Source: an uncultured Pelagibacteraceae bacterium
Lineage (GTDB): Bacteria > Pseudomonadota > Alphaproteobacteria > Pelagibacterales > Pelagibacteraceae
Direction of reading: 5' to 3'
NCBI GenBank assembly: GCA_902598485.1
Contig: CACKBU010000001.1
Span: forward strand, 1-64,000
DNA length: 64,000 nt
In this document: positions 1 to 64,000 of the stretch, piece by piece
How positions within the stretch are numbered: the stretch's first letter is position 1
Layout of the letters: every line of letters begins with the position of its first letter
Position numbers and translations under genes: made by a program
Notes under the pieces: model-generated
Databases searched by the model: none
The model's input: the letters and a program-made list of their open reading frames with translations, nothing else
What the model was told of the DNA's origin: nothing

Positions 1-1
1 A

Positions 2-1489
2 AGAGTAAGAGAATTAGGTGTGTTTTCAGAAATAGTTAGTCACAAAAAAATAAAACTAAAAGACATAAATCACAGTATTAAAGGAATAGTATTATCTGGC
101 GGCCCATTAAATGTTTATCAAATAAATAAATATTCATTTGATAAAAAAATTTTACAACTTGATGTACCAGTTCTTGGAATATGTTTTGGGCATCAAATTT
201 TATCAAAACTTAACGGTGGAAGGGTAAAACAATCAAAACATAGAGAATTTGGTTTAGCTAATGTTTATAAAAAAAATAACAGTCTTTTAACAACTAATTT
301 TTTTGGAAACAAAAAATCCAAACAAGTTTGGATGAGTCATGCTGATCAAGTTTCAAAACTTCCTAAAAGTTTTAAAGTTGTAGCATCAAGCACTAATTCA
401 AAATTTGCAATCGTTGAAAATAAAATAAAAAAATATTATGGAGTACAATTTCATCCTGAAGTAACGCACACGGAGAATGGAAAGAGGTTAATAAGTAATT
501 TCATTTTTTTAATTTGTAAAATTAAAAGAAATTGGTCTTCTAGGGATCAAAAAAATCAGCTTATTAAAGATGTTAGAAAACAAGTTGGAAACAACAAAGT
601 TATTTGTGCTTTATCAGGAGGTGTAGATAGTAGTGTAGTTGCTCAATTACTGAATAAAGCTATTGGTAAAAAACTTTATTGTATTTTTGTAAATACTGGA
701 CTTTTAAGAAAAAATGAGGAAGTACAAGTAGTTCAAACTTTTAAGAAGCGTTTAAAAATGAATTTAATTTATGTAAATGCTGAAAAAGAATTTTTAAAAA
801 AATTAAGAAATGTTTCTGATCCCGAGAAAAAAAGAAAAATAATCGGTAATTTATTTATTAAAATATTTGAGCGGTATGCTAAGAAAATTAAAAACGTTAA
901 ATTTTTAGCTCAGGGCACTCTTTATCCAGATTTAATTGAGAGCAAATCTGTTACTGGAAGTCAAACTTCTAAAATTAAATCACATCATAATGTCGGTGGC
1001 TTACCCAAAAAAATGAATTTAAAATTAGTAGAACCACTAAAATTCTTATTTAAGGACGAGGTAAGAAAATTAGGATTAGAGTTAAATTTAAGTAAAGAAA
1101 TTATTTCAAGACATCCTTTTCCTGGACCAGGTTTAGCTATTCGAATGCCAGGCATAATAACTAAGGAAAAAATTAAAATTTTAAAAGAGGCTGATTATTA
1201 CTTTATTCAAGCTTTAAAAGATCACGGTCTTTATCATAAGATTTGGCAAGCTTATGCAGCATTACTTCCAGTAAAAACAGTGGGTGTTATGGGAGACAAT
1301 CGTACTTATGAATACTTATGTTTATTAAGAGCAATTACATCTGAAGATGGAATGACAGCTGACTATTATGAATTTAAAAAGTCTTTTATGCAAACTATAT
1401 CAAATAAAATAGTTAACAGTATAAGGGGTATAAACAGAGTAGTGTATGATGTCACTTCAAAACCACCTAGCACTATTGAATTAGAGTAG
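2..1489 (+). CDS. guaA: GMP synthase (glutamine-hydrolysing), 5' end outside the window
   Basis: Converts XMP to GMP using ATP and glutamine, the last step of guanine nucleotide synthesis. The frame is open from base 2 and begins [11 protein letters not shown], which in GuaA lies roughly 25 residues after the start, so the GTG at 20 is an internal codon. Seen in order: the class I glutamine amidotransferase nucleophile in VLGICFGHQ, its His-Glu pair in GVQFHPEV, the ATP-pyrophosphatase P-loop [10 protein letters not shown], and the C-terminal dimerisation domain with [12 protein letters not shown] and the usual ending KPPSTIELE. Apart from the cut 5' end the protein looks complete. Confidence 0.97.
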
Positions 1490-1511
1490 TTTTTAATTAT
1501 AAATTAACATT

Positions 1512-1931
1512 ATGAAATATTTACACACAATGATTAGAGTTAAAGACGTGGATGAGTCTCTAAGATTTTTCTGCGAAGGACTTGGTTTAAAAGAAACAAG
1601 AAGAATGGAAAATGAAAAAGGTAGATTTACATTAATTTTTCTTGCAGCACCAAATGATGAAAAAGCAGAAATAGAATTAACATATAATTGGGATGGTGAT
1701 GAGCTTGGAGAAGGTTCAAGAAATTTTGGTCATCTTGCCTATAGAGTAGATAATATTTATGAAACTTGCCAAAGATTAATGGATATGGGCTACACGATTA
1801 ATAGACCGCCAAGAGATGGTCATATGGCTTTTGTTAGATCACCAGACAAAATTTCAATTGAAATACTTCAAGAGGGAAATTTAGAACCTAAAGAGCCTTG
1901 GGTTTCAATGGAGAATACTGGTACCTGGTAA
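1512..1931 (+). CDS. gloA: Lactoylglutathione lyase (glyoxalase I)
   Basis: Isomerises the methylglyoxal-glutathione hemithioacetal to S-lactoylglutathione, a detoxification step in the cytosol. The 139-residue length is right for the short bacterial glyoxalase I. The beta-alpha-beta-beta-beta fold repeats are visible, and probable metal ligands are H5, E55 (AEIEL), H74 (FGHLAYRV) and E117 (ISIEIL). It starts 22 bases after guaA and is probably co-transcribed with it. Glutathione synthesis genes (gshA, gshB) at 52-54 kb make the thiol it needs. Confidence 0.92.
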   Translation: MKYLHTMIRVKDVDESLRFFCEGLGLKETRRMENEKGRFTLIFLAAPNDEKAEIELTYNWDGDELGEGSRNFGHLAYRVDNIYETCQRLMDMGYTINRPPRDGHMAFVRSPDKISIEILQEGNLEPKEPWVSMENTGTW

Positions 1932-1941
1932 TATTTTTCTA

Positions 1942-2343
1942 ATGTGGATTGCTAAGTTTAACAAACCATACAAGGAAAAAATTAAAAAATTAACTTTTAA
2001 TTTTGCAGATATTAAGAAAGGTGAAACGATGCTAATTTCATCTCCAAGTTCAATAGCAAAATATATTCATAAAATTCCTAAAGGTAAAAAAAAAACAGTT
2101 ATTGAAATGAGAGAAGCTTTAGCTAAAAAAGCCAAAGCTAACAAAACGTGCCCAGTATCTACAGGGATTTTTTTAAGAATTGCTATAGAGGCATCATTAG
2201 AGGAACAAATTAAAAAAAAAACTAAAAAACCAAAACTTCCTTTTTGGAGAATTATTGACGAAAAATCTCCTATTGCAAAGAAACTATCTATATCTAAAAA
2301 GCTTTTGAAAGCATATAAGAACCAAGAATTTATAAATGAGTAA
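1942..2343 (+). CDS. Conserved protein resembling the MGMT / alkyltransferase-like family
   Basis: 133 residues. The pattern KTVIEMREALAKK ... CPVSTGIFLRIAIEAS ... PFWRIID recalls a family of small alphaproteobacterial proteins annotated as MGMT family, related to the DNA-binding domain of O6-methylguanine methyltransferase. The classical PCHR active-site motif is absent. A single cysteine in TCPVSTG is the only candidate nucleophile, so direct dealkylation is doubtful. It lies between gloA and panB with small gaps and overlaps panB by 8 bases. A role in DNA damage is an inference from weak family resemblance recalled from memory. Confidence 0.5.
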   Translation: MWIAKFNKPYKEKIKKLTFNFADIKKGETMLISSPSSIAKYIHKIPKGKKKTVIEMREALAKKAKANKTCPVSTGIFLRIAIEASLEEQIKKKTKKPKLPFWRIIDEKSPIAKKLSISKKLLKAYKNQEFINE

Positions 2344-3106
2344 AATTAAAAAATTTGTTGCAAAAAAAAATAAGTCAAAAATAGTTAGTCTAACTGCCTA
2401 TTCAAAAAATATTGCTTCTATATTAGATAATTATTGTGATTTAATTTTAGTAGGAGACTCACTTGGTTCAGTTTTATACAATTATAAATCTACAAGAGAA
2501 GTAAATTTGAGCACTATGATTGAACACTCTAAAAGTGTGAGAATGGGTATAAAAAAAAGTTTAATGATTGTTGATATGCCACATAACACTTATCGAACTC
2601 CTAAAGAGGCAGTGAAAAATGCAAAACAGATAATGAAAAAAACAAAGTGTGACGGTGTAAAATTAGAAGGTGGAAAAAAAGTTTATGAAATAATCAAATC
2701 TTTAATTAAAAACAAAATTCCAGTCATGGGCCATCTAGGGTTGCTTCCTCAGTCAGATAAAACTTTCAAATTTAAAGGAAAAAAAAAGTTAGAGAGAAAC
2801 AACATTATAAGAGACTCACAATTATTAGAAAAAGCTGGAGTGTTTTCAATTGTTTTAGAATGTGTTGAAACTTCTTTAGCAAAGCTTGTCACGCAAAAAT
2901 TAAAGATACCAACTATTGGTATAGGAGCTTCTAAATATTGTGATGGTCAAATATTAGTTTTTGATGATTTAATTGGCTTAAATTCAACGAATTATAAGTT
3001 TGTAAAAAAATATGCCAATATAAGAAATAATATTTCTAAAGCTGTTTCAAATTATTCAAAAGAAGTAAGAAAAATTAAATTTCCTAATAAAAAAAATTCT
3101 TTTTAA
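2336..3106 (+). CDS. panB: 3-methyl-2-oxobutanoate hydroxymethyltransferase (ketopantoate hydroxymethyltransferase)
   Basis: First committed step of pantothenate synthesis: adds a hydroxymethyl group from methylene-tetrahydrofolate to alpha-ketoisovalerate. The 256-residue TIM-barrel enzyme shows the family blocks LVGDSLGSVLYNY (metal-binding Asp), VDMPHNTYR, GVKLEGG and GHLGLLPQS, and is full length. Its start overlaps the preceding gene by 8 bases. It draws on the same one-carbon folate pool as the glycine cleavage system downstream. It converges with the TerC-like gene with no spacer at all. Confidence 0.95.
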   Translation: MSKIKKFVAKKNKSKIVSLTAYSKNIASILDNYCDLILVGDSLGSVLYNYKSTREVNLSTMIEHSKSVRMGIKKSLMIVDMPHNTYRTPKEAVKNAKQIMKKTKCDGVKLEGGKKVYEIIKSLIKNKIPVMGHLGLLPQSDKTFKFKGKKKLERNNIIRDSQLLEKAGVFSIVLECVETSLAKLVTQKLKIPTIGIGASKYCDGQILVFDDLIGLNSTNYKFVKKYANIRNNISKAVSNYSKEVRKIKFPNKKNSF

Positions 3107-3718
3107 TTAAAAGTATTTTTTAAATTCTTCATTAATATTTAATATTTCAAGATCAACCAATCCACCTATTACTAATTGTAGACCAACAATTAAGATAAAT
3201 ACTAATCCGATATAAGCTATCCAAATATGTCTTTGTATATAATTGGCCATATATGTCGCTAAAGCACCAGTTAAAACAACTGATAGCATAAGTCCAAATA
3301 TCATAAATCCAAAATATCCTTTTGCTGCTGCAACTACACCAATAACATTATCAAAACTTATCATGATATCTGCGAATAAAACTTTTCCAATGCTACTAAT
3401 GTATGAAGGCTCTTTACCTTTTTTAGAAGTGGGTTTTACTTTTTTAATGTCTAGTAAATCTTTTCTTAAATCATTTACAATCCAAATTAATAACAAACCA
3501 CCTAAAATCTTAATGAAATAAAATTCAAATAAAAAAGTCGCAAAAATTGCAAAAAAAATTTTAAAAACAAAGGCTCCAATTACACCCCAAAGAATTATTT
3601 GTTTTCTATTTTTTGGAACAAAATTTGAAGCAATAGACCCAACTATTACCGCATTATCTGCTGTTAATATAATTGTGATAAAAATTATATTGGTTAAAAT
3701 TATAAGCTCTTCAATCAA
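3107..3718 (-). CDS. TerC / YjbE-family integral membrane protein
   Basis: 203 residues with about six or seven hydrophobic segments and a short charged cytoplasmic loop (KKVKPTSKKGKE) in the middle. Two acidic intramembrane motifs, ADNAVIVG near residue 21 and SFDNVIGV in the second half, are the hallmark of the TerC superfamily. Bacterial relatives of this size are linked to metal-ion homeostasis, mainly manganese export under riboswitch control, but no such riboswitch is visible here. The TerC name comes from tellurite resistance; there is no ter operon next to it. Substrate unknown. Confidence 0.85.
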   Translation of the reverse strand: MIEELIILTNIIFITIILTADNAVIVGSIASNFVPKNRKQIILWGVIGAFVFKIFFAIFATFLFEFYFIKILGGLLLIWIVNDLRKDLLDIKKVKPTSKKGKEPSYISSIGKVLFADIMISFDNVIGVVAAAKGYFGFMIFGLMLSVVLTGALATYMANYIQRHIWIAYIGLVFILIVGLQLVIGGLVDLEILNINEEFKKYF

Positions 3719-3734
3719 GATAACGTCATAATAG

Positions 3735-3740
3735 TATAAT
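3735..3740 (+). promoter_or_regulatory. Possible -10 element upstream of dctP
   Basis: A perfect TATAAT lies about 90 bases before dctP in the divergent spacer between the TerC-like gene and dctP. The -35 region is poor, so this is only a candidate. The dctP start itself is well defined by a strong SD sequence, GGAGG at 3821-3825, one of the best in the window and consistent with high expression of the binding protein. Confidence 0.3.
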
Positions 3741-3829
3741 CTGACAATTTTTCAATGAGACCATAATGATAATTTTATTGATTTAACCTCTAAGAGATAA
3801 TTAAATGTTTATTTTAAAAAGGAGGATAG

Positions 3830-4801
3830 ATGAAATTATTCAAATTGTTTATATCTATAGTTACTTCAGTATTGTTTTTTGCAAACGTTTCTTTAGCTGA
3901 AAAATGGGATATGGCACTGGCTTATGGTGCTGGAAACTTTCATTCTGCTAATGCAACAGAATTTGCAAAGAATGTAACTGAAAAAAGTGGTGGAAAACTT
4001 ACAATCGTTACCCATCCAGGTGGTTCATTATTTAAAGGTGGTGAAATTTTCAGAGCTGTAAGAACAGGTCAAGCACCTATTGGTGAAAGATTTATGTCTG
4101 CTCTTGGAAAAGAAGATCCTTTATATGAAATTGACTCATTACCTTTCTTAGCAACTACTTATGATGATGCTATGAAATTATATGAAGCTTCAAAGCCATA
4201 TATTGTTAAAAGTCTTGATGAAAAAGGATTGGTATTTCTTTATGCAGTACCATGGCCTGCACAAGGACTTTACAGTAAAAAGCAAATTAAAAAAGTTGGT
4301 GATCTAAATGGATTAAAATTTAGAGCATATAACTCAGCAACAATTAGAATTGCAGAATTAACAGGAATGGCACCAACTAAAATTGAAGCAGCTGAAATTA
4401 GCCAAGCATTTTCTACTGGTGCAGTGGAAAGTATGATTACTTCTCCTACAACTGGTAAAAATAGCAAGATTTGGGAAAATGGTGTTAAATATTTTTATGA
4501 TATAGCAGCATGGTTTCCAAAAAATATGATCATAGCTAATAAAGCCGCTTGGAATAAACTTGATAAAGCAACTCAAGATCTTGTCATGAACCAAGCAGCA
4601 ATTGCTGAAGAAAAAGGTTGGGAATTATCTAAACAAGGTAATACTGGAGACAAGAAAGCTTTAGCAGATGCTGGAATGGAAGTAGGCGAAGTTAATTCAG
4701 CTTTGAAAAAACATTTTGAAAAAGTTGGAGCAACAATGTCTGAAGAATGGAAAGCAAAAGCTGGAGACAGAGGTGCTGCAGTTTTATCTGCTTACAAATA
4801 A
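3830..4801 (+). CDS. dctP: TRAP transporter solute-binding protein, DctP family
   Basis: Periplasmic binding component of a tripartite ATP-independent transporter. Residues 1-23 form a signal peptide ending SLAEKWDMALAYG. The 323-residue protein has the DctP landmarks GLKFRAYNS, with the arginine that usually pairs with a substrate carboxylate, GMAPTKIEAAEISQAF and the SMITSPTTG block. It is the first gene of a dctP-dctQ-dctM unit and is followed by a hairpin terminator that should keep its transcript level above that of the membrane subunits. Neighbouring 5-oxoprolinase genes hint at pyroglutamate or another small carboxylate as ligand, but nothing in the protein proves this. Confidence 0.95.
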   Translation: MKLFKLFISIVTSVLFFANVSLAEKWDMALAYGAGNFHSANATEFAKNVTEKSGGKLTIVTHPGGSLFKGGEIFRAVRTGQAPIGERFMSALGKEDPLYEIDSLPFLATTYDDAMKLYEASKPYIVKSLDEKGLVFLYAVPWPAQGLYSKKQIKKVGDLNGLKFRAYNSATIRIAELTGMAPTKIEAAEISQAFSTGAVESMITSPTTGKNSKIWENGVKYFYDIAAWFPKNMIIANKAAWNKLDKATQDLVMNQAAIAEEKGWELSKQGNTGDKKALADAGMEVGEVNSALKKHFEKVGATMSEEWKAKAGDRGAAVLSAYK

Positions 4802-4814
4802 AATAGTCTTAAAA

Positions 4815-4845
4815 AAAAGGCCAACTTGTAGTAAGTTGGCCTTTT
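4815..4845 (+). terminator. Rho-independent terminator / attenuator between dctP and dctQ
   Basis: A perfect stem of AAGGCCAACTT (4817-4827) with AAGTTGGCCTT (4833-4843) around a five-base loop, extended by A/T pairs and followed by a short T run. It lies inside the TRAP operon, 14 bases after the dctP stop. The dctQ ATG comes only 7 bases after the end of the stem. Partial termination here would give the usual excess of binding protein over membrane subunits. Confidence 0.85.
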
Positions 4846-4851
4846 TACTAA

Positions 4852-5340
4852 ATGTTTCAATCAATAAATAATAATCTAAATAAGCTCTATAAATTTTCAG
4901 GATATTTAGCCGCTTTTTTTTTAATACTTGTCGCAGTTTTTATTTTAATTGGAATTTCCTCAAGAATATTTGGTTTTTACATAAGAGGTTTGGCTGAGTA
5001 CTCAGGTTACTGCATGGCTGCAGCTTCCTTTTATGCGCTAGCATTTACTTTTGTTGAGGGTGGACATATTCGAATTACACTTTTCTTAGAAAAAGCCTCT
5101 TCATCCTATAAAAGACTTTTAGAAATATGGTGTCTGATCGTAGCAACAATTTTTTCAGGTTATTTGTCTTTTTACTTATGGAAAATGTTATTAATTTCTT
5201 ATGATTTTCAAGAGAGAAGCGAAGGTGCAGATGAGATCTTAATTTGGATACCTCAAACTAGTGTAGCTATCGGATCTTTAATTTTTTTTATAGCTGTTTT
5301 ACATAAATTTATTTTAACAATTTTAAGTAAGAATGACTGA
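4852..5340 (+). CDS. dctQ: TRAP transporter small permease subunit, DctQ family
   Basis: 162 residues with four predicted membrane spans: the N-terminal FSGYLAAFFLILVAVFIL segment, one around YCMAAASFYALAF, one in LIVATIFSGYLSFYLW and a C-terminal one. The EGGHIRITLF loop is typical of DctQ. It joins DctM in the inner membrane. The ATG follows directly on the terminator T run, so no SD sequence is available, and expression depends on read-through of the hairpin or on leaderless-like initiation. It overlaps dctM by 8 bases, suggesting coupling. Confidence 0.9.
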   Translation: MFQSINNNLNKLYKFSGYLAAFFLILVAVFILIGISSRIFGFYIRGLAEYSGYCMAAASFYALAFTFVEGGHIRITLFLEKASSSYKRLLEIWCLIVATIFSGYLSFYLWKMLLISYDFQERSEGADEILIWIPQTSVAIGSLIFFIAVLHKFILTILSKND

Positions 5341-6643
5341 AATATTTCTCATAATATTTTTTATTAGTGTACTTTTATTCTTTCTTGGATCTGGCATCTG
5401 GGTAGCGATAAGCATGATAGGTGTTTCAACAATTGGTATGATGTTATTTACATCAAGACCAGTTGGGGATGCTATGGCAACTACAATATGGGGAACCTCG
5501 TCATCATGGACATTAACAGCTTTACCATTGTTTGTTTGGATGGGTGAAATATTATTTAGGACCAAGCTATCTGAAAATTTATTTGCTGGACTTTCACCAT
5601 GGATGCAAAAATTACCAGGTGGATTAATTCATGTAAATGTTGTTGGTTGTGCACTTTTTGCAGCAATTTCTGGCTCTTCTGCTGCAACCGTTGCAACAGT
5701 AGGTAAGATGTCTATCCCAGAACTAAGAAAAAGAAAATATCCAGAAAAAATTTTGTTAGGTAGTCTAGCAGGCTCAGGAACTTTAGGACTTCTTATTCCC
5801 CCTTCAATAATATTAATAATTTACGGAGTAACTGTTCAAGAGTCTATAGCAAAACTATTTATTGCTGGAATTATTCCAGGGATAATGATCGCACTTATAT
5901 TTATGTCTTACGTGATCATTTGGTCTTTAATAAATAAAAAAAGCATGCCAAAGTATGTAGAAAATTTTTCTTTTCTAGAAAAAATAAGAAAATCAAAACA
6001 ATTATTACCAGTAATTATTTTAATATCAGCTGTGATTGGATCAATATACACTGGAGTTGCAACAGCAACTGAAGCTGCTTCTTTAGGTGTAGTAGGGGCT
6101 TTAATTTTATCTTACTTTCAAAAGAGCTTAACCATTGAAACATTTAAACAGTCCTTGTTAGGAGCAACTAAAACCTCTTGTATGATTGCTTTTATTTTAG
6201 CTGGCTCTACATTTTTATCATTAGCTATGGGATTTACGGGTCTTCCAAGAAATCTAGCTATCTGGATACAAAATATGGAGCTATCACCCTATGTATTAAT
6301 TTTTGTATTAATGATTTTTTATATTATTCTTGGAATGTTTCTTGATGGAATTTCAGCAGTAGTATTAACAATGGCAATCATTGAACCAATGATTAGACAG
6401 GCTGGTTTTGACATGATTTGGTTTGGAATATTTCTAGTTATTGTAGTTGAGATGGCTCAAATCACACCACCTGTAGGATTTAATTTATTTGTTTTACAAG
6501 GAATGGCTAATAAAGATATGGGATTTATTGCAAGAAGTGCTTTTCCATTATTTTTATTAATGATACTTGCAGTAATACTCGTTGTTATTTTTCCTGAAAT
6601 TGCATTATGGATGCCTCAACAAATGGTTCAAAATATTAATTAA
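5333..6643 (+). CDS. dctM: TRAP transporter large permease subunit, DctM family
   Basis: 436 residues with 11 to 12 membrane spans, the size normal for DctM. Family signatures include GCALFAAISGSSAATVATVG, GSLAGSGTLGLLIPPS and AQITPPVGFNLFVLQG. It moves substrate using the sodium or proton gradient. The last four bases overlap the convergent TPR gene, so no intergenic terminator exists between them. Confidence 0.95.
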   Translation: MTEIFLIIFFISVLLFFLGSGIWVAISMIGVSTIGMMLFTSRPVGDAMATTIWGTSSSWTLTALPLFVWMGEILFRTKLSENLFAGLSPWMQKLPGGLIHVNVVGCALFAAISGSSAATVATVGKMSIPELRKRKYPEKILLGSLAGSGTLGLLIPPSIILIIYGVTVQESIAKLFIAGIIPGIMIALIFMSYVIIWSLINKKSMPKYVENFSFLEKIRKSKQLLPVIILISAVIGSIYTGVATATEAASLGVVGALILSYFQKSLTIETFKQSLLGATKTSCMIAFILAGSTFLSLAMGFTGLPRNLAIWIQNMELSPYVLIFVLMIFYIILGMFLDGISAVVLTMAIIEPMIRQAGFDMIWFGIFLVIVVEMAQITPPVGFNLFVLQGMANKDMGFIARSAFPLFLLMILAVILVVIFPEIALWMPQQMVQNIN

Positions 6644-7125
6644 TATTTTGATTGTTTCGTTCCATCAATAATTTCTTTTAATTCAGTGTACTCTTCACAA
6701 TTACAACTTTCTAATACTTTTAATCTTTCTTTGGCTAAATCTAATCTATTTGTGACAACATATAATTCACCCAAATATTCGTTTATACCCACGTGATTTG
6801 GATCAATTTCTAAACCTAAAAGATAATACTTTTCTCCATTTTCAAAATCTCCAAGTTTCCTAGTTGTAAAACCAAGATAGTTTAAAGTATCTGCTTGGAG
6901 TGGTTTTTTTTTGTTTGATTTGATTAACAAAGCTTGAGCTTTTTCATATCTTTTATTGGCTTTTTCTATTTTTCCTTTTTTTTCATATTTTTTAGCCGCT
7001 TTAATTAAAGTAACAGCCTGAGTATAATCTGATTTTACTTTACTAGTACTCTCTGATCCTGCGGAATATGAATTTGTTGATAGTAAAACTAAAAACAAAA
7101 GTGAATAAAAAGTTTTTTTGATCAT
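6640..7125 (-). CDS. Exported tetratricopeptide-repeat protein
   Basis: 161 residues. It begins with a signal peptide (about residues 1-21, cut near SYSAGSES), then a lysine-rich helical part and at least two TPR motifs, seen in ADTLNYLGFTTRKLGDFENGEKYY and the following helix pair, which includes YLGELYVVTNRLDLAKERL. A short acidic tail carries a Cys pair (SCNCEEY). It is read after pxpA with a 4-base ATGA overlap, so they form an operon. TPR proteins scaffold protein contacts in the periplasm; the partner is unknown. Confidence 0.75.
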   Translation of the reverse strand: MIKKTFYSLLFLVLLSTNSYSAGSESTSKVKSDYTQAVTLIKAAKKYEKKGKIEKANKRYEKAQALLIKSNKKKPLQADTLNYLGFTTRKLGDFENGEKYYLLGLEIDPNHVGINEYLGELYVVTNRLDLAKERLKVLESCNCEEYTELKEIIDGTKQSKY

Positions 7126-7895
7126 ATAAATTTTTTCATTTGGTTAAGTGGTTTTAATTGCAGCCCATTTTCTATTAAATTTTCCCTAATTGATTTTGCA
7201 GTAGATAATGAACTTTCATTATCCCCATGTATGCACACAGAGTCTATTTCACAAGGTATCTGCTTTCCACTGTGACAATTAAGTGACTGATTTTTAACCA
7301 TATTTAATACGTGTTTTTTAGCTTCTTCTGGATCAGTAATAAGAGCGTGTGGTTTTTTTCTAGAAACCAAATTGCCATCATCCTCATAATTTCTATCTGC
7401 AAAAATTTCACAAGCTATACGCATGTTTAATTTTTTGGCTGCTTCTTCCATCTTAGATCCTGTAGGAACCAAATAAATTAAATCTTTACTAATTTCGTTT
7501 ATAGCTTTTGCTAAAGTAGTAGCTAAATCTATATCCTCACAAGCCATATTATTTAAAGCACCGTGTGGTTTTATGTGAGTAACATTCTCTCCATGATCTT
7601 CAGCAATTTTTTGAAGAATTTCATATTGATCAATAATCAATTGCCTTACCTCATTAGGTGAAAGATTCATTCTTTGCCTGCCAAAATTTTCAGGGTCATT
7701 AAATGACGGATGCGCTCCAATACTAACACCATTTTTTTTTGAAATTTGAACTACTTGATTCATCGACTCACTATCACCTGCATGATAACCACATGCGACA
7801 TTTGCAGAATTAACTATTTCTAGTAAATCTGGATCATACTTATTTGAATGATGTTTTGATTTTTCACCTAAATCGCAATTTATATTAATTTCCAT
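7122..7895 (-). CDS. pxpA: 5-oxoprolinase subunit A (LamB/YcsF family)
   Basis: One of three subunits of the ATP-dependent 5-oxoprolinase that opens pyroglutamate to glutamate. The ATG at 7895 is chosen because it gives MEININCDLGE, the standard family N-terminus; an in-frame upstream ATG at 7919 would add eight residues (MLYLTLET). Seen: NVACGYHAGD, GAHPSFND, THIKPHGALNN and a late CIHGDN motif. Length of 257 residues is normal. It is divergent from pxpB with a 27-base gap between start codons, an unusual split of a set that is often contiguous. Confidence 0.92.
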   Translation of the reverse strand: MEININCDLGEKSKHHSNKYDPDLLEIVNSANVACGYHAGDSESMNQVVQISKKNGVSIGAHPSFNDPENFGRQRMNLSPNEVRQLIIDQYEILQKIAEDHGENVTHIKPHGALNNMACEDIDLATTLAKAINEISKDLIYLVPTGSKMEEAAKKLNMRIACEIFADRNYEDDGNLVSRKKPHALITDPEEAKKHVLNMVKNQSLNCHSGKQIPCEIDSVCIHGDNESSLSTAKSIRENLIENGLQLKPLNQMKKFI

Positions 7896-7917
7896 AGTCT
7901 CTAATGTTAAGTATAAC
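7889..7917 (+). promoter_or_regulatory. Possible promoter giving a nearly leaderless pxpB transcript
   Basis: TTTCCA (7889-7894), 17 bases, then TATAAC (7912-7917). The expected transcript start would fall at or next to the pxpB ATG at 7923. The -35 overlaps the pxpA start codon, because only 27 bases separate the two divergent starts. Both elements are imperfect, so this is a suggestion forced mainly by the lack of space. Confidence 0.3.
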
Positions 7918-7922
7918 ATGAC

Positions 7923-8600
7923 ATGATAAAAAATATATCAAATCTTGGTGACGCAGCTTTGTACTGTGATTTTGGTAATGAAGTAAATAAATCAATTAAT
8001 TCACAAGTAATAAAATATTTTAAAACCATTAAAGAAAAAAAATTTGAAGGCATAAATAATCTAACACCTTCTTATAATAAACTAATTATTTCTTTTGATC
8101 TAAAAAAAACAAATTTTAAAGAAGTAAAAAATTATGTTGAAAACATTAATGCTCAAGACTCAAAAGATATAAATTCAAAAAAATTAGAAATACCAGTTTG
8201 TTGTCATGAAAATTTTTCAATGGACATTAAAAGATTGGAAGAAATATTAAAATTAAGTAGAGAAAAAATTTTAGAGAATTTTTTAAATAAGGAATATTTT
8301 TGTTACATGACAGGGTTTATTGCTGGTATGCCTTTTCTTGGTGACTTAGATGAGAATATGCGAGCTCAACGTTTAGAAACCCCAAGAGTAAAAGTGCCCA
8401 AGGGATCTGTTGCATTAACTGAACAATTTGCAAACATCTATACATTTGAAAGCCCGGGTGGATGGAATATTTTAGGAAACACACCTTTAGATGTCTTTGA
8501 TAGTTCAAAAGAAGATAAACCAAATCTAATTAACCCAGGAGATACAGTAATTTTCAAGGAAATTACTTTAGATCAGTATAAAAATTATAATGAGCAATAA
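7923..8600 (+). CDS. pxpB: 5-oxoprolinase subunit B (KipI / allophanate hydrolase subunit 1 family)
   Basis: 225 residues. Starts NISNLGDAALYCDFG, the usual N-terminus of the family, followed by the variable domain with NNLTPSYNKLIISFD and the C-terminal cyclophilin-like domain with FCYMTGFIAGMPFLGDL, RLETPRVKVPKGSVAL and ESPGGWNILG. Works with PxpA and PxpC in pyroglutamate hydrolysis; related KipI proteins were first known as kinase inhibitors, but the three-subunit context favours oxoprolinase. Its end overlaps pxpC by 11 bases. Confidence 0.92.
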   Translation: MIKNISNLGDAALYCDFGNEVNKSINSQVIKYFKTIKEKKFEGINNLTPSYNKLIISFDLKKTNFKEVKNYVENINAQDSKDINSKKLEIPVCCHENFSMDIKRLEEILKLSREKILENFLNKEYFCYMTGFIAGMPFLGDLDENMRAQRLETPRVKVPKGSVALTEQFANIYTFESPGGWNILGNTPLDVFDSSKEDKPNLINPGDTVIFKEITLDQYKNYNEQ

Positions 8601-9534
8601 TTATTTAGATATAATTAGACCCGGAATTAACACTACCTTTCAAGATAAAGGCAGAGATCATCTTTATCATATTGGTATTCCGTTTAGTGGCGCTATGGAT
8701 AATAGAAATTATCTTATAGCTAATAAACTTGTTAATAATAATTTAGACTCTGCAGTCATAGAGTTTGCATATCAAGGCCCTCACATAAAGTATTCAGGAG
8801 AAAAAATCAATTTTGCTGTTACTGGTGATGTAATTTTTTCAATTAAAAAAAAAGATACTGAAACTGAGGGAAATTGTTATGAAAGCTATCAAATTGAGAA
8901 TGGAGATGAGATAAATATCATATCTACAAATAAATCAGTTTATGGATATTTAGCATTAGGTGGCGAGTTCGATTTAAAATTTCAATGGAATAGTTGTTCT
9001 ATAAATACAAAAGCAAATATTGGATCTAATGATGGAAAAAAATTAGATGCAGGGCAAAGAATTAATTTAAAAAAAATAAATTCAAATAAGGATACTAAAA
9101 AAACTAATTACATTAATACCAAAATAGAAAACATAAGGGTGATCAAAGGCACTAATTTTGATTACTTTTCTGAAGAAGGTAAAAAAATATTTTATGAAAA
9201 GGAATTCACAGTATCGAAACTTTCAGACAGAATGGGCATGAGGTTAGAGGGACCTAAAATTGATAATATTGTGAATACCAACATAAAATCAGAGGGTTTG
9301 ATTAAAGGTGTAATCCAAGTGCCTGCAGATGGAAATCCAATTATAATGCTTTCAGATCATGGTACTATTGGCGGTTATCCAAAAATTGGAGTTGTGGCTA
9401 GTGTCGATTATGATCGATTAGTACAGATGTCTCCTGGTTCAAAAATAAAATTTAAAGAGATTAATCTATCTGACGCAGAGACTTTATTTAAGTTATATGA
9501 AATGGAAACTCAAAATTTACTATCACAAATTTAA
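8590..9534 (+). CDS. pxpC: 5-oxoprolinase subunit C (KipA / allophanate hydrolase subunit 2 family)
   Basis: 314 residues. Shows the biotin-dependent-carboxylase-like fold blocks of the family: RPGINTTFQDKGR at the N-terminus, GIPFSGAMDNRNYLIAN, AVIEFAYQGP, VSKLSDRMGMRLEGP and IQVPADGNPIIMLSDHGTIGGYP. It completes the 5-oxoprolinase with pxpA and pxpB. Coupled to pxpB by an 11-base overlap and to the following permease by a TAATG overlap, so the three plus-strand genes are one transcription unit. Confidence 0.92.
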   Translation: MSNNYLDIIRPGINTTFQDKGRDHLYHIGIPFSGAMDNRNYLIANKLVNNNLDSAVIEFAYQGPHIKYSGEKINFAVTGDVIFSIKKKDTETEGNCYESYQIENGDEINIISTNKSVYGYLALGGEFDLKFQWNSCSINTKANIGSNDGKKLDAGQRINLKKINSNKDTKKTNYINTKIENIRVIKGTNFDYFSEEGKKIFYEKEFTVSKLSDRMGMRLEGPKIDNIVNTNIKSEGLIKGVIQVPADGNPIIMLSDHGTIGGYPKIGVVASVDYDRLVQMSPGSKIKFKEINLSDAETLFKLYEMETQNLLSQI

Positions 9535-10406
9535 TGAATTTTTTATCAAAAATACCAGGCCCTTTTTTAGTTTTTTTAGGAGCTTGTGCATTAAGTTTTG
9601 GAGGTTTAATTGTTAAGTCTTTTGATGGATCTACACTTTGGCAAATATTATTTTGGAGATCACTTTTCTTTATTGGAATAATTACAATTTTTTTGATCTT
9701 TACTTACAAAGGAAAAATTTTCAGTGCTCTTTATAAATCTGGAATTCCAGGTTTATTTGGAGGTATAATTTTATCCATTGGATTTGCTAGCTATGTATTT
9801 GCTATGTATGAAACAACAGTAGCTAATGCAAACTTTATAATTCAAACTCAAGCTTTGTTTTTAGCAATTTTTGGTTATGTATTTTTAAAAGAAAAAATTT
9901 CAAAAATTACATTAACTTGCATTATTACAGCAGTAGCTGGTATCATTTTAATGTTGGGAAGTTCACTAACACCAGGTCAAATGACTGGAAACTTAGTTGC
10001 ATTTATTATGCCGATATCATTTGCAATTTTAATTTTAATTGTAAGAAAATATCCAAAAGTTGACATGATACCTTTACAATTGGTTGCTGGAATTTTTGCA
10101 ACACTAATAGGTTTGTTCATGTCACCGAGTATTTTAGTTTCAACAAATGATATTTTTTTAGGTTTCATTGCAGGATTTTTTCAAGTTGGACTTGGATTTA
10201 TACTTATAACAATTGGAGCAAGATCAACTCCTTCAGCATTTGTAGGAATCATTATGTTAACCGAAGCTGTTCTAGGACCCATGTGGGCATGGATGTTTGC
10301 AAACGAAAATCCGCCACTTACAGTGCTTTTTGGTGGAGCAGTAGTTATAACAGCGGTAGTTATACAGTTTTTGTCTCCATTACTTGTCAAAAAGGTCGCT
10401 AAATAA
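9534..10406 (+). CDS. EamA-family (DMT superfamily) permease
   Basis: 290 residues with ten predicted membrane spans in two EamA halves; the second half carries the common LTEAVLGPMWAWMFANE block. Overlaps pxpC by one base, so it is probably co-expressed with 5-oxoprolinase and may move a related metabolite, though DMT substrates cannot be read from sequence. Two further EamA proteins occur at 30.6 and 51.1 kb; they share the fold but are clearly divergent. Confidence 0.88.
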   Translation: MNFLSKIPGPFLVFLGACALSFGGLIVKSFDGSTLWQILFWRSLFFIGIITIFLIFTYKGKIFSALYKSGIPGLFGGIILSIGFASYVFAMYETTVANANFIIQTQALFLAIFGYVFLKEKISKITLTCIITAVAGIILMLGSSLTPGQMTGNLVAFIMPISFAILILIVRKYPKVDMIPLQLVAGIFATLIGLFMSPSILVSTNDIFLGFIAGFFQVGLGFILITIGARSTPSAFVGIIMLTEAVLGPMWAWMFANENPPLTVLFGGAVVITAVVIQFLSPLLVKKVAK

Positions 10407-10445
10407 ATTTCACATAAACATTTTAAATGTGCTATAAATTTATAC

Positions 10446-10598
10446 ACGGGAGAGACTACTTTTGTAGCGCCGAAGGAGCAACCACCCCGGAAACTCTCAG
10501 GCAAAAGGACCGTACATATTAACTCTGGAAAGAGAATTATTCTCGCCGAAGGAGCAAATCTCTCAGGCACCAAGACAGAGGGGGCACAGAAGAGTTAA
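10446..10598 (+). ncRNA. Tandem glycine riboswitch of gcvT
   Basis: Two aptamers in series. Aptamer 1 (10446-10513) has the core GCGCCGAAGGAGCAA at 10467-10481 and CTCTCAGGCAAAAGGAC at 10494-10510, closed by ACGG/CCGT. Aptamer 2 (from 10515) has CGCCGAAGGAGCAAA near 10544-10558 and CTCTCAGGCACCAAGAC near 10560-10576. Its P1 is a perfect 12-bp helix, 10515-10526 with 10591-10602, and the 3' strand includes the gcvT start codon at 10600-10602. Glycine riboswitches normally activate gcv expression when glycine is abundant. Here there is no terminator or free spacer between aptamer 2 and the gene, so control must act on translation initiation or on upstream RNA folding. Confidence 0.95.
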
Positions 10599-10599
10599 T

Positions 10600-11703
10600 A
10601 TGGAAATAAAAAAAACATCGCTAAATAAGCTTCATCAAAGTAAACATGCAAAGTTTGTTGAATTCGCTGGTTATGAAATGCCTATTCAATATAGCAAAGG
10701 TATTATTGAAGAACATAAATTCACTAGATCGAATTCTGGAATATTTGATGTATCTCATATGGGTCAATTATTTATATATGGTGATGAAAGTTTAACAGAA
10801 GAATTAGAAAAGATTTTTCCATTAGATTTAAAAAATCTAAAACAAAACTGCTCTAAGTATAGTTTTTTAATGAATGAAGATGCAGGAATTTATGATGATT
10901 TAATTATCACTAAAATTGAGGAAGGGTATTTAATTATCTTAAATGCTGCATGCAAAGATAAAGATTTTGAGATTTTATCTAATTTACTAGGTTCAAAATT
11001 TAAAATGAACTTAGATAACAACAGATCTTTAATAGCAATTCAAGGACCTAAATCTGTTGAAATTTTAAACTCAATTATAAATGGGGTTGATCAACTAAGT
11101 TTTATGACAGGAAATTGGTTTGATTCTGATAATAAAAAATTATTTGTAACAAGATCAGGTTATACAGGGGAAGATGGATTTGAAATTTCAATTTCTAACA
11201 ATAAAGCGGAAAAATTCGTTGAAAATTTAATAGAAAAGGGAGCACAACTTATAGGACTTGGGGCAAGAGATACCTTGAGATTAGAAGCTGGATTATGTTT
11301 ATATGGTCACGAATTAGATATTAACAAAACACCAGTTGAGGCAAATCTTAGATGGGCAATCTCAAAATCTAGATTAACTAATGGAAATTTTATTGGATCA
11401 AAAAAAATTATGAACCAAATACAAGATGGAGCAAGCCAAATAAGAGTAGGGATTAAGCCTGAAGGTAGACTGATTGCAAGAGAAAAAACAAAAATATTTG
11501 ATGATACAGATAAACAAATTGGTGAGATAACTAGTGGAACGTTTGGACCAAGTGTAAACGGTCCTATAGCAATGGGTTATGTTGATAAAGAATTTTCAAA
11601 GGTTGATACTAAAATTTTGCTTGAGGTAAGAGGAAAAAAACATCCGGCAAATGTTTGCGCATTACCATTTTATAAAAAAAATTATGTGAAAGGAGTAAAT
11701 TAA
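10600..11703 (+). CDS. gcvT: Aminomethyltransferase, glycine cleavage T protein
   Basis: Transfers the methylene group from aminomethyl-lipoyl H protein to tetrahydrofolate, releasing ammonia. 367 residues, full length. N-terminus [25 protein letters not shown] matches the family, fixing the start at 10600. Other landmarks: [49 protein letters not shown] and the C-terminal beta-barrel. No convincing SD sequence lies outside the riboswitch, and the ATG is inside the aptamer 2 P1 helix. The stop overlaps gcvH by one base. Confidence 0.97.
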
Positions 11704-12083
11704 TGAGTGAAGTAAAATTTTCTAAAGAACATGAGTGGATTACTTTGGAGGGAGATGTAGCCACAATAGGAATTACAAAACATGCAACAGAAATGCTTGG
11801 AGACATAGTTTTTGCAGAACTGCCTGAAAAAGGATCTAATGTTGAAAAAGATGGTACTGCAGGAGTAGTAGAATCTACGAAAGCTGCTAGTGATGTTTAT
11901 ACTCCAGTAAGTGGTGAAGTGGTAGATACCAATCAGTCTATAGTAGATGATCCTGCCAAAATCAATGAGGACCCTGAAGGTGGTGCATGGTTTTTTAAAT
12001 TGAAAATTAAAGACACATCTGAGCTAGATAATTTAATGAACAAAGAAGAATACGATAAATTTGCAAAGGAGACATCAAGCTAA
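11703..12083 (+). CDS. gcvH: Glycine cleavage system H protein
   Basis: 126-residue lipoyl carrier that shuttles the aminomethyl intermediate between the P, T and L proteins. The lipoylated lysine is in [14 protein letters not shown], about residue 60; [17 protein letters not shown] is the usual N-terminal block. It shares TAATG overlaps on both sides, with gcvT and gcvP, so the three are translated together. A lipoamide dehydrogenase (L protein) gene is not in the window. Confidence 0.97.
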
Positions 12084-14953
12084 TGTTACATAATTCACAA
12101 AAAGATTTTATTAGAAGACACATAGGTCCATCTGAAAAGGACCAAGAAAAAATGCTTAAAGATCTTAACTTTAAGTCATTAGATGAGTTTATTAATAGTA
12201 CCATACCAGAAAAGATTCAGTTTAAAGGTGAATTGAATATCGGTGAACCAAATTCAGAATATGAAGCTTTAAGAAAATTAAAAGCAATTTCAAAAAAAAA
12301 CCAAATTTACTCAAATTTTATAGGCATGGGTTATTATGGAACCTACACACCATATGTAATTTTAAGAAATATATTAGAAAATCCTGGATGGTACACATCA
12401 TACACACCTTATCAGCCTGAAGTAGCACAAGGTAGATTAGAGATGCTATTAAACTTTCAACAAATGATTGTTGATTTTACAGGAATGGATATAGCAAACG
12501 CGTCTTTACTTGATGAAGGAACAGCAGCTGCCGAAGCTATGGGTTTAAGTCATAGACTTAATAAAAGTGATAGTAATTTAGTTTTTGTTTCAGAGAACTG
12601 CCACCCACAAACAATTGACGTTATTCAAACTAGAGCAGAGCCAATGGGTCTTAAAGTACTTGTTGGAAACGAGGATAAAGTTCTAGAGCAGTTAAAAGAA
12701 GATATTGTTTGCGGAGTTTTACAATATCCAGGAACTTTAGGTGATATTAAAGATCCTAGTGAGGCCATAAGTAAAATTCATAAAAAAAATGGAAAAGCAA
12801 TTTTAGTTTGTGATCTCCTTGCACTTTCTATGCTAAAAACACCAAGAGAGCTTGGAGCAGATATTGCAGTCGGTAGTTCTCAAAGATTTGGTATTCCAAT
12901 GGGTTATGGAGGACCTCATGCAGCCTTTTTTGCAACAAAAGATGAATACAAACGATCTATGCCAGGTAGAATTGTTGGGGTTTCAGTGGACAGGCATGGA
13001 AACCAGGCCTATAGATTGTCATTACAAACTAGAGAGCAACATATTAGAAGAGACAAAGCTACAAGTAATATTTGTACTGCTCAAGCCTTACTAGCGATTG
13101 TTTCAGCAGCATATGCCATTTATCACGGCCCTGATGGAATTAAAAGTATTTCCGAAAGAGTATCTCAATTAGCAAAAAATTTTGCAGATAAAATAAAACA
13201 ATCTGGATATGAATTATACTCAGATTATTTTTTTGATACTGTAACTATTATAACCAAAGAAAAGACAGATCAGATTTTCAAAAATGCTTTAGACCAAAAA
13301 GTTAATATTAGAAAAGTAAATTCAGAGATGCTGGCTGTTTCTTTCGACGAAAGAAAAAATGTTTATAGAGTAAACCAGCTACTAAAAATATTTAATGCTG
13401 CAGAGTCAATTAAAAAAGAGGATCCAACTGTTAGTTTACCAAATCTACCAAAAAATTTATTAAGAACTTCAAAATATTTAGAACACCCTGTTTTTAATTC
13501 ATATCATTCAGAGACAGAAATGCTTAGATATCTTAAAAAGTTAGAGGATAAGGATATAGCTCTTAATAGAACAATGATTGCTCTAGGTTCATGTACTATG
13601 AAATTAAATGCTACTGCAGAAATGATACCTATTTCGTGGAGAGAATTGGCTGAGCCCCACCCATTCGTACCTGTCGAACAGATGGAGGGATATAGAGAAA
13701 TGTTCACAGATCTTAAAAATTGGTTAAGATCTATTACTGGTTTTTCTGGTGTTTCACTTCAGCCAAATGCGGGAGCCCAAGGTGAGTATGCTGGCTTAAT
13801 GGTAATAAGAAAGTATCATTTAGATAGAGGGGATGAAAATAGAAATATATGTTTAATTCCAAGTTCAGCACATGGAACTAATCCAGCAAGTGCACAGATG
13901 GTTGGAATGAAAGTTGTAGTTGTTGATTGTGACAAAGAAGGAAATGTTGATTTTGAGGATTTAAAGAAAAAAGCAGAATTGCATTCAGACAATCTTGGTG
14001 CATTAATGGTAACTTACCCATCAACCCATGGCGTATTTGAGGAAAAAATTAAAGATATATGTGAAGTAATTCATGAACATGGTGGTCAAGTTTATATGGA
14101 TGGAGCAAACCTAAACGCACTTGTTGGAGTTGCAAAACCAGGAAATTTTGGTCCTGATGTTTGTCATATAAATTTGCATAAAACATTTTGTATTCCACAT
14201 GGTGGAGGAGGGCCTGGAATGGGACCTATCGCATGTAAAAGACATTTACAAGTTTATCTGCCTAATCATCCAGTCGTAAAAGATTGTGGACCTGCAAGTG
14301 GAATAGGTGCCGTTTCAGCAGCTCCTTGGGGAAGCTCAAGTATTTTATCAATTTCTTGGATGTACATTAAGATGATGGGATCCGAAGGTGTAAAACTTGC
14401 AACACAAATTGCAATCCTAAATGCAAATTACATAGCAAATAGATTAAAAGACCATTACCCAATTCTTTATAAAGGTTCAAATGGTAATGTTGCGCATGAG
14501 TGTATTATTGATATTAGATCAATTAAAAGCGAAACAGGTATTTCAGAAGAAGATATAGCTAAAAGATTAATTGATTATGGATTTCATGCGCCAACAATGT
14601 CATGGCCAGTTGCTGGAACAATGATGATTGAACCAACAGAGAGTGAGAGTTTATCTGAACTGGATAGATTTTGTGACACATTGATTAGCATTAAAGACGA
14701 AATAGATATGGTTAAGTCAGGTAAGTTTGACAAAGTAGATAACCCTATTAAAAATGCACCTCACACCGATATTGAATTAGCTTCAGATGAATGGAGTCAT
14801 AAATATTCAAGAGAGCAAGCTGCATATCCTGCAAAATTCTTAAAAGCAAATAAATTTTGGCCTCCGGTTGCAAGAGTTGATAACGTGTATGGAGATAAAA
14901 ATATTTTTTGTACTTGTCCAAGTATGGATGAGTTTAAAGAAGATGCAGCATAA
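12083..14953 (+). CDS. gcvP: Glycine dehydrogenase (decarboxylating), P protein, single-chain
   Basis: PLP enzyme that decarboxylates glycine and loads the aminomethyl group on H protein. 956 residues, the fused single-chain form found in most Proteobacteria. N-terminus FIRRHIGPSEKDQEKML, GGPHAAFFAT in the first half, and the PLP lysine in HINLHKTFCIPHGGGGPG in the second half. Ends with CTCPSMDEF as in many orthologues. Translationally coupled to gcvH. The following gene begins only 6 bases later, so the gcv transcript may run on into the lipid cluster. Confidence 0.98.
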   Translation: MLHNSQKDFIRRHIGPSEKDQEKMLKDLNFKSLDEFINSTIPEKIQFKGELNIGEPNSEYEALRKLKAISKKNQIYSNFIGMGYYGTYTPYVILRNILENPGWYTSYTPYQPEVAQGRLEMLLNFQQMIVDFTGMDIANASLLDEGTAAAEAMGLSHRLNKSDSNLVFVSENCHPQTIDVIQTRAEPMGLKVLVGNEDKVLEQLKEDIVCGVLQYPGTLGDIKDPSEAISKIHKKNGKAILVCDLLALSMLKTPRELGADIAVGSSQRFGIPMGYGGPHAAFFATKDEYKRSMPGRIVGVSVDRHGNQAYRLSLQTREQHIRRDKATSNICTAQALLAIVSAAYAIYHGPDGIKSISERVSQLAKNFADKIKQSGYELYSDYFFDTVTIITKEKTDQIFKNALDQKVNIRKVNSEMLAVSFDERKNVYRVNQLLKIFNAAESIKKEDPTVSLPNLPKNLLRTSKYLEHPVFNSYHSETEMLRYLKKLEDKDIALNRTMIALGSCTMKLNATAEMIPISWRELAEPHPFVPVEQMEGYREMFTDLKNWLRSITGFSGVSLQPNAGAQGEYAGLMVIRKYHLDRGDENRNICLIPSSAHGTNPASAQMVGMKVVVVDCDKEGNVDFEDLKKKAELHSDNLGALMVTYPSTHGVFEEKIKDICEVIHEHGGQVYMDGANLNALVGVAKPGNFGPDVCHINLHKTFCIPHGGGGPGMGPIACKRHLQVYLPNHPVVKDCGPASGIGAVSAAPWGSSSILSISWMYIKMMGSEGVKLATQIAILNANYIANRLKDHYPILYKGSNGNVAHECIIDIRSIKSETGISEEDIAKRLIDYGFHAPTMSWPVAGTMMIEPTESESLSELDRFCDTLISIKDEIDMVKSGKFDKVDNPIKNAPHTDIELASDEWSHKYSREQAAYPAKFLKANKFWPPVARVDNVYGDKNIFCTCPSMDEFKEDAA

Positions 14954-14959
14954 TAATTA

Positions 14960-16198
14960 ATGAAAATTGCTGTCGTTGGGTCAGGTATTTCTGGACTAAG
15001 TGCTGCTTATTATTTATCTAAAAAACATCATGTAGATCTTTTCGAAAGAGAAGACAATTTTGGTGGACATTCTCATACTATAGATTTGTTTTTTGATGAA
15101 AAAAAAGTATCAGTTGATATTGGCTTTATTGTTTTTAATTTTCAAACTTATCCAAATTTAATTAATTTTTTTAAGGAAAATGATATTCAAATTGAAAAAA
15201 GCAACATGTCTTTTTCAGTTTCAGTAGATAATACGAAATTTGAATATTGTGGAAAAGGATTGAGAGGGATTTTCTGCAATAAATCAAATCTATTTAACAT
15301 TGATTTCTTAAAAATGTTTTTTGATATAATTAAATTTTATAAAAAAAGTGATCAAGCAATCATATCCAATGACAAAATTACCTTAGGTGAATATTTAAAA
15401 ATTAATAAATTATCCAAAACATTTGTTGATTATCATATAATACCAATGGTATCTGCAATTTGGTCGATGCCCCCTTATGAAGCAAGCAAAATGCCAATTA
15501 GTTTTTTTCTTAGATTTTTCCAAAATCATGGTTTGTTTAAATTGATAAATAGACCACAGTGGTACACAGTAACCAATAGAAGCAGAACCTATGTTAGTAA
15601 AATAATTTCACAATTAAGTGGGGAACATTATAAAAATTATAAAGTTACAAAAATAAAAAGAAAAATGTCAGGAATAGATTTATATTACGGTGGAGAAAGT
15701 GAATTTTTTGATTATGACAAGGTTATTTTGGCAACACATGCTGATGAAGCCTTAGAGATAATAGAAAATCCAACTGAGGATGAGAGAAATATTCTTTCGA
15801 ATTTTAGCTACAAAGAAAATATAGCTTACATACATACAGATCAGCGTGCCATGCCAAAAAATAAAAAAGCTTGGTCTTCTTGGAATTCATCAATAGATGA
15901 CAAGAATTTAGAGAAAAATTCAATAACCTACTGGTTAAATTTATTGCAAAATTTAAAGTGTGATGAAAATATTTTCTTAACACTAAATCCTTACTTCAAT
16001 ATTGATGAGAAAAAAATATTTAAAAAAGTAAAATTTACACATCCATATTACGATCAAAAAGCATTAGATGCTCAATCAGAGCTTATTAAAATACAAAATC
16101 AAAAAGATTTACTTTTTTGTGGCAGTTATTTTGGTTACGGATTTCATGAAGATGGAATAAAATCATCTCTTGAAATGCTGAAAAACCTTAATGATTAG
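14960..16198 (+). CDS. FAD-dependent amine-oxidase-like protein of the cyclopropane/furan fatty acid cluster
   Basis: 412 residues. N-terminal FAD-binding Rossmann motif VVGSGISGLSAAYYLSKKH, then EREDNFGGHSHTI; the rest resembles the COG2907 group of predicted NAD/FAD-binding proteins. It is the first gene of the order FAD protein, DUF1365, CFA-synthase-like methyltransferase, DUF3833. Similar clusters in alphaproteobacteria such as Rhodobacter are tied to singlet-oxygen stress and to furan fatty acid formation; a desaturation or oxygenation role on methylated acyl chains is inferred from that. It overlaps the next gene by 8 bases. Confidence 0.82.
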   Translation: MKIAVVGSGISGLSAAYYLSKKHHVDLFEREDNFGGHSHTIDLFFDEKKVSVDIGFIVFNFQTYPNLINFFKENDIQIEKSNMSFSVSVDNTKFEYCGKGLRGIFCNKSNLFNIDFLKMFFDIIKFYKKSDQAIISNDKITLGEYLKINKLSKTFVDYHIIPMVSAIWSMPPYEASKMPISFFLRFFQNHGLFKLINRPQWYTVTNRSRTYVSKIISQLSGEHYKNYKVTKIKRKMSGIDLYYGGESEFFDYDKVILATHADEALEIIENPTEDERNILSNFSYKENIAYIHTDQRAMPKNKKAWSSWNSSIDDKNLEKNSITYWLNLLQNLKCDENIFLTLNPYFNIDEKKIFKKVKFTHPYYDQKALDAQSELIKIQNQKDLLFCGSYFGYGFHEDGIKSSLEMLKNLND

Positions 16199-16955
16199 TT
16201 CTTGTATATATAATGGAAACGTAATCCATAAGAGATTTAAACCAAAAGAACATTTTTTTAAATATAAAGTATTTTCACTTTTCATTGATCTATCAGAGTT
16301 AAATAAGCTTAATAATAAATTAAAATTTTTTTCATTAAATAAATTTAATCTTATTAGTTTTTACGAAAAAGATCATGGTGACCGTGATGGGTCATCTCTT
16401 TTTGAGTGGGTAAAAAAAAATCTAATTAATAACAAAATCAGTACAGACAACATAAAAGTTAAACTTTTATGCTATCCAAGAATATTTGGTTATGTTTTTA
16501 ATCCACTAAGTATTTTTTTTGTATACGATAATAATGATAATTTAATTTCTATATTATATGAGGTTAAAAATACATTTGGTGAGCAACACACATATGTTTT
16601 TAAAGTTGAGGGACAAAATAAATTAATTCAAAATAATTGCTCAAAAAAATTTCATGTTTCACCATTCATTGAAATGGATTGTAATTATTTTTTTAGAATA
16701 TTAAATCCAGACCAGAAGTTGTCAGTTGTAATTGATCAATATGATCAAGAAGGAAAAATTCTTTTTGCATCTCAAGATGGTGAAAGATCTGCTTTGACAA
16801 GTAAAAACTTAATGAATTCTTATCTTAAACACCCTTTAATGACATTTAAAATTATCTCTGCGATACATTTTGAAGCGTTTAAATTGTGGTTTAAAGGAAT
16901 TAAATTAATTAAGAAAAAATTTAAAATTAAAAATAATATAACAGTAGAAAATTAA
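16191..16955 (+). CDS. DUF1365 family protein
   Basis: 254 residues. Shows the DUF1365 landmarks: an early SCIYNGNVIHKRFKPKEHFFKYKVF block, HGDRDGSSLFEWV, LCYPRIFGYVFNPLSIFFVYD, YEVKNTFGEQHTYVF and KKFHVSPFIEMDCNYFFRI. The protein is conserved next to cyclopropane-fatty-acid synthase genes across Proteobacteria, but its reaction is not established. It overlaps the upstream FAD protein by 8 bases and the methyltransferase by 1 base, indicating tight coupling. Confidence 0.9.
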   Translation: MISSCIYNGNVIHKRFKPKEHFFKYKVFSLFIDLSELNKLNNKLKFFSLNKFNLISFYEKDHGDRDGSSLFEWVKKNLINNKISTDNIKVKLLCYPRIFGYVFNPLSIFFVYDNNDNLISILYEVKNTFGEQHTYVFKVEGQNKLIQNNCSKKFHVSPFIEMDCNYFFRILNPDQKLSVVIDQYDQEGKILFASQDGERSALTSKNLMNSYLKHPLMTFKIISAIHFEAFKLWFKGIKLIKKKFKIKNNITVEN

Positions 16956-18133
16956 TGTTTTTAAATAACACTGCAGATAAATTAGTTTTTAAATTTCTTA
17001 ATAAAATAAATTATGGCTATCTAGAGCTTGCTACACATGAAGGAAAAGTTTTAAAGTTTGGAAATCCAAATGAAAAATTGCATGCAAATATTTCAATCAA
17101 AAAACCAGATTTTAATTATAATTTAATTAGAGGTGGTAGTATTGGATTTGCTGAGAGCTACATGAGAGGTGAATTTGAAACTAATAACTTATCAAATTTA
17201 ATCGAATTAACTGCAAGAAATATAGAAGTAATACATAAATTCTCAGGCCTTCTTGATTTTCCAATAATTAATTTTGTAAAAAATAAAATTATTAAAAATA
17301 CAAAAAGTAGAAGCAAAGAAAATATTGCTAGACATTATGATCTAGGTAATGATTTTTTTTCTCTTTGGTTAGACGACACACTCACATACTCTAGCGCTAT
17401 TTTTGATGATAAATCAAAAAATCTATCTGATGCTCAAAATAACAAATATCAAAAATTAATTGATCTAATTAAACCAAATAATGGTGACAAAATTTTAGAA
17501 ATAGGATGTGGTTGGGGAGGTTTTGCCGAGTATCTAGGTAAAAAATACGATGTTAAACTAGACTGTATTACAATATCAAAAAAACAATTTGAATACGCAA
17601 AAGAAAGAATTTTTAATTGTGGTTTAAACGAAAAAGTAAATATTGAAATAAAAGATTACAGAGATCTTAAAGGCAAATACAATTCAATTGCTTCTATAGA
17701 GATGATTGAGGCAGTTGGTCAAAATTATTTAGAGGGTTATTTTAAAACTATTAAAAATAACTTATCTGATGGTGGCAAAGCAGCAATTCAAGCAATTACT
17801 ATCGATGATAGGTTATTTGATAGATATAAAAACAAACAAGATTTTATTCAAAAATATATTTTTCCAGGTGGTTTTTTGCCAAATAAAAATAGCATTAATC
17901 GATACGTTTCTGACAATGGTTTAACTGTTAATTCATATATTTCTTACGCTGATCATTATGCAAATACATTGGCTATATGGAGAAATGAGTTTTTAAAAAA
18001 ATGGGATTTAATAAAAAATCAAGGTTTTGACTCAACATTTAAAAGAATGTGGGAGTTTTACCTTTCTTATTGTGAAGCAGGATTTAAGTCAAAAAATATA
18101 GATCTAATTCAGTTTTCAATGCAAAATAAATAA
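16955..18133 (+). CDS. cfa: Cyclopropane-fatty-acyl-phospholipid synthase family methyltransferase
   Basis: 392 residues. SAM-dependent enzyme acting on unsaturated acyl chains of membrane phospholipids. Motifs: ARHYDLGNDFFSLWLDDTLTYSSAIF around the catalytic region, the SAM site ILEIGCGWGGFAEYL, ITISKKQFEYAKERI and EMIEAVGQNYLEGYF; the C-terminus has the FPGGFLPN block. In this context it could make cyclopropane fatty acids, or it could be the methylase of a furan fatty acid route; sequence alone does not separate these. Confidence 0.88.
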   Translation: MFLNNTADKLVFKFLNKINYGYLELATHEGKVLKFGNPNEKLHANISIKKPDFNYNLIRGGSIGFAESYMRGEFETNNLSNLIELTARNIEVIHKFSGLLDFPIINFVKNKIIKNTKSRSKENIARHYDLGNDFFSLWLDDTLTYSSAIFDDKSKNLSDAQNNKYQKLIDLIKPNNGDKILEIGCGWGGFAEYLGKKYDVKLDCITISKKQFEYAKERIFNCGLNEKVNIEIKDYRDLKGKYNSIASIEMIEAVGQNYLEGYFKTIKNNLSDGGKAAIQAITIDDRLFDRYKNKQDFIQKYIFPGGFLPNKNSINRYVSDNGLTVNSYISYADHYANTLAIWRNEFLKKWDLIKNQGFDSTFKRMWEFYLSYCEAGFKSKNIDLIQFSMQNK

Positions 18134-18149
18134 AATAATGGAGATATTT

Positions 18150-18698
18150 ATGCGACATATAAAAATTATTAAGTCAATTTCGTTGATAATTTTATTATTC
18201 TTAATTACAAGTTGCTCGAATAATAGCGCTATGAAACCAGAAGATTTTAAAAATAAAGAACCGAGATTAATCATTGAAGAATATTTATCTGGAAATGTTA
18301 AGGCTTGGGGTGTTTTACAAAATAGATCAGGAAAAGTTACAAGACAATTTTCTGCAGACTTAAATGGGACTTGGGATGGAAAGCAGCTAATTCTTAAAGA
18401 AAAATTTAATTGGGATGATGGTGAAGTTCAAGACCGAGAATGGAAAATAAATAAAATTGATGAAAACAATTATGAAGGGACAGCAGGTGATGTTGTTGGT
18501 AAAGCGAAAGGTTATTCTTACGGACCTACATTTAAATTTGAATATGTTTTATTAGTTCCAGTCAAAGGTAAAGAGATAAAAATCACTTTTGATGATTGGA
18601 TTTTTAAACAAGATGATAGAGTTGCAATAAATAGAGCAACTATGACAAAGTTTGGTTTTAAAGTAGCAGAATTAACAGTTGTATTTGTAAAAGATTAA
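18150..18698 (+). CDS. DUF3833 family lipoprotein
   Basis: 182 residues from the ATG at 18150, preferred over the in-frame ATG at 18138 because GGAG (18140-18143) lies 6 bases before it and MRHIKIIK then begins a proper signal sequence. The lipobox LITSC places the lipidated Cys about 22 residues in. The mature part is beta-rich and begins with the DUF3833 pattern EPRLIIEEYLSGNVKAWGVLQNR. Members of this family sit beside CFA-like clusters; function unknown, probably periplasmic and membrane-tethered. Confidence 0.85.
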   Translation: MRHIKIIKSISLIILLFLITSCSNNSAMKPEDFKNKEPRLIIEEYLSGNVKAWGVLQNRSGKVTRQFSADLNGTWDGKQLILKEKFNWDDGEVQDREWKINKIDENNYEGTAGDVVGKAKGYSYGPTFKFEYVLLVPVKGKEIKITFDDWIFKQDDRVAINRATMTKFGFKVAELTVVFVKD

Positions 18699-19457
18699 CT
18701 ATTTTTTTTGATATTTTGTGAGTTTTCCAACTAATCCAAAATAAATTTTACTTGGTAAAAAACTAAGCAGCTTTAATGTTATTGTAAGTGATTTTGGAAA
18801 ATGTATTTCAAATGTATTTTTGTTTACTAAACCTTCAAAAATTTGATCTGCTGCATACTCGGGTGTTTTTAAAAAAGGCATTTTAAAATCATTTTTATCT
18901 GTCATTGGAGTTTTAATAAAACCAGGAGACACTAAACAAACACGTACATTGTGTCTTTTAAAATCAAAGTACAAACTTTCAGCTAAGTTATTTAATGCTG
19001 ACTTTGATGGTCCATATCCAGTTGAATTAGGTAATCCTCTATATCCCGCAATTGATGACACAATAGTTATTATTCCTTTTTTTTTATCTCTAAAGTACCG
19101 TTCAACAGCTTTAATACAATTAACTGTTCCAAAAAAATTTACCTTAAATACTTCTTCCATTTGCTCGACATCTATTTCTTTCTCTTTTTTTGGATCCCAT
19201 GTTCCTGTTGAAAAAAAACAAATATCTATATTTTCAAATTTGTTTTTAATTTCATTAAATACTTCTTTACACTTTTCTTTGTCAGTCACATCTAAAGGAA
19301 AACCTGAAATATTTTCATAAGAATTTGAAAGCTCATTCAATAATTCAGCTCGTCTTGCAGATATAGCAACGTTCCATCCCATGGCTGCAAACTTAATTGC
19401 TAAAGCTTTACCAATGCCAGTACTTCCTCCAGTAATCCAAATAGTTTTTTTACTCAT
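18699..19457 (-). CDS. Short-chain dehydrogenase/reductase
   Basis: 252 residues. Rossmann glycine motif TGGSTGIGKA, a basic SARR stretch suggesting NADP preference, the NNFG-type region, catalytic Ser in IVSSIAGY and Tyr-Lys in YGPSKSA. It sits inside the lipid cluster but on the opposite strand, ending one base after the DUF3833 gene. SDRs of this type accompany CFA/DUF3833 clusters elsewhere, so a role in the same lipid or stress pathway is plausible but unproved. Its start is only 8 bases from the divergent TspO start. Confidence 0.88.
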   Translation of the reverse strand: MSKKTIWITGGSTGIGKALAIKFAAMGWNVAISARRAELLNELSNSYENISGFPLDVTDKEKCKEVFNEIKNKFENIDICFFSTGTWDPKKEKEIDVEQMEEVFKVNFFGTVNCIKAVERYFRDKKKGIITIVSSIAGYRGLPNSTGYGPSKSALNNLAESLYFDFKRHNVRVCLVSPGFIKTPMTDKNDFKMPFLKTPEYAADQIFEGLVNKNTFEIHFPKSLTITLKLLSFLPSKIYFGLVGKLTKYQKK

Positions 19458-19465
19458 TTTTTGTT

Positions 19466-19948
19466 ATGTATATATTTAATATGCTTAAAAACAAATTTTT
19501 AACATTTCTGTTGTTTCTTGCTATTACATTCTCTGCCTCATTCATTGGAGGTTTGTCTACAATTACATTTAAAGAACCTTGGTACTCACTATTAAATAAA
19601 CCAACTTTTAATCCTCCAGATTGGATATTTGGTCCTGTCTGGACATCTCTTTATTTAATGATGACTTTCTCTATATGGCTTTATTGGCATACTAAAAATA
19701 GAGATATGAATACTGTTTATATTTACTTCATTCATTTAATTTTCAATACAACTTGGAGTGTAGTTTTTTTTGTTTTTCACAATATGGTCTTGGCTTTATT
19801 AGTTTTAATCATTCTAATAGCATTGATAATTAACTTAATTTTAAGGTTTAAACGCGTCAAGATGTTGAGCGCCTACTTAATGATTCCATATTTACTTTGG
19901 TGTAGCTTTGCACTAATTCTGAATACAAGCTTAATTATTTTAAATTAG
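19466..19948 (+). CDS. tspO: TspO/MBR family tryptophan-rich sensory protein
   Basis: 160 residues, five membrane spans. Signature residues: FNPPDWIFGPVWTSLYLMM in the first loop and helix 2, and WSVVFFVFHN in helix 3. TspO binds porphyrins and responds to oxygen or light stress in alphaproteobacteria, which matches the lipid-protection genes before it. An in-frame ATG at 19481 (MLKNKFL) is an equally reasonable start; neither has an SD sequence. The divergent SDR start is 8 bases (or 23 for the later ATG) away. Confidence 0.9.
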   Translation: MYIFNMLKNKFLTFLLFLAITFSASFIGGLSTITFKEPWYSLLNKPTFNPPDWIFGPVWTSLYLMMTFSIWLYWHTKNRDMNTVYIYFIHLIFNTTWSVVFFVFHNMVLALLVLIILIALIINLILRFKRVKMLSAYLMIPYLLWCSFALILNTSLIILN

Positions 19949-19950
19949 AT

Positions 19951-21054
19951 ATGGATGATGTTGTAGTAATTGGTGGTGGAATAATAGGGGCGGCGACTGC
20001 TTATTTTTTATCCAAAGAAGGTAGAAAAGTAAAAGTCATTGAAAGAGATCCTACTTATAAAACAGCTTCATTCCCATTATCTCTAGGAGGTTTTAGAAGA
20101 CAATTTTTCCAAAAAGAAAATATTTTATTAGGAAAATTTGCAAGAGAATTTATTTTTCAAATACCAGAATTATTAAAAACAGAAAAAAATCCTAATCCAA
20201 CAGCTAGTATGGTAACCAATGGATATCTTTTAATGTTTGGCCCTGAACATGCTGAAGAGCAATATAAAGCATTAGAAAACCATAAAGATTGTGATGCAGG
20301 AACAAAAAATATTAAAGGCTCAGAGTTATCAAAAGTTTTTCCTTATGTTAATAGTGAGGGAATTGAAACAGCAACCTATACAGATAACCAAAGCGAAGGA
20401 TGGATTGATCCATTTATGTTTCATAGCGCTCTTAAAAGCAAAGCAATAGAGCTTGGAGCAGAATTTATTAAGGGTGAAGTAAAAAGTATTTCTGAAATAA
20501 ATGCCAAAACAATTGTTTCTGCGGCTGGTTGTTGGACAAAAGAATTGTTAGAGGATATTCCTGTTGTTCCTCAAAAGCATACCGTGTTTAGAGTAAAATG
20601 CCCAACATATATAAAAGAGATGCCACTAAGTGGAGATTTAACAACGGGTGTTTATTGGAGACCAGAAGGAGGAGAATATTTAGCAGGCTCACCTATTTCT
20701 GTATTCGACGCAGAAGATTTAGAACCAGCCTGGAATGACTTTGAAGAATTAGTCTGGCCAGCTCTAGCTAAACGAATACCTGCTTTTGAGGAATTAAAGT
20801 TAACTGGTGGATGGGCAGGTTACTATGATTGTAATAGATTAGATAATAATGCAGTAGTTGGTAAACATCCAAAATATGAGAATGTATACATGGCATCTGG
20901 GTTTACCGGACGAGGCTTAATGCAGGCACCAGGTATCGGTAGGGCCTTAACCGAATTAATCACAACAGGATCATACCAAACAATTGATATAAGTGATTTT
21001 GCAGTTGAAAGAGTTTTGGGTAAATCAGCTAGGCCAGAGCCTTACGTTTTATAA
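19951..21054 (+). CDS. FAD-dependent oxidoreductase, DAO family (sarcosine/glycine-oxidase-like)
   Basis: 367 residues. N-terminal dinucleotide motif VVVIGGGIIGAATAYFLSK, then SLGGFRRQF, and the C-terminal FTGRGLMQAPGIGRALTEL characteristic of the D-amino-acid-oxidase/glycine-oxidase fold. Closest in pattern to sarcosine dehydrogenase-like or FOXRED1-like proteins. Enzymes of this group oxidise secondary or tertiary amines such as sarcosine, releasing glycine and formaldehyde. Location between gcv and formate dehydrogenase, with creatinase 10 kb on, makes an N-methyl-amine substrate attractive, but this is inference. Starts 2 bases after tspO. Confidence 0.85.
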   Translation: MDDVVVIGGGIIGAATAYFLSKEGRKVKVIERDPTYKTASFPLSLGGFRRQFFQKENILLGKFAREFIFQIPELLKTEKNPNPTASMVTNGYLLMFGPEHAEEQYKALENHKDCDAGTKNIKGSELSKVFPYVNSEGIETATYTDNQSEGWIDPFMFHSALKSKAIELGAEFIKGEVKSISEINAKTIVSAAGCWTKELLEDIPVVPQKHTVFRVKCPTYIKEMPLSGDLTTGVYWRPEGGEYLAGSPISVFDAEDLEPAWNDFEELVWPALAKRIPAFEELKLTGGWAGYYDCNRLDNNAVVGKHPKYENVYMASGFTGRGLMQAPGIGRALTELITTGSYQTIDISDFAVERVLGKSARPEPYVL

Positions 21055-21056
21055 TT

Positions 21057-22502
21057 TCAAGTTCCACAAAAAGTTTGATATTTTTCATTGTTTGATGGAG
21101 CAGGCGTTTGATATTCCTCAATATTATTTTGATTGTCGTAAGGATTTTTTAAAATAGCTAATAATTTTTTCATTTTATCTAAACTTCCTTTGTCTGCTTC
21201 AGCTAAGGCTTCCTCTACTTTATGATTTCTAGGAATAACAATTGGATTATTTGATTTCATAAGTTTGATTTGTTTTTCCTTAGTTGAATTATTTAACTCA
21301 GATCTTTTTTTCCATTCATTTTTCCAATTGATAAATTCGACATTTTTGTAAACTTCATCAGAATTAATACCCATTAAATGACAAAAAGTATTTGTGTAAT
21401 CTGCTTTATTTTTTTCCATCCAATTAAACAAATCATTAATTAATTTTTTATCATTTTTTTCCTCACCAAATAGACCAAGCTTATCTCTGATCATATTTAA
21501 CCACTTATCCTCATAAATATTTTGGAAATTATCTATTAAATCTGTAGCTAATTTGATTGCAGTATCTTCATTTTTATCAATTAGAGGGATTAAACATTCT
21601 GCAAATCTTGCTAAATTCCACTTTGTAATTGGTGGTTGATTAGAAAAGGCATATCTTCCAAATTTATCTATTGAGCTAAAGACAGTTTTTGGATCATAAT
21701 GATCCATAAATGCACAAGGACCATAATCAATGGTTTCACCTGAAATTGCCATGTTGTCAGTATTCATAACCCCATGAATAAATCCAACCCTCATCCAATT
21801 GATTACTAGCTGGCATTGTTTTTCCATTACAAGATTTAACAAGTCTAATCCTTTTGAATATGATGTTTTAATTTCTGGATAATGTCTGTTTATTGTGTAG
21901 TCGACTAAAGTATTTAAATTTTCAATGTTTTGAGTTGCAGCAATATATTGAAATGTTCCGACTCGAAGATGACTTGATGCAACTCTTGTTAATATAGCAC
22001 CCTGTAAAAGATTTTCTCTTACAACTTTTTCTCCTGTTTTTACAACAGCAAGGCTTCTCGTAGTTGGAATATTTAATGAATGTATCGCTTCACTGATAAT
22101 GTATTCTCTAAGCATAGGTCCTAGTGCTGCTCTTCCATCACCCCCTCTAGAAAAAGAAGTTCTTCCCGAACCTTTAAACTGAATGTCAAAACGATTATCA
22201 TTGTTTACTAAATGCTCACCCAATAAAACTGCTCTACCATCTCCTAACATAGTAAAGTGTCCGAATTGATGACCCGCATATGCTTGTGCAATGGTATTAG
22301 TTTCTTCCGGTATAGAGTTTCCAGAAAATATTTCTGCTAATTTTTTTTTGTCAGTTTTTGAAAAATCTAAATTTAAAGTAGATGCTAGTTCCTCATTTAA
22401 AATTACTAATTCAGGATCATGAACAGGAGTTGGTTTAATATTTTCTTTAAAAGTATCTGATAACTTTGAATAAGTATTATCAAAATGCCAACCAATGGTC
22501 AT
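21057..22502 (-). CDS. selO: Protein adenylyltransferase SelO (YdiU/UPF0061 family)
   Basis: 481 residues. Pseudokinase that transfers AMP to protein hydroxyl groups, linked to redox control. Visible landmarks: YAGHQFGHFTMLGDGRAVLLGE, KGSGRTSFSRGGDGRAALGP, REYIISEAIHSLNIPTTRSL, HGVMNTDNMAISG with the catalytic region, IDYGPCAFMDHY, and a C-terminal Cys (FCGT) at the place where eukaryotic homologues have selenocysteine. Full length. It starts 5 bases after the formate dehydrogenase alpha gene ends, so it may be the last gene of that operon. Confidence 0.95.
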   Translation of the reverse strand: MTIGWHFDNTYSKLSDTFKENIKPTPVHDPELVILNEELASTLNLDFSKTDKKKLAEIFSGNSIPEETNTIAQAYAGHQFGHFTMLGDGRAVLLGEHLVNNDNRFDIQFKGSGRTSFSRGGDGRAALGPMLREYIISEAIHSLNIPTTRSLAVVKTGEKVVRENLLQGAILTRVASSHLRVGTFQYIAATQNIENLNTLVDYTINRHYPEIKTSYSKGLDLLNLVMEKQCQLVINWMRVGFIHGVMNTDNMAISGETIDYGPCAFMDHYDPKTVFSSIDKFGRYAFSNQPPITKWNLARFAECLIPLIDKNEDTAIKLATDLIDNFQNIYEDKWLNMIRDKLGLFGEEKNDKKLINDLFNWMEKNKADYTNTFCHLMGINSDEVYKNVEFINWKNEWKKRSELNNSTKEKQIKLMKSNNPIVIPRNHKVEEALAEADKGSLDKMKKLLAILKNPYDNQNNIEEYQTPAPSNNEKYQTFCGT

Positions 22503-22507
22503 TTTAA

Positions 22508-25276
22508 TTAACTAACTTCAGCTTGATTTTCTTTTGGTTTAACTTCTGTTTTAAATTGATTAGAGATTTTTTGTACTTCAACAGAAGATACTTTGTATTC
22601 AGCACACATTGTTTCTTCATCTTTACCATGACCTGTAACCATATTAACCATATGTTCTGGGAAATGGAACGTAGTAAACACAATTCCTTCTTTAACTTTG
22701 TCTGTAACCTCAACTTTAAGTGCAACCTCGCCTCTACCTGAATAAAGTCTTCCAATATCACCAGTGTTTAAATCTCTATGAGCCGCATCTTTAGGATGAA
22801 TTAATAAAACATCTTCATCAACAATATTTATATTTTTTGTTCTTCTAGTCATTGTTGCTGCGTTGTAATGTTGTAAAACCCTACTTGTTGTTAAAATTAA
22901 AGGATAGTCTTTTTGATTAGCTTCTATTTCTGATGATTCTTTCCAATCAAAGTTTTTTAGTCTGCCTTTACCTAATTTAAATGTTTCTGCATGTAAAATT
23001 TTTGTATCAGTTCCATCTTCTTGAACTGGCCATTGTAATCCAAATTTTCCAAGTCTCTCTCTAGTAACACCCTTAAAGAAAGGAACGATATCAGCAATTT
23101 CTGCTAGAACTTGATCTGCATCATAAGTTGGCTGATCAAATCCTAATTTCTGCATCATCTCAGTTACAATTAATCCATCAGGTTTAGTACCTGGTAGAGG
23201 AGGCACAGCTCTGTTAACTCTTTGAATTCTTCGCTCAGTGTTTGTAAAAGTTCCATCTTTTTCTAAGAAAGTAGTACCTGGCAGAACAACAGTTGCTAAT
23301 TTTGCTGTTTCACTCATAAATATTTCTTGAACAACTAAAAGTTCTAAAGAATTCATAGCTTCAATTACATGAGCACTATTAGGATCTGTTTGAACAATAT
23401 CTTCTCCAATGATCCATAAACCTTTTAATTCCTTGTTTATTGCAGCTTCAAACATTTGAGGAATTTTTAATCCTGGCTTAGTTGGGTGAGTTACTCCATA
23501 TTTTTCAGTATAGAATTCTTGATGCTTTTCATCAGCTACAGGGAAATATCCAGCTCCTTGGTGTGGTTGACATCCCATATCTGCTGCACCTTGAACATTA
23601 TTTTGACCTCTTAAAGGATTAACCCCAACACCTTTTCGTCCAATGTTTCCAGTAATCATTGCTAGATCTGCAATTAACATTACTGTTTTAGATCCCTGTT
23701 CGTGTTCAGTAACTCCTAAACCATGGAACTCCATTGAATTTCTTGCAGTAGCATATGCAATTGCTGCTTCTTTAACTAATTGCTTATCTACACCAGCTAC
23801 TTTTGCTAAATGATCAACATCTTGTCTTTCAATTTCTTTTAAGAAATTATCAAAACCTTCAGTTCTATCTCTAACAAAATCTGCATTATAAAGTTTTGAT
23901 TTAATAATAAAGTGCAACATCATATTTAGAACTGCAACATTAGTTCCTGGTCTTAGTTTAATATGATAATCAGCAAGTTTAGCTAGTTCAGTTGTAACTG
24001 GATCAAGTACAATTAATTTTTTACCTTTCATGACTTGCTGTTTTATTTTTGCGCCTGTAACAGGATGAGCATTTGTTGGATTAGCTCCAATTACCAAAAA
24101 TAAATCTGCATGATAAATATCTTCCGTAGAGTTAGTTGCTGCTCCAGTCCCAAAAGTTTGTTGCATTCCCCAAGCTGTTGGTGAATGACAAATTCTTGCA
24201 CAACAGTCTACACTATTTGTTCCAACTGCAGCTCTAATCATCTTTTGGAAAACATAATTTTCTTCATTCGTACATCTTGCAGAAGAAATTCCTGCAAAGG
24301 CATCTGGACCGTTATCTTTTGTAATTCTGTTCATTTCTTTTTTAATAAAATCATAAGCTTCATCCCACGAAGCTTCTTCAAACTTTCCATTTCTTTTAAT
24401 TAAAGGTGTTTTTAATCTGTCTGGATGATCATAAAAACTAAATGCATATCTTCCTTTAATACACGTATGTCCAGCATTTACCTCTGTTTGTTTTGGAGTA
24501 TCTATTGCAACAACTTTATCATCTTTTATTGATGCTTCTAAATTACATCCAACACCACAGTATGAACAAGTTGTTCTAACTTTTTTATCTACAGCTGCAG
24601 ATTTAGACCGAAAAACATCTGAAATAGCATCTGTTGGACATGTATGTGCACATGCTCCACAAGATACACATGAACTATCTCCAAACATCATATCATTATC
24701 AGTTGTTATTCTAGATTCAAAACCTCTTCCGCTCATTGTAAGTACAAATGAACCTTGAATTTCATCACAGGCCCTGACACATCTTCCACAATTAATACAA
24801 TTGTCTAAGTTCATTCTCATGTAATCGTGAGAAGTATCTCTTGGTATACCTTTGTGTTGTTTAGGACTGTTGTATCTGTGATCAGCAACCCCTAAATCGT
24901 TTGCTACTGTTTGTAATTCACAATTATTGTTTACCTCACAAGTATCACATTCCATTGGATGGTCAGTTAAAACTAATTCAACAATATTTTTTCTTAGACT
25001 TGTTAAAGCTTCATTTGAAGTAAAGATATGTTGGTTTTCAGCAACTGGAGTATGACAAGATGCAACCACTCTTGTTGGACCATCTTTTTCTAAAGCAACT
25101 TCTACAGAGCAAACTCTGCAAGCACCATAAGGAGCAAGGTTTGGATCATCACATAAAGTAGGCACTTTTTTTTCACCCACATAGCTTTTTACAAATTTTA
25201 AAATAGATGTGTGTTTAGGACCAATTTCGTATGGTTTTCCATCAATATAAGCAATTTTTCTTTTTTCTGAGCTCAT
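22508..25276 (-). CDS. fdsA: NAD-dependent formate dehydrogenase, catalytic alpha subunit
   Basis: 922 residues. Molybdopterin enzyme oxidising formate to CO2. N-terminus holds a [2Fe-2S] ferredoxin domain (APYGACRVCSVE), the His-Cys3 type cluster (HPMECDTCEVNNNCELQ), two [4Fe-4S] sites (CINCGRCVRACD and CVSCGACAHTCPTDA), a further cluster in CSYCGVGCNLEA, then the molybdopterin domains. The Mo ligand is Cys, in DCCARICHSPTAWG; no in-frame TGA, so no selenocysteine. Coupled to the beta gene by a one-base overlap. Downstream fdhD, mobA and moeA supply the cofactor. Confidence 0.96.
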   Translation of the reverse strand: MSSEKRKIAYIDGKPYEIGPKHTSILKFVKSYVGEKKVPTLCDDPNLAPYGACRVCSVEVALEKDGPTRVVASCHTPVAENQHIFTSNEALTSLRKNIVELVLTDHPMECDTCEVNNNCELQTVANDLGVADHRYNSPKQHKGIPRDTSHDYMRMNLDNCINCGRCVRACDEIQGSFVLTMSGRGFESRITTDNDMMFGDSSCVSCGACAHTCPTDAISDVFRSKSAAVDKKVRTTCSYCGVGCNLEASIKDDKVVAIDTPKQTEVNAGHTCIKGRYAFSFYDHPDRLKTPLIKRNGKFEEASWDEAYDFIKKEMNRITKDNGPDAFAGISSARCTNEENYVFQKMIRAAVGTNSVDCCARICHSPTAWGMQQTFGTGAATNSTEDIYHADLFLVIGANPTNAHPVTGAKIKQQVMKGKKLIVLDPVTTELAKLADYHIKLRPGTNVAVLNMMLHFIIKSKLYNADFVRDRTEGFDNFLKEIERQDVDHLAKVAGVDKQLVKEAAIAYATARNSMEFHGLGVTEHEQGSKTVMLIADLAMITGNIGRKGVGVNPLRGQNNVQGAADMGCQPHQGAGYFPVADEKHQEFYTEKYGVTHPTKPGLKIPQMFEAAINKELKGLWIIGEDIVQTDPNSAHVIEAMNSLELLVVQEIFMSETAKLATVVLPGTTFLEKDGTFTNTERRIQRVNRAVPPLPGTKPDGLIVTEMMQKLGFDQPTYDADQVLAEIADIVPFFKGVTRERLGKFGLQWPVQEDGTDTKILHAETFKLGKGRLKNFDWKESSEIEANQKDYPLILTTSRVLQHYNAATMTRRTKNINIVDEDVLLIHPKDAAHRDLNTGDIGRLYSGRGEVALKVEVTDKVKEGIVFTTFHFPEHMVNMVTGHGKDEETMCAEYKVSSVEVQKISNQFKTEVKPKENQAEVS

Positions 25277-26931
25277 TAATTATCTTTCACCATATCATTT
25301 TTCATTTCATCACCAAAGTATTTTAGAATGTTCTGAATTGGAGTTGGGATTGCTCCACAAAGAGCACATAAGCATCCTTTTTGCATGGTAACCAACAATT
25401 CTTCTAGTAATTTTAAAGGAATTTTAGCTGTTTTCTTCTTAGCTTGATCAAACATTTCCTTACCCCTGTAAGATCCAAGTCTTCCTGGGAAACATTTTCC
25501 ACATGATTCTTCTGCTGAGAATTCAAACAAGTGATGAATATATTCAGCCATTGGAAAATCTTTTGGAATACTAACTACACTTGCGTGACCTAACATAAAA
25601 CCTTTTGCAGTGAACTCTTGAAAATCTAAATTTAAATTTTCTATTTCACTTAAAGGAACAACACCACCTAATGGACCTCCTATTTGAAATGCTTTAACAG
25701 GTTCTTTGTATCCACCACCAATTTCATTAAATATTTTTTTCATTGGCGTACCCATATCAATTTCATAAACACCTGGGTTGTTAAAGAAACTATCTAAGCA
25801 AACTAATTTTGTTCCAGCTGATTTTTTATTTCCAACCGAAGAAAATTTTTCTGATCCATTTAATAAAATTCCAGTTGCAGCAGCCAATGTTTCAACATTA
25901 TTAACCACAGTTGGTTTTTTATATAAACCTTCTGTTACAGGAAATGGAGGTCTAACATCAACTTCTGCTCTTCTTCCTTCAATAGATGCAATCAAAGCTG
26001 TTTCTTCTCCACAAATATAAGCACCTTGACCAATACAAATTCCAAGATCAAAAGAAAAATCAGTTCCTAAAATATTTTCACCTAGTAAATTTAATTTTTT
26101 AAGTTCATTGATACAGCCATTAATTGCTTCAATAGATTTAGGATATTCACCTCTAATGTATAATACTCCTTCATTACTTCCTATCACATAACCACAAATC
26201 ACCATTCCAAAAATAACTTTTAAAGGTTGGTCCTCTAATAAGTATCTATCTGAGAAAGCACCAGAGTCGCCCTCATCTGCATTGCAGATAACATATTTTT
26301 TATCTCCTTTTGCTTTGCTACAGAAATCCCACTTCATTCCTGTTGGAAAACCTGCACCACCTCTTCCTGTTAAATTTGAATCTAATAATGATTTTACTAT
26401 TTCTTTTTTATCTGTTTTTAAAAATTTACTTAATTGCTTTTTGAATTGATCTGTTGAAGATAACTTGTCATCCATTAAAAAACTTGTTGTTGCATAACTT
26501 TTAGAGAAAAACTTATCTTGTTTAATTTCTTCACCTTTAATTATTTGGTCAATTTTTTCTATATCTTTACCAGCATAATTTTCTCCATCATAATGGAAAG
26601 CATGATTTTCATAACAATGACCTAAGCAGAACATTTCTCCAACTTTGTCATCACCTAGTTTTTCTTTTAATTTATCTTTTAATTTGTCTTGAGTGCCCGC
26701 ACACATGCATGCACTACCGTTACAAACAAAAGCTTTCTTTTCTCTATGAGAGGGTCTTAAAAACTCATAAAAGGATTCTGCACCATGGAGAGTTGAAACG
26801 CCTAGGTTATGTTTTTTGGCAATTTCTTTAATATCTTGTGGATTATCGCTTAAGGTATTTTCTGAGATTTGCTTAAATAGGTTATCTTTTAAGCCTATTC
26901 TGCCTGATAAATTACTTATATTTTTTGACAC
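25276..26931 (-). CDS. fdsB: Formate dehydrogenase beta subunit, fused gamma-beta (NuoE-NuoF-like)
   Basis: 551 residues, longer than a NuoF-type subunit alone. Residues 1-150 form a NuoE/FdsG-like thioredoxin fold with a [2Fe-2S] site: CNGSACMCAG and MFCLGHCYENH. The remainder is NuoF/FdsB-like, with GRGGAGFPTGMKW and CNADEGDSGAFSDRYLLE for FMN and NADH binding and ESCGKCFPGR followed by CLCALCG for the [4Fe-4S] cluster. So one chain probably replaces separate FdsG and FdsB. Passes electrons from the alpha subunit to NAD. No fdsD or fdsC gene is next to it. Confidence 0.94.
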   Translation of the reverse strand: MSKNISNLSGRIGLKDNLFKQISENTLSDNPQDIKEIAKKHNLGVSTLHGAESFYEFLRPSHREKKAFVCNGSACMCAGTQDKLKDKLKEKLGDDKVGEMFCLGHCYENHAFHYDGENYAGKDIEKIDQIIKGEEIKQDKFFSKSYATTSFLMDDKLSSTDQFKKQLSKFLKTDKKEIVKSLLDSNLTGRGGAGFPTGMKWDFCSKAKGDKKYVICNADEGDSGAFSDRYLLEDQPLKVIFGMVICGYVIGSNEGVLYIRGEYPKSIEAINGCINELKKLNLLGENILGTDFSFDLGICIGQGAYICGEETALIASIEGRRAEVDVRPPFPVTEGLYKKPTVVNNVETLAAATGILLNGSEKFSSVGNKKSAGTKLVCLDSFFNNPGVYEIDMGTPMKKIFNEIGGGYKEPVKAFQIGGPLGGVVPLSEIENLNLDFQEFTAKGFMLGHASVVSIPKDFPMAEYIHHLFEFSAEESCGKCFPGRLGSYRGKEMFDQAKKKTAKIPLKLLEELLVTMQKGCLCALCGAIPTPIQNILKYFGDEMKNDMVKDN

Positions 26932-26949
26932 AAATACCCTTTTATTAAT

Positions 26950-27789
26950 TTAGCCCACAATAACTTTTTTGTTATTTGTGTAAATATTAAAACTGTCCCT
27001 CTTTACGAAACCAACAAGGGTAATGTCAAATTTATTCGCTAAATCGATAGCAAGACTAGTTGGCGCACCAACGCCTATCATTATGCCTATATCTGTCATC
27101 AAAACCTTTTGAACCAATTCAAAATTTAGTCTACCTGAGCATGTTATAAATTGGTTTTTCGGATCAATTTGATTGTTCTTTAATGCACAACCAATAAGTT
27201 TATCAAGAGCATTATGTCTTCCTACATCCTCTCTGACGGCAACTAATTCTCCATTACTATTAAAAAGACCACTTGCATGAATTCCACCTGTTTTACTGAA
27301 TTCTGATTGGCCTTCTCTCAATATATCTGGTGATTTAACAATTACCTCTTTTTTGATTTTGGGTTCTGATGAATTTGTTTTATTTTTTTTAATTATTTCC
27401 AGAGCATCAAGAGAAGATTTTCCACACACACCACATGAGGAATTAGTTAAAAAGTCTCTTTTTATTTTTGCAATATTTATATTTTTAGAATTATTTAAAG
27501 TTGCTAATATTTTATTTTGAATATTGTATTGACCAACTTTATCTCCATAACTTTCTATTGAATCAATATCATCAATATTTGTTATAATTTGTTCATTATA
27601 TAAAAACCCTCTTACAAGATCCTCATCATCGCCAGGAGTTCTCATCGTTATAGATAAACTTTGATTTATCCATTTATCAGATTCTTTATATTTTAATGAA
27701 ATCTCCAATGGTTCTTCAATTGAAATTAAATCCTCTATATTTTCAAACTTATTAGATGAATATTTTAAAACTTTGTATTTAGAATTCAT
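26950..27789 (-). CDS. fdhD: Formate dehydrogenase accessory sulfurtransferase FdhD
   Basis: 279 residues. FdhD passes sulfur from a cysteine desulfurase to the Mo-bis-MGD cofactor, required for formate dehydrogenase activity. Seen: IEEPLEISL, MRTPGDDEDLVRGFLYNEQI, the Cys pair of SSCGVCGKSSLD that forms the sulfur relay, GGIHASGLF and REDVGRHNALDKLIG. First of the genes on this strand that lead into fdsBA, with an 18-base gap to fdsB. Confidence 0.95.
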   Translation of the reverse strand: MNSKYKVLKYSSNKFENIEDLISIEEPLEISLKYKESDKWINQSLSITMRTPGDDEDLVRGFLYNEQIITNIDDIDSIESYGDKVGQYNIQNKILATLNNSKNINIAKIKRDFLTNSSCGVCGKSSLDALEIIKKNKTNSSEPKIKKEVIVKSPDILREGQSEFSKTGGIHASGLFNSNGELVAVREDVGRHNALDKLIGCALKNNQIDPKNQFITCSGRLNFELVQKVLMTDIGIMIGVGAPTSLAIDLANKFDITLVGFVKRDSFNIYTNNKKVIVG

Positions 27790-27793
27790 AAAA

Positions 27794-28270
27794 TTATTTT
27801 AGTGGATAGTTCTTTTTTAATAAATATTTGTTAATTATAATTGCTAATAGCAATATAATTATACAACCAAAAATTATTGGATTAATTAAATAATCATAAG
27901 AGGCACTTCCAATAATAACTATAATTGGATTTCCACCAGCAGGTGGGTGAACAATATTAAATAAAATCATTAAAAAAACTCCAGCTCCAACAGCAATTGC
28001 AATGCTGATATAAATAGGGAGCGGCATATAGTTTACAAAAATTACTCCTACTAAAGCGGTTACCAAATGTCCAAAAAAAACATTCTTTGGTTGTGCAAAT
28101 GGGCTTTCAGGAAAACCAAATAGTAAAACCATTGAAGAACCAAAAGAGGCCGCAATAAAATATCCGAGCGTACTTTTATAAGTAAGGACTGTTAGCACAC
28201 CAATTGTAAATGCAGAAAAAAAACCTGCAATTAATGCTTTTTGCAACAAGGGTTTTGTAATTTTGATCAT
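27794..28270 (-). CDS. HPP family membrane protein
   Basis: 158 residues with four or five membrane spans. Name-giving motif HPPAGGNPI is present, as is FPESPFAQPKNVFFGHL, so the family call is firm. Some HPP proteins are linked to nitrite transport; here the gene lies between fdhD and an IscU-like scaffold in a formate dehydrogenase/molybdenum block, so an anion such as formate, nitrite or molybdate is conceivable but not shown. Begins one base after the upstream gene's stop and ends 4 bases before fdhD starts. Confidence 0.88.
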   Translation of the reverse strand: MIKITKPLLQKALIAGFFSAFTIGVLTVLTYKSTLGYFIAASFGSSMVLLFGFPESPFAQPKNVFFGHLVTALVGVIFVNYMPLPIYISIAIAVGAGVFLMILFNIVHPPAGGNPIIVIIGSASYDYLINPIIFGCIIILLLAIIINKYLLKKNYPLK

Positions 28271-28669
28271 TTATATTTTTAATGCTTTCGCAATAGTTCT
28301 TAAAGGTAAAAGCAAACATTCTTTCCTTGAAAGATTTTTTTTATCTAAAATTTCTTTAAAATCTTTCCAATGTTTTTCCATACTTACTTTTGCATCCTCA
28401 AAAAGTTGCTCACCAACTTTTATAAATTTTTTAACATCATCAACTTTTTTTTCCTTAATTTTTCTAGATAATAGACTGACTGATGCCTGACAATAAACAC
28501 ACGATTTACACTGGTAACCCATATCTTTTATAACATCTTCTTTGACAATTAAGCTTATTTCCATCTCATCACCACACAATGGATTTTTGTGTTTTGACTT
28601 ATGAGTATAGTTTTCAACAACTTTATTATTTTCAGTATGGGCGGCTATTTCTAAAATTCTTAAATCCAT
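28271..28669 (-). CDS. Iron-sulfur cluster scaffold, NifU/IscU-like
   Basis: 132 residues. IscU/SufU/NifU-N pattern: NPLCGDEMEI with C32, the second Cys block GYQCKSCVYCQAS (C54, C57, C60) and a late Cys in KECLLLPL. The middle block has three cysteines where standard scaffolds have one or two, which is unusual. First gene of the minus-strand unit leading through HPP and fdhD to formate dehydrogenase; the alpha and beta subunits together need many clusters, so a dedicated scaffold is a reasonable inference. Confidence 0.82.
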   Translation of the reverse strand: MDLRILEIAAHTENNKVVENYTHKSKHKNPLCGDEMEISLIVKEDVIKDMGYQCKSCVYCQASVSLLSRKIKEKKVDDVKKFIKVGEQLFEDAKVSMEKHWKDFKEILDKKNLSRKECLLLPLRTIAKALKI

Positions 28670-28711
28670 TTAATTTCTTTAATTCAACTTTGAATGTTTT
28701 ATATTTTATAG

Positions 28712-29320
28712 ATGGATCATAACAATATTTTAGGCACTGTGCTAGCAGGCGGTAAGTCACAAAGGTTTGGAGAAGATAAATCCCAAGTAAAGTTAGCTGG
28801 TAAATTGTTAATTGATCACATGTTGACTAAAATTATTGATGAATTCAAAGAACTCTTAATAGTATCAAATAATAAAATTAATTTTCATAACTCAGAAAAA
28901 ATTTCAATAATCGAAGATTATGAAAAAGGTCTTGGTCCGTTAGGTGGAGTTTTTTCAGCTATGAAATGGATAAAAGAAAATCAAAAAGACTACAAATGGA
29001 TAGCAACTTTCCCTGTTGATACACCCTTTTTTAAGAGACAAATATTAAAAGATTTTATTCAAAATATTAATTTCAATGAAAGTGATTTATTTTTTATTAA
29101 GTCAAACAACACACGACATAATATATTTGGCTTATGGTCGATTAATTTATTAGATAAGTTAGAGAAGGATCTAAAAAATGGAGAAAGAAAAGTAGAGTTG
29201 TGGGCTAATAATACTGGGGTAAAAATAATTAATATGGAGTTTTCAAATAATGATCCTTTCTTTAATATAAATACAAAAGAAGATTTAAAAAAAGCTGAAG
29301 AAATACTCAAAAATGATTAG
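28712..29320 (+). CDS. mobA: Molybdenum cofactor guanylyltransferase
   Basis: 202 residues. Attaches GMP to Mo-molybdopterin to make the MGD form used by formate dehydrogenase. N-terminal nucleotide motif VLAGGKSQRFGEDKS, then GPLGGVFSAMKW and FPVDTPFF with the metal-binding Asp. Divergent from the IscU-like gene with 42 bases between starts, so one spacer probably carries both promoters. Overlaps moeA by 8 bases. Confidence 0.93.
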   Translation: MDHNNILGTVLAGGKSQRFGEDKSQVKLAGKLLIDHMLTKIIDEFKELLIVSNNKINFHNSEKISIIEDYEKGLGPLGGVFSAMKWIKENQKDYKWIATFPVDTPFFKRQILKDFIQNINFNESDLFFIKSNNTRHNIFGLWSINLLDKLEKDLKNGERKVELWANNTGVKIINMEFSNNDPFFNINTKEDLKKAEEILKND

Positions 29321-30557
29321 TTACGAAAAATCAAAAACAATTTTAAAAAAAGCCAAAATTAAAATTAAAGACGAAACTATAAAGAGTATAAATTCTCTAA
29401 ATAGAGTAGTTTCTACCAATATTTATTCTAATATAAATTATCCAGCAGGAGATAACGCTGCATTTGATGGTTATGCAATTAATTCAAAAGATACTAATGG
29501 ATTAAAAAAAAAATTACCAAAAAAATTTAAAATTATTGGTTCAATTGCTGCAGGAATGAAACCTTTTAAAAAAAAGATAAAAAAATTTGATACAACTGAA
29601 ATAATGACTGGAGGAATTATACCGAAGGGTTTCGATACAATTATTCCTATAGAACAAATAATTTTTGCTCCTAATAAAAAATATATTTTAATTGACCAAA
29701 AAATAAAAAAATTTGATCACGTTAGGTTTGCAGGTTCAGATTATAGAAAAGGAGAGGTTGTAATAAAAAAAAATACAATTGTTCAACCAAATCATATTTT
29801 AGCTTTTAAAAGTTTAGGAATAAAACAAATTAAAGTAAAAAAAAAAATTAATATATTATTTTTTTCAACTGGAAACGAAATATCAAACAAAGACAATATT
29901 CCAAATTGGATGGTAAGAAATTCTAACACACACTATATAAAAAACTTAAATCAAAATTTTTTATTTAATTTTAAAAGTGGCAGTATATTAAGAGACAATC
30001 ATCAAAATATTTTTAAACAAAAAATAAATAAATTAATTAAATCTAATGATGATATTATTATTACGTCAGGTGCAGTGTCTGCAGGTAAGTTTGATTTTAT
30101 ACCTGATGTTGTTAAAAAATTTAAGTTATCAAACTACTTTAAAAGTGCTGCAATAAGGCCTGGAAAACCAATAATGTTTGCAAAAATCAAAGGAAAAGAA
30201 AAGGCAATATTTGGACTCCCTGGAAATCCAATTTCTTCAGCTGCATGTTTTAGATTTTTTGTAATTCCATATATTTTAAATGCCTTAGGATTATCAGAAG
30301 AAAAACCAATTAAAGCTATTTTGACGAATGGATTTGATAAAAAAAAGAATTTCACAAGATTTGTAAAAAGCCAATTAAGCACAACTAAAAATGGAAAAAT
30401 AAATGTTGAAATTTTAAAAGGTCAAGAGTCTTTTAGAATTAAATCATTTGTAAAATCAAATATTTGGGTTTTGTTACCAGCAGGTAAATCAAAATTTAAA
30501 AAAGGGGATATCGTTGATTGTTTTTTCCCCAATCTTTCAAATCAAAATTTAGTTTAG
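29313..30557 (+). CDS. moeA: Molybdopterin molybdenumtransferase
   Basis: 414 residues. Inserts molybdate into adenylylated molybdopterin. Visible blocks: NYPAGDNAAFDGYAI, GSIAAGM, EIMTGGIIPKGFDTIIPIEQ, DYRKGEV, STGNEI, ITSGAVSAGKFDF, IRPGKPIMFAKI and FGLPGNPISSAACFRFFV. It is coupled to mobA. Very lysine-rich, as expected from the AT bias. Together with mobA and fdhD it provides the last cofactor steps for the formate dehydrogenase encoded nearby. Confidence 0.95.
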   Translation: MISYEKSKTILKKAKIKIKDETIKSINSLNRVVSTNIYSNINYPAGDNAAFDGYAINSKDTNGLKKKLPKKFKIIGSIAAGMKPFKKKIKKFDTTEIMTGGIIPKGFDTIIPIEQIIFAPNKKYILIDQKIKKFDHVRFAGSDYRKGEVVIKKNTIVQPNHILAFKSLGIKQIKVKKKINILFFSTGNEISNKDNIPNWMVRNSNTHYIKNLNQNFLFNFKSGSILRDNHQNIFKQKINKLIKSNDDIIITSGAVSAGKFDFIPDVVKKFKLSNYFKSAAIRPGKPIMFAKIKGKEKAIFGLPGNPISSAACFRFFVIPYILNALGLSEEKPIKAILTNGFDKKKNFTRFVKSQLSTTKNGKINVEILKGQESFRIKSFVKSNIWVLLPAGKSKFKKGDIVDCFFPNLSNQNLV

Positions 30558-30606
30558 AAACGTATTTTTGTTGTAGAAAATTCTATTTACAATTAGATTT
30601 CCGAAT

Positions 30607-31512
30607 ATGTTAGAGTTGAGAAATCCAAGAATTGCTATTCCTGTTGTACTTTTTGCTGGTCTGTTATGGTCGTTTGGCCCATTAGTAGTTCGATACATGG
30701 ATAATCCTCAATTGGTACCTTGGCAGTATATTTTTGGTAGAGGTTTAACAATTTTTATCTTATTAAATCTTTATTTATTTTTCGAAGAAGGAAAAAATTT
30801 TTACAAAAACTATTATAAAATAGGTTTATCTGGAGTGATCGGTGGATCTGGATTGGGGATCGCTATGATTACATTTATTTATTCAATTACAAACACTAGT
30901 GCAGCAGTTACTTTGCTTTGTTTAGCAGCAATGCCTTTTTTTACAGCATTATTGGCATTTTTATTTTTAAGAGAAAAAATTTCTCTCAATGTCTGGATAT
31001 CAATAATAATTGCAACAGTCGGTATCATTATTATGGCACTTGGAAACACTGGTGAAAAATCATTAATTGGTTTTGTGTTTGGTTTAACTTCCTCAATTGG
31101 TTTCTCAGTTTTTTCTGTAACTCTAAGATGGAGAAAAGAAACACCAAAATTTACAACTGTAGCTTTTGCTGGTTTCTTTTGTTTTGTTTTTGCAACAATT
31201 ATGATTTTATCAAACAACTTAGTTTTCTTTTCATCTAGCTATAATGGAACTTTGTTTTCTTTGCATGGTACACTAGTTTGTTTTGGTTTAATTTTATATT
31301 CAATTGGGTCTAAAGCGATACCAGCAGCAGAATTGACTCTATTATCTTTAACTGAAGTTGTAGGAGGAATTTTTTGGGTTTGGCTGCCATTATTTGGAAT
31401 TAATGAAGTACCATCCGCAAATACTATAATCGGTGGGTTTTTTCTGTTTGTATCTATATTTTATTACAGTTTAATAATGAGATGGAACAAAAGATACATA
31501 GCATTAAACTAA
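30607..31512 (+). CDS. EamA-family (DMT superfamily) permease
   Basis: 301 residues, ten predicted spans in two EamA repeats (LLWSFGPLVVRYM at the start, LTEVVGGIFWVWLPLF in the second repeat). It precedes the creatinase gene by one base and so is almost certainly co-transcribed with creatinase and glycine amidinotransferase. By association it is a candidate importer or exporter of creatine, guanidinoacetate, sarcosine or a related zwitterion; sequence does not specify a substrate. Confidence 0.85.
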   Translation: MLELRNPRIAIPVVLFAGLLWSFGPLVVRYMDNPQLVPWQYIFGRGLTIFILLNLYLFFEEGKNFYKNYYKIGLSGVIGGSGLGIAMITFIYSITNTSAAVTLLCLAAMPFFTALLAFLFLREKISLNVWISIIIATVGIIIMALGNTGEKSLIGFVFGLTSSIGFSVFSVTLRWRKETPKFTTVAFAGFFCFVFATIMILSNNLVFFSSSYNGTLFSLHGTLVCFGLILYSIGSKAIPAAELTLLSLTEVVGGIFWVWLPLFGINEVPSANTIIGGFFLFVSIFYYSLIMRWNKRYIALN

Positions 31513-31513
31513 T

Positions 31514-32731
31514 ATGGAACGGCCAGATTTTTTTGAACTTAAAAACGGTGAAAAAGTAAAATTACCATTTACAGATAAAGAATATAACGATCGAGTAAGT
31601 AAACTTAGATCAGTGATGGACCAAAATGGTCTTGATATGGTTATCTTAACCTCAATGCATAACGTTGCATATTACACAGGTTTTATTTATTGTTCTTTTG
31701 GTAGACCATACGGATGTGTGATCACTCAAAATAAAATCTCAACAATTTCAGCTAACATTGATGCAAGTCAACCATGGCGTAGATCTCATTGTGATAACGT
31801 AATTTATACTGATTGGAAAAGAGATAATTTTTTAAGAGCCATTGTTTCAATTATTGGAAGAGATGAGCCTCCAAAAAATATTGGAATTGAAAATGATCAT
31901 GTCACATTAGATATGCGAGAAAAAATAGGTTCTATTTTTACTTTCTCAGTATTTAGTGATGTTTCAAAAGATTTAATGAAACTTAGAATGATTAAATCGA
32001 ACGAAGAAATTGAGATCATTAGAAATGGTGCAAGAATTGCAGACATTGGTGGTGAAGAAATAGTTAAAAATATAAGAGAAGATAATACGGAGATCGAAGT
32101 AGCAATTGCAGCTAGAGATAGAATGGAAAGAGAGATTGTTAAAAGCTATCCTGGTGCTGAATATATGGACACTTGGGTATGGTTTCAATCGGGTATCAAT
32201 ACAGACGGAGCTCACAATCCAAAGACTAATAGAAAATTAGTCAAAGGAGATATTTTATCTTTAAATACTTTTCCAATGATCTCAGGTTACTACACTGCAC
32301 TAGAAAGAACTTTATTTTTAGATCATGCCGATGATGCTTCTCTTAAAGCTTGGGAGGCAAACGTAAAAGTACATAAGCGAGGATTAGAATTAATTAAACC
32401 AGGTGTTAAATGTTCTGATATTTGTCATGAGTTAAATGAATTGTTTGCTGAGCTTGGTTACCTTCAGTATCGAACATTTGGTTACGGACATTCATTTGGT
32501 ATGCTTTCACACTTTTATGGAAGAGAAGCTGGTTTAGAATTAAGAGAAGATATTGATACTGTTCTTGAAGAAAATATGGTGGTGTCTATGGAGCCAATGA
32601 TCATGATCCCAGAAGGTAATCCTGGTGCAGGTGGATATAGAGAACATGATATTTTGGTAATAGGCAAAGATGGAGTAGAAAATATTACAAAATTTCCTTT
32701 CGGCCCTGAGCATAATATTATAAAAAACTAA
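31514..32731 (+). CDS. Creatinase (creatine amidinohydrolase) family, M24 fold
   Basis: 405 residues, the length of Pseudomonas putida creatinase, and similar to it throughout by memory: YCSFGRPYG, ANIDASQPWRR, MDTWVWFQSGINTDGAHNP, YYTALERTLFLDH, RTFGYGHSFG and GAGGYREHDIL. H234, E264 and E360 match the creatinase active-site residues H232, E262 and E358 with a constant offset of two. The reaction would be creatine to sarcosine plus urea. The five metal ligands of aminopeptidases of this fold are not all present, which argues against a peptidase. A guanidinoacetate hydrolase activity is the main alternative because of the next gene. Confidence 0.88.
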   Translation: MERPDFFELKNGEKVKLPFTDKEYNDRVSKLRSVMDQNGLDMVILTSMHNVAYYTGFIYCSFGRPYGCVITQNKISTISANIDASQPWRRSHCDNVIYTDWKRDNFLRAIVSIIGRDEPPKNIGIENDHVTLDMREKIGSIFTFSVFSDVSKDLMKLRMIKSNEEIEIIRNGARIADIGGEEIVKNIREDNTEIEVAIAARDRMEREIVKSYPGAEYMDTWVWFQSGINTDGAHNPKTNRKLVKGDILSLNTFPMISGYYTALERTLFLDHADDASLKAWEANVKVHKRGLELIKPGVKCSDICHELNELFAELGYLQYRTFGYGHSFGMLSHFYGREAGLELREDIDTVLEENMVVSMEPMIMIPEGNPGAGGYREHDILVIGKDGVENITKFPFGPEHNIIKN

Positions 32732-32736
32732 TCTTT

Positions 32737-33852
32737 ATGAGTGAGAATAAAACTATTGTTAATAGTTGGAATGAGTGGGATCCATTAAAACATGTAATTG
32801 TTGGAAGAGCGGATGGTACTTGTATACCAGCACCAGAGCCTGCATTAGATGCAAAAGTTCCAGAAGACAGTGATATGCGAGGTCAGTTTGGTCCAAGAAC
32901 AAAAGATACTGTCGATAAAGCAAATGAATTATTAGATAACTTTTCAAATATGCTTCAAAAAAGAGGTATTAAAGTTGATCGACCAACACCAATAGATTTT
33001 AATCAAAAAACATCTACACCTGATTGGGAAGCAGAAACCATGTTTGGCTGCATGCCTCCAAGAGATGTTTTGTTAACTGTGGGTAATGAAATCTTAGAAG
33101 CTACAATGAGTTACCGATGTCGTTGGTTTGAATATTTATGTTACCGACCACTTTTAAAAGATTATTATAATCAAGACCCTAACATGAGACACGAGTCTGC
33201 TCCAAAGCCAAGACTAACAGATGCAGATTACAGAAAAGATTATTTATCAGATAAAATTGGTGTTCAAAAAAGATTAGAGTGGACTGAAAAAAAATATTTT
33301 GTAACCACTGAAGAAGAGCCATTGTTTGATGCAGCAGACGTATTGAGATTTGGAAAAGATTTAGTTGTTCAACATGGTTTTACAACAAATTTAAAAGGAA
33401 TTGATTGGCTAAAAAGACATTATAAAGATCACAGAGTTCATGCAGTTAACTTCCCAGGTGATCCTTATCCAATTCACATTGATGCAACTTTTACACCAAT
33501 AAAGGAGGGTTTAATTATTAATAACCCACAAAGAAGACTTCCTAAAGAACAAAGAAAATTATTTGAGGATAATGGTTGGGAAATAGTGGACAGCGCACAA
33601 CCAGCGCATAACGAACCACCACCATTATGTTATTCATCAACATGGCTATCAATGAATGTTTTAGTATTAGATCCTAAGACTGTATGTGTGGAAAAAAGTG
33701 AAACTTATCAAGCTGAACAATTGGATAAATTAGGAATGGAAGTTATACCAGTTGAACTTAGAGATGCATATGCTTTTGGAGGAGGCCTTCATTGCTGTAC
33801 AGCTGATGTGTACCGAGAAGGTGAGCTCAAAGATTATTTTCCAAAACAATAA
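32737..33852 (+). CDS. Glycine amidinotransferase (AGAT) family
   Basis: 371 residues. Closely resembles animal and bacterial arginine:glycine amidinotransferase: NEWDPLKHVIVGRADG at the N-terminus, CMPPRDVLLTVGNEILEA, FVTTEEEPLFDAADVLRFG, PIHIDATFTPI, STWLSMNVLVLD and FGGGLHCCTADVYREG. The catalytic triad maps to D198, H248 and C353. The family moves an amidino group from arginine to glycine, giving guanidinoacetate and ornithine, reversibly. It follows the creatinase gene by 5 bases. Other acceptors (lysine, inosamines) are known for relatives and cannot be excluded. Confidence 0.88.
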   Translation: MSENKTIVNSWNEWDPLKHVIVGRADGTCIPAPEPALDAKVPEDSDMRGQFGPRTKDTVDKANELLDNFSNMLQKRGIKVDRPTPIDFNQKTSTPDWEAETMFGCMPPRDVLLTVGNEILEATMSYRCRWFEYLCYRPLLKDYYNQDPNMRHESAPKPRLTDADYRKDYLSDKIGVQKRLEWTEKKYFVTTEEEPLFDAADVLRFGKDLVVQHGFTTNLKGIDWLKRHYKDHRVHAVNFPGDPYPIHIDATFTPIKEGLIINNPQRRLPKEQRKLFEDNGWEIVDSAQPAHNEPPPLCYSSTWLSMNVLVLDPKTVCVEKSETYQAEQLDKLGMEVIPVELRDAYAFGGGLHCCTADVYREGELKDYFPKQ

Positions 33853-33869
33853 TTTATTTGAAAATAAGA

Positions 33870-34097
33870 TTAACTTGGATTTTGTTTTAAAAATTCAATG
33901 TACTTAATTACATCATCATATTTTTCATCAGGAATATCTTTATAGCTAGCATTGAATTTGCTTTTCACACAAATAGCGACATGAGCATATGGGTTTCTTC
34001 CTTTAGGATGATTTGGGTGATCAGGTAATTGACCCACCAAATAATCGCCAGCATCCTGAATAATTTTCCAGAGTTTACTTGCGTTTTCTTTGTTCAT
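33870..34097 (-). CDS. Small conserved protein with an ORF6C-like C-terminal motif
   Basis: 75 residues, hydrophilic. The second half (NPYAHVAICVKSKFNASYKDIPDEKYDDVIKYI) resembles the short helical ORF6C/BRO-type segment SYKDIP...Y...I found at the end of some phage regulators; this is pattern memory, not a search result. No DNA-binding N-terminal domain accompanies it. It opens the accessory stretch that runs to about 43.4 kb. Function unknown. Confidence 0.6.
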   Translation of the reverse strand: MNKENASKLWKIIQDAGDYLVGQLPDHPNHPKGRNPYAHVAICVKSKFNASYKDIPDEKYDDVIKYIEFLKQNPS

Positions 34098-34177
34098 TCA
34101 ATCAATTAATATTTTGAGTATTGCTGCTCCTAAAATAATAATTTAAGCATAAACCCACTTTGGTAATTTTTTTCTAC

Positions 34178-34918
34178 TCATTTTTTTTCTATCTTAGATC
34201 TGATTTCATCACTCAATTTCTTTTTTTCATTGTACCATCTGCAATTATCACAATCTTGTCCAGATTTAGGATATTTATCAGAATCTAAACATGCTTTTAA
34301 ATCAACAAGAATATCTTCAATATAATCTGTTTTAAGTTTGTAAGATAACAAAGTAGTTTTGAAATTTACTTTTTTATCAAAAGTAGTTTGGCTTTGATCT
34401 GCAGCATTACAAATTAACCAATAGCCTGTATCATGGACCTTAAAATCATTAAGTTGTAATAGATAAGCATAGAAATCTAACTGTCTTAAATATCCTTTAT
34501 GATAATGTTTTGAAGATGTCGTGTAATCTTCAAGATTTTTGTTAGATGTTGCTTTGTAATCTAAAACAACAATTTCATCAGTATCTTTGTTAAGCCACAA
34601 GTCATCTAAAGCACCATAAATCTCAATACCTGTTTTTTTAGAAGTTGCTCTTACACCACTAAAGTTGTGTCTGTATTTTCTTAATGTTTCTTCATCTAGG
34701 CCGTTATAAGGAACAAAGTTTAATTTATATTCCTCAAATATAGGATGTGGTTTTCCTTCTGCTCTCAGCTTATCGAATTCTTCTTTTAGCAGTGCATCTA
34801 CCCTTGAATTGATTGGAAATCCTGGTGTGCTTGGTGGTTTAATTTTGTGTTTTTCTAAAAGATAAAAGCAAAGAGGGCATTTAATAAAACTATCCCATTT
34901 AGATCTACTAATTTTCAT
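34178..34918 (-). CDS. PD-(D/E)XK superfamily nuclease, RecB/Cas4-like, single domain
   Basis: 246 residues. Starts MKISRSKWDSFIKCPLCFYL, the 'S.S....C...F' entry of Cas4/AddB-type nucleases. Active-site blocks are YGALDDLW (Asp) and IVVLDYKATS (D-x-K), then QLDFYAYLL (motif with Gln and Tyr). Cysteines near the N-terminus (CPLC) and the C-terminus (CDNCRWY) could hold an iron-sulfur or zinc site. No cas genes or repeat array are nearby, so it is not a CRISPR Cas4. Stand-alone, with a 125-base spacer to the next gene; role in DNA repair or defence is inferred. Confidence 0.78.
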   Translation of the reverse strand: MKISRSKWDSFIKCPLCFYLLEKHKIKPPSTPGFPINSRVDALLKEEFDKLRAEGKPHPIFEEYKLNFVPYNGLDEETLRKYRHNFSGVRATSKKTGIEIYGALDDLWLNKDTDEIVVLDYKATSNKNLEDYTTSSKHYHKGYLRQLDFYAYLLQLNDFKVHDTGYWLICNAADQSQTTFDKKVNFKTTLLSYKLKTDYIEDILVDLKACLDSDKYPKSGQDCDNCRWYNEKKKLSDEIRSKIEKK

Positions 34919-35043
34919 ATTTCTTTAATTTTATATCTAACACTAATTTACTTTTATTCTTCTTTATAATATAATGAAATTGTCCGTGATTTAGAAATAA
35001 CTCTACTTGCTTCGGACATTAAACATTAACGCTAAAGGAGCAT

Positions 35044-35277
35044 ATGAAATATAAAATCAAAAAAGCAAAGAAAGACGACCCAATTTACAAAAAAGGGTTT
35101 ACCATTAGTTCTATTAAGGACTACTTCCAATCAAAGAAAGATAGAGGGTTTAAGCCTTTATTCTTTGAAAAAATAGGGGATAAAAACTCTTCCCGAGACG
35201 AAAAACTTCAAAATCTAATCAAAGTATTAAAGGCAAATGGTTGGAAAATTAAAGGAGGACCTGATGGCAACAATTAA
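35044..35277 (+). CDS. Small basic orphan protein, atypical codon use
   Basis: 77 residues, strongly basic at the N-terminus, with no recognised domain. It has a textbook SD sequence (AAAGGAG ending at 35040) and more GAC, CCC and AGG codons than its neighbours, which suggests acquisition, perhaps from a phage. A 6-bp inverted repeat (TGTCCG at 34981-34986, CGGACA at 35013-35018) lies in the leader. Its last 14 bases overlap the next gene, whose SD it contains. Confidence 0.6.
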   Translation: MKYKIKKAKKDDPIYKKGFTISSIKDYFQSKKDRGFKPLFFEKIGDKNSSRDEKLQNLIKVLKANGWKIKGGPDGNN

Positions 35278-35434
35278 AGAGCTATATGATCTTTGTAAAA
35301 AGAAACTGGAAGCAGGTGAAAAATTAGGTTTTCTTCTAAAAGCTTTTGTTGAAGAATATGAAAATGAGGATAAAGAGCAAACCACTAAAGAGGTCAGTGT
35401 AACGTTTATGAAGAAAAAAAACTCAATAAGCTAA
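35264..35434 (+). CDS. Small acidic/helical orphan protein
   Basis: 56 residues from the ATG at 35264 (MATIKELYDLCKK...). This start is chosen because AAAGGAGG sits just upstream, within the previous gene; a longer frame from 35237 would place that SD inside the coding region. Predicted almost fully helical, with an acidic middle (YENEDKEQ). Overlaps the preceding orphan gene by 14 bases and is probably translationally coupled to it. No family recognised. Confidence 0.55.
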   Translation: MATIKELYDLCKKKLEAGEKLGFLLKAFVEEYENEDKEQTTKEVSVTFMKKKNSIS

Positions 35435-35444
35435 ATTGAATATC

Positions 35445-35467
35445 CTGACCCTTTTTGATAGGGTCAG
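35445..35467 (+). promoter_or_regulatory. Hairpin covering the ribosome-binding region of the gene at 35470
   Basis: CTGACCCT (35445-35452) pairs perfectly with AGGGTCAG (35460-35467) around a seven-base T-rich loop. The AGGG that could act as SD for the ATG at 35470 is inside the 3' arm. No T run follows, so it is a poor terminator; it looks more like a structure limiting translation. Confidence 0.5.
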
Positions 35468-35469
35468 CT

Positions 35470-35637
35470 ATGGTTGAAAACTGGCAAATAGTATTAGCAA
35501 TTATCATAGTTGGCCTATCAATCGTAATGCCAATTTATTATTCACACCAAAAGAAGAAGAAAGCTCAGCAAGAAGAACTTAATAAAATAAAAATTTATGG
35601 TGAGAAAATTAATGAACAAACAAGAAACAAGAATTAA
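35470..35637 (+). CDS. Small single-span membrane protein
   Basis: 55 residues from the ATG at 35470; an upstream in-frame start at 35455 would lie in the hairpin loop. One hydrophobic span (WQIVLAIIIVGLSIVMPIYY) near the N-terminus, then a lysine-rich cytoplasmic tail (HQKKKKAQQEEL). Topology resembles many tiny membrane-anchored proteins. Function unknown. Confidence 0.5.
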   Translation: MVENWQIVLAIIIVGLSIVMPIYYSHQKKKKAQQEELNKIKIYGEKINEQTRNKN

Positions 35638-35722
35638 TTTTTTATTTCAATAAGTTTTACAAAACATATTTAAAACAAGTTTGTAGCAAATTTTAAACAA
35701 ACAGATGTTATTTAATTAAAAT

Positions 35723-35998
35723 ATGAAAAATTCAGAAATTATTGAAATTTCAAACAAAATGTCTCCAGAAATAAAATTTTCAATAGACTCTGTTAGATTA
35801 TTAGCACCAAAATTACTTAATTATTCAGAAAGTAAGAGGGATTTTATTATATTATTTGAGCTATCTAAGTTTCATGCAACAAGAAATCAGATACTAGCAA
35901 TTATTAAAAAAGATATCAAAGTAACTGAAAAGTTAAAAGAATTAATAAAAAAAAAGACAAATAAAACTATCTTAGAAAAAATTAAATATTATCAATGA
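35723..35998 (+). CDS. Hypothetical helical protein
   Basis: 91 residues, predicted mostly alpha-helical with a lysine-rich end (ELIKKKTNKTILEKIKYYQ). No domain recognised and no SD sequence; AT-rich codon use like the host genome, unlike the small genes just before. Its last four bases overlap the following membrane gene (ATGA), so the two are probably co-expressed. Confidence 0.5.
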   Translation: MKNSEIIEISNKMSPEIKFSIDSVRLLAPKLLNYSESKRDFIILFELSKFHATRNQILAIIKKDIKVTEKLKELIKKKTNKTILEKIKYYQ

Positions 35999-36186
35999 TC
36001 GATTACTTATTTTATTTATGTGTTGATATCTTAGTATGGCTTGCCGAACTAACTGGCACTACTTATGAATTAATAAACATAATAATTTTTGTAATTGGTT
36101 ATCCATTATTCGTAATTTTGTTGTTATTTATTATTTATTTTCAGTATAAAAAAATTAAAAAAATGGAAAATAAATTTGATTTATGA
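35995..36186 (+). CDS. Small two-span membrane protein
   Basis: 63 residues. Two hydrophobic segments (LFYLCVDILVWLAEL and NIIIFVIGYPLFVILLLFIIYF) and a short basic tail (QYKKIKKMENK). Overlaps the upstream hypothetical gene by four bases. No family recognised; gene pair may form a small membrane module. Confidence 0.5.
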   Translation: MIDYLFYLCVDILVWLAELTGTTYELINIIIFVIGYPLFVILLLFIIYFQYKKIKKMENKFDL

Positions 36187-36502
36187 ATTCTTAATTGTAA
36201 TTTTTATCAAAAAGTTTCTTAGTTTTATAAATTTAATTTTAGAAATTTTTCTTTTAGGTTATTTGCCACTTTGGTCTTTTAAAAAAATAAATCTTTTTAA
36301 AAACATAATTAAGTCAAAAATTAAACATCAAAGGATGTTGAACTAATTCAATGCATTGGATTTCAATCCTTTTCTATAGAATTCCGCTTTTTTTATTATC
36401 TCCCTTGTTGCGTAATTCGAGTAAACAGAAAAGGATTGAGACCATAACTAATTACAAACTACTTACCTTTAAAAAATCAACTAACCTTAGGAGCTCTAAT
36501 AC
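36187..36502. other. Longest gene-free stretch in the window (about 316 bases)
   Basis: Contains no ATG-started gene of useful length. One open frame from a TTG at 36176 to 36346 could encode a 56-residue basic membrane peptide (ending KHQRMLN) but has no SD and an unlikely start. A 6-bp tetraloop-like hairpin (AACATC/GATGTT, 36324-36339) has no T run. The notable content is the long hairpin at 36361-36441. The 3' end supplies AGGAG (36489-36493) for the gene at 36503. Confidence 0.6.
36361..36441 (+). ncRNA. Long structured hairpin, possible small RNA or structured leader
   Basis: TCAATCCTTTTCT (36363-36375) is the exact reverse complement of AGAAAAGGATTGA (36427-36439); two more outer pairs extend it to 15. 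Inside, GAATTCCGC (36379-36387) pairs with GCGTAATTC (36410-36418) with one mismatch, leaving a pyrimidine-rich 22-base loop. Such a two-tier stem is unlikely by chance in AT-rich spacer. Strand is uncertain because a hairpin is nearly symmetrical. It matches no RNA family I recognise. Confidence 0.5.
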
Positions 36503-36688
36503 ATGGAAATAGGCCGTGTCTGTAAGTACTGTCACGTCAGTACATATATCGCATACGATAACTGCAACCCCGTTTACAAACAATCATTTAAATTTGAAAT
36601 AAGGCCAGGCGAACACAACAGTTTAGTTTGGGACAAGATCATAAAAATATTTGAGAAAAATGGATACAAAGTGGAGCTTAAATCATGA
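36503..36688 (+). CDS. Small cysteine-containing orphan protein, atypical codon use
   Basis: 61 residues. Three cysteines and a histidine near the N-terminus (CKYCHVSTYIAYDNC) could bind a metal. Good SD (AGGAG, nine bases before ATG). Many C-ending codons (TGC, CAC, GTC, AAC) contrast with surrounding genes and point to foreign, possibly phage, origin. Overlaps the next gene by four bases. No family recognised. Confidence 0.55.
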   Translation: MEIGRVCKYCHVSTYIAYDNCNPVYKQSFKFEIRPGEHNSLVWDKIIKIFEKNGYKVELKS

Positions 36689-37251
36689 AAAGAGTTTTAC
36701 TTATTATTTTATTACACTTATCTCTATTTTTTATTGTCTTTGCTTATCATGCTCAAGCTGAAGAAGATGAGAGGTGGACAATTGATAAATACGAAAGTTT
36801 AACATATGCACGAGTATATGGAGAAGTAATTCATGGAGATAGTTTAAATTTCTTTATTCAATCAAAAGATAACTGTGAAAAAGTTTGGCATAATTTCACT
36901 TTTTATACCTATGAGCAGCCTGGTGATATAAAACAACTATTAAATAAAAATATACCAATTAAAATTAATGAAGAAGAAGTTACTGCTTATGTTGATCACA
37001 TACAGCCCTTTTTAATGGGTTATAGAGTATTATTGTCTTTAGGATCGTTTCCAATAAAAGAATATATTTATAAATTAAACAACTTTTATATTGAGGAACA
37101 AAGATTTGAGATTGAAATCATTGATGGGATTGATTTTAAAGCTAGTAAATATTTTGATATATCAATTAATAGATGGAATTTAGATAAGCTTGTTCCTTCA
37201 GTTTTAGAAGCACACAGAAAGTGCAAACAAATAAAAAATATAGATAGCTGA
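36685..37251 (+). CDS. Exported hypothetical protein
   Basis: 188 residues with a signal peptide (about 1-25, cleaved near HAQAEEDE). The mature part has two cysteines far apart (KDNCEKVW near residue 63 and RKCKQI near the end) that could form a disulfide. Composition is mixed alpha/beta. ATGA overlap with the preceding small gene despite that gene's different codon use. No family recognised. Confidence 0.65.
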   Translation: MKRVLLIILLHLSLFFIVFAYHAQAEEDERWTIDKYESLTYARVYGEVIHGDSLNFFIQSKDNCEKVWHNFTFYTYEQPGDIKQLLNKNIPIKINEEEVTAYVDHIQPFLMGYRVLLSLGSFPIKEYIYKLNNFYIEEQRFEIEIIDGIDFKASKYFDISINRWNLDKLVPSVLEAHRKCKQIKNIDS

Positions 37252-37304
37252 TAAAGATAAATTTCAAAATATTTATAAAAAAGATATTATACAAGTTGAT
37301 TCTT

Positions 37305-38315
37305 ATGAAAAAAATAACTTCAATTGATTTATTTGCAGGTGTTGGTGGAATGAGGATATCTTTATCAAGAGCGGCTAAAAGATTGGGGTTAATAGATGAT
37401 TGTAAGTTATATTCTGAAATTGATAGTTATAGTCGTCAAACTTATGTTGATAATTTTCCTAAAACAAAATTAATTGAGGATATTAAATCTGTAGCGAGAA
37501 AAGATATTAAAAAAATTATACCAGATCACGATATTTTGCTTGCAGGTTTTCCATGTCAACCTTTTTCAAGAGCAGGGATTTCAAAAAGAAAAAACCTTAA
37601 AAGAGCCCATGGTTTTGATGACAAAAATCAGGGTGATTTATTTTTTAATATTTTAGATATTTTAAATACAAAAAAACCTAAAGCATTTATTTTAGAAAAT
37701 GTTCAAAATTTAAAAACTTATCAAAATGGCAAAATACTCAATCAAATACTAAAGGAGCTAAGGGTTAATTACTATGTTCCTGATCCAAAAATTTTAGATG
37801 CGCAGGATTTTGGATTAGCACAAAGACGAAAAAGAATTTTTATAGTTGGTTTTTTACGATTCAATGGTGAATTTGATTTTCCAACTCCAACTTATAAAAA
37901 AACAACTGTAAAAGATTTTTTAGATTTGTATCCTCCAAAAAAATATATAATTTCAGATTTATTATGGTCTAGTCATAAAAAAAGAAAAATAAAAAACAAA
38001 AAAGCAGGAAAGGGTTTTGGGTTTAGGTTAACTCATCCAAGAGATAAAGCAACTGTAACTATTTCTGCAAGATATTATAAAGATGGAAGTGAGTGTTTGT
38101 TGTATAGGGGAAAAAATAAAAATCCTAGACGATTAACCCCTAGAGAAGTTTTTAGACTACAAGGTTTTCCTGAAAGTTTTAAATTTTCTGTTTCAGATTT
38201 ACAAGCTTATAAGCAGGCAGGTAATACAGTTCCAATAAATGTCGTTGATAAGGTATGTTCAAAGGTTCTGGTTTACATTTTAAAACAGAATATTTTATAT
38301 AAAAAAGTTGCTTAA
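37305..38315 (+). CDS. DNA (cytosine-5-)-methyltransferase, orphan
   Basis: 336 residues from the ATG at 37305; an in-frame TTG at 37296 adds only three. All main C5-methyltransferase motifs are present: DLFAGVGGMRISL (I), GFPCQPFSRAG with catalytic C84 (IV), ILENVQNL (VI), AQRRKRIFIVGF (VIII) and KQAGNTVPINVV (X). The target-recognition region between VIII and X is short. No restriction endonuclease gene of the usual kind lies next to it; it converges with the herA gene, one base apart. Could be a solitary regulator or the self-marking part of the adjacent HerA-NurA cluster. Confidence 0.93.
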   Translation: MKKITSIDLFAGVGGMRISLSRAAKRLGLIDDCKLYSEIDSYSRQTYVDNFPKTKLIEDIKSVARKDIKKIIPDHDILLAGFPCQPFSRAGISKRKNLKRAHGFDDKNQGDLFFNILDILNTKKPKAFILENVQNLKTYQNGKILNQILKELRVNYYVPDPKILDAQDFGLAQRRKRIFIVGFLRFNGEFDFPTPTYKKTTVKDFLDLYPPKKYIISDLLWSSHKKRKIKNKKAGKGFGFRLTHPRDKATVTISARYYKDGSECLLYRGKNKNPRRLTPREVFRLQGFPESFKFSVSDLQAYKQAGNTVPINVVDKVCSKVLVYILKQNILYKKVA

Positions 38316-38316
38316 A

Positions 38317-40098
38317 TTACAGTTTAGTTTTAGCTTTTTTCGCAGATGCTGCTATTGAACTTATACTTTCGCTATTTTGATCTCTTTTTTTTATATTAGA
38401 GGAAGTTTTTTTATGATGTTCAGAATTTTCATTAATAAAATCCTCATCTCCCATAATTGAGGTTTCCAATTCTTCATCCCTTTTTACCTGCACCTGAAGT
38501 GGGAATTTTACTGCATGTCCACTTATGAAAGCTTGACCATTAGCAAATGCTTTTAAAGCTTCTCTATCTTGATCGGACATTTGCTCCATTACTCTTTGGA
38601 CCCATCCCTGATCTCTAGGGTTAACTAGTTTTAAAATTAAAAAACTATTACACTGTGCCAAGGTAGTTTCATCTAGCCTATTTGGTCTTTGTGAAATTAA
38701 GATAACACCTGTTCCAAATTTTCTTCCTTCAGTTAATAGTTTTCTAATTGTTAGCAACGATGGAGTACTCTTTTTTTCTTCTCCACTTCCTGGTACAAAA
38801 TTGTGAGCCTCTTCTATAATCGAGGCAAAAGGTCCTATTCTATCATCATCTAATGATGCTCTATTTTTAAATAAAGTTTCTAACGTGATTGATACAATCA
38901 TACTTTGTAATAATCTACTAAAACCACCAAGATAAAATATTGAGATTTGATTTGATCTTACAACATCCTCTGGATCTGTTATTAGATTTGGCATATTTTC
39001 AAATTCAAAAGAATTATCTTTAGATTTAAGTCTTTTGGCTAATTGTTTATTAGTTTTTTGCATTAAATCTATTTCTCTAATAAGCTGTTTTACTGTTCTT
39101 AGAACAGCACCAATAGTTCGTTTAGTTGTTTTATTATCTTCTTTCTCTAATTCGTTTCTAATTATTGTCTCAAACTCTTTTAAATGCTCTTTTATATCTT
39201 TTGAATCATACTGTCTTCTAGAACCTGTTGCTGCAGGATCCCCAAAAGCAATTTTTGCCTCATTTGACTCCACAAATTCATAAAATTTATCTGTTTGAGC
39301 TGGAGAAAGAGATAAATCAAACTTTGTGAATAATGTTATCATCATTTCCACAACTTCATCATGTCCTTTAGCCATTAATGCGGGTTGAAAAATTTTTACA
39401 TCCACTGGGTTTCCATTTTCGTCTTTAAGTTTATCCCTATTAGAATAAAGACCCAAATAATCACCATGTGGATCAAAAATTAACATTGGATAACCATAAT
39501 CTGATAATCCCTTTATAATTCTTCTTGTTGCAACAGTCTTCCCACCACCTGTCATCGCTAAAATAGCCATGTGTCTAGCAACAATTTTTGATGCTGAAAC
39601 ATTTATCTCTATATCTTTTCTTGAAATTAAAGAACCGATATGGATAAGTTTTTCTCCTTCAGAGGTTCCTGAAAGAAGTTTTTTTACAAGTTTTTCATCT
39701 GGTGTCCTAACTTGCGCTGAGGGCATCACTGGATAGTTCAAAGGTTTAAGATATATTTGTTCTTGTTCAGTATCTTTTTGATCACATTGACCTAAAATTT
39801 CAACTTCAGCTTCTTGGTATTCGTTATCTGTTGAAGCTAATGTTTCTCTTATTTCTATTTGTTCTTTAGCAATTTCTTGCGCTATTTCACTTGGGAAAGC
39901 TGTATTAGTTCTATTTATAGAAAGAATTCTTCCCCAAACATAAACATTTCTTGCAGATTTGTTTGACTCTGATGCTGGTATTTCTGCTTCTGTGTAAACT
40001 AAATCTCCTTTACTACCAGCCATGCTAGTCAATATAAATGAATAACTATCAGTTGTAGTATTTCCTACAACAACTCCAATTGTATTTTCCTCACTCAT
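38317..40098 (-). CDS. herA: HerA-family hexameric DNA helicase/translocase
   Basis: 593 residues. N-terminal HAS-barrel region (GVVVGNTTTDSYSFI), then the FtsK/HerA ATPase core: Walker A AMTGGGKT at about 181-188, IFDPHGDY, Walker B FASIIEEAHNF at about 424-433, ISQRPNRLDETTLAQC with the arginine-finger region. The C-terminal 60 residues are charged and low-complexity. HerA works with the NurA nuclease in end resection in archaea and some bacteria; the NurA-like gene is two bases upstream in the same operon. Not an FtsK, which is larger and has membrane spans. Confidence 0.92.
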   Translation of the reverse strand: MSEENTIGVVVGNTTTDSYSFILTSMAGSKGDLVYTEAEIPASESNKSARNVYVWGRILSINRTNTAFPSEIAQEIAKEQIEIRETLASTDNEYQEAEVEILGQCDQKDTEQEQIYLKPLNYPVMPSAQVRTPDEKLVKKLLSGTSEGEKLIHIGSLISRKDIEINVSASKIVARHMAILAMTGGGKTVATRRIIKGLSDYGYPMLIFDPHGDYLGLYSNRDKLKDENGNPVDVKIFQPALMAKGHDEVVEMMITLFTKFDLSLSPAQTDKFYEFVESNEAKIAFGDPAATGSRRQYDSKDIKEHLKEFETIIRNELEKEDNKTTKRTIGAVLRTVKQLIREIDLMQKTNKQLAKRLKSKDNSFEFENMPNLITDPEDVVRSNQISIFYLGGFSRLLQSMIVSITLETLFKNRASLDDDRIGPFASIIEEAHNFVPGSGEEKKSTPSLLTIRKLLTEGRKFGTGVILISQRPNRLDETTLAQCNSFLILKLVNPRDQGWVQRVMEQMSDQDREALKAFANGQAFISGHAVKFPLQVQVKRDEELETSIMGDEDFINENSEHHKKTSSNIKKRDQNSESISSIAASAKKAKTKL

Positions 40099-40100
40099 TT

Positions 40101-41510
40101 TTATTTCCCTTTTGGTCGGTTAAAAAAAGATCTATCTGATGATACAGCAATTTTTCTTGCAATTGCAACCGCTCTTTTATTACCTGACTCCATTGCTTTT
40201 CTCAAAGTTAGCATAATTGCATTTTTTCTTATATTTCTTTTCATCCAATCAGGTGTTTTTGCTAATTTATCCACAATGTCTAATCCTACAGGGAAGGAAT
40301 AGCTTTTTAACAATCTTGAAGAATGAAATACCATATTTAAATCATCCATATAACTCTCTCTAACCTCCATGGTTTCAACTCTTATTGGTTTTTTATTCTC
40401 TGAAACTTTTAAGTAAGTTGAAAATGATTTTGGAATCCCTAGGCCCCAGTATTCATAATCCCATTTTCTAACTGGCCATTTATGTTCTTCTTGTTTATTT
40501 ATTTCTTGAGGATCAATAAATTCCCCCACATTTAACATATAATCAAAAAAAGCAGAATCAGATATCTGGAATTTTCTAATAATGTCTGCCATCCCATCAG
40601 GATCATTAGGTTTACGTGAATTTCTATATACATCTGCATTTTTTAAAATTCTTTTATTGATCATGCTGTCCATTAATTGTTTTGTAATAGGTCCATAAGC
40701 AGCTGGTCCTGGTCTTTCAACACATCCATATACCGGAACATCGAGTTTTTTAATTTTTTTTAAAATTTCGCAATAAATTGGAATAAATTTTCTATATTTT
40801 TCTAGAGGATCCTCATCTCTGTGCTCTGGTAGTTCTGCATTTATTCTATGAGGAAGTAAAAAATTGTATGTTTCTAGACTGTAAGGAGGGTATTTTTTTC
40901 CAGATATTTCTCCCTCAACTTCATATCCAGCCGCAGGATTAACCATAGGTCCATGAAGAAATATCATATCATTTTTTGTTGGAATTTTTTTACCTTCTTT
41001 AGGCCAATCCAACTCACCAAGACCTGTTCTTAGTGCAGAGGCAGCTTCAAAAATAATTCTTGTACCGTCTTGCATTTTTTTTAAATCATCAGCTAATCCA
41101 TCATCATCACTCTGATCAAATAATTCAGAGTTTGGATCAAAAAGGTCTGTGACAACATACGGATCAGAAATTAAATCTTCTCTATTGGAACTTTTGTCTC
41201 CAGGTTTAACCTTATAATTTACAACTCTTAATCCAAAGGGCGCTGAGGTAGGAATTTGCACTGAGGCTTGACCACCATCAATATTGAAAATAGTTTTTTT
41301 TCCTTTGAAATTCCAAAATTCTTTTGGATTATACTCAAGTTTCTTTATGTATCCGTTATCTCGTAATATTTTTGAAAACTTATCTGAAAGATTAATAATT
41401 ACTTCCATATAGTTATCTTGTATATTTGTTTGTGTAGCAGCCAAAACCATTAAATCAGAATAGTAATCCTTTTTAAGCCTTGCTCTGATTTTATCTTTTT
41501 GAGTAACCAT
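40101..41510 (-). CDS. nurA: NurA-like nuclease, predicted HerA partner
   Basis: 469 residues. The NurA motif I is seen as IFNIDGGQASVQIP with D78; helix-rich region with IIFEAASAL follows, then MIFLHGPMVNP where NurA proteins normally have an acidic D-G-P/S motif, here with His in the Asp position. The C-terminal part has SFPVGLDIVDKLAKTPDW, where a late Asp is expected. Total length is above a typical NurA, with extra linker segments. Pairing with HerA makes the assignment fairly safe; loss or shift of one metal ligand is possible. Confidence 0.78.
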   Translation of the reverse strand: MVTQKDKIRARLKKDYYSDLMVLAATQTNIQDNYMEVIINLSDKFSKILRDNGYIKKLEYNPKEFWNFKGKKTIFNIDGGQASVQIPTSAPFGLRVVNYKVKPGDKSSNREDLISDPYVVTDLFDPNSELFDQSDDDGLADDLKKMQDGTRIIFEAASALRTGLGELDWPKEGKKIPTKNDMIFLHGPMVNPAAGYEVEGEISGKKYPPYSLETYNFLLPHRINAELPEHRDEDPLEKYRKFIPIYCEILKKIKKLDVPVYGCVERPGPAAYGPITKQLMDSMINKRILKNADVYRNSRKPNDPDGMADIIRKFQISDSAFFDYMLNVGEFIDPQEINKQEEHKWPVRKWDYEYWGLGIPKSFSTYLKVSENKKPIRVETMEVRESYMDDLNMVFHSSRLLKSYSFPVGLDIVDKLAKTPDWMKRNIRKNAIMLTLRKAMESGNKRAVAIARKIAVSSDRSFFNRPKGK

Positions 41511-41714
41511 TTATTTATTTTTTAATTCTTCTATCCACTTGTTAGTTTGTTCTAATCCTGCTGAAGAAGTTTTCATTGGCCTCTTATTTAATTTTTTTCT
41601 TCTTTCTACTCTATACAAGAACTCTTCATTTACGTTTCCAAGGGTTTCTAAATCTTTTTTTTTTCTGGCTTTAAAAGCTATATCCATAAGTTCTTCGAAG
41701 TTTAAATTTCTCAT
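41511..41714 (-). CDS. Small stand-alone copy of the zinc-finger protein's C-terminal domain
   Basis: 67 residues. Aligns without gaps over about 60 residues with the C-terminus of the protein encoded just upstream: FEELMDIAFKARKKKDLE here against YDDLMDIAFKARKNKDLA there, and a shared end pattern of Q-T-x-x-W-I-x-E-L. So it is a tandem partial duplication. It overlaps the upstream gene by four bases (ATGA) and abuts the nurA gene. A protein-binding adaptor role is inferred. Confidence 0.75.
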   Translation of the reverse strand: MRNLNFEELMDIAFKARKKKDLETLGNVNEEFLYRVERRKKLNKRPMKTSSAGLEQTNKWIEELKNK

Positions 41715-42499
41715 TGTTTTTTAATTAATTCTTTAATCCAAAATTCAGTTTGATTGTAACCTTTTTCAGCTGTTTTTGTTGGTATTTTACCCATATCTTT
41801 TTTATTTATTATTCTTCTATAAAATTCACTATTTATATCTTTTAAGCAAGCAAGATCTTTATTTTTTCTAGCTTTAAATGCTATGTCCATTAAATCATCA
41901 TAACTAGACAAAATATCATACAACATCTCAGATCGTTTGCCTTTAACTGTTTTAGGCATAGATTTCTTCCACCAACAATTTGGAAAGGTTGAGCAGCTTA
42001 TAAACCATTGTTGATTTGAAAAAGAATATCTTGTAGTTGCGTCGCTTCCACATTTTTCACATTTTTCCATTCCTTTAGGTAAAGGGGGAGATTTAGGCAT
42101 GGCTTGGTCGTTATGAATTTTAATTCTCTCTGCTGTACTTTTTTCCATTTCCCTTGCACATGGTGTACAAATTTTTGTATTTTTTTTAATTTTTAATCTT
42201 GTTAACAAAATTGGTTTTTCACATTCTGCACATGTTACAATATTTTCTGGATCTAATATTAAATCATGTTTATTATTAATTATATGCAACGGAAAAGTTT
42301 CACACTTACCACACATCATTTCCTCATAAAGTTCTGAAAAAATATTTATGTCATATTGTTTGCTAGTTTCATAAATTTGCTTTCCAAATTTAGTATCAAA
42401 ATAATTTTGAAGATTTTCCTTTTTAAGTTCTATTGAAAAATCACATTTTCGATTACCACAATATATTCTCCAATCCCAATTATTGGTATTTAAAACCAT
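41711..42499 (-). CDS. Multi-zinc-finger protein of the HerA-NurA operon
   Basis: 262 residues from the ATG at 42499; an upstream TTG at 42511 is disfavoured because the ATG forms a TGATG junction with the preceding stop. Several Cys-pair knuckles: CGNRKC, CGKC, then CAEC...CTPC with the spacing of a DksA/TraR zinc finger, and CEKCG...CSTFPNC like the zinc ribbons of type I topoisomerases. The C-terminal 62 residues match the next small gene. Likely DNA or RNA binding; no catalytic domain seen. Confidence 0.75.
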   Translation of the reverse strand: MVLNTNNWDWRIYCGNRKCDFSIELKKENLQNYFDTKFGKQIYETSKQYDINIFSELYEEMMCGKCETFPLHIINNKHDLILDPENIVTCAECEKPILLTRLKIKKNTKICTPCAREMEKSTAERIKIHNDQAMPKSPPLPKGMEKCEKCGSDATTRYSFSNQQWFISCSTFPNCWWKKSMPKTVKGKRSEMLYDILSSYDDLMDIAFKARKNKDLACLKDINSEFYRRIINKKDMGKIPTKTAEKGYNQTEFWIKELIKKQ

Positions 42500-42825
42500 C
42501 AAGTTTTCCAAATTTTTTTTACTAATTCTAAGAATTTAATTTCTCTATCCTTAACAATCATATCAGCTGCAGCTAATCTTTTTGAAAGTTCTAATACATT
42601 TTCTCTCAAAGATTGGTCCTGAATATTATTTAAATAATATATACAAGAAGTATCAAAATCATCTCTAAAACGATCACTCATTTTTTCTAGTTCTTCTTCA
42701 ATGTCTACATGAAAATTTTCTTCAGAGATTAAATCGTTGATAAAGTCTTTTTCTTTTTCATGAAGTTCATTATCAGAAATAGCTAAAAGAATAAGTATAT
42801 TTATAATATTGTCTGATTCATTCAT
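42499..42825 (-). CDS. TerB-like domain protein
   Basis: 108 residues, all helical. Two acidic repeats in the TerB style: LLAISDNELHEKEKDFINDLI near the N-terminus and AAADMIVKDREIKFLELVKKI at the C-terminus. TerB domains occur in tellurite-resistance operons, DjlA, and predicted phage-defence or stress systems with helicases. First gene of the tightly linked set ending in herA. The TGATG junction couples it to the zinc-finger gene. Confidence 0.7.
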   Translation of the reverse strand: MNESDNIINILILLAISDNELHEKEKDFINDLISEENFHVDIEEELEKMSDRFRDDFDTSCIYYLNNIQDQSLRENVLELSKRLAAADMIVKDREIKFLELVKKIWKT

Positions 42826-42922
42826 CTCGTTCGAATTTATAAACTAAGAATAACAAATTTTTTATAACATGTAATTAAATCTAATATATTTTCTAAAAAA
42901 ATACTGAAATTAGGAGAATACT

Positions 42923-43390
42923 TTATCTAAAAAATAAACTTTTTCTAATATCTATAATTTCTCTGATCTTTTTGTCTTTAATAGCATTCCAAGAAACGAA
43001 TAAAGTACATAATTGATACAAGGCAAATATCTCATTTTTTTGATTTTGAGACAAATCACTATCTGCCTCTACATAGTTTTCAAAATAAGAAATATTATTT
43101 CTTGCACAGTTTAAATAATATTTACAAGCATCTGTTACTGTAGCGGTTGACCACCAGTTTGAGTCTCTGAAAAGATTAGATATTTCTTGATAGAAAGAAC
43201 TTGTTTCAGAAATAACTAAATCCTTTTGAACATTTTCTGAAAACTGATCTAATTCAAATTGAATTAAAGCTAATATCTTTTTTTCACTACTTCTCTTAAC
43301 ATGTAGTTCAATAACATTTCTATATGACATGGAATTAATTTTATTCCAATTATCAAAAAAATCATTTGGTGCTTTGTTGAGATCGCTCAC
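42923..43390 (-). CDS. Hypothetical helical protein upstream of the HerA-NurA operon
   Basis: 155 residues, predicted mostly alpha-helical, acidic, with a conserved-looking segment (NWWSTATVTDACKYYLNCARNN). No domain recognised. Same strand as the TerB-like gene, 97 bases upstream, so it could belong to the same unit or have its own transcript. Confidence 0.6.
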   Translation of the reverse strand: MSDLNKAPNDFFDNWNKINSMSYRNVIELHVKRSSEKKILALIQFELDQFSENVQKDLVISETSSFYQEISNLFRDSNWWSTATVTDACKYYLNCARNNISYFENYVEADSDLSQNQKNEIFALYQLCTLFVSWNAIKDKKIREIIDIRKSLFFR

Positions 43391-43488
43391 GTTTAATAAT
43401 ATTTATAAATTTTTATTGAAATTACACTAAATTAACTATGCCAATATTAACAGTTTAAATTTTAATTTTTTAGTCTAGTGAAAATTAA

Positions 43489-44916
43489 ATGAAAAAATTA
43501 TTTATATTTTTATTAATATTTTTAAATATTGTTAATTATTCAAAGTCAGACGATTTCTTTGAAGATATAACCTACCAAATATTAGAAAATCAACCCAGGT
43601 TAAGTTATGGTGTGTCCGTTTCAGATGTAAACAACGATGGAAATTTTGAATTTATTGTAACTGGATTTGGATTTAATAATTTAGCCTTAGCTCATAAAAA
43701 GGGTATTTTGTTCAATTCAATTAACCAAAGTATATTTATAGACAAAAATCGTAAAACTATAGGAGTAGCATCGTGTGATATTGATCAGGATGGTTATGAA
43801 GAAATATATTTTTTAAATACAGACACTTATAGTGGAAACAAAAGATATTCAGACAGATTATTAGATTTTGATGGAAATAAATTTTTTGATTTATTTGAAT
43901 TAGAAATAAACCAGGAAAATTTAAATCTTACAGCAGGTAGATCAGTTGTATGTGTAGATAGGAATGGAAATGGAGCTTATGGAATATATGTTGCAAATTA
44001 TGGAGGGCCTACAAGATTTTATGAAAAAGATGGAAATAAAATAATAGACAAAGCTTCAGAGCTAGGTATTGATAAAATTACTGGAGGTAGAGCAGTTATT
44101 TCAGGTAATATTTTATCTGGAAGATCTGATATTTTTGCTGCAAATGAAAGAGGGGAGAATTTTTTATATTATAATAATAATGGAAATTTTGTTGAACTTG
44201 CGAAAGATTATGCTGTTGATGATACCTTTCAAAACGGCCGTGGAACTGCGCTAAGTGATATTTATTATAGAGGTAGATTAGATATATTAACTTCAAATTG
44301 GGAAGGGCCTCATCGAGCATTTGTTTTAAAAAATGATAAGTTTGTAGACATAGCTGACAAACCATTTAGTACCCCATCGAGAATTAGAACAGTAATCTCT
44401 GCTGATTTTGATAATGATGGTTATGACGAAGTATTCATGAATAATATTGGCCAGCCAAATAAATTATTTAAAATTTTAGATAATGGTGAGTTCAAAGAAA
44501 TAAATATTGGAAATGCTTTAGAAACTAATGGATTAGGAACAGGAGCTGCAGTAGCGGATATAGATGGTGATGGAATACTTGAGCTTTTAATATCTCATGG
44601 AGAATCTGGTTATCAACCTTTAACTTTATATAAGGCAAATTTAAAAAAAAATAATTTCTTAAGGATTAAGCCAATTAATATGCACGGTGCTCCAGCAAGA
44701 GGTGCTACTGTAACTCTTGTTTCAAATTTAAGAACTCATTCTAAAACAATAGATTCAGGCTCAGGATACTTGTGTCAAATGGAGCCAGTGGCACATTACG
44801 GAATTCGAAAAAATGAGAGAAATATTAAAATTATTGTTACTTGGACAAATGGAAAAGAAAACACTTTTGAAATTAATGAATTAAATAAAACATTGGAAAT
44901 TAAACAAAATAATTAA
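43489..44916 (+). CDS. Secreted FG-GAP/VCBS repeat protein with ASPIC/UnbV C-terminus (CRTAC1-like)
   Basis: 475 residues with a signal peptide (about 1-20). Repeated calcium-binding beta-propeller motifs of the DxDxDG type appear, for example DVNNDGNFE, DIDQDGYEE, DFDNDGYDE and DIDGDGILE. The end has the ASPIC/UnbV pattern (GAPARGATVTL, TIDSGSGYLCQMEPVAHYGI, IIVTWTNGKENTF). Such proteins are exported and used in adhesion or polymer binding. Starts a plus-strand group of exported and membrane proteins. Confidence 0.88.
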   Translation: MKKLFIFLLIFLNIVNYSKSDDFFEDITYQILENQPRLSYGVSVSDVNNDGNFEFIVTGFGFNNLALAHKKGILFNSINQSIFIDKNRKTIGVASCDIDQDGYEEIYFLNTDTYSGNKRYSDRLLDFDGNKFFDLFELEINQENLNLTAGRSVVCVDRNGNGAYGIYVANYGGPTRFYEKDGNKIIDKASELGIDKITGGRAVISGNILSGRSDIFAANERGENFLYYNNNGNFVELAKDYAVDDTFQNGRGTALSDIYYRGRLDILTSNWEGPHRAFVLKNDKFVDIADKPFSTPSRIRTVISADFDNDGYDEVFMNNIGQPNKLFKILDNGEFKEINIGNALETNGLGTGAAVADIDGDGILELLISHGESGYQPLTLYKANLKKNNFLRIKPINMHGAPARGATVTLVSNLRTHSKTIDSGSGYLCQMEPVAHYGIRKNERNIKIIVTWTNGKENTFEINELNKTLEIKQNN

Positions 44917-44923
44917 TGTTTTT

Positions 44924-45616
44924 ATGAAAAAATTTTTTTTTATAATATTTACCGTATTTTTAGTTTTTTCTTATAACTCAAGTTTAGAAGCACAAGAAAG
45001 AAATTATTATCAAGAGTTAGTAAATGAATGGAGTAAAATATTTCCAGATAGAAATAGAAATGCTGCCGGTCCAAAATTTTTTAAACATATATTAAACAAA
45101 GATATTACTTATCAAGAATTTGTTGAGTTTAATAAACTTTATTGTGCTGTATCTGGTTCTTTAATAGATCCTAATGCCAATCCTGAAAAAGTATATTTAG
45201 AAGAAGTTGGTACAAATAAAAAAGTTTGTGGTGATTATTATAGGTGCTGCATCCCATGCTCATGTGATTTAATGAAATATTCAAAAGTTGATAAAATGAA
45301 ACATAAATTTAAAGATGTAGAAAAAGAGTTTTATGTTTTAACCATTAAAAACCCGTGTGGTAAAAAAAATTTTCCTAAGCAAGTAAATAGAGATTATTTT
45401 TGTGATGGTGTAAGTATATCAAAAGATCAAGTTGTAGAACTAAATAATAGACTAGTTATTGGATTATTCCATCAAGCTAAATCTTGCGATAAATCCGAAA
45501 TTGTCAAAATAGACAATCATCAAGTGACTGGTTTATTTTGTGAATTTAGAAACAATACGCCTGATGAACAATTACAAAGTGGAATGGGAGATATTTTCAT
45601 AAAATTGGCTAGATAA
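44924..45616 (+). CDS. Secreted cysteine-rich hypothetical protein
   Basis: 230 residues with a signal peptide (about 1-23, ending SLEAQE). Cysteine-rich middle with YRCCIPCSCDLM and further single cysteines, probably disulfide-bonded in the periplasm. It follows the CRTAC1-like gene by 7 bases and precedes the lipid synthase by 13, so the three are likely co-transcribed. No family recognised. Confidence 0.7.
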   Translation: MKKFFFIIFTVFLVFSYNSSLEAQERNYYQELVNEWSKIFPDRNRNAAGPKFFKHILNKDITYQEFVEFNKLYCAVSGSLIDPNANPEKVYLEEVGTNKKVCGDYYRCCIPCSCDLMKYSKVDKMKHKFKDVEKEFYVLTIKNPCGKKNFPKQVNRDYFCDGVSISKDQVVELNNRLVIGLFHQAKSCDKSEIVKIDNHQVTGLFCEFRNNTPDEQLQSGMGDIFIKLAR

Positions 45617-45629
45617 TTTTAGAAAAAAA

Positions 45630-46367
45630 ATGAGTAAAGAAAAAAATATTAAAACTTATGAACTTATTAAACAAGATAGATTTCTTGGTATTCTTGTTCA
45701 TTTATTGACTGGATTAGGAATTGTTGCTGGTTTTTTTGCTTTAATTGCTGTTATGAATAACAACCAAAAAGCGGCCTTTCTTTGGCTTGGGTTTGCATTC
45801 TTAATAGACAGTGTTGATGGAACTTTAGCTAGAAAATTTAATGTGAAAAAAAATTTACCACATATTGATGGTAAAATGCTGGATAGTATAATTGATTTTT
45901 TTAACTATGTTATAATACCATCAGTAATGATTTATTGGTTTAGGTATGTACCTGACCAGTTTATTTTATTAATTCCTGTAATTTTAATTTTTATTTCTAT
46001 TTACTCTTATGTGAACTTGAATATTTTAACAAATGATAATTACTATAATGGCTTCCCTGCTATTTGGAATGTAATCGTACTTTACTTTTATATTTTTGGT
46101 ACTAGCCAAAATTTTAATTTGATATTTTTAATTTTATTAATATTACTAAAATTTTCTCCTTTAAAATGTATTCATCCTTTAAGGGTTAAAAAATTTAAAA
46201 ATTTATCAATTTTTTTCGCGATATTTTGGTTTATTACCTCGATTTTACTTATTTTAATAAAGGACCTAAACATAAGCTCGGTATATGAGTTTTTCTTTAT
46301 GTTTTTATGGGTTGTTTCAAATATTTATTTTATATCTGTAAGTATTTTTAAAACATTTAGAAATTAA
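45630..46367 (+). CDS. pcs: CDP-alcohol phosphatidyltransferase, phosphatidylcholine-synthase-like
   Basis: 245 residues, about eight membrane spans. The CDP-alcohol motif is seen as DSVDGTLARKF...DGKMLDSIID, followed by FFNYVIIPSVMIYWF and NYYNGFPAIWNVIVLYFY; this combination matches bacterial phosphatidylcholine synthase, which condenses choline with CDP-diacylglycerol. The final part diverges, so transfer of another head group remains possible. Inner membrane enzyme. Confidence 0.78.
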   Translation: MSKEKNIKTYELIKQDRFLGILVHLLTGLGIVAGFFALIAVMNNNQKAAFLWLGFAFLIDSVDGTLARKFNVKKNLPHIDGKMLDSIIDFFNYVIIPSVMIYWFRYVPDQFILLIPVILIFISIYSYVNLNILTNDNYYNGFPAIWNVIVLYFYIFGTSQNFNLIFLILLILLKFSPLKCIHPLRVKKFKNLSIFFAIFWFITSILLILIKDLNISSVYEFFFMFLWVVSNIYFISVSIFKTFRN

Positions 46368-46372
46368 TTTAT

Positions 46373-47446
46373 TTAATATGGGAGCCAGGAATTATAAAGT
46401 TTATTTTTTTTATCTATTGGAATTTCAATAATTTTATTTTGTCTAGATGAAGCATAGACAGCAGTAACAAATTCTAAAGAATTTCGAGCATCTCTTAGGG
46501 TTACTTCATCACTAGGTAAACCGTTAAGTTTATTTGCTATTTCCTCAAACATTCCAGCGTACCATGATTTGCTTTGTTTTACTTTAGATATTACATCTTC
46601 AATTTGACTTTGTGTAGTAGGCGTTCTTGGTAAAAAAGTCCACTCATCGTCAGCTGGGCTATAAGGTTTTTCAGGAGAAGCAGCAGACTCGGCAGTGAAT
46701 CCCTCAAAACAAAATCGAAGTCTACTAGTATCGTTTGCAGCACCCAATGTGATAGAGCTTGTCACCAGAGTTCCATTTTGCATTTCAATTGAAAGGGCAG
46801 CACAATCCTCAACCTCAATATCATTTACTCTAGTTGATAGCTTGGCAAAAACATTTGAAACAGGACCTAGGATCATACTAACTAAATCATGAATATGAAT
46901 AGAGTGACTTAAAATAGCTCCACCTTGTTCACCTTCCCAAGTTCCTCTCCAAGGTTTTGAATAGTAATCTTTACCTCTATTCCAGTGGGTTTCTAAAGAA
47001 GCAATCAACGGTTTTCTTGCTAAACCAGATTTTATTAATGCTTTTAACTTCGAAAATCCTAGACCATATCGATATTGAAATACTGGGAAAATAATCTTAC
47101 CAGTTTCTTCACTAATTTTTTCTAATTCATCTACTTCTTTAAGACTTGAAACTAATGGTTTTTCACAGATTACATGCTTTCCAGCTTCCATAGCTTTTTT
47201 ACAAGCAGAAAAATGTAAATTGGGTGGGAGACAAATATCAATGATATCAATTTCTTTAACTTTTAATACATCATCAAAATTTAAAGAAACATTTGTCTCA
47301 GTATTTGATAGTAATATTTTATCAATAGCTTCCCTAGTTAAACCACATAATGTATGAACATTAAATTTCCCAGAAACCTTTTGAAAATCTTCAAAATGTT
47401 TTGCCCCTATATTGGTTCCAATTATTGCTACTTGATATTTTTTCAT
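46373..47446 (-). CDS. Gfo/Idh/MocA family oxidoreductase
   Basis: 357 residues. N-terminal NAD(P) Rossmann fold (AIIGTNIGAKHFEDFQ), the family's CEKPLVSSLKEVDEL motif with the catalytic-site lysine, and a C-terminal sheet with GGAILSHSIHIHDLVSMILG. Acts on sugars, inositols or their derivatives; exact substrate unreadable. Last gene of a three-gene minus-strand set, coupled to the other Gfo/Idh gene by ATGA overlap. Confidence 0.9.
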   Translation of the reverse strand: MKKYQVAIIGTNIGAKHFEDFQKVSGKFNVHTLCGLTREAIDKILLSNTETNVSLNFDDVLKVKEIDIIDICLPPNLHFSACKKAMEAGKHVICEKPLVSSLKEVDELEKISEETGKIIFPVFQYRYGLGFSKLKALIKSGLARKPLIASLETHWNRGKDYYSKPWRGTWEGEQGGAILSHSIHIHDLVSMILGPVSNVFAKLSTRVNDIEVEDCAALSIEMQNGTLVTSSITLGAANDTSRLRFCFEGFTAESAASPEKPYSPADDEWTFLPRTPTTQSQIEDVISKVKQSKSWYAGMFEEIANKLNGLPSDEVTLRDARNSLEFVTAVYASSRQNKIIEIPIDKKNKLYNSWLPY

Positions 47447-48453
47447 TTTTTTTCAGATTGCTCTTGGGCTTTAATAGCAAGTTCCATTGAAAGATAAGTA
47501 AGATCTTGAGGACATGCAGTTTCTGTTCTGTTCAAAACATCATTAATTAAATTACTAAAGTAGGGCAGCTTAACATTAGAACAGTCAATGTGTTTCACTT
47601 CATCATTATTTGCTAAAAATAAATGATTACCTTTTTCCGATTTTGCTAAATCTGTATATTTTCTTATTTCAATAAAACCTTTGTCTCCAAGTATTAATAA
47701 TCTTCCATCTCCCCAAGTTGGAAGGGCATCTGGAGTAAACCAATCTAGGCGAATATAACCATGCCCACCATTACCAGTAAGGTTCACTTCACCAAAGTCT
47801 TGAAAACCAGGCATATCTTTCTTAGTTGTATTTTCTACTAATGCATGGTTGATTTTTACTTGATTTGAATTTGTAAAAACTAAAAATTGATGAATTTGGT
47901 GGGAACCAATATCGGTAATAATTCCTCCATAACTTTGACGATTATAAAACCAATCTGGTCTCTCATAGTTTCCTTGCCTATGCGGACCTGTACCAATAGT
48001 TTGTTTTACTTTTCCTATTTTGCCTTCATTTACTAATTCTTCAGCTTTAGCAACTGCAGCAACGTGAAATCTTTCAGAAAAATTCACAGACCAGATTTTT
48101 CCAGTTTCTTTAACTGTGTTTTTCAAATTATTTAATTGATCTAGGGTAGTACAGCCTGGTTTATCTACCATAACATCTTTACCAGCTTTTAAAGCATCTA
48201 TTGAATGACTAGCTCTATCTACCGGGATCGAAGATATTAAAATCATATCAATAGATGAGTCATTTAATATTTCCTCTTTATTTTCTTTTCTTTTAATAGT
48301 TGGATACTTTTTATGAAATTCTTGAAGAGTAAAAGGATCTCCATCTGTCCAAAAGTAATTACAGCTACAACCTTCTTTGATCATTTCATCTAACATATCG
48401 AAAATATGACCATGATCTATTCCGATTACTCCAAGGTTAAGTGCTTTTTTCAT
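47443..48453 (-). CDS. Gfo/Idh/MocA family oxidoreductase, second copy
   Basis: 336 residues. GVIGIDHGHIFDM at the nucleotide site, MVDKPGCTTLDQL for the lysine motif and GGIITDIGSHQIHQFLVF in the C-terminal domain. Clearly diverged from the neighbour, so the two probably perform different steps on one substrate, such as oxidation at one carbon and reduction at another. Follows the PhyH gene by 3 bases. Confidence 0.9.
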   Translation of the reverse strand: MKKALNLGVIGIDHGHIFDMLDEMIKEGCSCNYFWTDGDPFTLQEFHKKYPTIKRKENKEEILNDSSIDMILISSIPVDRASHSIDALKAGKDVMVDKPGCTTLDQLNNLKNTVKETGKIWSVNFSERFHVAAVAKAEELVNEGKIGKVKQTIGTGPHRQGNYERPDWFYNRQSYGGIITDIGSHQIHQFLVFTNSNQVKINHALVENTTKKDMPGFQDFGEVNLTGNGGHGYIRLDWFTPDALPTWGDGRLLILGDKGFIEIRKYTDLAKSEKGNHLFLANNDEVKHIDCSNVKLPYFSNLINDVLNRTETACPQDLTYLSMELAIKAQEQSEKK

Positions 48454-48456
48454 AAA

Positions 48457-49281
48457 CTAATAAGAACCTTTTTGTTTTGCACCTTTATAAAAAATTTTTT
48501 GCAAGTAATCATTTTCTTTTTTTCGAAGTAAAATACTTTCTTTACTCATAAAAGCTTTAGTTCTATTTATAATTTCATGATAATGATATTTATCTTCTCC
48601 TCTTGCAATTTGAACACTATTTTTGCCTAAGATCTGTTTTACATTTGTCCCTATATAGCTTTGGATAACAAATCCTATTCTTCTATCATTACTTCTATTT
48701 ATTCCTGATCCATGTACTACTCTTGGATGATGCAAAGACATTTGACCAGCTTTTAGTTCTATAGATTTAACTTCGTTCTCAGGTACATTTTCTACTGTTT
48801 GTCCTCTAGTAAGTAAGTTGCCTTCATTAAATTTCTCATTGTGATCTTTAATATTTAAATGTGATTTAGGCCACATTTTCATACATCCATTATTTTCGTT
48901 CGAATCTGTTAATGCTACCCATGCTGTGACCCAATTGTGTGGTTCTAATCCAATGTATTTTGCATCTTGGTGATAACTTACAAAACCTTGTTCGTTAGGG
49001 TTTTTAATAAATAAAGTAGTGCTGCAAACTAAGATATTTTTTCCAATAATACTTTCTACTGCATCTAAAATTTTTGAATTATGAACGATCGAATCAAGTT
49101 TTGGTGAAATTAAATGAACATTATATCTTCCCGACTTATCTATTTCATTTGGCATTTTTTTTTCAATTAATTCAATTTCCTTTCTTGCCTTTAAGGCTTC
49201 ACTACTAGACAAAACTTCAATAGGGGATATGTATCCTTGATCTTGATACTGTTTAAGTTGATTTGATGATAGATAAGTCAT
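48457..49281 (-). CDS. Phytanoyl-CoA dioxygenase (PhyH) family protein
   Basis: 274 residues. Fe(II)/2-oxoglutarate enzyme with the facial triad visible: H-x-D in VSYHQDAKYIG and His in HHPRVVHGSG, plus the 2-oxoglutarate-binding Arg in DRRIGFVIQSY. Starts DQGYISPIEVLSSSEA in the family manner. First gene of a unit with two Gfo/Idh oxidoreductases, suggesting oxidative breakdown of a ring or methylated compound. Confidence 0.9.
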   Translation of the reverse strand: MTYLSSNQLKQYQDQGYISPIEVLSSSEALKARKEIELIEKKMPNEIDKSGRYNVHLISPKLDSIVHNSKILDAVESIIGKNILVCSTTLFIKNPNEQGFVSYHQDAKYIGLEPHNWVTAWVALTDSNENNGCMKMWPKSHLNIKDHNEKFNEGNLLTRGQTVENVPENEVKSIELKAGQMSLHHPRVVHGSGINRSNDRRIGFVIQSYIGTNVKQILGKNSVQIARGEDKYHYHEIINRTKAFMSKESILLRKKENDYLQKIFYKGAKQKGSY

Positions 49282-49328
49282 ATTATTTTGAAAAGATTAT
49301 ATGAGCTCAACTATTTCTTCAATAATTT

Positions 49329-49775
49329 ATGGCTGAAGTATTTAAATTAGGAATTGCTGCCAACAACAATCAACCAATCAACGAAGTAAATTCAATTGAG
49401 GTTTTAGCAAATAAAGGAATAGTAGGCGATCGACACTTTCATGAATTTAATGATCCTTACAATCAATTATCTTTAATAGAGGCTGAGAATATTGATGAAT
49501 ATAATATTAAATTTGGGCTCGATATACCTTACATCAATTTTAGAAGGAATATTGTTACAAAAGGCATTCAATTAAATGATTTAGTTGGAAAAAAATTAAA
49601 GGTAGGAAATGTTGAATTAGAGGGAATAGAATTATGCCGTCCGTGTCGACATTTGACTGAAATGCTCGATCAAAAAAATATCCTTAAAGAATTTATGAGA
49701 AAAGGTGGTCTTAGATGCCAAATTCTTTCATCTTCCAAAATTAATGTAGGTGATAAAATAGAAATAATTAATTAA
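49329..49775 (+). CDS. MOSC domain protein
   Basis: 148 residues. MOSC core with GIVGDRHFHEFNDPYNQLSLIE, the NFRRNIVTKGI segment and the conserved Cys in LEGIELCRPCRHLTEML. MOSC domains carry sulfur or bind Mo-cofactor-linked substrates. Stand-alone, divergent from the PhyH gene with 47 bases between starts. May serve molybdenum enzymes encoded elsewhere; not next to the formate dehydrogenase. Confidence 0.9.
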   Translation: MAEVFKLGIAANNNQPINEVNSIEVLANKGIVGDRHFHEFNDPYNQLSLIEAENIDEYNIKFGLDIPYINFRRNIVTKGIQLNDLVGKKLKVGNVELEGIELCRPCRHLTEMLDQKNILKEFMRKGGLRCQILSSSKINVGDKIEIIN

Positions 49776-51076
49776 GTTTTTACAGTTTCATTAACTGGGT
49801 TTTCATCAAGAGTTGCAGGTGCATCTGGATCTAGTTCTAATCCAGCTGGTGTAATTGTTGCTGGAACTGGTGTAAATGTTGAGTCCGGGTTCTCAACAGT
49901 TTCTCTAACTTTCATTCTATACAACCCAAATATTCCGATTATCGCGTGTGCAATAATTAAAAAAACAAATAAACCATTCAATCCGAACCATTCCATAAAA
50001 ATAGCACATAAAATTGGACCGCTAATTGCTCCAACGCCAAATATTAATTGTAATCCACCACCCGCAGCAACAAACTTAGATTTTGGAACAAAGTCATTTG
50101 TATGCGCAAGGTTAAGAGAGAATAGTGGTAAACACAAACTAGTGTAAAGCCCAACTGCAATAAAAAATATTATTTTCCTGAAAGCAAATTCATCCATATA
50201 ATAAATATTTTGAATAGGATCATTTGAAGTTAAAATTGAAATAAAAGCTAGAAACGAACTTCCAAAAGTAGTGATGACTATTACTTTCCTTCTATCAAAA
50301 ATATCTGAAAAATAACCAATTGGACCTTGGCCTACAACTCCAGCAATTGTTGCTGTAAATAAAAGTATAGATGTCTCAAATAAAGTAAATTTTGCGATTG
50401 TTGCATAAACAGAAATTAAAGAAAAGAAAGCTGCATGAATTATTCCTGTAAAGAAAGAACTTAAAGAACCAAGAGGTGAGATTTTATAAAGTTCTAAGAT
50501 ACTTATTGTTTCTATTTTTTTAAATTTAGGAGCAGGTCTTTTTGTTAATAAAATTGGAACTAGAGCAACAGAAAGCAAAACAGAAACCAAAATAAATGGT
50601 TCATAAGCTTCAGGTTCACTTATGTTAAGTAGAAGCATACCAAGGGCTAAACCAAAATAAATTACCATCATGTATGCAGACAATAGTTGTCCTCTATTTT
50701 TATTAGTTGCTCTATCATTTAGCCAACTTTCAGTAACAACGTAACAACTAACTAAACTTATACCTGTTATAAACCTACTAATTGTCCACATGAAGGGATT
50801 TATATAAACTACAGCGATTAATGCACTTAAAGACGCAAGAGAAGCAAATGCAGCAAATACTCTTATATGACCAACTTTTGAAACAAAATTAGGAGTAGTT
50901 CTTGATCCCACAAAATAACCAACATAATATCCAGACATGAAGATACCAGTTGTAAAAACACTAAAGTCCTCAAGCACAGAACGAATACCCATTATCTGCA
51001 TTTGTAATCCATGAGCTATCATCATGGTTCCAATACCTATAAAAAGAGCCCAGGATTTTTTTACTTCTTTTTGCAT
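49772..51076 (-). CDS. Major facilitator superfamily transporter (YcaD-like)
   Basis: 434 residues, twelve predicted spans. The loop between helices 2 and 3 is GSRTTPNFVSKVGHIRVF and helix 4-5 has WLNDRATNKNRGQLLSAYM, as in YcaD-like MFS proteins. The last 40 residues form a proline and acid-rich cytoplasmic tail (TPVPATITPAG) rather than membrane. Overlaps the convergent MOSC gene by four bases. Substrate unknown. Confidence 0.88.
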   Translation of the reverse strand: MQKEVKKSWALFIGIGTMMIAHGLQMQIMGIRSVLEDFSVFTTGIFMSGYYVGYFVGSRTTPNFVSKVGHIRVFAAFASLASLSALIAVVYINPFMWTISRFITGISLVSCYVVTESWLNDRATNKNRGQLLSAYMMVIYFGLALGMLLLNISEPEAYEPFILVSVLLSVALVPILLTKRPAPKFKKIETISILELYKISPLGSLSSFFTGIIHAAFFSLISVYATIAKFTLFETSILLFTATIAGVVGQGPIGYFSDIFDRRKVIVITTFGSSFLAFISILTSNDPIQNIYYMDEFAFRKIIFFIAVGLYTSLCLPLFSLNLAHTNDFVPKSKFVAAGGGLQLIFGVGAISGPILCAIFMEWFGLNGLFVFLIIAHAIIGIFGLYRMKVRETVENPDSTFTPVPATITPAGLELDPDAPATLDENPVNETVKT

Positions 51077-51106
51077 TTATAATTTCTAAGTTTAAATAAT
51101 TGCTGG

Positions 51107-51982
51107 CTAAGTAGTTTTGGTTTGTGTTTTTTTTATGGCTAAGAATGAGTGGATTGCGATAGTTAGTATAATCACTATTCCTCCTTGGATTGTCTCTATT
51201 GAAGGCTGTTCTTTAACAACCATCCAAACCCAAATAGGACCTAAAACAGTTTCCATTAAGAAGAATAAATTTACTTCCGCTCCAGTTATATATCTTGGTG
51301 CTAGCGTTACGAGCACAAAGGGAATTGCTACGCATAAAATACACATAGCTGGAATTATATAAATATCATTATTTTTTAATTCAAAACTATCAATAAAAAA
51401 TAAAGCAACTAAAGCCACCACTAACTTACCAACTACAGCTGATGGCACTAAGTTCAAACTTTTTCCAGCTCTTATTATTGTTGCTCCAGCTGCTAGACCG
51501 GCAGATGTAACAAATCCTAGAATATCACCATATATATTTCCTAATTTTACAGAGTCGTAAAAAATATAAAGCACACTTAAAAAAGTGATTATAATTGCAA
51601 TTAATGTATTTCTGTCTGGTTTTTCTTTTAAAAATATTGCTCCAAAGATTGCTGATAACATTGGAGCAAGAGCTACCATCACTAAAGTATTAGCTACATT
51701 TGTATTCTGAATAGATAAAACAAATGTAATATTTGTAATTGAAAAAGTTACAATATAAGCCACTCCATAAATTGAATTTCCATGAAGTAATTTAAAAAAA
51801 TTAGATCTATAAACAATTAACATTCCAATTAATACAGTGATAAAAGGAATCATTCCTCTGTAAAAAACTAAGCCCCAAGTATCTACGTTTGATAATCTAA
51901 TAAACAAACTATCTGGAGTGAGAAACATCACTGCCACAAAAGCCATTAAAGAACCTTTTTGCTGATCGCTTAAATTATTCAT
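51107..51982 (-). CDS. EamA-family (DMT superfamily) permease
   Basis: 291 residues, ten predicted spans. Second repeat has LFFLMETVLGPIWVWMVVKEQPS, similar to the permease after pxpC. Its start overlaps the gshB stop by four bases, so it may be expressed with the glutathione genes; an export role for a thiol or amino acid is conceivable but not shown. Confidence 0.87.
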   Translation of the reverse strand: MNNLSDQQKGSLMAFVAVMFLTPDSLFIRLSNVDTWGLVFYRGMIPFITVLIGMLIVYRSNFFKLLHGNSIYGVAYIVTFSITNITFVLSIQNTNVANTLVMVALAPMLSAIFGAIFLKEKPDRNTLIAIIITFLSVLYIFYDSVKLGNIYGDILGFVTSAGLAAGATIIRAGKSLNLVPSAVVGKLVVALVALFFIDSFELKNNDIYIIPAMCILCVAIPFVLVTLAPRYITGAEVNLFFLMETVLGPIWVWMVVKEQPSIETIQGGIVIILTIAIHSFLAIKKTQTKTT

Positions 51983-52905
51983 GCTTTAAGCTCTTTCCAA
52001 AAAGTTTTAGCTAAATTTTTTCTTGAAAGATCATAAAGTGTTTTAAGCCCAGTTGGAGAGGTAACATTGATATCTCCATTGAGTTTTTGATCTATAAAAT
52101 CAATTCCTGCAAAAAAAATGTTTTCTTTTTTTAAATCTTTTGCAATTAGTTTTGAAATTTTAATTTCTTTATTTGTTAATTTAATATTAGTTGGCTTTGC
52201 TCCTTTACTCATATTACTTAAAATTGAACCTTTTTTTGGAACTCTTGAAATTGCACCACATACTTTTCCATTTATTATAAAAACCCTTTTGTCTCCCTTA
52301 CTTATTTTAGGAAGAAATTTTTGGCACATGATATGATCGTGTTTTTTTATAAATTTATTTACTAATTTTGAATTAAATTTAGTTAGTAAATGAATATCAT
52401 TTCCACTGAAACTATGGATGGGTTTTAAAATAACTTTTTTATTTTTTTTGAAAAATTTTTTTATTTCATCCATATTTTGAGTAAAAATAGTAGATGGCAT
52501 ATATTTTTGATATTTAGATGAATACAATTTTTCAGAAATATTTCTTACAGAGGTAGGGTTGTTAATTATTTTAACTTTAGTCTTAATTGTATCTAAAATG
52601 TATGTCGTTGAGATATACTCAAGATTAAATGGTGGATCTTGGCGAATAAGAATAAATTTACATTTACTTAAGTCTAGATTTTGTTTTTTTATGATTTTAT
52701 AGAATTTTTTATTACTGTAATTAAATTTAATAAAAAAACCTTTAGCTATAACTTTCGAATTAACAACTGATAAGTCTTTTGGATCGTAATAGAAAATTTT
52801 ATATTTTTTGTTCTGAATTTCGTTTGCTAAAAAAACACTTGTATCCGTTAAAGGATTTAGTTTAGAAGGATGGTTTCCTTGAACAGCAACAATTTTATTT
52901 ATCAT
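51979..52905 (-). CDS. gshB: Glutathione synthetase
   Basis: 308 residues. ATP-grasp ligase joining gamma-glutamylcysteine and glycine. Visible: RQDPPFNLEYISTTYILD, NNPTSVRNISEKLYSSKY, KPIHSFSGNDIHLL for ATP binding, GDKRVFIINGKVCGAISR and the C-terminal NVTSPTGLKTLYDLS. Overlaps gshA by 11 bases. Product feeds GloA at the start of the window. Glycine is a substrate, tying it to the glycine economy seen here. Confidence 0.93.
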   Translation of the reverse strand: MINKIVAVQGNHPSKLNPLTDTSVFLANEIQNKKYKIFYYDPKDLSVVNSKVIAKGFFIKFNYSNKKFYKIIKKQNLDLSKCKFILIRQDPPFNLEYISTTYILDTIKTKVKIINNPTSVRNISEKLYSSKYQKYMPSTIFTQNMDEIKKFFKKNKKVILKPIHSFSGNDIHLLTKFNSKLVNKFIKKHDHIMCQKFLPKISKGDKRVFIINGKVCGAISRVPKKGSILSNMSKGAKPTNIKLTNKEIKISKLIAKDLKKENIFFAGIDFIDQKLNGDINVTSPTGLKTLYDLSRKNLAKTFWKELKA

Positions 52906-54190
52906 ACAATTCGTCTAAATTTTCGTTTTTTGAAAATTTACTAATCATATGATCTGCGTTTGTTGTCTTATTATCAATTACTTTTTGTAGATGGTTTAGG
53001 AATACAGTCTCGTTATTACCTTTTTTACTTAAAACATCTCTATTCTCTAAACCTTTTCTTGAAAGGTCTAAAAGTGTAGATGACCAATAAAGAAGATCTT
53101 TACCCATTAATTGAGTATTAAATCCTTTTTGTGGAGCCTCTAGATAGGCGTTAATTATTTTATCGATCTCCCATGTTGAAATTAGTTCATAAACTTCATC
53201 TAAATTTCCGTAAAGCATACCTATATTGAAAGCTGGACCTGCACATAAACAATCCCAACCACAGGTATCCATTGATCTCAATTCAATATATTTCTTAACT
53301 CTATTCTCAGTAAATATTGTGCTTAAGTGAATTGTTAAATCTGCTTCAGTTGGAAGTCTATTTCCAATTTCTTGGATTTTTCCTTCCATAAAATCCTTAA
53401 AAATATATTTTCTACCTGAAATATACTGATCTTTATTTTGTATAAATAATATAGGAAAATTAATTACAAAATCTGCATATTTTTCAAAATTAATATTTTC
53501 GAAAAATAATTTAGGCAATCCACCTCTAGAAGTACTTTGCCATACTTTAGATCTATAAGATAAATAGTTACTATTTTTTTTCTCCACAATTGAGGAATTA
53601 GCAAACAAAGCAATTGCAATAGGTACAATTGAGTTTGCTATTCTAAACTTTTTAATAAAATCTTCTTCTGAGCTATAATCTATATTTAACTGTGTGCCGC
53701 ATGTTCGATACATCATATCTAAACTAAGTTCACCACCTAGAGGCATATCCTTAGTCATCAATTCATATCTTTGTTTAGGATTATTTGGGATTTCATTTAA
53801 TTTAGATATTGGATCGAATCCTGCACTAACAATTTTAATATCTAATTTTTTTGTAACTTGCTTTAATTCAAATAAATAGTCTTGTGACTCCGCACAAGCT
53901 TCGTGCATATGATTTAATTTGTCTCCTGATAATTCTATTTGATTACCTGGTTCAAGAGTTATATTTTTTCCACCTTTATTAAGAGCAATAATATTTTCTT
54001 TTTCAAAAACTGGATTCCAGCCAAATTCAAGCAGAGCTGTAAACATTTTTTTAATTTTTAAATAATCAATCCTTTTATTATCCGAATTATTAAATAAAAA
54101 TTTTTCATGTTCGATCCCAATTTTAAAATTTTTGGGTTCTTTAATACCTGATTTGAAATAATTAATAATTTTTTCTTTTGAATCTATCAT
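52895..54190 (-). CDS. gshA: Glutamate-cysteine ligase, plant/alphaproteobacterial type
   Basis: 431 residues. First step of glutathione synthesis. Landmarks: GIEHEKFLF at the N-terminus, LEPGNQIELSGD, MYRTCGTQLNIDYSSEEDF, YLSYRSKVWQSTSRGGLP and FTENRVKKYIELRSMDTC. This matches the class found in plants and alphaproteobacteria rather than the gammaproteobacterial GshA. Coupled to gshB by an 11-base overlap. Confidence 0.94.
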   Translation of the reverse strand: MIDSKEKIINYFKSGIKEPKNFKIGIEHEKFLFNNSDNKRIDYLKIKKMFTALLEFGWNPVFEKENIIALNKGGKNITLEPGNQIELSGDKLNHMHEACAESQDYLFELKQVTKKLDIKIVSAGFDPISKLNEIPNNPKQRYELMTKDMPLGGELSLDMMYRTCGTQLNIDYSSEEDFIKKFRIANSIVPIAIALFANSSIVEKKNSNYLSYRSKVWQSTSRGGLPKLFFENINFEKYADFVINFPILFIQNKDQYISGRKYIFKDFMEGKIQEIGNRLPTEADLTIHLSTIFTENRVKKYIELRSMDTCGWDCLCAGPAFNIGMLYGNLDEVYELISTWEIDKIINAYLEAPQKGFNTQLMGKDLLYWSSTLLDLSRKGLENRDVLSKKGNNETVFLNHLQKVIDNKTTNADHMISKFSKNENLDELYDK

Positions 54191-54219
54191 GCGCTGTAAG
54201 TAGTGATTTATATCTAAAT

Positions 54220-54777
54220 TTAAAGATAATAATAAGGCTCTTTTGCAAATATTTTTTTAACTAATGGCTTAAAATCATCCAAAGTCATACTTTTGTAATC
54301 AGGGTCAAAAGAGCATTGGTCATATTTTTCACAAAAATCTATAGTGTCTTGATAATATTTGTGGTCTTTAAATTTATCTCTTGCATTTCTATCGCCACCT
54401 AAATGATGTGCACTGTAATAAGTTTGAAAAAGACCATGGTGTAGAATAATCCAATAGGTTCTTTCTGAAACATAGGGTCTTAGTATAGATGCAGCATATT
54501 GAGAATGATTCATTGGTGCTAAATCATCCCCAATATCATGAAGTAAAGTTGCAACAACCATTTCATCACTTTCTTTGTTTTTAAATGCCCTTGTTGCTGC
54601 TTGTAAAGAATGTTCCAATCTTGTGATTTTATAACCTTCTAAAGTAGTAGTTTGTTTAGATAAATATTTTAAAACTCTCTCAGCTGTTTGTCTTTCAAAG
54701 TTTTTCTCAAATTTTTCAAGAAGCTCATAATCTTCCTTAGTTCCATTTTTCATTTCAATAAAATTAACTGTTTTCAT
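54220..54777 (-). CDS. HD-domain protein, possible diiron oxygenase or phosphohydrolase
   Basis: 185 residues. HD-fold metal ligands in order: H56 (RLEHSLQAA), H80-D81 (LLHDIGDD), H91 (MNHSQYA), H113/H114 (IILHHGL) and D153 (FCEKYDQCSFDPDY). The RLEHSLQ segment and the 24-residue spacing to HD match PhnZ-like diiron oxygenases, but the extra Tyr/Glu lid residues of PhnZ are not conserved in place. So it may be an ordinary HD hydrolase or an oxygenase of another substrate. Lies between purF and gshA with small gaps. Confidence 0.75.
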   Translation of the reverse strand: MKTVNFIEMKNGTKEDYELLEKFEKNFERQTAERVLKYLSKQTTTLEGYKITRLEHSLQAATRAFKNKESDEMVVATLLHDIGDDLAPMNHSQYAASILRPYVSERTYWIILHHGLFQTYYSAHHLGGDRNARDKFKDHKYYQDTIDFCEKYDQCSFDPDYKSMTLDDFKPLVKKIFAKEPYYYL

Positions 54778-54780
54778 AAC

Positions 54781-56262
54781 TTAATTATTTGATCCAGTGC
54801 TTAGTAAAGATAACTGAGTTATTTTATTATCTCCTAATTCATCCACTAATTTAACAGGATATTCACCTGTGAAATAATGATCTGTTAATTGTGGATATGT
54901 TTCGTTTCTTTTTTCAAAACCAATAGCTTTATACAATCCTTCAATTGATAAAAATTTTAATGATTTAGCTCCAATATATTCACAAATTTCATCATTTGTT
55001 TTATTTGCTGCTAACAATTCTTTTTTTGTAGGTGTATCTACACCATAGAAATCTGGATATCTTATTTCAGGGCACGCAATTTTAACATGAACTTCTTTTG
55101 CACCAGCCTCGTAAAGCATTTTAACAATTTTATAGGACGTTGTTCCTCGAACAAGAGAGTCATCAATTAAAATTATTTTTTTATTTTTAATTGTTGTTTG
55201 ATTGGCATTTAATTTTAATTTAACACCCAAACTCCTAATTTTTTGGCTTGGCTCTATGAAAGTTCTTCCAACATAATGATTTCTAATTAATCCATGTTCA
55301 AAGTTTATTTTCAATTCTTGAGCAAAACCCATAGCAGCAGCATTTCCAGAATCTGGGACTGGAACCACTATATCTGCATCAGTATCATTTTCTTTTGCTA
55401 GCTCTCTACCAATATTTTTTCTATGCTCATACGCTGTTTTTCCTCCTATTAGACTATCTGGTCTTGAAAAATAAATATATTCAAATACACAAGGTCTAAC
55501 TTTTTTTGCAGGGAAGGGCTTAATACTTTTCAATTCATTATTTTCAATTAAAACTATCTCACCATTTTCAACTTCTCGGACAAATTTTGCACCAATAATA
55601 TCAAATGCACAAGTTTCAGATGCTAAGACATAACTATTGCCAAGCTTACCGATTACTAGAGGTCTAATTCCATAAGGATCTCTTACCCCAATTAATGAGT
55701 TTTGCGTTAACATTACTAATGCATAGCCACCTTGAATTTGAAAAATTGCATCAATTACTTTGTCAATTGTTTTTGGTCTTTTTGATTTAGCAATTAATTG
55801 AACAATCGTTTCAGTATCTGAAGTAGTGTAAAATATAGCTCCATCCTCAACTAGTTTATTTCTTAAAGCTATTGAATTAGTAAGATTTCCATTGTGTGCA
55901 ACTCCAATTCCACCTGCGTTGGTGTCAGCAAAAAAAGGCTGTATGTTTCTTAATATATTGTTTCCAGTCGTACTGTATCTGTTATGGCCAATTGCATAAT
56001 TTCCCTTAAGATTATTTAGTACTTTCTCTTTGTTGAAATTATCACCAACCAAACCAAATCTTTTTTCAGAATAATATTTTTCTCCATCAAAAGTAACTAT
56101 TCCACAACCTTCTTGACCTCTATGTTGTAGAGCGTGTAGTCCAAGTGCCGTTAGAGCTGAAGCATCCTTTGCATTGCTAATACCAAAAACTCCACATTCT
56201 TCCTTTAATCTTGGATTATAGATCTGTAATTTTTTCTTTAGAATCTTGATATGTTTTTTCAT
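54781..56262 (-). CDS. purF: Amidophosphoribosyltransferase
   Basis: 493 residues. First step of purine synthesis, PRPP plus glutamine to phosphoribosylamine. A 22-residue leader precedes the catalytic Cys in EECGVFGI, to be removed in the mature enzyme. ALQHRGQEGCGI, GHNRYSTTG and the PRPP loop IILIDDSLVRGTTS are present. The start at 56262 overlaps cvpA by 47 bases; no other in-frame ATG precedes the Cys, so the overlap is accepted. The cvpA-purF order is classical. Confidence 0.95.
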   Translation of the reverse strand: MKKHIKILKKKLQIYNPRLKEECGVFGISNAKDASALTALGLHALQHRGQEGCGIVTFDGEKYYSEKRFGLVGDNFNKEKVLNNLKGNYAIGHNRYSTTGNNILRNIQPFFADTNAGGIGVAHNGNLTNSIALRNKLVEDGAIFYTTSDTETIVQLIAKSKRPKTIDKVIDAIFQIQGGYALVMLTQNSLIGVRDPYGIRPLVIGKLGNSYVLASETCAFDIIGAKFVREVENGEIVLIENNELKSIKPFPAKKVRPCVFEYIYFSRPDSLIGGKTAYEHRKNIGRELAKENDTDADIVVPVPDSGNAAAMGFAQELKINFEHGLIRNHYVGRTFIEPSQKIRSLGVKLKLNANQTTIKNKKIILIDDSLVRGTTSYKIVKMLYEAGAKEVHVKIACPEIRYPDFYGVDTPTKKELLAANKTNDEICEYIGAKSLKFLSIEGLYKAIGFEKRNETYPQLTDHYFTGEYPVKLVDELGDNKITQLSLLSTGSNN

Positions 56263-56761
56263 TAGGAAATTCTTTTATCAGATAACTACTACCTTTTTCT
56301 AAATATGGAAAGACGTATGATTTATTAAAATTTATTGGCCATTTATCATAATTATAAACGATATGAACGCCTGAAAATATACAAACAGAAATAATGTAAG
56401 CTCTTATAAAACCAAAAAAGAATCCAAATGTCGTATCTAAGCCACCGATTCCTGTGTATTTGACTGCCTTACTGATTCCTTTATTAATCAACAAAACCAA
56501 AAAGATAACAATCACAAATATTACTATTCCTAAACCAACATCGAGCACATACTCATTATCAATTATATCTTTTACATGTGGTTTAATTTTTGGAAATAGA
56601 ATTAATGTAATTATATAAGCCAACAACCATTTAGCCATTGAGAGAATGCTTAAAATGAAGCCCTTTTTGTAACAATTTACTAAAGAAAGAATTGTTAAAA
56701 TTAAATAAATTAAATCAATTATTGATATTGCTTTATAAAAATCGTTTATGATTTCTAACAT
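56216..56761 (-). CDS. cvpA: CvpA family membrane protein
   Basis: 181 residues with four predicted spans. First span INDFYKAISIIDLIYLILTILS, then NCYKKGFILSILSMAKWLLAY, the family's most conserved stretch, and GIGGLDTTFGFFFGFIRAY. CvpA is named for colicin V production and is usually co-transcribed with purF, as here. Overlaps purF by 47 bases and the RND gene by one base. Confidence 0.92.
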   Translation of the reverse strand: MLEIINDFYKAISIIDLIYLILTILSLVNCYKKGFILSILSMAKWLLAYIITLILFPKIKPHVKDIIDNEYVLDVGLGIVIFVIVIFLVLLINKGISKAVKYTGIGGLDTTFGFFFGFIRAYIISVCIFSGVHIVYNYDKWPINFNKSYVFPYLEKGSSYLIKEFPNEKTYQDSKEKITDL

Positions 56762-59157
56762 TAAGATGATCTGCCAAAAGGTTTAATAACTAAGATTAAT
56801 GCAGGAAGTAGTGTTAATACCGATATCATAGCTAATAACATAGCTAGTCCTGTAAACACACCAAAATAAATTGTTGGGATAAACTTTGATAACACCAAAA
56901 TTGAAAATCCAAAAACAATCGTAATTGAAGTATTTAGTATTGCAACTCCAACAGTTGAATGACAAGTTTTTAATGTTTTGTTGTAATCCTTTATTTTATT
57001 AAATTCTTCTTTAAATCTGTAAATATAGTGAATACTATTATCTACTGCGATACCTATTGTAATTGCTGCTATCGTTATTGTCATCATATCCAAAGGTATT
57101 CCTAACAGTCCAATTATTCCCAGTATAAAAAAAGCTGCAATAAAATTTGGAACAACACCAATCAATGAAAGTTTGATATTTCTAAATAAAATTATGAACA
57201 TTGAAAATATTCCAATCATAACCAATCCCAATGTTAAAATTTGAGATTTAAACAGACTTTGTAATAAATTATTAAACAATATTAATACACCTGCTAATTT
57301 ATAATCCTTATCCTCTAAACCAAATTTATCTTTTAGATCAAAATTAATTTTGTTAATTAAATCATTTCTTCTTAAATCTTCCTGAGAATCTATAATTCTT
57401 AAACTAATTCTAGCTTCATTATCTCTGATAGACAGATAAGGATCGATGATTTCAGTTTTAATACTCTCTGGAATTTTTGAGTAAAGCACTCCCATTTCTA
57501 AAGTGCCCAAAGGCTTATTATTATTTAATTGAGTAGCTACTTCAATTATTGATGAAAAAGATAGAACTTTACCAATTTCTGGTAAGCTATCTAAGTAATT
57601 ATGAATAGATGTAATTAAATCAATTTTATCTTTGGTAAACCAGTATTTTTCATTATTAGTATCTTCTTCATCACCCCAATCCTCAAATTCATCATCTTCT
57701 TCAGATTTTTTCACTTTTTCTTTTTCAGGAAATTTTATAATAACCTCTAAAGGAGTGGTTCCACCTAGCTCCTCATCTATAAGCTTCATGCCCTTATAAA
57801 TTTCAGTATTCTTATCAAAGTAATTTATAAAACTATTTTCGACTTCAAGCTTACTAATTCCAGTAATACTGAATATTATAACTATTCCAGTTAGTAAGAA
57901 GATAGAGTTTTTATTATTGAGAGAAATTAGACCAAGTAAATTTGTGATTTTTGATTTCTGTTCCTTCTTAACTGAAATATTATTTGTGGGTGCAAAGTTT
58001 AAAAGGGTAGGTAACAAGGTAAATGTAATAATAAATGATGTAATCAAACCAAAAGTCATCATCCAACCAAAATCAATAATAGGTTTTATTTCACTAAAAA
58101 TTAAAGATAAGAAAGCGAAAATTGTTGTTAAAACAGTATAAAGAATTGGCCAAAACATTTTTGAAGTTGTTAGGAAAATGATTTCAAAATTATTTTTTGA
58201 GGGAAAATCTTTTTTAAGTTGAAGAAACCTAGTACTCATATGGATATTCATTGCCATTGTTAAAATCAACATAAGTGCAATAAAATTTGATGAGATAACT
58301 GTAACTTTCCATCCTAACAATCCAAGTAATCCTATCATTATTAACACAGAAAAAAGACAACTACTTATAGGAACTACAATCCAAAGAAGGTTTCTAAATA
58401 CAAACCATAAAGTAGCAATTATAAATAATAGAACTCCCAAACCAAAAACTATTATATCGCTTTTGATAAAGGTCATCATATCATCAGCAATCATTGGTAT
58501 TCCTCCTAGGTAAATCTTTCCCACATCACCATAACTTTGAATAACTTGTCTAATTTCTAAAATATTCTGGTGGTTTTGTTTTTTGATTTGATCTTTAATA
58601 ATTTCAATTTCTTGTTTTGATTTATTTTCTATATCCTCTAATTTTTCAGACTGTTTAATGTTAACAATAATTCCACTAGTTTTACCATCTTCGCTAATGA
58701 CAAAATTTCGAAAAACAGGACTATTTAAAATTTCTTTAAAACCTCGATCTCTATCAACATCTTCATCTTTTAATGTTTTGAAGCTTTCTAGTCTTTCTTG
58801 AAGGGGAGCTTCTGAATTATTTAAAAGTGGAATGTCTAATAATGTAATCACACTATGTACCCAATTGAGGCTCTGAATTTTATATTTTAAACTTAATAAA
58901 TTATTAATTGATGAATCGGTTACCATTCCCTCATTTGGTGTATAGGTAAGAATTAAAAATTCTTTAGATCCATATCTTTCAGAGACTTCTTTCAAATATG
59001 CTAGATCTGGATCACCCTCTAATAATAGAGTTTCCGATGAAGCATCTAGTCTAAAATCTTTTGAATAGTAACCAAAACTTAAAATAGTAACGATTAACAA
59101 TACAAATATTGCTTTTGGATTTCTAAGGATAATGTTTTGATAAAAATGAGCTATCAT
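56761..59157 (-). CDS. RND superfamily exporter, MMPL/SSD type
   Basis: 798 residues, twelve spans in two repeats of one plus five, each with a large periplasmic loop. The first loop begins FRLDASSETLLLEGDPDLAYL, typical of the family. GIAVDNSIHYIYRF marks helix 10 in the second repeat. An acidic low-complexity stretch (about residues 480-500, rich in Glu and Asp) lies in the second periplasmic loop. Relatives export lipids or hydrophobic compounds; no membrane-fusion partner is next to it. Confidence 0.9.
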   Translation of the reverse strand: MIAHFYQNIILRNPKAIFVLLIVTILSFGYYSKDFRLDASSETLLLEGDPDLAYLKEVSERYGSKEFLILTYTPNEGMVTDSSINNLLSLKYKIQSLNWVHSVITLLDIPLLNNSEAPLQERLESFKTLKDEDVDRDRGFKEILNSPVFRNFVISEDGKTSGIIVNIKQSEKLEDIENKSKQEIEIIKDQIKKQNHQNILEIRQVIQSYGDVGKIYLGGIPMIADDMMTFIKSDIIVFGLGVLLFIIATLWFVFRNLLWIVVPISSCLFSVLIMIGLLGLLGWKVTVISSNFIALMLILTMAMNIHMSTRFLQLKKDFPSKNNFEIIFLTTSKMFWPILYTVLTTIFAFLSLIFSEIKPIIDFGWMMTFGLITSFIITFTLLPTLLNFAPTNNISVKKEQKSKITNLLGLISLNNKNSIFLLTGIVIIFSITGISKLEVENSFINYFDKNTEIYKGMKLIDEELGGTTPLEVIIKFPEKEKVKKSEEDDEFEDWGDEEDTNNEKYWFTKDKIDLITSIHNYLDSLPEIGKVLSFSSIIEVATQLNNNKPLGTLEMGVLYSKIPESIKTEIIDPYLSIRDNEARISLRIIDSQEDLRRNDLINKINFDLKDKFGLEDKDYKLAGVLILFNNLLQSLFKSQILTLGLVMIGIFSMFIILFRNIKLSLIGVVPNFIAAFFILGIIGLLGIPLDMMTITIAAITIGIAVDNSIHYIYRFKEEFNKIKDYNKTLKTCHSTVGVAILNTSITIVFGFSILVLSKFIPTIYFGVFTGLAMLLAMISVLTLLPALILVIKPFGRSS

Positions 59158-59178
59158 TCAAGCTCTTTATATTGGAAT

Positions 59179-60597
59179 TTAACTTAATTGAGTATCCTTA
59201 AATTTTGTAAATCTTTCCTCAAATTCAAGTGTTACATTACCAATAGGGCCATGCCTTTGTTTTCCGATTATTATTTGAGCTAAATGCGCAACCTCATTCA
59301 TTTTTGCTTGCCACTCTGCATGTTCAACCGTTGCTTCTCTTGGTTCTTTTCTTTGCAAGTAATATCCTTCTCTATAAACAAACATCACTACATCTGCGTC
59401 CTGCTCAATAGAGCCAGACTCTCTTAAATCTGCCAATTGAGGCTTATGATCATCCCTTTGTTCTACCTGTCGAGACAACTGCGAAAGAGCAACCACAGGA
59501 ACAGAAAGTTCTTTGGCTATTGCTTTAAGTCCTTGAGTAATTTGTGATATTTCTTGAACTCTTCCATCTTTGTTAAATGTAGTTCCTCTCATTAACTGGA
59601 TGTAATCAACTACAATCATATCGAGACCAAAAAGCCTTTTAATACGTCTTGCTCTGTTACTCAAAGCTGCAATACTTATCGCTGGAGTTTCATCAATATA
59701 AAGAGGAAGTTCAGAAATATTTTTTGATGTTTCTAAAAACTTATCAAATTGGTCGTCAGATATTCTTCCCCTTCTAATATCATTAGAACTAATTCTAGCT
59801 TGTTCAGAAATAATTCTTGTAGACAATTGTTCTGAAGACATTTCAAGCGAAAAAAAAGCTATAGATGATTTCTTACCACTTTCTTGTAATTTTTGGGCAG
59901 CGTTGAAAGCAATATTTGTTGCAAGTGATGTTTTACCCATTGATGGTCTACCAGCGATAATAATTAAATCTGATTGATGCAAACCACCGAGCTTATCATC
60001 TAAATCTCTTAAACCAGTTGGAACACCAACAATTCCTTCTTCATTTTTATAAGCAGCTGAAGCCATTTCAATTGTTTGCTTCATTGCTTCATCAAATTTT
60101 ACTAAAGAAGAATTGAAAGAACCTTTTTCCGCTAAATCAAACAGCAATCTTTCAGAACTTTCGATTATAGATTGACCGTTAGTATCAAGATCATTTAATT
60201 TTGCACTATCAATAGTTTGTTCAGAAATTTTTATTAATTCTCTTCTTACAAACATATCGTAAATTATTTTTGAATATTCTATTGCTTGCCTCACTGATGT
60301 AGAAAACTTTGTAATTTTTACTAAATACTCTGGAACATTTAGATCATCTTTTTCATCTTCAAAATAATTTTTTAAAGTAATTGGGTTAGCCAACAATCCT
60401 TTATAAATAAGACTTTCAACTGCCTCAAATATTTTTTGATGCATGGGATCATAAAAGTTAATACTGGAAATTATTGTATTTATTTCGTCAAAAATATCAT
60501 TGCTTACAAGGATAGATCCTATTACTGCTTGTTCCGCCTCAATGTTATTTGGCAATTCTTTAAATTGATCTTTGACTATACTTAGATTGTTTTCCAT
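59179..60597 (-). CDS. dnaB: Replicative DNA helicase
   Basis: 472 residues. N-terminal domain with LPNNIEAEQAVIGSILVSND, then the RecA-like core with Walker A IIAGRPSMGKTSLATNIA, Walker B MIVVDYIQLM, and LSRQVEQRDDHKPQLADLRESGSIEQDADVV-type region (Q/R motif and arginine finger). Full length, no intein. It follows the ribosomal protein genes rpsF-rpsR-rplI, a common order in bacteria. Confidence 0.97.
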   Translation of the reverse strand: MENNLSIVKDQFKELPNNIEAEQAVIGSILVSNDIFDEINTIISSINFYDPMHQKIFEAVESLIYKGLLANPITLKNYFEDEKDDLNVPEYLVKITKFSTSVRQAIEYSKIIYDMFVRRELIKISEQTIDSAKLNDLDTNGQSIIESSERLLFDLAEKGSFNSSLVKFDEAMKQTIEMASAAYKNEEGIVGVPTGLRDLDDKLGGLHQSDLIIIAGRPSMGKTSLATNIAFNAAQKLQESGKKSSIAFFSLEMSSEQLSTRIISEQARISSNDIRRGRISDDQFDKFLETSKNISELPLYIDETPAISIAALSNRARRIKRLFGLDMIVVDYIQLMRGTTFNKDGRVQEISQITQGLKAIAKELSVPVVALSQLSRQVEQRDDHKPQLADLRESGSIEQDADVVMFVYREGYYLQRKEPREATVEHAEWQAKMNEVAHLAQIIIGKQRHGPIGNVTLEFEERFTKFKDTQLS

Positions 60598-60665
60598 GAA
60601 AATAAATTTACATTAAAATTGGTTAAATCAAATTGTAAATTAGTGTTGGGGAAAAGAATGTATAA

Positions 60666-61124
60666 TTATTGAATCGTATCAGCTGAAGAAACATTGATTG
60701 TAATCCCAGCATCAACTTCTGAGTGTAAAGAAATTTTAACTTTAAATTTTCCTAAAGCTTTTATTTCTTCAACTGGTTGTATCATTGAAGGTTTGATATC
60801 AATTTTGTTTTCTTCTTGAATAAGTTTTGAAATTTCAGTTGGTTTAACTGAACCATATAGTTCGTTATTTTCTGTACTTAGTTTTTTTACAGAATACTCT
60901 TTACCATTAATTTGCTCTGCAATTTGAGCGGCTTCTTTTTTCTTTTCGTTATCTTTTTTTGATAATTCTGCTTTAATATTTTCAACTTCTTTTATATTTT
61001 CCTTTGATGCATATAGAGCTTTTTTATTTGCTATTAAAAAATTTCTAGCAAAACCTCTTTTAACATCTATTACCTCGCCAATAGATCCGATTCTTTTGAT
61101 GTTTTCTAATAAGATTACTTTCAT
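60666..61124 (-). CDS. rplI: 50S ribosomal protein L9
   Basis: 152 residues. N-terminal RNA-binding domain MKVILLENIKRIGSIGEVIDVKRGFARNFLI fits the family signature, followed by the long central helix rich in Lys and Glu and a C-terminal domain. One base after rpsR. The 68-base spacer to dnaB shows no clear terminator. Confidence 0.97.
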   Translation of the reverse strand: MKVILLENIKRIGSIGEVIDVKRGFARNFLIANKKALYASKENIKEVENIKAELSKKDNEKKKEAAQIAEQINGKEYSVKKLSTENNELYGSVKPTEISKLIQEENKIDIKPSMIQPVEEIKALGKFKVKISLHSEVDAGITINVSSADTIQ

Positions 61125-61125
61125 T

Positions 61126-61398
61126 TTATATTAACGCTAAATTTCTAGCTCTTTTGATTGAAAGGGATAACTCTCTTTGTTTTTTTTGAGATACATTTGT
61201 AATTCTTGAAGGTAAAATTTTACCATTTTCAGATACATATTTTTTTAAAAGTTTTATATTTTTATAATCCACCTCAGGAGCTCCTTTTACGGATAATGGA
61301 CAAGTTTTTTTAAACTTATATTTATTTGGTTGAAAAATACTTAATTTTGCAAAATTACTCTGTTTACCTTTTTTATTTCCACTTTGTCTTTTTGGCAT
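61126..61398 (-). CDS. rpsR: 30S ribosomal protein S18
   Basis: 90 residues. Conserved [26 protein letters not shown] and [17 protein letters not shown]. The N-terminus is a lysine-rich extension with a [13 protein letters not shown] segment. Its ATG overlaps the rpsF stop by one base. Confidence 0.97.
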
Positions 61399-61751
61399 TA
61401 GTTTTTAACACTTTCTTTTTTTTCACTATCTTCTTTTTTCCCAAAGTAGTTTGTTTCTAAATTAAATTTTTTTACTCTAACTGTTAAATATCTTAGTAAT
61501 TTTTTATCTAGAGCTTCATTTTTTTCTAATTCATCAATGACATTACCTTTACCTTTTATTTTAAAATGTATGTAACTTCCTTTTTTATTCTTTTTTATAA
61601 GATAAGATAAGTTTAGTAATCCCCAATTTTCAGTTTTCACAACTTCACCATCATTTTTTTCAACTATTTTAGAATACTTTTCTGTTAATTGCTTTAACTC
61701 ACTTGGTGAAGTATCTTGCCTAGCAATAATAGTATGTTCGTATAAATTCAT
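61398..61751 (-). CDS. rpsF: 30S ribosomal protein S6
   Basis: 117 residues. Starts [10 protein letters not shown] and carries [24 protein letters not shown], the ribosomal S6 core; the tail is charged ([13 protein letters not shown]). First gene of the rpsF-rpsR-rplI unit, divergent from fabD across 87 bases. Confidence 0.97.
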
Positions 61752-61783
61752 TTAAGTTCTTTAATAAAAAGTGAGGATATACT

Positions 61784-61812
61784 ATTATAAAAGTTCAATT
61801 ACAATAGTTAAA
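61784..61812 (-). promoter_or_regulatory. Probable rpsF operon promoter
   Basis: On the minus strand, TTTAAC (61807-61812), 17 bases, then a perfect TATAAT (61784-61789), about 33 bases before the rpsF start. Lies in the divergent rpsF-fabD spacer. Confidence 0.45.
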
Positions 61813-61838
61813 AAGGCAAAATAATTAGTTTTTTTTAT

Positions 61839-62765
61839 ATGTTTTCAGTAATTTTTCCAGGTCAGGGATCTCAAATAGTGGGTATGGGAAAAGAACTCTA
61901 CGATAAATTTGATACAGTTAAAGAAATGTTTAAACATGCAGATGATACTTTAAATTTTTCTATTTCTAAGCTTATACTAGAGGGACCAAAGGAAAAATTA
62001 GATTTAACAACTAACACTCAACCAGCAATATATTTGATTAGTTATTCAATATTCAATGTTGTCAAAAACGAATTTAACTTAGATTTAAATAAAGCAAAAT
62101 ATTTTGCTGGACACTCTTTAGGTGAGTATTCAGCTTTATCATGCGCAGGATATCTTGATTTTTCGGATACTTTAAAAATACTCAGAATTAGAGGAGGTGC
62201 AATGCAAAACGCGGTGCCTAAAGGACAAGGAGGCATGATTGCTGTATTAGGTTCATCAGTTGATGTGATTGAAAAAATTTTGTCAGAAAATAAAGAAAAT
62301 TTAAAAGCACAAATTGCAAATGACAATTCTGAAGGTCAAATTGTTTTAAGTGGAAAAACTGAGGATTTAGAAACTTTAATTCAAATTTTAAAAGATAATT
62401 CAATTAAAAACATTAAACTTCCAGTAAGCGCACCTTTCCACTGCGATTTAATGAATAATGCAACAAAAATTATGTCAGAGGAGTTAAATAAGCTTAATTT
62501 TAAAAATGGGCAAAATAAATTAATTTCAAACGTAACTGCAAATGAAATTAAAGATCCAGATGAGCTAAAAAATCTATTGATTAAGCAAATAGAAAATAGA
62601 GTTAGATGGAGAGAAAGTGTGATTAATATGATAGAAAATAATGTAGATCATTTTATAGAAATTGGACCTGGGAAAGTTTTGTCAGGTTTGGTAAAAAGAA
62701 TTAATAAAGATGTAAAAATTGATACAATAAATAGTCAAAGTGATATTGAAGGTTTAAAAATATGA
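61839..62765 (+). CDS. fabD: Malonyl-CoA:ACP transacylase
   Basis: 308 residues. Loads malonate on acyl carrier protein for fatty acid synthesis. VIFPGQGSQIVGMG at the N-terminus, nucleophile Ser in FAGHSLGEYSAL, QNAVPKGQGGMIAVLG, and the catalytic His in LPVSAPFHCDLM. The stop overlaps the fabG start by four bases. Confidence 0.97.
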   Translation: MFSVIFPGQGSQIVGMGKELYDKFDTVKEMFKHADDTLNFSISKLILEGPKEKLDLTTNTQPAIYLISYSIFNVVKNEFNLDLNKAKYFAGHSLGEYSALSCAGYLDFSDTLKILRIRGGAMQNAVPKGQGGMIAVLGSSVDVIEKILSENKENLKAQIANDNSEGQIVLSGKTEDLETLIQILKDNSIKNIKLPVSAPFHCDLMNNATKIMSEELNKLNFKNGQNKLISNVTANEIKDPDELKNLLIKQIENRVRWRESVINMIENNVDHFIEIGPGKVLSGLVKRINKDVKIDTINSQSDIEGLKI

Positions 62766-63499
62766 TAGATTTAAAAGGTAAAAATATTATTGTTACAGGT
62801 GCTTCAGGTGGGATTGGAAATTCAATAATTAAAAAATTAAATCAATCAGAGGCGAATATTTTAGCTTCAGGCACAAGAGAAGAAAAACTTGAAGAACTAA
62901 AAGGTAAATATGCAAATATTAAAACATTAAAGTTTGATATTTCTCAAAGGGATAAAATTGAGGAGTTTGTTGAAAACGCAACCAAAGAACTTGGTGGTAG
63001 TTTAGATTGCATAGTTAATAATGCCGGTATTACTCAAGATAATTTAGCAATAAGGATGAGTTTAGAGGAATGGCAAAAAGTAATAGATATTAATTTGACA
63101 TCAACTTTTTTAATGACCAAGTCAGCAATAAAAAAAATGCTTAAAAATAAATCTGGAAAAGTTGTCAATATTACATCAGTTGTTGGTCATACAGGAAACC
63201 TGGGACAAGCGAATTACACAGCTTCCAAAGCAGGTATAATTGCGATGTCAAAAAGTTTGGCAATAGAATATGCTAAGAAAAATATTAATATTAATTGTAT
63301 TTCTCCGGGGTTTATTAAGACAGTAATGACAGATAAAATAGATGATAAATTTAAGGAGGTAATTATATCTAAAATTCCTTCAGCTCGTCTAGGAGAGCCT
63401 GATGATATTGCAAATGCAGTACTTTTTTTATGCTCAAATCAATCTAGTTATATAAATGGTGAAACCTTGCATGTTAATGGAGGCATGTATATGGCTTGA
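62762..63499 (+). CDS. fabG: 3-oxoacyl-ACP reductase
   Basis: 245 residues. NADPH-dependent reduction of beta-ketoacyl-ACP. GASGGIGNSIIKKL glycine motif, NNAGITQDNLAIRM, catalytic Ser in NITSVVGHTGN and YTASKAGIIAMSK, C-terminal NGETLHVNGGMYMA as in FabG proper. Coupled to fabD by ATGA. The acpP promoter overlaps its last codons. Confidence 0.97.
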   Translation: MIDLKGKNIIVTGASGGIGNSIIKKLNQSEANILASGTREEKLEELKGKYANIKTLKFDISQRDKIEEFVENATKELGGSLDCIVNNAGITQDNLAIRMSLEEWQKVIDINLTSTFLMTKSAIKKMLKNKSGKVVNITSVVGHTGNLGQANYTASKAGIIAMSKSLAIEYAKKNININCISPGFIKTVMTDKIDDKFKEVIISKIPSARLGEPDDIANAVLFLCSNQSSYINGETLHVNGGMYMA

Positions 63500-63523
63500 C
63501 AAAACAGGTTTTTAAACTATTAA
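63496..63523 (+). promoter_or_regulatory. Probable acpP promoter
   Basis: A consensus TTGACA (63496-63501) overlaps the fabG stop, followed after 16 bases by TATTAA (63518-63523). It would give a leader of about 18 bases to acpP, which has an SD-like AAGGAT at 63539-63544. It would let acpP be expressed above the fabDG level, as expected for this abundant carrier. Confidence 0.5.
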
Positions 63524-63547
63524 GAATTTATAACAAAAAGGATCAAT

Positions 63548-63787
63548 ATGTCAGAAGACGTTTCAAGCAAAGTAAAAAAAATTGTAGCAGATCACTTGGG
63601 TATCGATGAAGCTAAAGTTACTGAAGAGTCAAGTTTTATAGATGATTTAGGAGCTGATAGTTTAGATACAGTTGAGTTAGTGATGGCATTTGAAGAAGAA
63701 TTTGGATCTGAAATTTCAGACAGTGAAGCAGAGAAAATTTTAACTGTAGGTGATGCAGTTAAATTTATCGAAGGAAAAGCTAACTAG
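63548..63787 (+). CDS. acpP: Acyl carrier protein
   Basis: 79 residues, acidic. The phosphopantetheine Ser is S38 in [15 protein letters not shown]. Carrier of the growing chain in fatty acid synthesis; partner of FabD and FabG encoded just upstream. fabF, often the next gene, is not present; gmk follows after 8 bases. Confidence 0.98.
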
Positions 63788-63795
63788 AAATTTTA

Positions 63796-64000
63796 ATGCC
63801 ATCAGAAAAAGATGGGATAATGATAATTTTATCTTCTCCCTCGGGAGCAGGTAAAACTACTCTTGTTAAAAAGTTGTCTGAAAAAGACAATTTTGAAATT
63901 TCCATATCACACACTACAAGACAGCCTAGATCTTCAGAAACTCAAAACCAAGATTATTTTTTTGTAAATGAGACTGATTTTAAAAGATTAATTAGTAATG
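63796..64000 (+). CDS. gmk: Guanylate kinase, 3' end outside the window
   Basis: First 68 codons only. [27 protein letters not shown] contains the P-loop of guanylate kinase, and [21 protein letters not shown] matches the GMP-binding segment (S-x-T-T-R-x-x-R). Phosphorylates GMP to GDP, acting after guaA. Eight bases after acpP. Cut by the window edge, so completeness cannot be judged. Confidence 0.93.

What the first reader, a model, noticed from the sequence alone, without database searches (positions are those of the whole stretch)
38317..42825. Compact operon of TerB-like, multi-zinc-finger, NurA-like and HerA genes beside an orphan cytosine methyltransferase
Five minus-strand genes with gaps of 2 bases or less or overlaps encode a TerB-like protein, a zinc-finger protein, a small adaptor, a NurA-like nuclease and a HerA translocase. 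A 5-methylcytosine methyltransferase converges with herA, one base away. HerA-NurA are known resection partners, but the combination with TerB and these zinc-finger proteins is not a system I recognise. Placed in an accessory stretch, it could be DNA repair in a streamlined cell or a modification-linked defence system.
Basis: partly seen in the sequence, partly recalled or inferred. Interest (0 to 1): 0.75.

Follow-up and report, generated by a model that had tools for sequence, protein, structure and literature searches.

The report
Methylation-linked HerA-NurA defence cassette
A small ocean bacterium carries, as one swappable cassette, a DNA-marking enzyme next to a DNA-pumping motor and a DNA-cutting enzyme; some relatives in unrelated bacteria keep the same trio together, which points to a little-known way of telling own DNA from invading virus DNA.

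Summary
In detail: TerB, zinc-finger protein, small adaptor, NurA and HerA form a tight minus-strand operon, one base from a convergent 5mC methyltransferase. A core-repair reading is disfavoured: 16 of 397 sampled family genomes have the NurA, in two kinds. In the window's kind (window, G212, G361, and the close relative L001, whose contig ends inside NurA) a 5mC methyltransferase converges with herA in 4 of 4 loci; in the other kind none was found in 13 fetched stretches. Four loci from beyond SAR11 (two genomes of another class, two IMG/VR contigs of unknown host) have the same NurA-HerA pair with a 5mC methyltransferase in the cluster in 4 of 4, AIPR in 3, Vsr in 2. HerA and NurA trees split linked from unlinked rows at 100/100. 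In a sister genome, homology breaks at window 37258 and 42922, and a MORC/Z1-type cassette with two 5mC methyltransferases lies between: methyltransferase plus operon is one exchangeable unit. Best reading: a restriction-modification-like defence in which 5mC marks self and HerA-NurA degrades unmarked DNA. Defence is supported by context only; 5mC gating is inferred. New variant of a known kind.

The parts
37296..38315 (+). 5-methylcytosine DNA methyltransferase (339 aa), HhaI/Dcm class, convergent with herA
   Evidence: PF00145 1.4e-78; PDB matches to cytosine-specific methyltransferases 1.3e-56 and M.HhaI 5e-42; only PF00145 match in G000, a genome 82% complete; PCQ motif with Cys87
38317..40098 (-). 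HerA-type translocase ATPase (593 aa)
   Evidence: DUF87 8e-26; best PDB match 9x1l (T. kodakarensis HerA-NurA complex, title) 8.7e-35; Walker A GGGKT, Walker B IIEEAH and SQRP present
40101..41510 (-). NurA nuclease (469 aa), DGG motif at D78
   Evidence: Pfam NurA 0.0037 for itself, 1.8e-10 for its relative L034 (link 2.9e-72); NurA or HerA-NurA entries fill rows 1-8 of the fold comparison of a weak model
41511..41714 (-). small helical adaptor (67 aa), duplicate of the C-terminal domain of the zinc-finger protein
   Evidence: alignment A2; 49% identity, 1.6e-13
41711..42511 (-). zinc-finger protein (266 aa): DksA/TraR-type C4 finger, Top1-type ribbon, C-terminal helical adaptor domain
   Evidence: both finger matches below cut-off; L018 homologue with zf-dskA_traR over cut-off; residues 201-266 are the only part of its model over pLDDT 50
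42499..42825 (-). TerB-like protein (108 aa)
   Evidence: PF05099 2e-5, over cut-off; 64% and 61% identity to L018 and L019
37259..42921 (.). exchangeable cassette, bounded by the 3' ends of two flank genes (36685-37251 + and 42923-43390 -)
   Evidence: nucleotide homology to sister genome G312 (L060) stops at 37258 and resumes at 42922; homology to L001 stops at 37273

Best explanation
The cassette is a restriction-modification-like anti-invader system. The 5mC methyltransferase marks the host chromosome at its recognition sites. HerA with NurA forms a translocating nuclease that pulls double-stranded DNA through its channel and degrades both strands; it is held off, or not recruited, where DNA carries the mark. 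TerB, the zinc-finger protein and the small helical adaptor are the recruitment and licensing module in SAR11; in distant relatives AIPR, Vsr or an extra N-terminal domain on NurA stand in their place. Shown here: gene content, tight operon, motifs, MTase linkage, the split in the trees, exchange as one unit. Inferred: the HerA-NurA complex itself (known for relatives), 5mC as the self mark, the roles of TerB and the zinc-finger protein, and activity against phages.
For: A 5mC MTase lies in the cluster in 4 of 4 loci of the window's kind (convergent with herA) and in 4 of 4 loci found beyond SAR11: next to the pair in L039 and L040, one gene away in L059, two genes away in L034, so in several gene orders. 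G000, G212 and G361 (82%, 93%, 63% complete) each show exactly one PF00145 gene and it is this one; 1 of 13 genomes with the unlinked kind and 7 of 20 listed NurA-negative genomes have any. Linked rows form one side of a 100/100 branch in the HerA tree (8 of 19 rows) and the NurA tree (7 of 18). Swap for a MORC/Z1/5mC cassette in sister genome G312; the cassette in L001 continues beyond the MTase into unrelated sequence. NurA is the only nuclease recognised in the window cassette and, with AIPR, in the L059 operon. AIPR matches PADLOC MzaE at 2.7e-95 (L059), 1.2e-101 (L039) and 1.8e-106 (L034). TerB and adaptor relatives elsewhere in SAR11 sit beside Mrr-type nuclease or DNA methylase genes. 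T. kodakarensis HerA-NurA cuts both strands of dsDNA and its authors suggest an antiviral role (PMC12977600, abstract and passages).
Against: In L018 and L019 the MTase overlaps an HNH gene, so there the MTase may belong to a self-contained type II pair. MTase and HNH are 90% and 88% identical between these two loci while HerA is 67%, TerB 58% and NurA 54%, so the MTase side has moved on its own; the 85% block does reach into the 3' third of herA. MTases of SAR11 loci and of the other four loci are only 23-27% identical. Of 21 loci with the pair, 13 are the unlinked kind, without an MTase found nearby. The linked set was in part chosen after seeing the MTase. Defence genes cluster in islands anyway, so neighbourhood alone does not prove joint action. 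There are no phage, methylation or biochemical data.
Confidence: 0.5

Rival explanations
1. Two independent defence modules side by side: a methyltransferase (with or without HNH) acting as a plain R-M or solitary methylase, and a HerA-NurA system that works by its own trigger, found together because both live in exchange slots.
For: The MTase-HNH pair in L018/L019 looks complete in itself; that side is 85% identical in DNA there while the other aligned blocks of the operon are 65-73%; the unlinked kind of NurA-HerA has no MTase found in 13 of 13 stretches.
Against: MTase in the cluster in all four loci of the window's kind and all four found beyond SAR11, with overlapping genes MTase/NurA in L040 and AIPR/MTase in L059, and the clean split of the trees; no endonuclease besides NurA was recognised in the window cassette.
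Confidence: 0.25
2. Clean-up nuclease: another enzyme (HNH, AspBHI/Mrr-type, Vsr) makes the first cut in unmarked or wrongly marked DNA, and HerA-NurA then degrades from the break, as a defence-dedicated counterpart of RecBCD/AddAB.
For: L034 carries an AspBHI/Mrr-type REase and Vsr, L040 Vsr, L018 and L019 HNH; upstream of TerB L018 has a PD-(D/E)XK gene and L019 a DUF2779 gene. T. kodakarensis HerA-NurA works exonucleolytically on dsDNA (PMC12977600, abstract).
Against: No such first-cutting gene was recognised in the window cassette or in the L059 operon.
Confidence: 0.15
3. DNA end resection for repair, as proposed for archaeal and Deinococcus HerA-NurA, with TerB and zinc fingers as loading factors.
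For: HerA and NurA are the named resection partners (PMC12977600, introduction passages).
Against: 16 of 397 family genomes only, swap for an R-M-type cassette at the same place, MTase linkage; resection itself is doubted for T. kodakarensis (PMC12977600).
Confidence: 0.08

Closest known systems
HerA-NurA of archaea and Deinococcus-Thermus
   Same: Translocase and NurA nuclease in one operon; HerA motifs present; entries of T. kodakarensis, P. furiosus, S. solfataricus and D. radiodurans lead the fold comparison
   Different: Adjacent 5mC MTase; TerB, zinc-finger and adaptor genes; patchy and exchangeable; no Mre11-Rad50 genes in the operon
TdpABC phosphorothioate system (recalled; only the PDB titles 8wet, 8wfd 'TdpAB complex' were seen; no paper held)
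   Same: A DNA modification gene with a HerA-like/NurA-like translocating nuclease as the restriction part (recalled); TdpAB rows at Z 5.3 and 5.2 just below the NurA rows
   Different: There the mark is phosphorothioate made by TdpC (recalled); here a 5mC MTase, plus TerB/ZnF/adaptor or AIPR/Vsr
Sir2-HerA and DUF4297-HerA defence
   Same: HerA translocase paired with a partner enzyme for defence; window HerA matches PADLOC HerA models, best 6.3e-52
   Different: Partner is NurA, not Sir2 or DUF4297; no PADLOC model matches the NurA
MORC/Z1 R-M operons (Iyer et al. 2008, PMC2292703, passages) and Mza (PADLOC MzaE; its composition is recalled)
   Same: Dcm-type MTase, Vsr and AIPR as companions; such a cassette occupies the same slot in sister genome G312
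   Different: The engine is HerA-NurA instead of a GHKL ATPase with a Z1 protein
Type II R-M with HhaI/Dcm-like MTase
   Same: 5mC MTase with the PCQ motif
   Different: No classical endonuclease recognised in the window cassette

Membership tests
HerA-NurA pair | HerA with DUF87/RecA-like core and Walker motifs | tested here: met
   DUF87 8e-26; motifs aligned in 20 HerA rows, SQRP reading SQQP in three of them
HerA-NurA pair | N-terminal HAS-barrel on HerA | tested here: inconclusive
   PF09378 9.4e-5, 22.9 bits against cut-off 25.2
HerA-NurA pair | NurA domain by sequence | tested here: met
   Window protein below cut-off (17.2/21); relatives L034 (41.2 bits) and L039 (25.4 bits) above; L034 matches residues 5-466 of the query; L040's fused form had no Pfam match at 0.01
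HerA-NurA pair | NurA fold | tested here: inconclusive
   Rows 1-8 are NurA or HerA-NurA entries, Z 5.4-6.9, but model pLDDT is 45.9, Z under 8 can be a common arrangement, and an RNase H row follows at 5.2
HerA-NurA pair | Physical complex and dsDNA degradation | not testable with these tools
   needs purified proteins
TdpABC | TdpC-type phosphorothioation gene in the cluster (recalled) | tested here: not met
   The only modification gene recognised among the cassette ORFs is a 5mC MTase
TdpABC | HerA-like and NurA-like partners (recalled) | tested here: met
Sir2-HerA / DUF4297-HerA | Sir2 or DUF4297 partner | tested here: not met
   No Sir2 or DUF4297 match for the cassette proteins
Type II R-M | Sequence-specific MTase cognate to an endonuclease | tested here: inconclusive
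   MTase present; target sequence unknown
Type II R-M | Stand-alone restriction endonuclease gene in the unit | tested here: not met
   None recognised in window 37259-42921; an HNH gene is present in L018 and L019
MORC/Z1 (Mza-like) R-M | GHKL ATPase and Z1 protein | tested here: not met
   Not matched in the window cassette; both present in G312's cassette at the same slot

The most novel reading that the evidence does not exclude
HerA-NurA is an interchangeable engine of a 5mC-based restriction class: the same MTase, Vsr and AIPR companions known from MORC/Z1 operons are here served by a translocating HerA-NurA nuclease that reads cytosine methylation, directly or through TerB, zinc-finger and helical adaptor proteins. 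That would be a 5mC counterpart of the phosphorothioate-gated TdpAB machine and would give this bacterial HerA-NurA lineage a defence role.
Probability: 0.4. Interest if true: 0.78.

Novelty: new variant of a known kind. Interest (0 to 1): 0.66.

Why it matters
What HerA-NurA does is an open question: a 2026 study of the T. kodakarensis complex doubts resection and proposes antiviral action (PMC12977600, abstract and passages). A lineage of HerA-NurA tied to a 5mC methyltransferase in distant bacteria makes that testable with one plasmid and a methylation switch. It would also show that SAR11, with very small genomes, exchanges whole self/non-self systems at one slot between close relatives.

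Tried and rejected
Considered and rejected: the 155-aa gene (42923-43390) and the 188-aa gene (36685-37251) as members; both are flanks shared with G312. IS- or repeat-driven mobility: only AT-rich 9-mers match between the two ends. Searches that found nothing: window NurA in phages and in viral contigs by its own patterns; ZnF in viral contigs; L034 NurA in plasmids and phages; L039 NurA in plasmids. PDB sequence searches with NurA gave nothing meaningful. Models of NurA (pLDDT 45.9) and ZnF protein (42.7) are too weak for detailed claims. The extra N-terminal domain of NurA in L040 and L059 had no usable Pfam match. Orders around G1077 and G861: 1 of 197 and 1 of 48, the centre genome itself. 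A D-to-H change in a NurA motif (invariant HG where I recall DG in NurA) was suspected but could not be checked.

Rows left out: A1 holds 15 of the 17 SAR11 NurA loci (L025 and the fragment L032 omitted); trees hold 19 HerA and 18 NurA rows (L025 and L032 omitted; L001 NurA, a truncated ORF, omitted from the NurA tree). The printed table was cut in L024-L025; one search rescored its proteins for MTases, but only ORFs with both ends inside the stretch. L027 is only 4.8 kb and L032 holds only a NurA fragment, so absence there is weak. The 20 NurA-negative genomes are those printed, the most complete ones, not a random draw. AAA_15 was tested by Pfam in L021 and L031 only.
Full report
What is there. 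One search confirms five minus-strand genes: HerA 38317-40098, NurA 40101-41510, a 67-aa protein 41511-41714, a zinc-finger protein 41711-42511 and a TerB-like protein 42499-42825, with a convergent 5mC methyltransferase at 37296-38315. Gaps are 2, 0, -4 and -13 bases, and 1 base between MTase and HerA. Pfam names HerA, TerB and the MTase above cut-off; the zinc fingers and NurA fall below. The 67-aa protein repeats the C-terminal domain of the zinc-finger protein. In L018 that domain occurs once, fused to the fingers; in L019 it stands alone and no finger part was found. So the helical domain, not the fingers, is the constant part in these three loci. HerA keeps Walker A, Walker B and the SQRP motif.

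NurA identity. The window protein scores 17.2 bits against a cut-off of 21. Its relative in L034 scores 41.2, that in L039 25.4, and the L034 protein matches the window protein at 2.9e-72. An AlphaFold2 model is weak (pLDDT 45.9), yet the structural comparison puts NurA or HerA-NurA entries in rows 1-8 and a TdpAB entry in row 9, Z 5.3-6.9, with a foamy-virus RNase H at 5.2 in row 10. By the tool's own note such Z values can be a common arrangement, so the sequence chain carries the weight. That chain G of the complexes is the nuclease is my inference from its length.

Distribution. NurA relatives occur in 16 of 397 genomes of the family, the own one included, in 1 of 385 of a class sample, the window's own, and in 3 of 398 of a phylum sample, again with the own genome. 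One more SAR11 locus (L001) came from genome contigs and two distinct loci from viral contigs. This is an accessory, sporadic gene pair.

Two kinds in SAR11. The window's kind, with TerB, is in G000, G212 (L018) and G361 (L019). L001 belongs with it by identity (HerA 91%), but its contig ends inside NurA, so its TerB was not seen. In all four a 5mC MTase converges with herA. In L018 and L019 the MTase overlaps an HNH gene, and just upstream of TerB lies a PD-(D/E)XK gene (L018) or a DUF2779 gene (L019). The other kind (13 genomes, L020-L032) showed no TerB match and has other small genes, in several with an AAA_15 ATPase gene upstream (Pfam in L021 and L031). A profile of ten MTases finds none in those 13 stretches of 4.8 to 20 kb. 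Genome-wide, PF00145 is present once in each of the three complete-cassette genomes, in 1 of 13 genomes of the other kind and in 7 of 20 NurA-negative genomes.

Loci beyond SAR11. L034 (92-kb IMG/VR contig) has integrase, Dcm-type MTase, AspBHI/Mrr-type REase, Vsr, NurA, HerA, AIPR. L039 (G1077) has the MTase convergent with HerA-NurA, as in the window but with a gap of 138 bases, and AIPR on the other side. L040 (G861) reads MTase, NurA, HerA, Vsr on one strand. L059 (54-kb IMG/VR contig) reads NurA, HerA, AIPR, MTase on one strand. Thus 4 of 4 have the MTase, 3 of 4 AIPR, 2 of 4 Vsr. G1077 and G861 belong to another class of the same phylum; the hosts of the two contigs are not known. G+C is 0.41 to 0.63 against 0.30 in the window. 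PADLOC has no match for the NurA; the three AIPR proteins match MzaE.

Trees. With 19 HerA and 18 NurA rows, MTase-linked and unlinked rows are separated by one branch with 100/100 support in each tree. The tool warns of long branches in the HerA tree, and the root is unknown, so this shows a clean split, not which side is ancestral; the unlinked rows are all SAR11.

A swap at the same place. Sister genome G312 has the same flanks (99% identical protein on one side, 91% on the other). Nucleotide homology stops at window 37258 and resumes at 42922. Between them G312 has two 5mC MTases, MTaX1, Z1, a GHKL ATPase, a NERD-helicase and a 201-aa gene. This resembles the MORC operons of PMC2292703 (passages read), where cytosine methylases and Vsr are frequent and AIPR is called common in R-M operons. 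Homology of L001 to the window stops at 37273, just before the MTase start, and the next ORF there matches no window protein, so the same cassette seems to sit elsewhere. No repeats mark the ends; exchange by recombination in the flanks is the simple guess.

Against tight coupling. Between L018 and L019 the MTase (90%) and HNH (88%) are far more alike than HerA (67%), TerB (58%) or NurA (54%); an 85% DNA block runs from inside the 3' third of herA through HNH and MTase. So the MTase side can be replaced on its own, perhaps changing specificity, perhaps showing independence. Window and L001 show the reverse: HerA 91%, MTase 80%. And 13 of the 21 loci with the pair do without a nearby MTase.

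The adaptors elsewhere. TerB relatives occur in 5 of 217 family genomes; apart from G000 and G212, three (L074-L076) each sit directly behind a same-strand nuclease gene of Mrr type (Pfam for L074 and L076; L075 by eye). ZnF-protein searches gave 4 of 217: G000, G212, a match of the adaptor part only in G198, and a marginal one in G050 that I do not count as a relative. In G198 (L077) the adaptor relative is in line with a 350-aa gene and an N6/N4 DNA methylase. These links again point to nuclease and methylation systems.

Mechanism. For T. kodakarensis, HerA-NurA cuts both strands of dsDNA with ATP-driven feeding by HerA and needs NurA Asp49, and its authors favour an antiviral role (PMC12977600, abstract and passages). 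I propose that the SAR11 version does this to DNA lacking the host's 5mC mark. TdpABC, recalled and not readable here, is the nearest precedent for a modification-gated HerA-NurA-like machine. How 5mC would be read is not known; the zinc-finger/adaptor/TerB set is the candidate in SAR11.

In print. Library searches for HerA+NurA+TerB, Pelagibacter+HerA+defence, NurA+HerA+phage defense, SAR11 with defence systems and hypervariable region, defense islands+HerA+NurA, NurA+HerA+methyltransferase+restriction-modification, AIPR+HerA and AIPR+Vsr+Dcm+phage listed no paper whose title or abstract start describes this combination. Three listed papers were checked for the terms: in PMC10855626, PMC6102401 and PMC11291478 NurA occurs only in the reference list. 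The library holds only openly licensed papers; Makarova et al. 2011 and Iyer et al. 2004, where a mention would be likely, could not be read (the latter not held; the former not tried), so earlier description is not excluded.

Noticed in passing
L020-L032 (13 SAR11 genomes): A second HerA-NurA kind with no TerB match and no MTase found, with a set of small genes including CXXC-type proteins and in several loci an AAA_15 (RecF/OLD-like) ATPase plus a 317-433 aa gene of unknown family upstream; flanks recur between genomes.
   Followed up: partly
L074:9130-10021, L075:9236-10104, L076:10043-10934: TerB-like genes directly behind Mrr-type nuclease genes in other SAR11 genomes: a possible two-gene system.
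   Followed up: partly
L077:4047-10266: Relative of the small adaptor in line with an N6/N4 DNA methylase, near a SNF2-like helicase gene: possibly another R-M-like system using the same adaptor.
   Followed up: partly
window 34178-34918 (-): PD-(D/E)XK nuclease gene in a stretch (34098-34962) without homology to sister G312; weakly similar (1.2e-5) to the gene upstream of TerB in L018.
   Followed up: partly
L018:12343-14625 and L019:5819-8093: 85% identical DNA block covering the 3' third of herA, HNH and MTase, in loci whose other aligned blocks are 65-73% identical: recent exchange of the modification side.
   Followed up: partly
L060:4881-14547 (G312): SAR11 MORC/Z1-type cassette with two 5mC methyltransferases, MTaX1 and a NERD-helicase, occupying the same slot as the window's cassette.
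   Followed up: partly
L040:4156-4755, L059:7452-8051: About 200-aa N-terminal domain fused to NurA, no usable Pfam match: candidate DNA- or mark-sensing domain.
   Followed up: partly
window near 33852: G312, G078 and G1304 have a 349-aa gene (Beta_elim_lyase in G312) after the gene at 32737-33852; the window has none there.
   Followed up: no
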